Part shown: in pieces, positions 1 through 23,365 of the stretch | Layout of the letters: each line of letters starts with the position of its first letter | Numbering within the stretch: the stretch's first letter is position 1 | NCBI GenBank assembly: GCA_027624675.1 | Contig: JAQBTZ010000001.1 | Span: 1 to 23,365, forward strand | Origin: a bacterium | GTDB lineage: Bacteria; Patescibacteriota; WWE3; 2-01-FULL-39-13; JAQBTZ01 | DNA: 23,365 bases | Reading direction: 5' to 3' | Made by a program: the position numbers and the translations under genes | The notes under the pieces: model-generated | Seen by the model: the letters and a program-made list of their open reading frames with translations, nothing else | Databases searched by the model: none | What the model was told of the DNA's origin: nothing

Positions 1-1
1 A

Positions 2-139
2 GATAATTTAACTGAGTGTAAAAGTTATTTAGATAGTTTTGAAAAAAAACATATTTGGGTGTTACCAACATATACAAGTATGTTATCAATGCGTAGTATT
101 TTTAATGAAAGTAATCTTGGAAAATCAATTAAAGAATGA
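2..139 (+). CDS. murT: MurT C-terminus (partial), lipid II isoglutaminyl synthase ligase subunit
   Basis: Only the last 45 codons are present; the gene enters from the left edge. The reading frame starting at base 2 gives a tail containing LPTYTSMLSMR, which matches the C-terminal (DUF1727) end of MurT, where LPTYTAML-type motifs are typical. MurT is the Mur-ligase-like ATPase that activates the D-glutamate carboxylate of lipid II so that it can be amidated with ammonia supplied by GatD. The TGA stop overlaps the gatD ATG by four bases (ATGA), as expected for a translationally coupled MurT-GatD pair. Identity rests mainly on the short motif plus the unmistakable gatD next door. Confidence 0.85.
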   Translation, partial: DNLTECKSYLDSFEKKHIWVLPTYTSMLSMRSIFNESNLGKSIKE

Positions 140-903
140 ATAAAATAAAGATGGCTTGGTTTTATCCACATGAACTTAATTTATATGGTGATAAGGGGAA
201 TGTTGAGATTATAAAGAAAAGATGTGGGTGGTTTGGTATAGATTTTGAGTTAGTTAATGTTACAAAACTAACAAATAAAAACAAATATATAGACTGTAAT
301 TTAGTTTTTATGGGTGGTGGGCCTGATAGTGAACAGTCATTAGTTTATGAAGACTTAATTCAAAATAAAAAAAAGTTTTTAACAGATTACTATAATAATG
401 GTGGTGTGGGACTATTTATTTGTGGGGCTTATCAACTACTTGGTAAATACTATCAACTATCAGATGGTACAAAGATTGACGGTCTTGGTCTATTTAATTT
501 TTACACAAAAAGTATAGGGGTAAGGGAAAAAAGGTTTGTAGGAAACGTGGTGGGTAATATTGCACACCCCAAAACATTAAAATTATTGGAAGAGAAATAT
601 AAACTTACAAGTGTTATTGGTTTTGAAAACCATGGAGGAAGAACATATTTTTTAGATGATTACGAATCTTTTCTCACACTAGAGGTTGGAAATGGAAATA
701 ATGGTGAAACAAAAAACGAAGGTTTAGTTTCAAAAGGATTTATATGTAGTTATTTACACGGACCAATTTTACACCTTAATTTTCATTTAGCAGACTTTTT
801 AATAGCCTCAGCACTAAGTATATCGGTAGAAGATTTAAAACAAATAGATAATAAACTTGAACTTTTATTACATAAAACAAATAAAAATCTTTTCAAAAGG
901 TAA
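136..903 (+). CDS. gatD: GatD, glutamine amidotransferase subunit of lipid II isoglutaminyl synthase
   Basis: A 255-aa class I glutamine amidotransferase-like protein. It hydrolyses glutamine and passes ammonia to MurT, which amidates D-Glu of the peptidoglycan stem to D-isoglutamine in the cytoplasm. Visible family signatures: the N-terminal PHELNLYGDKGN stretch (about 11-22), the nucleophile elbow FICGAYQLLG with Cys96, the FENHGGRTYF block (163-172), and YLHGPIL with the likely catalytic His208, followed by LADFLI. Length is normal for GatD (about 240-260). It overlaps murT by four bases (ATGA), so translation is probably coupled. The usual LLPKNP after the catalytic His is replaced by ILHLNF, a mild divergence. 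Residue roles are from the known family; the match is confident. Confidence 0.95.
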   Translation: MNKIKMAWFYPHELNLYGDKGNVEIIKKRCGWFGIDFELVNVTKLTNKNKYIDCNLVFMGGGPDSEQSLVYEDLIQNKKKFLTDYYNNGGVGLFICGAYQLLGKYYQLSDGTKIDGLGLFNFYTKSIGVREKRFVGNVVGNIAHPKTLKLLEEKYKLTSVIGFENHGGRTYFLDDYESFLTLEVGNGNNGETKNEGLVSKGFICSYLHGPILHLNFHLADFLIASALSISVEDLKQIDNKLELLLHKTNKNLFKR

Positions 904-934
904 AATGTTGTATAGAATGATTTAAACACTGCTC

Positions 935-2773
935 ATGAAAAAACAAAACCTGATTATTAAAATTTTCTTATTAATTTTTACCACAACCTTATTTAGTGCT
1001 TGTACTATTACTGATTTGTCATCATGGCCTGTAGTTGGTAAATATTTAGGTGGTGATAAAAAAGAAAATACAACTCCAGATAAAGATAAAAAACCAACAG
1101 GAAATATTGCTTCAGAACCTGTAACACTTTCTTATTGGGGTTTGTATGTACCAAAAGAGGTAATGGAACCGTTAATAAATAAATATAAAAAACTACATCC
1201 AAATGTAACAATTAATTACGAAGAGCAGAAACCTTCTACTGTTGCAGAGTACAAAGAAAAAGTTGCAACAAGAATAACTAGTGGAAGTGGTCCAGATATT
1301 TTTAGGGCACATAATACATGGTTTGGTTACTTAAATAATATAATGGCACCAATACCTACAGAGATAATGCAAGAAACCGATTATACCCAAAGGTTTTATA
1401 ATATTGCCTTACAATCATCTAAAATAGGTGGGCAAATTTATGGTATACCACTTGAATATGATCAGTTAGTCTTAATCTATAATAAGGATTTTTTCTCAGA
1501 GGCTGGAATTGTTAATCCTCCACAAACTTGGGAAGAATTTAGGCTTAATGCAATTAAGCTTACAAAAAGGGATGCAACAGGAGCAATAACCCAGGCAGGT
1601 GCAGGGATAGGTGTTGTTGATAATGTTCACTTTGCTACTGATATTTTAGGATATATGTTTAGTCAATCTGATGTTACTGTACCTAACTTTTTAGATGATC
1701 CAGCAGCACTTTCAGTAATTAATTATTATAAAGGTCTTGCTGATTCTGATAATGTTTGGAGCTTAAATTTACCAGAAACACCAACGGCGTTTGCAAATGG
1801 TAAAGTAGCAATGATATTTGGTACAACAGAAACATTAAGAGATATTTCAGCAACACAAAAAACTATTAATATTGGAGTTACAAGCGCACCACAAGTCCCT
1901 TCTTTAGAAGGGAGTAATAACCTAACAGACACTTACTGGGCAAATTTCTGGATGGAATCAGTATCAAAAAACTCTACAAACTCTTTAGTCGCATGGGATT
2001 TTCTAAAGTTTTTATCAGAGGAAGAGCAACAAAAAGAATATAGAAATTCATTAAAACTTTTTGAAACATCTGTTCCTGCATTTGGAAACAAACTGTTAAA
2101 TACAGGTATTTCAGAAGAATTTATAATACCAATAATAAAAGGAGCTGATAAATCAACAAGCGGTTTAATTGCAGGTTGTGCTGGTAATCTTTCATATAGA
2201 GATTCTGTTGCAGATGTAGTAAGAGGAATAAAAACACTTACAGAAGCTAAATCAACAATTGAAAATTTATTAGCAAGTTCTAATATAGGAACAACAGGTA
2301 CTGCAGAAAATTGTCCACTGATATTATCAAGTAACTCTACAGGTAATACACCTCCTCCTATTACACCAAGCACTGATAATGTTGATTTAAAAACAGCCCC
2401 AGCATGTGTATTAATATCACCTATTGTGAAAGGCTTAGAGGTTACATTTACTGCAACTATTAATAATATTAGTAATGCGCAAGGTTATGCAGTTGTGTAT
2501 GGAGATGGAACAACAGCAATTGTAAACTCACCAGTTTTTTCATATACATATTTAACCGAGGGCACTTACCCAGTCACATTAACCCCAGTTTCAAGCCTTG
2601 AGGGTGCAAAAGAGTGTGTAACAAGTGTGAACGTAACTAAAACAACAATTGCAACACCACCTCCTGTAGTAGTTACTGGAGATGATATAGAAACAGGAAC
2701 ATCGTCAATAATAGTTTATATTTTATCATTTGGGTTATTACTTACAGGTTTTGCATTAATCAAACGTGATTAA
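935..2773 (+). CDS. Lipoprotein solute-binding protein (family 1) with PKD-like domain and C-terminal membrane segment
   Basis: A 612-aa exported protein. Residues 1-22 are a lipoprotein signal peptide ending in the lipobox LFSAC, so Cys23 should be lipidated. Residues about 60-450 resemble extracellular solute-binding proteins of sugar ABC transporters: VTLSYWGLYVPKEVMEPL, then SGSGPDIFRAHNTWF, IYGIPLEYDQLVLIYNKDFF and NPPQTWEEF. A Thr/Pro linker leads to a PKD-like Ig domain (about 486-567; YGDGTTAIV then FSYTYLTEGTYPVTL). The end is a hydrophobic segment (about 590-608) followed by KRD. The protein would therefore be anchored at both ends. No permease or ATPase gene is nearby, so a role in transport is not shown by context; it may be a surface binding protein. 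A TAGAAT box at 913-918 could be its -10. No clear Shine-Dalgarno is seen. Confidence 0.85.
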   Translation: MKKQNLIIKIFLLIFTTTLFSACTITDLSSWPVVGKYLGGDKKENTTPDKDKKPTGNIASEPVTLSYWGLYVPKEVMEPLINKYKKLHPNVTINYEEQKPSTVAEYKEKVATRITSGSGPDIFRAHNTWFGYLNNIMAPIPTEIMQETDYTQRFYNIALQSSKIGGQIYGIPLEYDQLVLIYNKDFFSEAGIVNPPQTWEEFRLNAIKLTKRDATGAITQAGAGIGVVDNVHFATDILGYMFSQSDVTVPNFLDDPAALSVINYYKGLADSDNVWSLNLPETPTAFANGKVAMIFGTTETLRDISATQKTINIGVTSAPQVPSLEGSNNLTDTYWANFWMESVSKNSTNSLVAWDFLKFLSEEEQQKEYRNSLKLFETSVPAFGNKLLNTGISEEFIIPIIKGADKSTSGLIAGCAGNLSYRDSVADVVRGIKTLTEAKSTIENLLASSNIGTTGTAENCPLILSSNSTGNTPPPITPSTDNVDLKTAPACVLISPIVKGLEVTFTATINNISNAQGYAVVYGDGTTAIVNSPVFSYTYLTEGTYPVTLTPVSSLEGAKECVTSVNVTKTTIATPPPVVVTGDDIETGTSSIIVYILSFGLLLTGFALIKRD

Positions 2774-2799
2774 ACCTAACTTTTTAAACACTTTCTTGT

Positions 2800-2805
2800 T
2801 ACAAT
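2800..2805 (+). promoter_or_regulatory. -10 box of a likely leaderless tsaD promoter
   Basis: TACAAT lies six bases before the tsaD ATG, so transcription would start at or within a base of the start codon. No convincing -35 box is visible at 16-18 bases upstream. The same arrangement recurs before several other first-in-operon genes in this window. Confidence 0.5.
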
Positions 2806-2811
2806 AACCCC

Positions 2812-3798
2812 ATGATTATATTGGGAATAGAATCCACAGCAGATGAAACAGCAATATGTTTGTTAAAAAATGGCACTGAAATACTTGATGCAAAAATTGC
2901 TTCTTCGTTAGAACTTCATAAAAAAACAAAAGGAATAGTACCTGAAATTTCCGCAAGAGCACACCTTGAAAGTATATTTCCAATGCTTATAGATATGCAA
3001 AAGACATTTGATTTTAAATTAGTTGATAAATTTGCAGTAGCGGTTGGTCCTGGGTTACATGGTTCATTAATAGTTGGTGTTGAGGTAGCAAAGTTTTTAT
3101 CATACTGTTACCATAAACCACTTGTACCAGTTAATCATTTGCAGGCACATTTGTTTGCAAATTTTATTACAGAAAATAAACCAGAACTTCCAGCAATTGG
3201 CCTTGTTGTTTCTGGAGGGCACACTGATCTAGTTATAATTGATAATAGTTTAAACATTAAGTTATTAGGTTCAACCAGGGATGATGCAGCAGGAGAGGCA
3301 TTTGATAAGGTTGCAAGGATATTGTTAGATGCTAACTACCCTGGAGGACCAGAAATTGATAAGGTTTTTTTTGAAAACAGAGATAAATACAATAAAAAAA
3401 TATTAGCTCGTCCAATGTTACACAGCAAAGATCATGAGTTTTCATTTTCAGGACTTAAAACATCTGTAAACCAGATGCTTAAAACTTACGATAAAATAGA
3501 GATTGCGGTAGATTTTCAGAGATCAGTAGTAGAGGTTTTATTAAAAAAGACACTTAGAGCATATAAACAATTCGGTGCAAAAAGTGTAGTGGTTGGAGGA
3601 GGAGTTTCTGCTAATGGATTGCTAAGAGAAGAGTTTTTAAACAAGTTTAAAAATAGTGTATACTTCCCACCAAAGGGATTATCGTTAGATAATGCAGTAA
3701 ATATAGCAAGTGCAGCATATTATTTACCATCCAGGGTAGATCTTGAAAAAATTAAGACAGTATCAGGATTAACTGTTGAAGAAACATTAGGAATGTAA
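2812..3798 (+). CDS. tsaD: TsaD, tRNA N6-adenosine threonylcarbamoyltransferase
   Basis: A 328-aa Kae1/TsaD/Qri7 family protein of the ASKHA fold. It transfers the threonylcarbamoyl group from threonylcarbamoyl-AMP to A37 of ANN-decoding tRNAs (t6A). Signatures: ILGIESTADETAICLL at the N-terminus, EISARAH (45-51), GPGLHGSLIVG (79-89), the metal-site pattern NHLQAH with His109 and His113, VSGGHTDL (133-140), and SLDNAVNIA near the C-terminus carrying the metal Asp. The metal motif is HLQAH rather than the common HxEGH, a conservative change. The partners TsaB, TsaE and TsaC are not in this window. The start is supported by a -10 box six bases upstream, suggesting a leaderless message. valS begins four bases after its stop, so the two probably share a transcript. 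Confidence 0.96.
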   Translation: MIILGIESTADETAICLLKNGTEILDAKIASSLELHKKTKGIVPEISARAHLESIFPMLIDMQKTFDFKLVDKFAVAVGPGLHGSLIVGVEVAKFLSYCYHKPLVPVNHLQAHLFANFITENKPELPAIGLVVSGGHTDLVIIDNSLNIKLLGSTRDDAAGEAFDKVARILLDANYPGGPEIDKVFFENRDKYNKKILARPMLHSKDHEFSFSGLKTSVNQMLKTYDKIEIAVDFQRSVVEVLLKKTLRAYKQFGAKSVVVGGGVSANGLLREEFLNKFKNSVYFPPKGLSLDNAVNIASAAYYLPSRVDLEKIKTVSGLTVEETLGM

Positions 3799-3802
3799 AG
3801 TT

Positions 3803-6052
3803 ATGGACACAAAATACGATCATACAAAAATTGAAAAACAAATATATAAAAAATGGGAAAGTGCTGATGTTTTTTCACCAGAAGGATCTACCAAACAAAG
3901 GGTATCACAAGGTATAACCGGAAACGAAAAGCCATATTCTGTACTTATGCCACCGCCAAACGCTAACGCATCGCTACATTGTGGACATGTAACATATGTT
4001 ATTCAAGATATAATGGCTAGGTTTAAGCGAATGCAAGGGTTTGATTCATGTTATTTTCCAGGTATTGATCATGCTGGTTTTGAAACACAATACGTATATG
4101 AGAACAAACTAAAAAAAGAAGGTAAATCACGTTTTGATTTTGACAGAGAAACTTTATATAAAAACATTTTAGATTTTGTACTTGAAAATTCATCAATAGC
4201 AATAGGGCAATTTAAAAGGCTAGGGTTAAGTGCTGATTGGAATAGAAACACATTTACACTAGATAAAAATGTTGTTGAACAAGTATATAAAACTTTTGAG
4301 AAAATGAATAATGATGGGTATGTTTATAGAGAAGGGTATATGGTTAATTACTCAACATATTATGGTACAACCTTTAGTGATCTTGAGACTGAGTATAAAG
4401 ATACAGTATCACCTCTGTACTTTGTAAAATATAAAATTAAAAACTCAGATAAAACTATTTCTATTGCGACTGTTAGACCAGAAACTATTTATGCTGATGT
4501 TGCAATTGCAGTTAATCCAGATGATAAGAGATATAAAGATTTGGTTGGTTTATTTGCAATTAACCCATTAAATAGTAGAGAACTCCCAATTATTAAAGAC
4601 GAATATGTTGATCTAAATTTTGGTACAGGCGCGTTAAAAATAACACCAGGGCATGATTTAAACGACTTTAAGATTGGTAAAAAACACAACTTTGAGGTTA
4701 TCTCTGTTATTGGATTAGATGGAAAGATGATTAATACAGAAAAAGAGATTGATGGATTATATCCAAAACAGGCTAGGTTAAAAGTTGCGGAAATATTAAA
4801 AAACAACAATGGACTTGAGAAAGTTAATGAGAAATATGAAAACAGAGTGTTAGTAGACTATAAAGATGGTTACCCAATAGAACCATTAGTAATGACTAAT
4901 TGGTTTATTAAAACCGAAAAACTTTTTGACAAAGTAATTAATTCGGTTGAAAACGAAGAAGTTAAATTTTATAAACCAGTATGGAAAAAAGAAATATTAA
5001 GATGGCTAAATGAAAAAAGACCTTGGCCTATAAGTAGGCAAATTGCTTTTGGAATTGCAATCCCAGCTTGGTATAGTATAAAAGAAAATCCGGAAATTTT
5101 TGTAACTTTTGTTGTTGATGGAAAAACAATTTCTGGGTATATCAAAGATATAAAAAAGAACTATGATATTGAAATTATAAAAAAAGGTTTACAAAAGATA
5201 GTTGCACCAGAAAATGCAAAATTTAAAATTCAGGTAGAATCTCCTGGGGAAGATTACCTACAAGAGACGGATACTTTTGATACTTGGTTTAGTAGTGGTC
5301 AATGGCCACAAGTTACAACAGGGTTTCCAAATAGTGCAGATTATAATAAATATTACCCCACAAACTTTTTAGATTCTATGTGGGATATTATGTTTTTTTG
5401 GATAGCAAGAATGTTAATGTTTGGAATTTATTTAACAGATAAAGTTCCATTTAAAAACGTTTATTTTCATGGGGCAGTCACAGACAAACATGGTGTAAAA
5501 ATGAGTAAAAGTAAGGGTAATGTTATAAACCCAATCGAGATTATTGATGAGTATGGAGCAGATTCTTTGAGAGCTGGAATAATTACTGGGGGTGATACAT
5601 CAGCAAAGTTTACACCACTAGATATAGATAAAGTTAAAAGTTATAGAAATTTTTCAAACAAATTGTGGAATATTGCTAGGTTTATAAATATGTATGAAGA
5701 AACTAATCAAATTCCAAATGGAATTGATTTAAAAGAATACGAAAAAATTGAAATAAATATTGTTGAGGAATCAGTACTACTTACAAAATTTGTTACTAAG
5801 AAATTGGAAAAGTATCAATATAAATTGGCATTAGAAGAGATTTATCATTTTGTTTGGGATAAACTTGCAAACGAATATTTAGAGATAGCTAAAAACAAAA
5901 ACGATATAGATTCTATGAGAGTGTTAAAAGAAATATTTAAAACCTCATTAAAACTACTTCACCCATTTATGCCTTTTGTTACAGAAGCTATCTGGCAAGA
6001 GTTACATGGAAATAAAAACAGTATGTTGATAGTTGAAAAATGGCCAGAGTAA
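3803..6052 (+). CDS. valS: Valyl-tRNA synthetase, compact form
   Basis: A 749-aa class Ia aminoacyl-tRNA synthetase that charges tRNA-Val. Order of parts: the HIGH-type site HCGH (59-62, within PPPNANASLHCGHV), PGIDHAGFETQ, the CP1 editing region with TVRPETIYADVAIAVNP and FGTGALKITPGHDLNDF (typical ValRS rather than IleRS or LeuRS), WPISRQIAFG, DTWFSSGQWP, YYPTNFLDSMWDIMFFWIARM, the KMSKS loop at 566-570, and an anticodon-binding helical domain. The protein ends right after HPFMPFVTEAIWQELHG...EKWPE, so the C-terminal coiled-coil arm of ordinary ValRS (about 880-950 aa) is absent. Cysteines often seen before DTWFSS are also missing. It follows tsaD by four bases and runs convergently into rplY with a six-base gap. 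Confidence 0.95.
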   Translation: MDTKYDHTKIEKQIYKKWESADVFSPEGSTKQRVSQGITGNEKPYSVLMPPPNANASLHCGHVTYVIQDIMARFKRMQGFDSCYFPGIDHAGFETQYVYENKLKKEGKSRFDFDRETLYKNILDFVLENSSIAIGQFKRLGLSADWNRNTFTLDKNVVEQVYKTFEKMNNDGYVYREGYMVNYSTYYGTTFSDLETEYKDTVSPLYFVKYKIKNSDKTISIATVRPETIYADVAIAVNPDDKRYKDLVGLFAINPLNSRELPIIKDEYVDLNFGTGALKITPGHDLNDFKIGKKHNFEVISVIGLDGKMINTEKEIDGLYPKQARLKVAEILKNNNGLEKVNEKYENRVLVDYKDGYPIEPLVMTNWFIKTEKLFDKVINSVENEEVKFYKPVWKKEILRWLNEKRPWPISRQIAFGIAIPAWYSIKENPEIFVTFVVDGKTISGYIKDIKKNYDIEIIKKGLQKIVAPENAKFKIQVESPGEDYLQETDTFDTWFSSGQWPQVTTGFPNSADYNKYYPTNFLDSMWDIMFFWIARMLMFGIYLTDKVPFKNVYFHGAVTDKHGVKMSKSKGNVINPIEIIDEYGADSLRAGIITGGDTSAKFTPLDIDKVKSYRNFSNKLWNIARFINMYEETNQIPNGIDLKEYEKIEINIVEESVLLTKFVTKKLEKYQYKLALEEIYHFVWDKLANEYLEIAKNKNDIDSMRVLKEIFKTSLKLLHPFMPFVTEAIWQELHGNKNSMLIVEKWPE

Positions 6053-6058
6053 AAATTA

Positions 6059-6763
6059 TTATTTCTTTTCTTCCTTTTTATCCGATGGTTTTTCTTTAGA
6101 ACCTTCTTTCTTTTCTTCTCCCGCTGTTTCCTCTTCTTTATCTTTTTCTTCTGTTGCTTCTATTCCTTCAATTGCTTCTGCTTCTGAAAGTAGTTCTTCT
6201 TCTGTTTCCTCCATTACTGCATAGTCAAGTTTTGCTACTGGTTCGTTTTCTTCGTGGTCTAATATCTCAACTTTTGTTTTATCGTAGTTTAAATCTGAAA
6301 CAGTAATAATTGTGTCTAAATCTTTAAGAACAGTAGTATCAACAATAAATTGTTTAGGAATATCCATAGGTAAACACTCAACCTCAATCTCGTTTAAAAT
6401 CTCAAGTAAGATAGCTTCTCCTGCTTTAACCATCTCTGGAATACCTTCAAAAACTATAGGTACAATAGCTGTTGTTTTTTCTTTAAGGTTAACCTTAAAC
6501 ATATCAACATGTAAAATATTTCCTGTAACAGAGTGTTTTGTGTAGTTTCGAATAAGTACGCTAGTAGTATCTTTATCAATCTCAATTTCGACAAGCCCTG
6601 TTTCTCCAACTTCTTTAAAGGTAGTTATAAACTCTTTTTGGTTAATAGTTATTGGGGTAGAATCTTCGTTGTTGCCAAAAATTACAGCAGGGATTAATCC
6701 TTGTGCTCTTAATGTCTTAACTTTTTTACCTAAGATTTCTCTTTTTTCTGCTTTAAGTTTCAT
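6059..6763 (-). CDS. rplY: 50S ribosomal protein L25/Ctc with acidic-basic C-terminal tail
   Basis: A 234-aa protein of the long (TL5/CTC) type of bL25, which binds 5S rRNA in the large subunit. It begins MKLKAEKREILGKKVKTLRAQGLIPAVIFG, the classic L25 N-terminal domain, and has a C-terminal beta domain with HVDMFKVN, AIVPIVFEG and GEAILLEILNEIEVECLP. The last about 45 residues are low-complexity Glu/Lys/Ser, likely disordered. I chose the ATG at 6763. An in-frame TTG at 6769 would add two residues, but the promoter sits so close (-10 at 6773-6778) that the message would start near 6766, leaving only the ATG. It is convergent with valS and divergent from the gene at 6838. Confidence 0.94.
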   Translation of the reverse strand: MKLKAEKREILGKKVKTLRAQGLIPAVIFGNNEDSTPITINQKEFITTFKEVGETGLVEIEIDKDTTSVLIRNYTKHSVTGNILHVDMFKVNLKEKTTAIVPIVFEGIPEMVKAGEAILLEILNEIEVECLPMDIPKQFIVDTTVLKDLDTIITVSDLNYDKTKVEILDHEENEPVAKLDYAVMEETEEELLSEAEAIEGIEATEEKDKEEETAGEEKKEGSKEKPSDKKEEKK

Positions 6764-6772
6764 CGTCAAGGA

Positions 6773-6801
6773 ATTTTATGGAAAAACTGCGTAGTTGTCA
6801 A
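6773..6801 (-). promoter_or_regulatory. Sigma-70-type promoter of rplY
   Basis: On the minus strand a perfect TTGACA (6796-6801) is followed after exactly 17 bases by TAAAAT (6773-6778). Transcription would begin near 6766, two or three bases before the rplY ATG at 6763, giving a nearly leaderless message. This is the best-matching promoter in the window. Confidence 0.8.
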
Positions 6802-6825
6802 GGTTTGTTGGGTAATTGTCAAATG

Positions 6826-6831
6826 TATAAT
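6826..6831 (+). promoter_or_regulatory. -10 box of a likely leaderless promoter, divergent from rplY
   Basis: A consensus TATAAT six bases before the ATG at 6838. The -35 is weak; TTTGTT at 6804-6809 is 16 bases upstream. The box decides the start of the downstream gene: the upstream in-frame ATG at 6778 falls inside the divergent rplY promoter and would lie before the transcription start. A direct repeat TTGTCAA (6795-6801 and 6816-6822, 21 bases apart) covers the intergenic region; the first copy is the rplY -35. Confidence 0.55.
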
Positions 6832-6837
6832 TTTAAC

Positions 6838-7851
6838 ATGGAACAAACAGAAAACATACAAACCCCAATTTCCCAAGTAAATAATGTACAAAACCCTCGT
6901 TTTACAACAAAAAAATTAATAGTTGGCATTGTTTTATCCCTAGTTTTAGCAACGGTTTTTGTGTTAGGTAGGTACAGTAATAATAAAATTGATAACATAC
7001 CTAATGCAAATAATACTGGAACATCAATTGTTGATGATATGAGTGGGTGGAAGACTTATAGTGGCAACAATATTAGTTTTCAATATCCACCAGATTATAC
7101 GGTTGAAGACAAGGATGATTATATTTCTTTAATTAGTCCATTGGATCCAACACCACGCAAGGGCTACGCCATTTCACAGAAAGAATTGAAAATTGAAGTA
7201 GTCATCTTTAATTCAGATAGTTCGGATTCATTAGAAAAATGGGGTTTGGAAGAAAAATCCATAACAGAAGGAAGTATTGAAGAAATCGGCACGACAAAAA
7301 TTGATGGTGTAGAGGCAAAAATCTTGAAGTTAACAGGTGTAGGAATTGCTAAGACTCACCTCATAATCCATAATGACAAACGCTATATGATCTTGAAGTA
7401 TCCCTTCGAAACTTCGCGTGATGCAGAATTTGACCAAATTCTTTCAACATTTAAGTTTATTGAAAAGACATCAGAAACACGAAATATTATAGGTTATATA
7501 ACAGACATAGAAAATAAAAATGGTCAATTATATGTAAGTTTTGATGAAGCTATTTGGTTAGTTGGTGAAGAAGCAATATCAACTGCAATAATAGAAACAG
7601 GGTGTGTCAGAGAAAACATATATAATGGGGAATGTGCCCCAAGTTTGAATAATGGTTTTTATATAAGTAATATTGATACTCAGTCTGTGCTTTTTAAATT
7701 ATCTAATTCTGCCATTATGGGTAATAACAAAACTGGTGAGGTATTAATATCTTCAGATAATTTTAGAGATGTATATACTAAAAGTGCTTTATACTCTATA
7801 AACATTAAGAATAGTCAGGTTACTCAAATCACTGCAATGTATATGCCATAA
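6838..7851 (+). CDS. Membrane-anchored protein with PsbP-like extracytoplasmic domain
   Basis: A 337-aa protein when started at the ATG at 6838; an extended frame from 6778 exists but is disfavoured by the promoter. Residues 1-26 are polar and presumably cytoplasmic, and 27-44 form one transmembrane helix. After a short linker comes a domain beginning WKTYSGNNISFQYPPDYTVE, the pattern of PsbP-like or lipoprotein LpqN-like folds common in small membrane proteins of candidate phyla; it runs to about residue 205 (ILSTFKFIEK). A second region (about 215-337; IIGYITDIENKNGQLYVSFDEAIWL) contains two cysteines and is not recognised. Function unknown. It is followed 63 bases later by the PEGA protein, which has its own promoter-like box. 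Confidence 0.75.
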   Translation: MEQTENIQTPISQVNNVQNPRFTTKKLIVGIVLSLVLATVFVLGRYSNNKIDNIPNANNTGTSIVDDMSGWKTYSGNNISFQYPPDYTVEDKDDYISLISPLDPTPRKGYAISQKELKIEVVIFNSDSSDSLEKWGLEEKSITEGSIEEIGTTKIDGVEAKILKLTGVGIAKTHLIIHNDKRYMILKYPFETSRDAEFDQILSTFKFIEKTSETRNIIGYITDIENKNGQLYVSFDEAIWLVGEEAISTAIIETGCVRENIYNGECAPSLNNGFYISNIDTQSVLFKLSNSAIMGNNKTGEVLISSDNFRDVYTKSALYSINIKNSQVTQITAMYMP

Positions 7852-7902
7852 AAACAAAAACTGTATAAACTCAACCCACGTGATTTAAATTCAAAAATAT
7901 TG

Positions 7903-7908
7903 TAATAT
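7903..7908 (+). promoter_or_regulatory. -10 box of a likely leaderless promoter
   Basis: TAATAT six bases before the ATG at 7915, with a poor -35 (GTGATT, 7880-7885) at a 17-base spacing. The position relative to the start matches the boxes before tsaD and the gene at 6838. Confidence 0.4.
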
Positions 7909-7914
7909 AACTCT

Positions 7915-9087
7915 ATGAGTTATAAAAAAATTATTCTTATTCTTACAATTGTTGGTGTTGTTATTCTAGGTGGTTATGTTTTTTATAAAACAGTCTGGAT
8001 AAATAACATTGCTGGCGAGGCTGCACTTGCAGTTAACTCTGTTCAAGGAAACACCAATGTTTTTGTTAACGACAAACTTTTAGGTACAACACCTTTTTAT
8101 TCAAATGCTATAAAATCTGGAAACGTTGAGGTTAGTATTAGAAATGATGATAGAACATTTGATATAAATTTAAACCTTGAGCCAAATACAGAAACGATTT
8201 TAAACAGAGAGCTTGGACCGAACAGAGATTTTGGCGCAGGAGATACTGTGTGGGTGGAAAGGTCTAAAGATACCCCCTCAATGTCTGTTATTTCTGACCC
8301 AGTTGGAGCTTTAGTTAAACTTGATGGTGAGGTAAAAGGTGAAACCCCAATCACTATTAATAATATTAAGGTTGGTGAGCATGATTTAGAAATTTCTAAG
8401 GATGGTTTTGAAACAAGAACACTGCGTCCTGATATAAAAGAGGGAATAAAGCTTAATGTAGATTCAAAATTATTTACTAAACCTGTAGGTCGACCACTTG
8501 CTCAGTTAAAGATAAGCACACCAACTGTTACGATATATCCACTTCATTTAGAAGAGGTTGTTGCAAAATCTTCGATTAAGATGCACATACAAGCTGTTCA
8601 ATATTGGTTAACAACAAGAAAAGACTACCTTCCTAAAGAATTTCCATCTGGACTTAACATAGATTATTATGTAACCGAAGATGGCAGTGTTTATAACGAT
8701 ACTGGCGAAAATATTGTTCCAAAAACTAATGATAATAAAGCTATTAAGATTGCATATTTTGGAAATAATGAAGATTTATCTGAAAAAGCGTTAGAGATGG
8801 TAAATGTATTAGCAGGAAACATAGATTTAATAACTAATGCGGAAAAAACTGACCCTACTACAACCAAAACTAAGGCTGTGGTTACAGGTGCAAAGATAAA
8901 GGTTATAGAGACTGGTACGGGTTGGTTAAGAGTAAGGGCAGGGGCAGGACTTGGTTTTGATGAAGTTGCAAAACTTGATGTTGGGAAAGAGTATAAATTG
9001 CTTGAAGATAAAGGAGACTGGGTACAGGTACAGGTAGATGACAAAGTAACTGGTTGGGTTAGTTCTACTTATGTAGAAAAAACTTAA
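7915..9087 (+). CDS. Membrane-anchored PEGA-domain and SH3-domain protein
   Basis: A 390-aa protein with an N-terminal signal anchor (about 5-24), so the bulk is outside the membrane. Residues 37-100 form a divergent PEGA-like unit (VNDKLLGTTPFYS). Residues 121-187 are a clearer PEGA domain (SVISDPVGALVKLDGEVKGETPITI...GEHDLEISKDGFETRT). A middle region (about 195-310) is unrecognised. Residues about 327-389 are a bacterial SH3 domain (WLRVRAGAGLGFDEVAKLDVGKEY ending WVSSTYVEK). PEGA and SH3b domains are commonly found on surface proteins and often bind cell-wall polymers or peptides, so a cell-envelope role is likely but not demonstrated. The gene lies among other envelope-type genes. Confidence 0.8.
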   Translation: MSYKKIILILTIVGVVILGGYVFYKTVWINNIAGEAALAVNSVQGNTNVFVNDKLLGTTPFYSNAIKSGNVEVSIRNDDRTFDINLNLEPNTETILNRELGPNRDFGAGDTVWVERSKDTPSMSVISDPVGALVKLDGEVKGETPITINNIKVGEHDLEISKDGFETRTLRPDIKEGIKLNVDSKLFTKPVGRPLAQLKISTPTVTIYPLHLEEVVAKSSIKMHIQAVQYWLTTRKDYLPKEFPSGLNIDYYVTEDGSVYNDTGENIVPKTNDNKAIKIAYFGNNEDLSEKALEMVNVLAGNIDLITNAEKTDPTTTKTKAVVTGAKIKVIETGTGWLRVRAGAGLGFDEVAKLDVGKEYKLLEDKGDWVQVQVDDKVTGWVSSTYVEKT

Positions 9088-9118
9088 TTAGATTATAGAA
9101 CTATTAGGAAAGTAGTGT

Positions 9119-9124
9119 TAATAT
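9119..9124 (+). promoter_or_regulatory. -10 box of a likely leaderless promoter with GTG start
   Basis: TAATAT seven bases before the GTG at 9132, again placing the transcript start at the initiation codon. No -35 consensus is visible. It supports the GTG as the true start, since no Shine-Dalgarno sequence precedes it. Confidence 0.35.
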
Positions 9125-9131
9125 AAATTTA

Positions 9132-9704
9132 GTGAGATACTCAAAATTATTAGTCAAATTAGTCGATAGAGCAATTTTACCAGCAGTGTTTTTGTTTGCT
9201 TCTAAAGTTGTTGGAACTTTCTTTGTTGCCTCTTATTTAGGGGTAGATAGTTTTAATGGACTTGTTGCCTTTAATGGTTTAACTGCATCTGAATATGTTT
9301 TTGTTAATTCTTACTCAACACTTTTTGTTTTTGTTTCTGTATTTTTTGGTATGGCATTTTTATTATTTAAGGCTCATGTTACACATGAAACTCATATCTC
9401 ACCATATATTTCAGTAAGAATGGCATCAATGAAACTTAATAATATGGTTCAGAAAAGTTTTGATCTATTTTCTGAGGCAGGTGTTTTGTTAATGTATAGC
9501 TGGTTATTAACACTTGTTTCAATAGCTCAGGTTGCACTTGGTTCTATGTATATGTGGGTTGCAGTTACTGCATTTGTATTTTCTATAGTTAGTAGCATAT
9601 TGGTAATTATTGATATTGAACGAGAGTTTAGGGATGACGATGAAAACACTCGAGATAAAGAACTAATGTCTACTACGTACTTAGAGTTTAGGGAGTTAGA
9701 TTAA
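9132..9704 (+). CDS. Four-helix membrane protein, unknown function
   Basis: A 190-aa integral membrane protein starting at GTG. Hydrophobic segments lie at about 14-35, 58-80, 114-134 and 139-161, and a charged tail of about 28 residues (IEREFRDDDENTRDKE) follows. A His-containing loop (AHVTHETHISPY) sits after the second helix. No family is recognised. Its TAA stop shares one base with the ATG of the next gene (TAATG), so the two are probably translated together and may form a membrane/extracytoplasmic pair. Confidence 0.7.
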   Translation: MRYSKLLVKLVDRAILPAVFLFASKVVGTFFVASYLGVDSFNGLVAFNGLTASEYVFVNSYSTLFVFVSVFFGMAFLLFKAHVTHETHISPYISVRMASMKLNNMVQKSFDLFSEAGVLLMYSWLLTLVSIAQVALGSMYMWVAVTAFVFSIVSSILVIIDIEREFRDDDENTRDKELMSTTYLEFRELD

Positions 9705-10159
9705 TGAAACATATTTTTACAAACACAGCTTTGGCAATGGTTTTAGCTTTGTTAGCTTATTTACCTTTCTCTGTTTATAAGTTTCAACCTATTCAAGATT
9801 TTACAAATAATGATAAGGTGCTTTCTGCAACCTCAGATGATTTTGGGAGGTATGTTAGTTTTAGTGAAAAGAAAAAGGTTACGGTTTATGAAACTGCTGT
9901 ATTTAAGGTGTTTGAAGATAAAAGGGTTGAGTATACTGATTTTTATACAGTATCTAACACCTCAAACTACTCAAAAGAATATGAGATAGTAGTTGTTAAT
10001 TCTGATTTTAATAGTAGTTTTAATATTGTTTTTACTCTTACTCAGAGTCCTAATATTATCGTTAAACCAAACGAGACAGTTGGGGTAAGTATAAGTTTCG
10101 AACCATCAATAACAGATATAACAACTCTACCTTTTATTATTATTGAGAAGGTAATATAA
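9704..10159 (+). CDS. Small secreted or anchored protein with Ig-like beta domain, unknown function
   Basis: A 151-aa protein with a hydrophobic N-terminus (about 5-24) that is either a signal peptide or an anchor. The remainder is beta-rich. The stretch about 90-150 (TDFYTVSNTSNYSKEYEIVVVN...SPNIIVKPNETVGVSISFEP) has the rhythm of an Ig-like fold of the kind found in bacterial envelope proteins, where a transgressive repeat of short strands and a kpnEtv-type turn occur. That fold assignment is inference. It overlaps the upstream membrane protein gene by one base, which suggests a shared role. No function can be assigned. Confidence 0.65.
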   Translation: MKHIFTNTALAMVLALLAYLPFSVYKFQPIQDFTNNDKVLSATSDDFGRYVSFSEKKKVTVYETAVFKVFEDKRVEYTDFYTVSNTSNYSKEYEIVVVNSDFNSSFNIVFTLTQSPNIIVKPNETVGVSISFEPSITDITTLPFIIIEKVI

Positions 10160-10182
10160 AAACCTTTTGTCTTTAATAATGA

Positions 10183-10188
10183 TAAGAT
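10183..10188 (+). promoter_or_regulatory. Possible -10 box before the UbiA-family gene
   Basis: TAAGAT seven bases before the ATG at 10196, in a very AT-rich stretch where TAATAAT and GATAAT also occur, so the exact box is uncertain. The placement fits the leaderless pattern seen elsewhere in the window. Confidence 0.3.
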
Positions 10189-10195
10189 AATATAA

Positions 10196-11131
10196 ATGAA
10201 AGATTCTACACTTTATCACATAATCAGGTTAATGAGACCAAGGCAATGGTTAAAGAATACTAGCTTATTTGCGGGTATATTTTTTGCAGAACAATTTTTT
10301 AATATTGTTGAATTAACTAAGGTTACAGAAGGGTTTGTTGTTTTTTCAATTGTAGCATCAGGTGTATATATTTTTAATGACATTATTGATCTGCCTCGTG
10401 ATTCTAAACATCCAGTTAAGAAAAATAGACCTATTCCTTCTAAGAAAATATCTGTAGAACTTGCTTCTATACTATCATTACTGTTTATTGTAACAGGAAT
10501 ACTTTTAGCAACGAAAATTAATATTTATTTTACACTTGCAGTTATAGCTTATGTGATTATGCAGCTCTTTTACACATTATTTTTTAAGAACGTTATAATC
10601 GTTGATGCTTTGATAGTTGCCTTTGGTTTTGTGATTAGAGTTTTTGCAGGGGCGCTTGCAATCTCAATTAATATCTCTTCTTGGTTGGTTTTGGCAACAA
10701 TCGGACTTGCTCTACTTTTAGCTTTTGGTAAAAGAAAGTCAGAACTAACTTTAGTAAAAGGACTCTCTAATGGTGATTCAATTGTCACTAGACCAATTTT
10801 AAATAGGTACCCAGAAAGTCTGTTAGATAGCATGATCTCAACCTCTGCTAGTTTTACGATGATTACCTATTCTTTGTTTGCTTTTTTAGTTTCCCCTGTA
10901 GAGTCTTCTAGGTTTTTTAGTTCATTTTTACCTGTTACACTTTCCTCTCCTAAATGGATGATGTTGACTATTCCAATAGTAATTTATGGGGTTGCTAGAT
11001 ACTTATATGTTATTTATGAAAAAAACGAGGGTGAATCACCTGAGAGGGTATTGTTGAGTGATTATCCACTTTTATTTGCAGTTTCGCTCTGGGTTTTTAT
11101 TACATTTTTAATATATTACGTAATTACCTAA
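10196..11131 (+). CDS. UbiA-family prenyltransferase, polyprenyl-phosphate phosphoribosyltransferase type
   Basis: A 311-aa polytopic membrane protein of the UbiA superfamily. Two active-site motifs are visible. The first is NDIIDLPRD then HPVKKNRPIPSKKI (Asn61, Asp62, Asp65, Asp69, His72, Arg78). The second is a GKRKSEL motif (178-184) in the place where many UbiA enzymes have a second DxxxD. The RPRQWLKN start, the HPxKxxRPI motif and the GKRxxEL motif are those of decaprenyl-phosphate 5-phosphoribosyltransferase (Rv3806c type), which moves phosphoribose from PRPP to a polyprenyl phosphate for arabinan synthesis. Whether the product here is an arabinose donor is inference; partner epimerase genes are not in view. 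Its stop codon lies one base from the convergent RNase J stop. Confidence 0.85.
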   Translation: MKDSTLYHIIRLMRPRQWLKNTSLFAGIFFAEQFFNIVELTKVTEGFVVFSIVASGVYIFNDIIDLPRDSKHPVKKNRPIPSKKISVELASILSLLFIVTGILLATKINIYFTLAVIAYVIMQLFYTLFFKNVIIVDALIVAFGFVIRVFAGALAISINISSWLVLATIGLALLLAFGKRKSELTLVKGLSNGDSIVTRPILNRYPESLLDSMISTSASFTMITYSLFAFLVSPVESSRFFSSFLPVTLSSPKWMMLTIPIVIYGVARYLYVIYEKNEGESPERVLLSDYPLLFAVSLWVFITFLIYYVIT

Positions 11132-11132
11132 A

Positions 11133-12797
11133 TTATCCCTCAACAATAATTGCCAATATTACTGGGTTTCTTCCTGTTTCTTTGTAGAAAAACTTACCTA
11201 ATTCTTTATCTACCTCTTGTTTTATAAAGTTCCAATCAGAAAGTTTGTCTTTGTTTAAAAGTATTACTTTCTCAACCTTTTGTGTTGCGTTATGGATAAG
11301 TCCTTTTGACTCTTTCATATATACAAAGCCTCTTGAGTTAATCTCAATTTTTCCAGAAACTTTTTGTGTTTTACTGTTAAATGGTATTGCTATTGCTACA
11401 ATCCCGTCATCTGCTAGCTGTTGTCTGTCTTTTATTACTATTGGATCAAGACTTTTTTGTCTGTTTCCGTCAATAAATACACTACCAATTTTATATACTT
11501 CACCTAGTTTAACATTACCATTTTCAATTAATAACGATTGTCCCTCGCTTAGTTCGAAAAAATTTTCTTTATTATGACCAAGTTTTGAGACTAAATTTGT
11601 GTAAGCTCTCATTGATTTTATTGTTCCACCTATTGGCATAAAGTATTTAGGCTTAGCAATTGCTGCAAGCATAGTAATATCTCCACTTGCACCATGTCCT
11701 GATACGTGTAGATTTTCTTGAACATCTTTGTACCATACCTCGGCACCTAATAATGTAAGTTTATCAATCATGGCATCTATCTGGTTAAATGATCCTGGAA
11801 TAGGGTCAGCTGAGAAAATAACTATGGAGTCGTCTTGGATTTTTATATTTTTATGAGTTGCTGAGGCTATTCTTCCAAGTGCTGATTCTGATTGTCCATA
11901 TGCACCAGTCATAATATATACAAGGTTTTCATCTTTGTATTTACTTATCTCTTTTTCATCAACAAACACACTAACTGGAGAATTAAGATAACCTAATGTT
12001 CTGGCTACCTCTACATTGGTTTTTATTGATCTACCAATAATTACAACTTTTCTGTGGTGTTTAATTGCAGAGTCAATTACTTGTTGAATTCGAGATATAT
12101 TTGATGAAACGGTTGTAACAATGATTTGTTTACCTTCATTTTTTTCCATTGCCATCTGAAATGTTTCTCCTAGTACCCTTTCTGACCTTGTGTAACCGCT
12201 TGTAGAGGATCCTAATGAGTCGGAAAGCAATAAGGTAGGATTTTCATCAGCTAGCTTTGCAAGTTTGCCAACCTCAAATGGTTTGTCCATAACTGGTGAC
12301 CAGTCAAACTTGAAGTCAGAAACATGTACTATTAAGTTATTATTAATTTTGATTCCGTATGCAAGGCTATCTGGTACTGAGTGGTTAACTCTAAATGGTG
12401 TTATATTAAATGATCCGATCTTGAAATTTGGTATGTCAGGATCAATTATCTTTAGCACAGATTTATCAATATTATGTTCTTTAAATTTTTCTCTTAAAAA
12501 CCCAAGTACTAATTTTGTTCCATAAACTGGCACATTTATATGCGCCAATAAATAAGGCACAGCTCCTATATGGTCTTCGTGGCCATGTGTTAATAATATT
12601 CCTATTACTTTTTCACTTCGTTCAATTACATAGCTAAAATCAGGAATTACAATATCAACTCCGTACATGTCAGCATCTGGAAAGCCAATCCCACAATCAA
12701 CTATTAATATCTCATTTTCTGTTTCGTAAACGTACATGTTTTTATTTACGTTTGTTGTTCCACCTATTGGTATCAATTTTACTTGTGCATTTTCCAT
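11133..12797 (-). CDS. rnj: RNase J-like metallo-beta-lactamase/beta-CASP ribonuclease
   Basis: A 554-aa protein of normal RNase J length, last gene of the minus-strand operon. RNase J combines endonuclease and 5'-3' exonuclease activity in mRNA decay and rRNA maturation. The zinc motifs HGHEDH (71-76), His139 (NHSVPDS) and Asp161 (SDFKFD) are present, as are beta-CASP signatures GRSIKTN, PIPGS and HVSGHGASGD (His368). Unusually, the motif that is normally PVHGEYR reads PIGGTIKS, so the His that usually coordinates the second metal is Gly (position 390). The normally conserved ASNIHRIQQ reads SSNISRIQQ. It starts four bases after the stop of the UDG gene, with no Shine-Dalgarno. The family assignment is firm; activity is less certain. 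Confidence 0.92.
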   Translation of the reverse strand: MENAQVKLIPIGGTTNVNKNMYVYETENEILIVDCGIGFPDADMYGVDIVIPDFSYVIERSEKVIGILLTHGHEDHIGAVPYLLAHINVPVYGTKLVLGFLREKFKEHNIDKSVLKIIDPDIPNFKIGSFNITPFRVNHSVPDSLAYGIKINNNLIVHVSDFKFDWSPVMDKPFEVGKLAKLADENPTLLLSDSLGSSTSGYTRSERVLGETFQMAMEKNEGKQIIVTTVSSNISRIQQVIDSAIKHHRKVVIIGRSIKTNVEVARTLGYLNSPVSVFVDEKEISKYKDENLVYIMTGAYGQSESALGRIASATHKNIKIQDDSIVIFSADPIPGSFNQIDAMIDKLTLLGAEVWYKDVQENLHVSGHGASGDITMLAAIAKPKYFMPIGGTIKSMRAYTNLVSKLGHNKENFFELSEGQSLLIENGNVKLGEVYKIGSVFIDGNRQKSLDPIVIKDRQQLADDGIVAIAIPFNSKTQKVSGKIEINSRGFVYMKESKGLIHNATQKVEKVILLNKDKLSDWNFIKQEVDKELGKFFYKETGRNPVILAIIVEG

Positions 12798-12801
12798 ATT
12801 T

Positions 12802-13377
12802 TTAATTATTTTTACTACTAATAGTTTCTATTATAGCTGGGATTTGTAAAAAGTCTTGTACAAAAGCTTTTTTAAATTCACCATTTCTTAGTGCTGCTGC
12901 AGGGTGGTAAATAGGATATATATTTAAATCTGCTTTAGTTAATAACTTTCCGTGTGACTCTGATAATACTGTTTCTGGCAAAAAAAAGTTTAATGCGAAT
13001 TTTCCAAGGGTGACAATTAATTTTGGTTTAATAATATCAAGCTGTCTTTTTAAGTATGTTTCACATGCCTTAATTTCTTGTATCGATGGGTTTCTATTTT
13101 CGGGTGGCCTGTGTTTAATTATATTCCCAATCCAGATATCTTTCCTTGTAATTTTTATTGAATCAAGATTTTTGTTTAATAGTTTACCTGCTAATCCAAC
13201 AAATGGTTTTCCTGTTTTATCCTCTGATGCACCTGGGGCCTCCCCTATAAATACTAACTCTGCATCATAAAACCCCTCCCCTGCTACACTGCAGTTTGAG
13301 GTTTTATATAGAGGGCATTTTGTGCAAATTTTTATCTCAGTTTCAATTTCTTGTAATAATTTAAATTTATCGTTCAT
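12802..13377 (-). CDS. Family-4 uracil-DNA glycosylase (Fe-S type), variant ligand set
   Basis: A 191-aa protein that should remove uracil from DNA to start base-excision repair. Motif A is [20 protein letters not shown] (46-64), and the HPAALR motif with His158 is the second active-site motif. The Fe-S cluster of family 4 normally uses four Cys. Here Cys18 and Cys21 (ICTKCPLY) and Cys104 (ACETYL) are present, but the usual KCRPP cysteine is KHRPP, with His89 instead. An extra Cys29 (SNCSVAGEG) lies close to the first pair. The gene sits in an RNA-decay operon, six bases after the Lon-like gene and four before rnj, so it is co-transcribed although its role is in DNA repair. Confidence 0.93.
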
Positions 13378-13383
13378 TGATAA

Positions 13384-14472
13384 CTAGTTTCCAATAAAAT
13401 CGGGTAGGTATTTTTTAACATTAGTCGAATTAATAACTGTTTTTTCTATTTTTCCTTCAACCCTTTCTTTTGCTACTTTTCTGACCATAGTCTCAATATT
13501 GCGTCGAAGCGACCTTATTCCAGTGTCAAAACCTAAAGGCCTAATTAAAAGTGGCCATACTTCGTCTTCAATTTCTACATCATTATTTGTAAGTCCTGAG
13601 CTAGATAATACTTTGTCAAATAAATAATTTTTAGCAATCACCTCTTTTTGCTCATCAGTATATGCTGGCATTCTAATAATTTCTAACCTATCAGATAGTG
13701 CTGTTGAAAAAGTGCCTGTATTGTTTGCGCTACATATAAATAAAACACCTGAAAGATTTATCGGAAAATCTATGTAATGATCTCTAAATGTTGTGTTTTG
13801 TTCTGGGTCAAGTATCTCAAGTAATGCTGCCATTATATCACTCCTAAGTCCTCTTTCTCCCGAGGCTTTATCTACCTCGTCAAGTAATATCAGAGGATTC
13901 ATTACTTTGGTTCGGATTAGTGATTTAATAATTTGTCCTGGTTCTGCATCAGGTAGAGCTTTGCTTTGTCCTCTTATTTCAAGTATTGAACCTGTTGCAC
14001 CAAGAGAAATTCTAATAAATTCACGTCCTAAGCTTTTTGCAATTGATGCTGCCATTGTAGTTTTACCAATTCCTTGTAACCCAACTAAGCATAATATTGG
14101 AGCGTGATATTCTTCGGTTAACAAAGCATCTTCTGGCCTATTCGTGCCATTTTCTTTTCTTAAGGTGATTATTGAAAGGTATTCTAAGATCCTTTCTTTT
14201 ACATCTTCAAGTCCGTAATGGTGTTTATCTAGAATTTCTTTTGCATGTTTTAGATCAAGGTTATCCTCTGTTGATTTACCCCAAGGGATTGATGTAATTG
14301 TCTCAACATATCTTGAGATTGTCTCAAACTCAGAAGAGTAACCACCAAGTTTTGCCATTCGGTTTAGCCTATCAAGCATTTTTTTAGCTCTATCCCTCAG
14401 ATCAACTGGGATTTTGTCGCTCTCTATTTTTCTCTCTAAATCTTTTAGTTCTTCGAATAAAAAATCACTCAT
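13384..14472 (-). CDS. Lon-derived AAA+ ATPase without protease domain
   Basis: A 362-aa protein equal to the central part of Lon (about 800 aa). It has the helical region that precedes the ATPase (GGYSSEFETISRYVETITSIPWGKST, about 43-68), Walker A GLQGIGKT (131-138), Walker B LLDEVD (196-201), LLEILDPEQN...DHYIDFP (218-237), sensor 1 SAN (248-250), the arginine-finger region (DR, 261-262) and sensor 2 GIRSLRR (318-324). It lacks the N-terminal substrate-recognition domain and ends at about the point where the Ser-Lys protease domain would begin. The canonical pore loop RGHRRTYIGAMPG is RGQSKALPDAEPG, so the Tyr that grips substrate is gone. It probably hydrolyses ATP but should not degrade protein by itself. 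Two bases separate it from the upstream zinc-ribbon gene. Confidence 0.9.
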   Translation of the reverse strand: MSDFLFEELKDLERKIESDKIPVDLRDRAKKMLDRLNRMAKLGGYSSEFETISRYVETITSIPWGKSTEDNLDLKHAKEILDKHHYGLEDVKERILEYLSIITLRKENGTNRPEDALLTEEYHAPILCLVGLQGIGKTTMAASIAKSLGREFIRISLGATGSILEIRGQSKALPDAEPGQIIKSLIRTKVMNPLILLDEVDKASGERGLRSDIMAALLEILDPEQNTTFRDHYIDFPINLSGVLFICSANNTGTFSTALSDRLEIIRMPAYTDEQKEVIAKNYLFDKVLSSSGLTNNDVEIEDEVWPLLIRPLGFDTGIRSLRRNIETMVRKVAKERVEGKIEKTVINSTNVKKYLPDFIGN

Positions 14473-14474
14473 AA

Positions 14475-15413
14475 TTAGAAGGTAAAGTCTTTATAATAAA
14501 GTTTATCATCATCAATAATTATTCCAATAGGATACCTTATCGATGGTGATGTTATGCCTGTTGTTTTTTCAAAATACTCCTGTCCTTTTTTGTTTTTAAT
14601 AAAGATAAAGACCTGTCCTGTTTCAGGTAGAACAGACAAGGTATCTATAAAATACCCAGATTTTGAGAGATTTTTAGTGTCGCCCTTATAGCTTTCGACG
14701 TTGCGATCGAGATAATTTTGGCTGTTACTTACAAGTAAGTAGTCATCAATCACTTTTGATTTGTAATCTGTCTCAGATAAAATCTTTTCGATAGAATATG
14801 CAAACTCGCGGTTGGTAAATTTAAGTATGATAATATATTCATTGTCATTTATTGCTACTGAAATATTCCCTTCGGTTTGAGAGATGATTGTATCAACAGT
14901 TAGTTTTGTTGCAAGGTCTGTTAAACTTGGAGTTTTATCTTTAAAATAACTATTTATGTTATATAGCTCTTTTGATTCGTAATAGATATCAAAATTATTC
15001 TCGATAAATTCTGCATTTTTAGTAGTGTTTAGATTTGTAGATTTTAAATCGAGTTTATTTTTAATAATTTGTGTTTGAAACCTGTTTTCTGGGGATACGT
15101 TTATTTCAAATATCTCAAGTTTTTCATGTTTTGTTAGATTTTTTGTTATTGTATATGGTAGATAAAACCCAAGCCCCATAAACAAAACTAAGGCAAATGA
15201 TATTATAACTTTTCTTACGTATTTTTGTTGTTGTCTCGGTTGAAAACTTCCAGCATTGATTAAAGGTTGTGGAAAGAGATCAAAGTCATATTCAATAAAC
15301 TGGGAGTTTGGTTTTTCTTTTTTATTACCACAAAACGAACAATAATAGCCTTTAGAATTACTGGTTTTATTACACTTTGGGCAAGTGTATTTTTCTGGCA
15401 GGTGGTTTTTCAT
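14475..15413 (-). CDS. Zinc-ribbon membrane protein, unknown function
   Basis: A 312-aa protein. Residues 11-28 form a zinc ribbon with two CxxC pairs (Cys11/14 and Cys25/28; YTCPKCNKTSNSKGYYCSFCG). A transmembrane helix at about 67-90 follows, and the remaining about 220 residues would be extracytoplasmic. That domain has alternating strand-like stretches (EIFEINVSPENRF, ISVAINDNEYIIILKF, VFIFIKNKKGQEYF) and no family I recognise; a short AxxLxSxTG-like feature is not present. A zinc ribbon on the cytoplasmic side and a large outer domain is a common architecture in Gram-positive and candidate-phylum bacteria. A reasonable Shine-Dalgarno (AAGG) lies about seven bases before the ATG, unusual in this window. 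It sits between pnp (12 bases) and the Lon-like gene (2 bases). Confidence 0.75.
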   Translation of the reverse strand: MKNHLPEKYTCPKCNKTSNSKGYYCSFCGNKKEKPNSQFIEYDFDLFPQPLINAGSFQPRQQQKYVRKVIISFALVLFMGLGFYLPYTITKNLTKHEKLEIFEINVSPENRFQTQIIKNKLDLKSTNLNTTKNAEFIENNFDIYYESKELYNINSYFKDKTPSLTDLATKLTVDTIISQTEGNISVAINDNEYIIILKFTNREFAYSIEKILSETDYKSKVIDDYLLVSNSQNYLDRNVESYKGDTKNLSKSGYFIDTLSVLPETGQVFIFIKNKKGQEYFEKTTGITSPSIRYPIGIIIDDDKLYYKDFTF

Positions 15414-15425
15414 ATCAAACCTTAT

Positions 15426-17552
15426 CTATTTACTCTGTTCTGTTTTTCCCTCTAGTTGTTTTTTTGATAAAGATACTTTTTCACCATCAACTTTGATTAT
15501 CTTTACTCTTATCTTATCACCTTCTTTTAATTTTTCTCTAGGGTCTTTAAGAAATTCATTACTTATCTCACTAACATGTAGTAATCCAGTCTTTGTTCTA
15601 CTTATCTTTACAAATGCTCCAAAATCAACAACACTATCAACTTCAGCATCTTCAATTATTTCTCCAACTTCAAATGTTTTTGTAAGTCCTAGAATATCGG
15701 CTAATGCCATCTCAAGTGAATCTTTATTAACTGCAGACACCGACACTAATCCATCGTCATCTACATCAACAGTTGCTCCTGATTTTTCAATAATTGCTCT
15801 TATAGTTTTTCCACCAGGTCCTATTAGTAGACCTATTTGTTCTTTGTCAATCTGTATGGTCTTAATTCTTGGCGCTAGCGCTGAAAGATCTGCACGAGGA
15901 GCTAAAAGCACCTTATCCATTACATCTAAAACTATATTTCTAGCAATTCTTGATCTTTCAAGTACATCTTTAAATATTTCTAAAGGTAATCCTCCAGTTT
16001 TAATATCCATCTGTAATGCAGTTGCACCTGTTCTTGTTCCTGTAAGTTTAAAGTCCATAAATCCGTTTGCATCCTCTACTCCTTGCATATCAGTTAGTAA
16101 CATGTATTTACCTTCATCACCCCACTCTTTATCTTCATCTACTATAAGTCCTACTCCAATACCTGCAACTGGAGCTTTTATAGGTACTCCTGCATCCATT
16201 AAGGATAATGTTGAACCACAAGTTGATGCCATTGATGTACTTCCATTTGAAGAAAGCACCTCTGAAACTACTCTAATAGTATATGGAAAATCTTTTTTAT
16301 CAGGTAACACTGGCTCCAAAGCTTTTTCAGCAAGTGTTCCATGTCCTATATCTCTTCTTCCTGGACCCCGTAGTGGACCTGTTTGACCATAGGTAAACGG
16401 AGGTGTGTTGTAATGGTGAAAGTACTGTTTTGTACTTTCTCCATACATATTTTGTATTGTTTGTTCAAGTGAAGGTGCGCCAAGTGTTACAACTGTTAAA
16501 ACTTGGGTTATACCTCGGTTAAAAACAGCAGAACCATGTGTTCGATTTAGTAATCCTACCTGCGCACTAAGTGGTCTTATTTCATCAAGGCTTCTACCGT
16601 CTGGTCGTTTTTTATCTTCGATAATTAGTTTTCTAATTGCATCTTTTTGTAGCTCTTCTAAGCATTTGCTCATTATTGATTTTGAGTATTTTCCTTCAAA
16701 ATTTTTGAAAGTATCTGTTTGTAGCTCATTCCAGTTGCCATTAAAGTCCATTTTGCTACTTTCCTTTTCAAGGATAGTTTTGATTTTATCAAAAGCAAAC
16801 GCTTTAACTTCAGTTAATATGTCACTATCTACCTTAAATGATTTATGCACATATTTTTCATTTCCAACTTCTTTAGCAAAATCATTAATAAAGTCGATAA
16901 CTTGTGTTGCGTAAGGTTCTGCCTCGGTCATTAATTCAAACAATTTAGTTTCAGGGATCTGATGAAAATCACCTTCCATTGCAAGTACTTTTTTACCTTT
17001 CAAAAAGCTTACTGTAAGGTTTGCCTTTAAGGTTTTTTTGTCTTGTAAAAATGGATTAAATACAGTTTTGTTTTCTTGATCTAGTCCAACATGCACTGAT
17101 CCAGCTGGTCCATTAAATGGTATATTGCTTGCAGCTAAAGCTGTATTTGCTGCGATAAGTCCTAATAGTTCTGGATCATTTTTAGAGTCAACCTGTAAAA
17201 CAGTAACAATAATTTGAGTATCATCCATGTAATCTTTAGGAAAAAGTGGTCGAAGAGCGTGGTCTATAAGTCTTCCTGAGATAATTGCTTCATCAGAAGT
17301 TCGTCCTTCTCTTTTAATAAATCTTGAGCTTTTAATAAGTCCACCTGCGTATAATTTTTCTTCGTAGTCAACTCTTAAAGGAAACCAGTTTGGCTCTTCG
17401 GTTGCAGGAACGGATACTGCTGTTGCTAATACTATTGTGCCACCAAGGGTAGCTAGTACAGCACAATTTGCTTGTTGTGCTAATTTCCCTGTCTCAAGCA
17501 CTAATGTTTCACTACCGAGTTGCATTTCTTTTCGGACTTCTTTTATATTCAT
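15426..17552 (-). CDS. pnp: Polynucleotide phosphorylase
   Basis: A 708-aa protein of standard length. PNPase degrades RNA 3' to 5' using phosphate and releases nucleoside diphosphates; it forms a trimeric ring. Two RNase PH domains flank an all-alpha linker. The first carries LRVDYEEKLYAGG, SSRFIKREGRTSDEAII and RPLFPKDY. The second carries RPDGRSLDEIRPL, GPGRRDIGHG, SNGSTSMASTCG and MDFKLTGTRTGATALQMDIK, the last containing both catalytic Asp. A KH domain (about 563-622, IGPGGKTIRAI) and an S1 domain (about 630-698, VDFGAFVKI...GLLHVSEIS) complete the protein. All expected catalytic and RNA-binding parts are present. The 140-base gap before it, after rpsO, holds a hairpin-rich leader that may control it. 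Confidence 0.97.
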   Translation of the reverse strand: MNIKEVRKEMQLGSETLVLETGKLAQQANCAVLATLGGTIVLATAVSVPATEEPNWFPLRVDYEEKLYAGGLIKSSRFIKREGRTSDEAIISGRLIDHALRPLFPKDYMDDTQIIVTVLQVDSKNDPELLGLIAANTALAASNIPFNGPAGSVHVGLDQENKTVFNPFLQDKKTLKANLTVSFLKGKKVLAMEGDFHQIPETKLFELMTEAEPYATQVIDFINDFAKEVGNEKYVHKSFKVDSDILTEVKAFAFDKIKTILEKESSKMDFNGNWNELQTDTFKNFEGKYSKSIMSKCLEELQKDAIRKLIIEDKKRPDGRSLDEIRPLSAQVGLLNRTHGSAVFNRGITQVLTVVTLGAPSLEQTIQNMYGESTKQYFHHYNTPPFTYGQTGPLRGPGRRDIGHGTLAEKALEPVLPDKKDFPYTIRVVSEVLSSNGSTSMASTCGSTLSLMDAGVPIKAPVAGIGVGLIVDEDKEWGDEGKYMLLTDMQGVEDANGFMDFKLTGTRTGATALQMDIKTGGLPLEIFKDVLERSRIARNIVLDVMDKVLLAPRADLSALAPRIKTIQIDKEQIGLLIGPGGKTIRAIIEKSGATVDVDDDGLVSVSAVNKDSLEMALADILGLTKTFEVGEIIEDAEVDSVVDFGAFVKISRTKTGLLHVSEISNEFLKDPREKLKEGDKIRVKIIKVDGEKVSLSKKQLEGKTEQSK

Positions 17553-17565
17553 TTGTTGTTTCTTT

Positions 17566-17670
17566 GTGGGTGAAAAAGAGTGAAAAATCCTTGGTTTAAT
17601 AAAAACACTTATCTTTAACTTAAGTTTCCTTATTAAACCCTAGATTGTATGTTCACCCGACCCCCACTCT
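17566..17670 (-). promoter_or_regulatory. Structured rpsO-pnp leader, possible RNA processing/control element
   Basis: The gap between rpsO and pnp contains a perfect 10-base inverted repeat (GGTTTAATAA at 17593-17602, TTATTAAACC at 17630-17639) enclosing 27 bases with further weak pairing (AAACACTT against AAGTTT). It is nested inside a 7-base repeat (GGGTGAA 17568-17574, TTCACCC 17652-17658). AGAGTG (17577-17582) and CACTCT (17665-17670) offer an alternative pairing. No T-run follows on the minus strand, so this is not a standard terminator. In E. coli the same rpsO-pnp gap folds into an RNase III-cleaved hairpin by which PNPase limits its own synthesis; a similar role here is inference. 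Confidence 0.6.
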
Positions 17671-17692
17671 TATAAATTATTAATTAATACTT

Positions 17693-17941
17693 TTAACCTT
17701 TGTTTTCTTTCATCTTTTTAGTCATAGTTTCAAAAGATTTTTCATCCTTACCTTTAAGGTAAGAAAGTAGTCTTCTTCTTTTGTTTACCATCTGAAGTAA
17801 ACCTCTTCTAGAACTAAAATCTTTCTTATGACTCTTTAGGTGTTCTGAAAGTTCTGTGATCTTTAATCCCAAGGTTTCAATCTGTGATTCAGGTGTTCCA
17901 ACCTGATATTCAATTTTAGTTTCTTTTTTTATTGTCGCCAT
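17693..17941 (-). CDS. rpsO: 30S ribosomal protein S15
   Basis: An 82-aa uS15 protein, slightly shorter than the usual 88-89 aa. It binds 16S rRNA helices early in assembly of the small-subunit platform. The family core is clear: [50 protein letters not shown] (residues 14-63, quoted in pieces: [41 protein letters not shown]). The C-terminal helix is shortened and lacks the usual LGLRK end. It lies 12 bases after the DHH-like gene and upstream of pnp, the common rpsO-pnp order. A TAGAAT box six bases before the ATG suggests an additional leaderless start. Confidence 0.95.
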
Positions 17942-17947
17942 ATAATG

Positions 17948-17953
17948 ATTCTA
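17948..17953 (-). promoter_or_regulatory. Possible internal -10 box before rpsO
   Basis: On the minus strand TAGAAT directly follows the TGA of the DHH-like gene and lies six bases before the rpsO ATG. The spacing matches the other leaderless-type starts. The -35 region shows no consensus, so this is a weak call. Confidence 0.35.
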
Positions 17954-18577
17954 TCAGGAATTAATACTTTTTAATAGTAGTTCTGCTGATTTCTTAGGAA
18001 TTTTAATATTCCAAGATGCAATTGTTTGTAAAACTAATAAGGAAATATTGTCGATTTCATTTCCAATAATATTAATTGTACCAAATTTTTCATTATTTGC
18101 AGTATTGTCAATATTAATAATACTAGTTTTAGTAAATGAATCAGGATTTTCTTTAACCATCTCAATCTTATCTAAGTTCCAACATCCAATTGTAATTGTA
18201 GTGTCATATGATCCGCCCATTACTTTGTGCTCGATTTTATCTGCAGTAAAGTTGTCTGAGATAGGTTTTAAGATAAGATTTAATTTGTTATCCTCTATCG
18301 AATAGTTAACCTCTTCTATTGACTTATCTAGGTAATCTACACTTATAACTAAATGTTTTTCTGGGGTTGTTGAGCTAATTTTAACAGAATCAGAGATTAA
18401 CCCCTTTAATGTTTCACTAACTGCACCTTTGTATAAAAAGTCTACACTTGCACCACTTTCTTTTAGTGCAATATATATAGCAAAGGCTGATGCTAATCCA
18501 TCTTCTGAGATTTTATCGTAAGGAATAACAGCAATTGTTTTGCCCTTTTTTATTAATTCGTTAGTATTTATTTCCAT
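17954..18577 (-). CDS. Degenerate DHH-family (NrnA-like) protein, probably catalytically inactive
   Basis: A 207-aa protein that follows the pattern of the DHH phosphoesterase domain of NrnA-type nanoRNases but has lost its active site. Residues 14-31 (TIAVIPYDKISEDGLASA) align with the family HxxPDxDaxGS motif: His becomes Tyr20, Pro-Asp becomes Ile23-Ser24, and only Asp26 remains. Asp81 (VISVDYLD) fits the next metal Asp. IINIDNTANNEKFGTINI (153-170) aligns with IDHHxsNxxFGdiN, so the signature DHH is DNT (157-159). The C-terminal DHHA1 substrate domain is absent. The position just upstream of rpsO-pnp is where DHH/nrnA genes often lie in the nusA-infB-rbfA-truB-rpsO-pnp cluster, which supports the homology. 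It ends in TGA. Role unknown; an RNA-binding or scaffold function is possible. Confidence 0.7.
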   Translation of the reverse strand: MEINTNELIKKGKTIAVIPYDKISEDGLASAFAIYIALKESGASVDFLYKGAVSETLKGLISDSVKISSTTPEKHLVISVDYLDKSIEEVNYSIEDNKLNLILKPISDNFTADKIEHKVMGGSYDTTITIGCWNLDKIEMVKENPDSFTKTSIINIDNTANNEKFGTINIIGNEIDNISLLVLQTIASWNIKIPKKSAELLLKSINS

Positions 18578-18609
18578 TAATTAAGTTCTGGGCAGAGTTT
18601 AACGTATCT

Positions 18610-18638
18610 ATAATAACATCTTATAGTAAATCTGTAAA
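18610..18638 (-). promoter_or_regulatory. Promoter of the DHH-rpsO-pnp-...-rnj operon
   Basis: On the minus strand TTTACA (18633-18638) is followed after 17 bases by TATTAT (18610-18615). Transcription would start near 18603, leaving about 25 bases of leader before the ATG at 18577. This gives the seven-gene operon its own promoter, independent of nusA-infB. Confidence 0.6.
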
Positions 18639-18784
18639 GGGTAAATATATTTATAGAGTTACATATTAGCTAAGTATCACCAGCTTAATTTTTATTATCT
18701 TAAAAGAAAGTTCCAAGTTGTTTATTAGATAATCAGATTTAAAAGGGCTATAACTTTGTAGTTGCCATTTTTAGTATTACAGGA

Positions 18785-18813
18785 GTCATTCCCGCGAAAG
18801 CGGGAATCCAGTC
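18785..18813 (+). repeat. Short palindromic repeat, GTCATTCCCGC type
   Basis: An 8-base perfect stem ATTCCCGC/GCGGGAAT (18788-18795 and 18800-18807) closed by a GAAA tetraloop, flanked by GTC on the left and CCAGTC on the right, followed by seven T on the plus strand. This GC-rich unit stands out from its AT-rich surroundings and is of a type found as dispersed intergenic repeats in many bacteria. It could act as a weak plus-strand terminator, but no plus-strand gene reaches it. Confidence 0.75.
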
Positions 18814-18825
18814 TTTTTTTATATT

Positions 18826-18851
18826 AGATCTCCAATTCAGTTGGAGATGAC
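18826..18851 (-). repeat. Short palindromic repeat, GTCATCTCC type
   Basis: Read on the minus strand it begins GTCATCTCCAA and ends TTGGAGATCT: a perfect 8-base stem (18828-18835 with 18841-18848) around five bases. The leading GTCAT is shared with the other two elements in this insert. Confidence 0.65.
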
Positions 18852-18877
18852 GCAATACCATATTTTTTTGAAGAACT

Positions 18878-19096
18878 TTAGGCATAAAGAAAAGGGAGAC
18901 CTACTATCTCTCGGTTTTGTATTTTAGCTATTTGTGGTGTTTTAATATCCTCAAAATATAGTTCTAAAGCCTCATTTAAATTATCTAAGGATTCCTTTTT
19001 GGTCTTGCCAAAGCTGGAAATTTCAACATTAAGACACTGGGAAACAAAATATTTTCCTTCTTTCCACACAATATTTTTTAAATTTATTTTACGCAT
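18878..19096 (-). CDS. Orphan HicB-like (UPF0150) antitoxin-type protein
   Basis: A 72-aa protein with the partial RNase H-like fold pattern of HicB antitoxins: NIVWKEGKYFVSQCLNVEISSFGKTKKESLDNLNEALELYFED (in pieces: VWKEGKYFVSQCLNVEIS, SFGKTKKESLDNLNEALE). The GxTxxEaxxNlxEAlelyf motif is diagnostic. HicB normally neutralises the mRNA-cleaving toxin HicA and often carries a C-terminal DNA-binding part; neither a hicA gene nor a DNA-binding tail is present here. Palindromic repeats flank it on both sides, which suggests it came in as part of an inserted segment. It may be a solitary regulator or a relic of a toxin-antitoxin pair. Confidence 0.8.
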   Translation of the reverse strand: MRKINLKNIVWKEGKYFVSQCLNVEISSFGKTKKESLDNLNEALELYFEDIKTPQIAKIQNREIVGLPFLYA

Positions 19097-19165
19097 ATTA
19101 CCAAAAGTAATTTTATATTAAATAGATTTTATCAAAAATTGGGAGCTAAGACAATTTATTTCATC

Positions 19166-19194
19166 AGATTCTTCGTCAGTAGACTCAGAATGAC
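19166..19194 (-). repeat. Short palindromic repeat, GTCATTCTGAG type
   Basis: On the minus strand it begins GTCATTCTGAGTC and ends GACGAAGAATCT. The outer arms ATTCT/AGAAT and inner GTC/GAC pair imperfectly. It resembles a widespread class of intergenic repeats with the same GTCATTCTGAG...GAAGAATCT frame. It lies upstream of the HicB-like gene, opposite the other two elements. Confidence 0.6.
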
Positions 19195-19323
19195 AGGAGA
19201 AACTTTCTAAAAACAGTTATGAGGAACACTAATTAATATCTAACAGTGGGTAAATGATTTTAATATAATCTATTAATTTCCTAACTATCCAAAAAGCAGA
19301 GTTGTATTTAGACCAGATTCGGA

Positions 19324-19929
19324 TTAAAAACCAAGTTCAGAGAAGATCTTGATGAAAAACAACTTAAGTTTATCAAATAATCCAACACTAGAAATATCGC
19401 TTTCTGTATTTTGAGTTGTACTAATTGCGGGCTCTTTTTTGACTCCACCAATAAAGTAAGCATAAGGTTTATAACCAATTTTACCTGAAGAGATAGCACT
19501 ACATCCATTTGTGATTTCAGGGGTGACAGCTTCACCTTTCGCAATGGCTGCTTGAGCTATTTGTTTTTCTGTAAATATAGGAACATCCACCCCGCTATCG
19601 TTATAAGTTTTTATTAAAACATCGTTCATAGTTAAAACCACTGTTACATAACTTGAATAGTTTTTAATATATGGCTTGTATTTGGGATTTAATGATGGAC
19701 TGTCGTTAATTTATTCTGGATATGCTAATTCTCTATCATTTGCTAATATTTGTGCCAGTGTGCATAGGTTCTCATCGATTTCAATTTTATTTAAGCCACG
19801 ATTTATTCTTTCCTGATTTATTAAATCAATTGAGATCTCTGAAATGGCGTACGATGTTTTTGTAGAACTAAAAAATAAAATAGAAGAAAGTATAACAATA
19901 TTTATAAACACAATGAACTTTCTGATCAT
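19324..19929 (-). pseudogene. CAP-like secreted protein gene interrupted by an in-frame TAA
   Basis: One reading frame of 202 codons carries a single TAA at 19711-19713 (codon 73) and is otherwise open to the TAG/TAA region at 19324. The first part has a signal peptide (about 1-29, ending TSYA) and then EISIDLINQERINRGLNKIEIDENLCTLAQILANDRE (quoted in pieces: LINQERINRGLNKIEID, CTLAQILANDRE), the start of a CAP/SCP domain as found in secreted bacterial proteins. The part after the stop (INDSPSLNPKYKPY...GVDVPIFTEKQIAQAAIA) is in the same frame and could begin again at GTG 19641, but it lacks a signal peptide and I do not recognise it. A nonsense-mutated gene is the simplest reading; an assembly error is possible. 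Confidence 0.6.
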
Positions 19930-19995
19930 ATTATTATTAAATATCCATATTAATATAAACTGAGAATAACATGTTTTTCAATAATCAACAATTAA

Positions 19996-21507
19996 TTACA
20001 TAACCTGAATATAGTTACCGTTTTTAAAGTTTGGAAAGTTTGGGGTTACTAATATTCCACAATCACTACCTTTTGAGGCTTTTTTAATATCAACCTTTCC
20101 TGATTTTATCTTTTTAATTCTTCCTTCGTATATATTTAAAATTTCTTCTGTAGTTTCTTTTCTTGATAATTTATAGCTTGCTTCGTTTTCCCAGATTATA
20201 ACTTTTCGCCCAACTGCCATTGTCCCCATAATAATTTCACACCCTGCGATAACATCACCAGATGGCAATGGAAATATTTTTTTAACTATTGATAATCCTT
20301 TAACATCTTCTTCTTGTTTTAATAGTTCACCTTCTAATGCTTTTTGTACGTCTTCAAGTAACTCGTAAATAATATTGTAATCTTTTACTATTACTTTTCT
20401 CTGCTTAGCTAGTTCCATAACCCCTGTTTCTTTTGCATTAAAAGAGAATATTGTTGATCCTGTAGCTGATGCTAACAGCACATCCGATTCGTTAACATTT
20501 CCTACTCCCTTTAATATTATTTTTATCTTTGCTTTTTCTGCCTCAATTCCAAATAAGCTTTGTTCTAATGCTTCTAATGTTCCTTTTGCGTCTGCTTTTA
20601 TAATAATATTGAGTAATTTTTCACTTGTTGTATCCTCTTCTTCTAAACCTGCTATTGCTGCCATTTGCTCATTATAAATTGATTCTACTTTCCCTTTATT
20701 ATCTATCTCTACTACTATTGATCCAATTTCTGGTATGGTTTTGAAACCTAAAATTTCTGCTGGAGTACCTGGTGTTGATAAAGGTATTTGTTCACCTTTA
20801 AAGTTAGTCATCGATCTTACTGTTGCATCTGATCCTCCTGCCCAGATTTTATCTCCTTTTTTAAGCGTTCCACTTTGTATTAAAATTGTTGCAAGTACCC
20901 CTTTTCTTTTATCAAGTTTGGACTCGATTACTGTTCCAAGTAGCATTTCATCTGTAGTATCTGGTAGTTCTAAAAGTTCTGCTAAGGTTAAGATTGATTC
21001 TAAAAGTTGATCTATATTTGTTCCGTTAAGTGCAGATATCTCAACACTCATAACGTCTCCACCATACTCTTCGACAAGCACATCATTTTCTGATAACTCT
21101 CTCTTAATTTTATCTACATTAGCACCAGGTGCATCAATTTTATTTATAGCAACAATTATTGGTGCCTCAGCAGCTTTTGCATGATTAATTGCCTCTATGG
21201 TTTGTGGTTGGACTCCATCATCTGCAGCAACAACTAAAACAACTATATCTGCAGCCTGTCCCCCACGTGAACGCATTTCTGTAAAAGCGGCATGGCCTGG
21301 TGTGTCTATAAATGTTACTTCGCCTTTTGGGGTTTGTACCTGGTAAGCTCCAATGTGTTGAGTTATACCACCAAACTCTGATTTGGTTACATTTGTTTGT
21401 CTTATTGAGTCTAAAAGGGTTGTTTTTCCATGATCAACGTGACCCATAACAGTTACAATAGGTGGTCTAGTTTTTTTAATTGGCTTAACTGTTTTGATTT
21501 TTGGCAT
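19996..21507 (-). CDS. infB: Translation initiation factor IF-2, short form
   Basis: A 503-aa GTPase that brings fMet-tRNA to the 30S subunit and promotes subunit joining. The GTPase motifs are intact: G1 GHVDHGKT (22-29), switch [12 protein letters not shown] (46-57), DTPGH (68-72) and NKID (122-125). Domain II, the C1 domain and the fMet-tRNA-binding C2 domain follow; C2 includes [16 protein letters not shown] and the protein ends [14 protein letters not shown]. Only about 15 residues precede the G domain, so the long N-terminal region of E. coli or B. subtilis IF-2 (716-890 aa) is missing. It starts six bases after the nusA stop. The usual next gene, rbfA, is not found downstream. Confidence 0.97.
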
Positions 21508-21513
21508 AAGTAA

Positions 21514-22509
21514 TTATTCTTTTTCTTCTTTTGCACTTTCGTCATCATCATCTTCTGCTACAACTTTTCCAGAACCTTTAATATCTATTTTCCATCCTGT
21601 AAGTTTAGCAGCTAACCTTACGTTTTGGCCTTCTTTCCCAATCGCAAGTGAAAGTTGATCTTCTGGTACTGAGATTGTTGCAGTTTTAGTATCGCTGTTT
21701 AAAACAACCTTAGTAACAGTGGCAGGAGAAAGGCTTTGTGCAATAAATTTCTCGGTGTCTGCAGAAAATGTAACGATATCAATTTTTTCCGTACCCAACT
21801 CTTTTATGATAGTCTGTACCCTTACACCTTTTTGTCCTACACATGAACCAATGGGATCAACATGTGAATCAGAGGAAGAAACCGCAATTTTTGTTCGTGA
21901 TCCAGCTTCTCTTGCTACTGACTCAATTTTTACAACATCTGAATTTATTTCTGGTACCTCGATACTAAATAATTCTTTAACAAAGTTAGGGTCAGATCTT
22001 GATACTACTACCTCTTCTCCTCTTGGTGTATTTTGAATTTCTTTGATTAGTACCTTTATTCGTTGATTTAGTCTGTATGTTTCGTTTGGTACTTGTTCGT
22101 GTGGTGGCATTATTCCCTGTGTTTTACCCAAATCTACAATAACAAGACCACTATCTGCTCTAAAGATTACTGCATTAACTATGCTTCCAATCTTGCTTCT
22201 GTATTCTTTAATAATCACCTCTTTTTCAGTTTCCCTAACCTTTTGTAATATTACCTGCTTTGCAGTTTGTGTAGCGATTCGGCCAAAGCCTGCTGGGGTA
22301 ACATCTTTATCACCTTTAAGAACTTTTACACTTCCATCTTCTGGACTCATTTCTACTGTTAGTTCTTCGTCTTCTGTTGCAACAGTTGGGTTATCTTTTC
22401 TAAAAGCTGCAATAATTGCCTCTTTAATAGAAGATATGACCTGTTCAGGAGATATTCCTCTTTCTGTTGCTACTTGATTTAAAGCTGCACTAAATTCTGT
22501 TATTGCCAT
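21514..22509 (-). CDS. nusA: Transcription elongation/termination factor NusA
   Basis: A 331-aa NusA that binds RNA polymerase and nascent RNA and affects pausing, termination and antitermination. The N-terminal domain (1-105; SAALNQVATERGISPEQVISSI) binds polymerase. An S1 domain follows (about 106-172; GSIVNAVIFRADSGLVIVDLGKTQGIMPPHEQV), then KH1 (GSCVGQKGVRVQTI, 221-234) and KH2 (AIGKEGQNVRLAAKLTGWKIDI, 289-310). The tail is acidic (EDDDDESAKEEKE), and the AR repeats of E. coli NusA are absent, as is normal outside Proteobacteria. An intrinsic terminator lies just upstream, so nusA-infB forms its own unit. Confidence 0.96.
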   Translation of the reverse strand: MAITEFSAALNQVATERGISPEQVISSIKEAIIAAFRKDNPTVATEDEELTVEMSPEDGSVKVLKGDKDVTPAGFGRIATQTAKQVILQKVRETEKEVIIKEYRSKIGSIVNAVIFRADSGLVIVDLGKTQGIMPPHEQVPNETYRLNQRIKVLIKEIQNTPRGEEVVVSRSDPNFVKELFSIEVPEINSDVVKIESVAREAGSRTKIAVSSSDSHVDPIGSCVGQKGVRVQTIIKELGTEKIDIVTFSADTEKFIAQSLSPATVTKVVLNSDTKTATISVPEDQLSLAIGKEGQNVRLAAKLTGWKIDIKGSGKVVAEDDDDESAKEEKE

Positions 22510-22551
22510 TTTTATTAGTTATCTGTTATTACAGACACGTAAAATTATTAC

Positions 22552-22575
22552 AAAAAAAGGTGAGTTTAACTCACC
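22552..22575 (-). terminator. Intrinsic terminator after the META-domain gene
   Basis: On the minus strand a stem GGTGAGTT/AACTCACC (22559-22575, perfect 8-base arms with one central base, in practice a 6-base stem with a 5-base loop) is followed immediately by seven T (22552-22558). It closes transcription coming from dnaJ and the META gene and separates it from nusA. The opposite strand has no T-run, so it works in one direction. Confidence 0.88.
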
Positions 22576-22661
22576 ATAACCATAAAATATTAACCTATAA
22601 TAAGTTTAGGTTGTTATTGGGTTAATGTCAATTAAGTGATGAATATATAATATAATTGGAG

Positions 22662-23122
22662 TTACTGTTTAAATATCATTGTTCCCAAACCAGATTTTAA
22701 TTGGAGTGCAAGGTTACCCTCGTCATTAATTGAGTATCTTTCTACTTGTTCTAATGAATTCATAAACAAGTATTCTTGGGATTCTTGGCAACCTTTCTTT
22801 GTTGAAGCAAAGCCATTTTCAAATGATAATTTATTATCACTACTTATTATGTATCTGCCATTGAAGTTATTGCAATCTGTTGTACCTATAATGGTTCCAT
22901 TTATGTTTAAAGTTATTGTAAAAACATCTTCATCCTTTGGAGCAGTAATATTTCCATTAGAAGTTTTTATGTTTACCCCTCTCCATTTTTTTGAATAATT
23001 ATTTGATTGGTTGCTGTTTCATTTGGATTAGAAGTAGGATTTGTTATTGTATAATTTTTGTAAACAATGTAGCTTAGAAAAACTAAACTTAACATCAATA
23101 AAATTAATAGTATTCTTTTCAT
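22662..23122 (-). pseudogene. META-domain (HslJ-like) membrane-anchored protein, split by a -1 frameshift
   Basis: Two overlapping frames on the minus strand make up one protein. The first, from ATG 23122 to TAA 22973-22975, gives 49 aa with a signal anchor (about 3-20) and an Asn/Thr-rich linker. The second, ending at TAA 22662-22664, is open for 107 codons after the Trp at 22983-22985 and reads as a META domain: TDCNNFNGRYIISSDNKLSF, then FASTKKGC, and LQLKSGLGTMIFK at the end. It has no in-frame ATG or GTG before that core. The frames meet at an A7 run (22986-22992) where the message reads A AAA AAT, and a -1 slip there joins them exactly. META domains occur in HslJ and secreted lipoproteins. 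A true frameshift mutation, an assembly homopolymer error or programmed slippage are all possible. Confidence 0.75.
22986..22992 (-). other. A7 slippery run joining the two halves of the META gene
   Basis: Seven A on the minus strand, in zero frame as A_AAA_AAT. A one-base backward slip reads AAA AAA and then TGG, which continues in the META frame. The heptamer fits the X_XXY_YYZ pattern of -1 sites, but no downstream stimulatory hairpin or upstream Shine-Dalgarno was found. Confidence 0.4.
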
Positions 23123-23167
23123 GTTAATTATAAGTTTATCATACAAAATATGTTTAATATAATTTTT

Positions 23168-23365
23168 TTAAATCTCCTTTTCCAACTCTTCAAATAACCT
23201 TTTAGCCTTGGAGTTTAGTTTTGTTGGGATTTGTACTTTTACTTTTACGTAGTGGTCACCTTCTCCCCATCCACCTAGTTTTTTTACCCCTTTTCCTTTT
23301 ATCTTAAAATCACTATTGTCTTGTGTTCCTTCGGGGATTTTTAACTTCACCTTACCTTGTACAGT
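23168..23365 (-). CDS. dnaJ: DnaJ C-terminal part (partial)
   Basis: The last 65 codons of a gene that enters from the right edge, so the J domain and zinc region are outside the window. The visible part is the second half of the C-terminal substrate-binding domain: TVQGKVKLKIPEGTQ, then KIKGKGVKKLGGWGEGDHYVKVKVQIPTKL and LFEELEKE. These match DnaJ CTD-II, including the GDhyVkVkVqiP strand. DnaJ is the co-chaperone that delivers unfolded protein to DnaK. The CbpA-type paralogue shares this region, so DnaJ versus CbpA cannot be settled here. It is 45 bases upstream of the META gene, with which it may be co-transcribed up to the terminator. Confidence 0.88.
   Translation of the reverse strand, partial: TVQGKVKLKIPEGTQDNSDFKIKGKGVKKLGGWGEGDHYVKVKVQIPTKLNSKAKRLFEELEKEI

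Follow-up and report, generated by a model that had tools for sequence, protein, structure and literature searches.

Protease-less relatives of the Lon motor in Patescibacteria, with relaxed constraint at the pore tyrosine position

Lon is the textbook case of a motor and a protease joined in one chain, and the tyrosine of its pore is the accepted substrate handle. Hsp100/Clp unfoldases (ClpB, ClpC, ClpX) are protein-remodelling AAA+ rings that carry no protease domain themselves; ClpX docks ClpP by an exposed IGF-type loop. Other AAA+ proteins, such as initiators and MoxR-type ATPases, reshape or load bound partners by their ATP cycle. The pore tyrosine that pulls the substrate is Y565 in human LONP1, whose arginine finger is R652 and whose DPxQ motif is termed ISS (PMC12994072, in excerpt); it is Y402 in Thermus Lon (PMC8835725, in excerpt). 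According to an excerpt of PMC8368198, the anti-aggregation work of LONP1 needs ATP hydrolysis, not the protease, and a chaperone action without the protease is likewise described in part of PMC7801493.

In the window, i.e. the whole stretch of 23,365 nucleotides that was analysed, positions 13384..14472 of the minus strand encode a Lon-core AAA+ ATPase of 362 amino acids (hereafter the core). Profile matches and alignment recover a Lon-type 3-helix bundle (about residues 2-61), an AAA+ alpha/beta module and a lid. The protein starts at about residue 240 of bacterial Lon in the alignment, and its C-terminus falls at the protease boundary. Its Pfam matches include Lon_lid; the Hsp100/Clp-type lid ClpB_D2-small is not among them, and no Pfam match to an N-terminal substrate-binding domain was found in the protein. 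Hence, the core resembles the Hsp100/Clp proteins in being an AAA+ protein without its own protease domain, but differs from them in its lid. An S16 protease domain with the Ser-Lys dyad was found neither in the window protein nor in the neighbours scanned, and the next gene (udg) begins six bases downstream. The original prediction of a Lon ATPase core that ends before the protease domain, with no protease fragment adjacent to it, is thus confirmed. Against the NCBIfam lon equivalog the protein scores 350 bits, below the cut-off of 608.

The motor residues, all encoded on the minus strand, are conserved almost without exception among 205 distinct family members. They comprise Walker A (GLQGIGKT, residues 131-138, 14059..14082), with K137 in 205/205, and Walker B (residues 194-199, 13876..13893), with both D198 and E199 in 205/205. 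Sensor 1 (N250, 13723..13725) and the arginine finger (R262, 13687..13689), which aligns with the Arg of DRME in human Lon, are each present in all 205, whereas sensor 2 (R320, 13513..13515) is present in 204, the remaining one having a gap. The DPxQ signalling motif occurs in at least 190 of the 205. Compared with LonA (endopeptidase La, including bacterial Lon and LONP1), the core shares the 3-helix bundle, AAA+ module, lid, Walker motifs, sensors, arginine finger and DPxQ motif, at 36-41% identity over 306-343 aligned residues (full-core Lon rows). It lacks the N-domain and the S16 protease domain; pore loop 1 reads G[RKQ]SKxxP[ED]AEPG in place of the GHRRTYxGAMPG of Lon, the aromatic position of pore loop 2 is mostly Leu, and the lid carries the motif RPxG[FY]D. 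Judging from sequence, the protein retains the residues that bind and hydrolyse ATP and relay signals between subunits, and its descent from the Lon motor is clear; membership of the Lon protease family fails, as protease domain, N-domain and pore Tyr are all missing.

The truncation is not particular to the window. A protein search scored 7998 entries, 7959 of them as relatives at E<=1e-10, in a listing that takes only lengths of about 200-630 amino acids; the best 120 of these 7959 are 352-416 amino acids long and represent 117 distinct sequences. Those among the best 120 that carry an organism name belong to Patescibacteria (WWE3, Saccharimonadales, Nomurabacteria, Patescibacteria group), a large assemblage of very small bacteria most of which lack cultures, and the others are labelled just 'bacterium'. 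Core-length loci among the best 80 loci are named as WWE3, Dojkabacteria, Levybacteria, Roizmanbacteria, Daviesbacteria, Gottesmanbacteria, Amesbacteria, Woesebacteria and Shapirobacteria; the 48 next-best of these 80, most of them titled as other phyla, have frames of 623-925 amino acids, two of them at a contig end. The 205 distinct cores combine the 117 sequences from the length-limited protein listing with 88 from loci of any length. In all 205 the C-terminus lies 0-7 residues past P357, one (L033) being cut by the contig end. Homologues with the same truncation, as the original prediction called for, therefore exist, and a lone truncation is ruled out by this common end. The window protein shows the family traits throughout: the common C-terminal end, E177, M214, RPxG[FY]D and a place on the same side of the branch described below.

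A quick unrooted tree of 137 rows was inferred from 90 thinned cores, 25 of 48 other Lons, 20 Lons from Patescibacteria and two divergent cores. A branch with an SH-aLRT of 95 sets the 90 cores apart, and two divergent proteins of 359 amino acids from one further family (genomes G039 and G057) join them (SH-aLRT 99). All 45 full-length Lons, including the 20 from Patescibacteria, sit opposite the cores (SH-aLRT 99). The topology thus fits a single, long-ago origin rather than the recent shortening of a resident Lon, and the family is best described as fitting an old Patescibacteria branch of the Lon motor. A derivation of the core from the full-length Lons of Patescibacteria is not supported, since those group with other Lons at the same SH-aLRT of 99 in this unrooted tree. 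One row (core_L170) is flagged for its long branch and odd composition. The two divergent proteins (L192, L193) keep the fixed Glu and Met, and their genomes hold a full-length Lon besides the divergent core. In another genome (G084), a core of 442 amino acids (L195) has its 3-helix bundle separated from the AAA+ module by a low-complexity insert of about 80 residues. A plasmid search with the core gave no match at megablast level; a phage search returned ten records (H1-H10) with Lon-like ATPase stretches at 37-41% identity, two of which are tiny (1.7 kb) and perhaps host DNA.

The pore loops are where core and Lon part most clearly. We compared the 205 cores with 68 full-length Lons (20 from Patescibacteria, 48 other); the two groups are equally diverse in the AAA region (mean pairwise identities 0.626 and 0.621). 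Pore loop 1 of Lon reads G-H-R-R-T-Y-[VI]-G-[AS]-[ML]-P-G, with the Tyr present in 68/68. In the window protein this loop comprises residues 168-180 (13933..13971, minus strand), and Leu173 (13954-13956) takes the position of the Tyr. The original prediction that the pore Tyr is lost therefore stands for the window protein, but not as a family rule: F or Y occupies the column in 96 of 205 cores, and L in only 32. The complete tally is F 80, L 32, Y 16, H 14, I 9, S 9, T 8, N 7 and D 7, with V 5, M 4, E 4, R 3, Q 3, K 2, A 1 and X 1 as the rarer states. Even among the ten sequences made up by the window protein and its nine closest relatives (73-99% identical), seven have L, and I, F and S occur in one each.

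Among 67 columns that are invariant in Lon, none varies as much in the cores as the Tyr column, at 3.05 bits versus a median of 0.17. Fourteen Lon-invariant columns exceed 1 bit in the cores, and eight of these are among the 11 pore-loop columns (hypergeometric p 5.7e-5, for loop bounds picked after viewing the alignment and for related sequences, which are not independent). Thinning leads to the same picture: 17 cores at a mean identity of 0.52 have N 4, S 3, L 2, F 2 and others once each in the Tyr column, versus Y in 8/8 Lons at a mean identity of 0.58. On the tree, aromatic and non-aromatic states (27 versus 63 rows) require at least 13 changes. Yet some positions have become newly fixed. 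E177, four residues past the Tyr column, is present in 200 of 205 cores, where Lon has Met, Leu or Phe; further examples are M214 (202/205), P312 and G314 (204 each) and D316 (199). The pore loop 2 region (residues 206-216, 13825..13857, minus strand) reads LRSDIMA versus [F/Y]RGDP[A/S][S/A] in Lon. At the position of its aromatic residue (Y599 in LONP1), located by counting back from DPxQ without gaps, 59 of 68 Lons but none of the 205 cores have an aromatic, and 150 cores have Leu; two cores have an aromatic residue one or two positions off.

The alignment indicates that the pore loops are rebuilt in this family, and that the Tyr is not swapped for one new residue: its position is released while a neighbour became fixed. 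What characterizes the family, so read, is the loss of constraint at the Tyr position and not the loss of an aromatic residue. Because the trait combines a relaxed Tyr position with a fixed Glu, the 'loss of substrate grip' proposed originally is too strong.

What such a protein does is a matter of interpretation. On balance, we lean towards a stand-alone Lon-derived AAA+ motor, whose ring would remodel or hold client proteins by means of ATP and without proteolysis. The subunits would form a Lon-like ring, in which the conserved R262 would act in trans; the structure model of the window protein covers a single chain. By analogy with LONP1, the ATP cycle of this ring might then remodel or hold clients without cutting them. 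The Tyr paddle would no longer be needed; hence, any pulling may be weaker, partial or carried out by other pore residues, for which the fixed E177, M214 and the usual Leu in pore loop 2 are candidates. In the protease-independent chaperone activity of LONP1, too, the ATPase alone carries the function (PMC8368198, in excerpt); LONP1 keeps its protease and N-domain, however, while the core gene has neither and its pore Tyr is not kept. Several points speak against a remodeller: no substrate-binding domain is visible, chaperonin genes lie near the core in only four of the loci seen (L016, L022, L029, L171), no CIRCE-like element was found, and the relaxed pore itself is at odds with a plain unfoldase.

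It is possible, if unlikely, that an ancient, phylum-level branch of the Lon motor gave up proteolysis, the docking domain and the need for an aromatic paddle, kept its ATPase fixed and now acts as a non-threading ATP switch or holdase, often within an rpsO-pnp-udg-rnj-ftsK operon. Taken by itself, the idea of an AAA+ switch whose ATP cycle reshapes or loads a bound partner, with nothing passing through the pore, appears rather unlikely to us. The release of a column that is invariant in 68 Lons, now ranking first of 67, agrees with it, as do the eight of 14 relaxed columns that fall in the pore loops and the repeated changes between aromatic and non-aromatic states; but 146 of 205 cores retain a hydrophobic residue (F, L, Y, I, V, M) in the Tyr column, and the new fixation of other loop positions implies that the loop has some job.

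In the window, the core has the following neighbours on the minus strand. Downstream of the core follow a family-4 uracil-DNA glycosylase (udg, 12802..13377) and the ribonuclease J gene rnj (11133..12797). Directly upstream lies a gene (14475..15413) whose 312-amino-acid product shows, by eye, a CxxC pair like that of a zinc ribbon at its N-terminal end, plus a hydrophobic stretch, and gave no Pfam or NCBIfam match; farther upstream are pnp (polynucleotide phosphorylase, 15426..17552), rpsO (ribosomal protein S15, 17693..17941), a gene whose product we take to be an infB-like translation initiation factor (19996..21507, cluster c5) and nusA (21514..22509). A protein of 207 amino acids (17954-18577), in a BLAST cluster with a median of 307 that lies upstream of rpsO, has no Pfam match and may be a shortened DHH-type phosphoesterase. 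The gene names ftsK, infB and GroEL/ES at core loci are our assignments from the sequence.

For a wider comparison, we collected 93 loci (the window, all 32 core-length loci and 60 genomes selected from the 103 with a core), which the removal of five duplicates reduced to 88; neighbours were counted within 5 kb on the same strand, some contigs being too short to show them. A pnp gene is found upstream in 59 loci, rnj downstream in 58 and both in 49, whereas udg follows in 38, the zinc-ribbon protein precedes in 18, and an ftsK-like gene lies downstream in 49. The predicted gene order hence recurs as regards pnp-core-rnj. Gaps of less than 100 bases separate core and udg in 27 of 38 loci, core and rnj in 21 of 26 loci without an intervening udg, and pnp and core in 21 of 44 loci without an intervening zinc-ribbon gene. 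In both G057 and G039, about 2.3 kb lie between pnp and the divergent core, and in G057 rnj is found some 0.3 kb beyond the core.

This conserved order, the short distances to rnj and the positions of the divergent cores would fit a partner of PNPase and RNase J in RNA decay or remodelling, as was proposed originally; we nevertheless regard this role as doubtful. Linkage of pnp and rnj (one strand, at most 6 kb) is about as frequent in genomes not counted as core-bearing (31/97) as in genomes with a core (12/31), with three divergent-family genomes kept apart (2/3 linked). Twelve pnp-rnj intervals from genomes not counted as core-bearing contain no intact core, but ten of them hold udg; two of these ten also code for an 84-amino-acid zinc-ribbon protein with a hydrophobic tail (L200, L204), and one (G028) contains a broken core. 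The operon thus is older than the core or independent of it, which makes the core, as far as gene order tells, a frequent passenger with a fixed slot. Besides a DNA-repair gene (udg), the operon includes rpsO and genes resembling infB and ftsK; in 17 of 88 loci, pnp, udg and rnj are all missing from their places within 5 kb of the core; and neither E177 nor the pI of 5.5 suggests RNA binding. Since the operon exists without the core and usually holds udg, the RNA-decay role is weakly supported. Rearranged loci suggested udg or the zinc-ribbon protein as a special partner of the core, a proposal weakened by their presence in 10 and 2, respectively, of the 12 intervals without an intact core. 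PNPase matches in two pieces were seen in seven genomes (G002, G008, G030, G048, G066, G080, G108), six of them in family f16; the pieces lie mostly inside one long frame (in G066, on two contigs), pointing to an insertion in PNPase or its divergence.

Three of the 17 loci without pnp, udg and rnj in place (L016, L022, L029) have the core in divergent orientation to groES/groEL-like genes, with a conserved protein of 156-165 amino acids on the other side, which suggests a link to protein folding in that lineage. Heat-shock control of the core is not indicated: a CIRCE-like element upstream was found in none of the 93 loci, compared with four in the shuffled control.

The distribution of the core was surveyed in 379 genomes of the phylum, with matches of at least 365 bits among the matches listed counted as core-bearing, and with two lower-scoring divergent-core genomes and G028 counted as 'without'. 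The core is present in at least 103 of these genomes and a strong Lon_C match (E 8.7e-79 or better) in 56. By the matches listed, 36 genomes have both, 67 the core only, 20 Lon only and 256 neither. In the window's class, the core occurs in 32 of 33 sampled genomes (counted assuming that the listing is sorted by kinship), and a strong Lon_C match in none of the 33. As for the original prediction's question about a separate full-length lon, none was found in the window's own genome, where no Lon protease domain was detected at E<=1 (84% completeness). Weak PF05362 matches (E 1e-5 to 1e-7) in 7 of 33 class genomes, the listed ones mostly in frames of 440-620 amino acids, are what we take to be RadA/ComM-type Lon-like domains. 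The class retains ClpP (33/37 genomes), FtsH (33/37) and Hsp100-type ATPases (37/37). Together with the distribution, this implies that the core does not simply stand in for Lon and is no remnant of a general loss of proteolysis. In G028 the core is broken into ORFs of 256 and 99 amino acids between pnp and udg (L208), and the genome has a full-length Lon; in two sampled genomes of its genus (G005, G136) the core is intact.

An unfoldase associated with ClpP, to which a fixed [L/F]G[F/Y] at residues 313-315 would dock, is very unlikely. As [L/F/V/M]G[F/Y], the motif recurs in 204 of 205 cores, the 68 Lons having Thr or Val at its central position, and ClpP is widespread in the class; but the motif is situated just before sensor 2 in the lid and not in an exposed loop, and four core-bearing genomes of the class (G091, G176, G225, G308) have no ClpP match, although drafts may miss genes. 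We give even less credence to a regulatory subunit in mixed rings with full-length Lon. Both genes do co-occur in 36 of 379 genomes, and full-length Lon is commoner with the core (36/103) than without (20/276) among the matches listed, a comparison confounded by kinship; however, the 67 core genomes without a strong Lon_C match among those listed include all 32 core-bearing genomes of the class, and the window's own genome yielded no Lon protease domain. A decaying lon gene is hardly credible and already contradicted at the family level, for even though the broken core of G028 shows that core loss does happen and the core of G329 has an internal stop, the motor residues (204-205 of 205) and the common end are kept, and dN/dS is 0.05-0.06 in the two unsaturated pairs among 12 core pairs tried, so that the original view of a repurposed machine holds.

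The preferred reading of a remodelling or holding motor thus concerns a family that is known by its Lon motor ancestry and appears to be new, within the open-licence literature, as a protease-less Patescibacteria family with a relaxed pore; a search of that literature found no description of it. Listed relatives carry the database labels 'ATP-dependent Lon protease' or 'AAA family ATPase', and genes so labelled now have a function to look for. The core is nearly universal in the window's class and has no strong Lon protease domain beside it; hence, it is probably important for these small cells. The family represents a natural separation, in which the motor is kept, the protease dropped, the pore handle released from selection and a Glu fixed nearby. 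If nothing passes through its pore, it would offer an AAA+ ring from nature that has ceased to thread polypeptide and serves as an ATP-driven switch or holdase. In either case, it lets one ask directly what a Lon ring does without proteolysis or the canonical grip.
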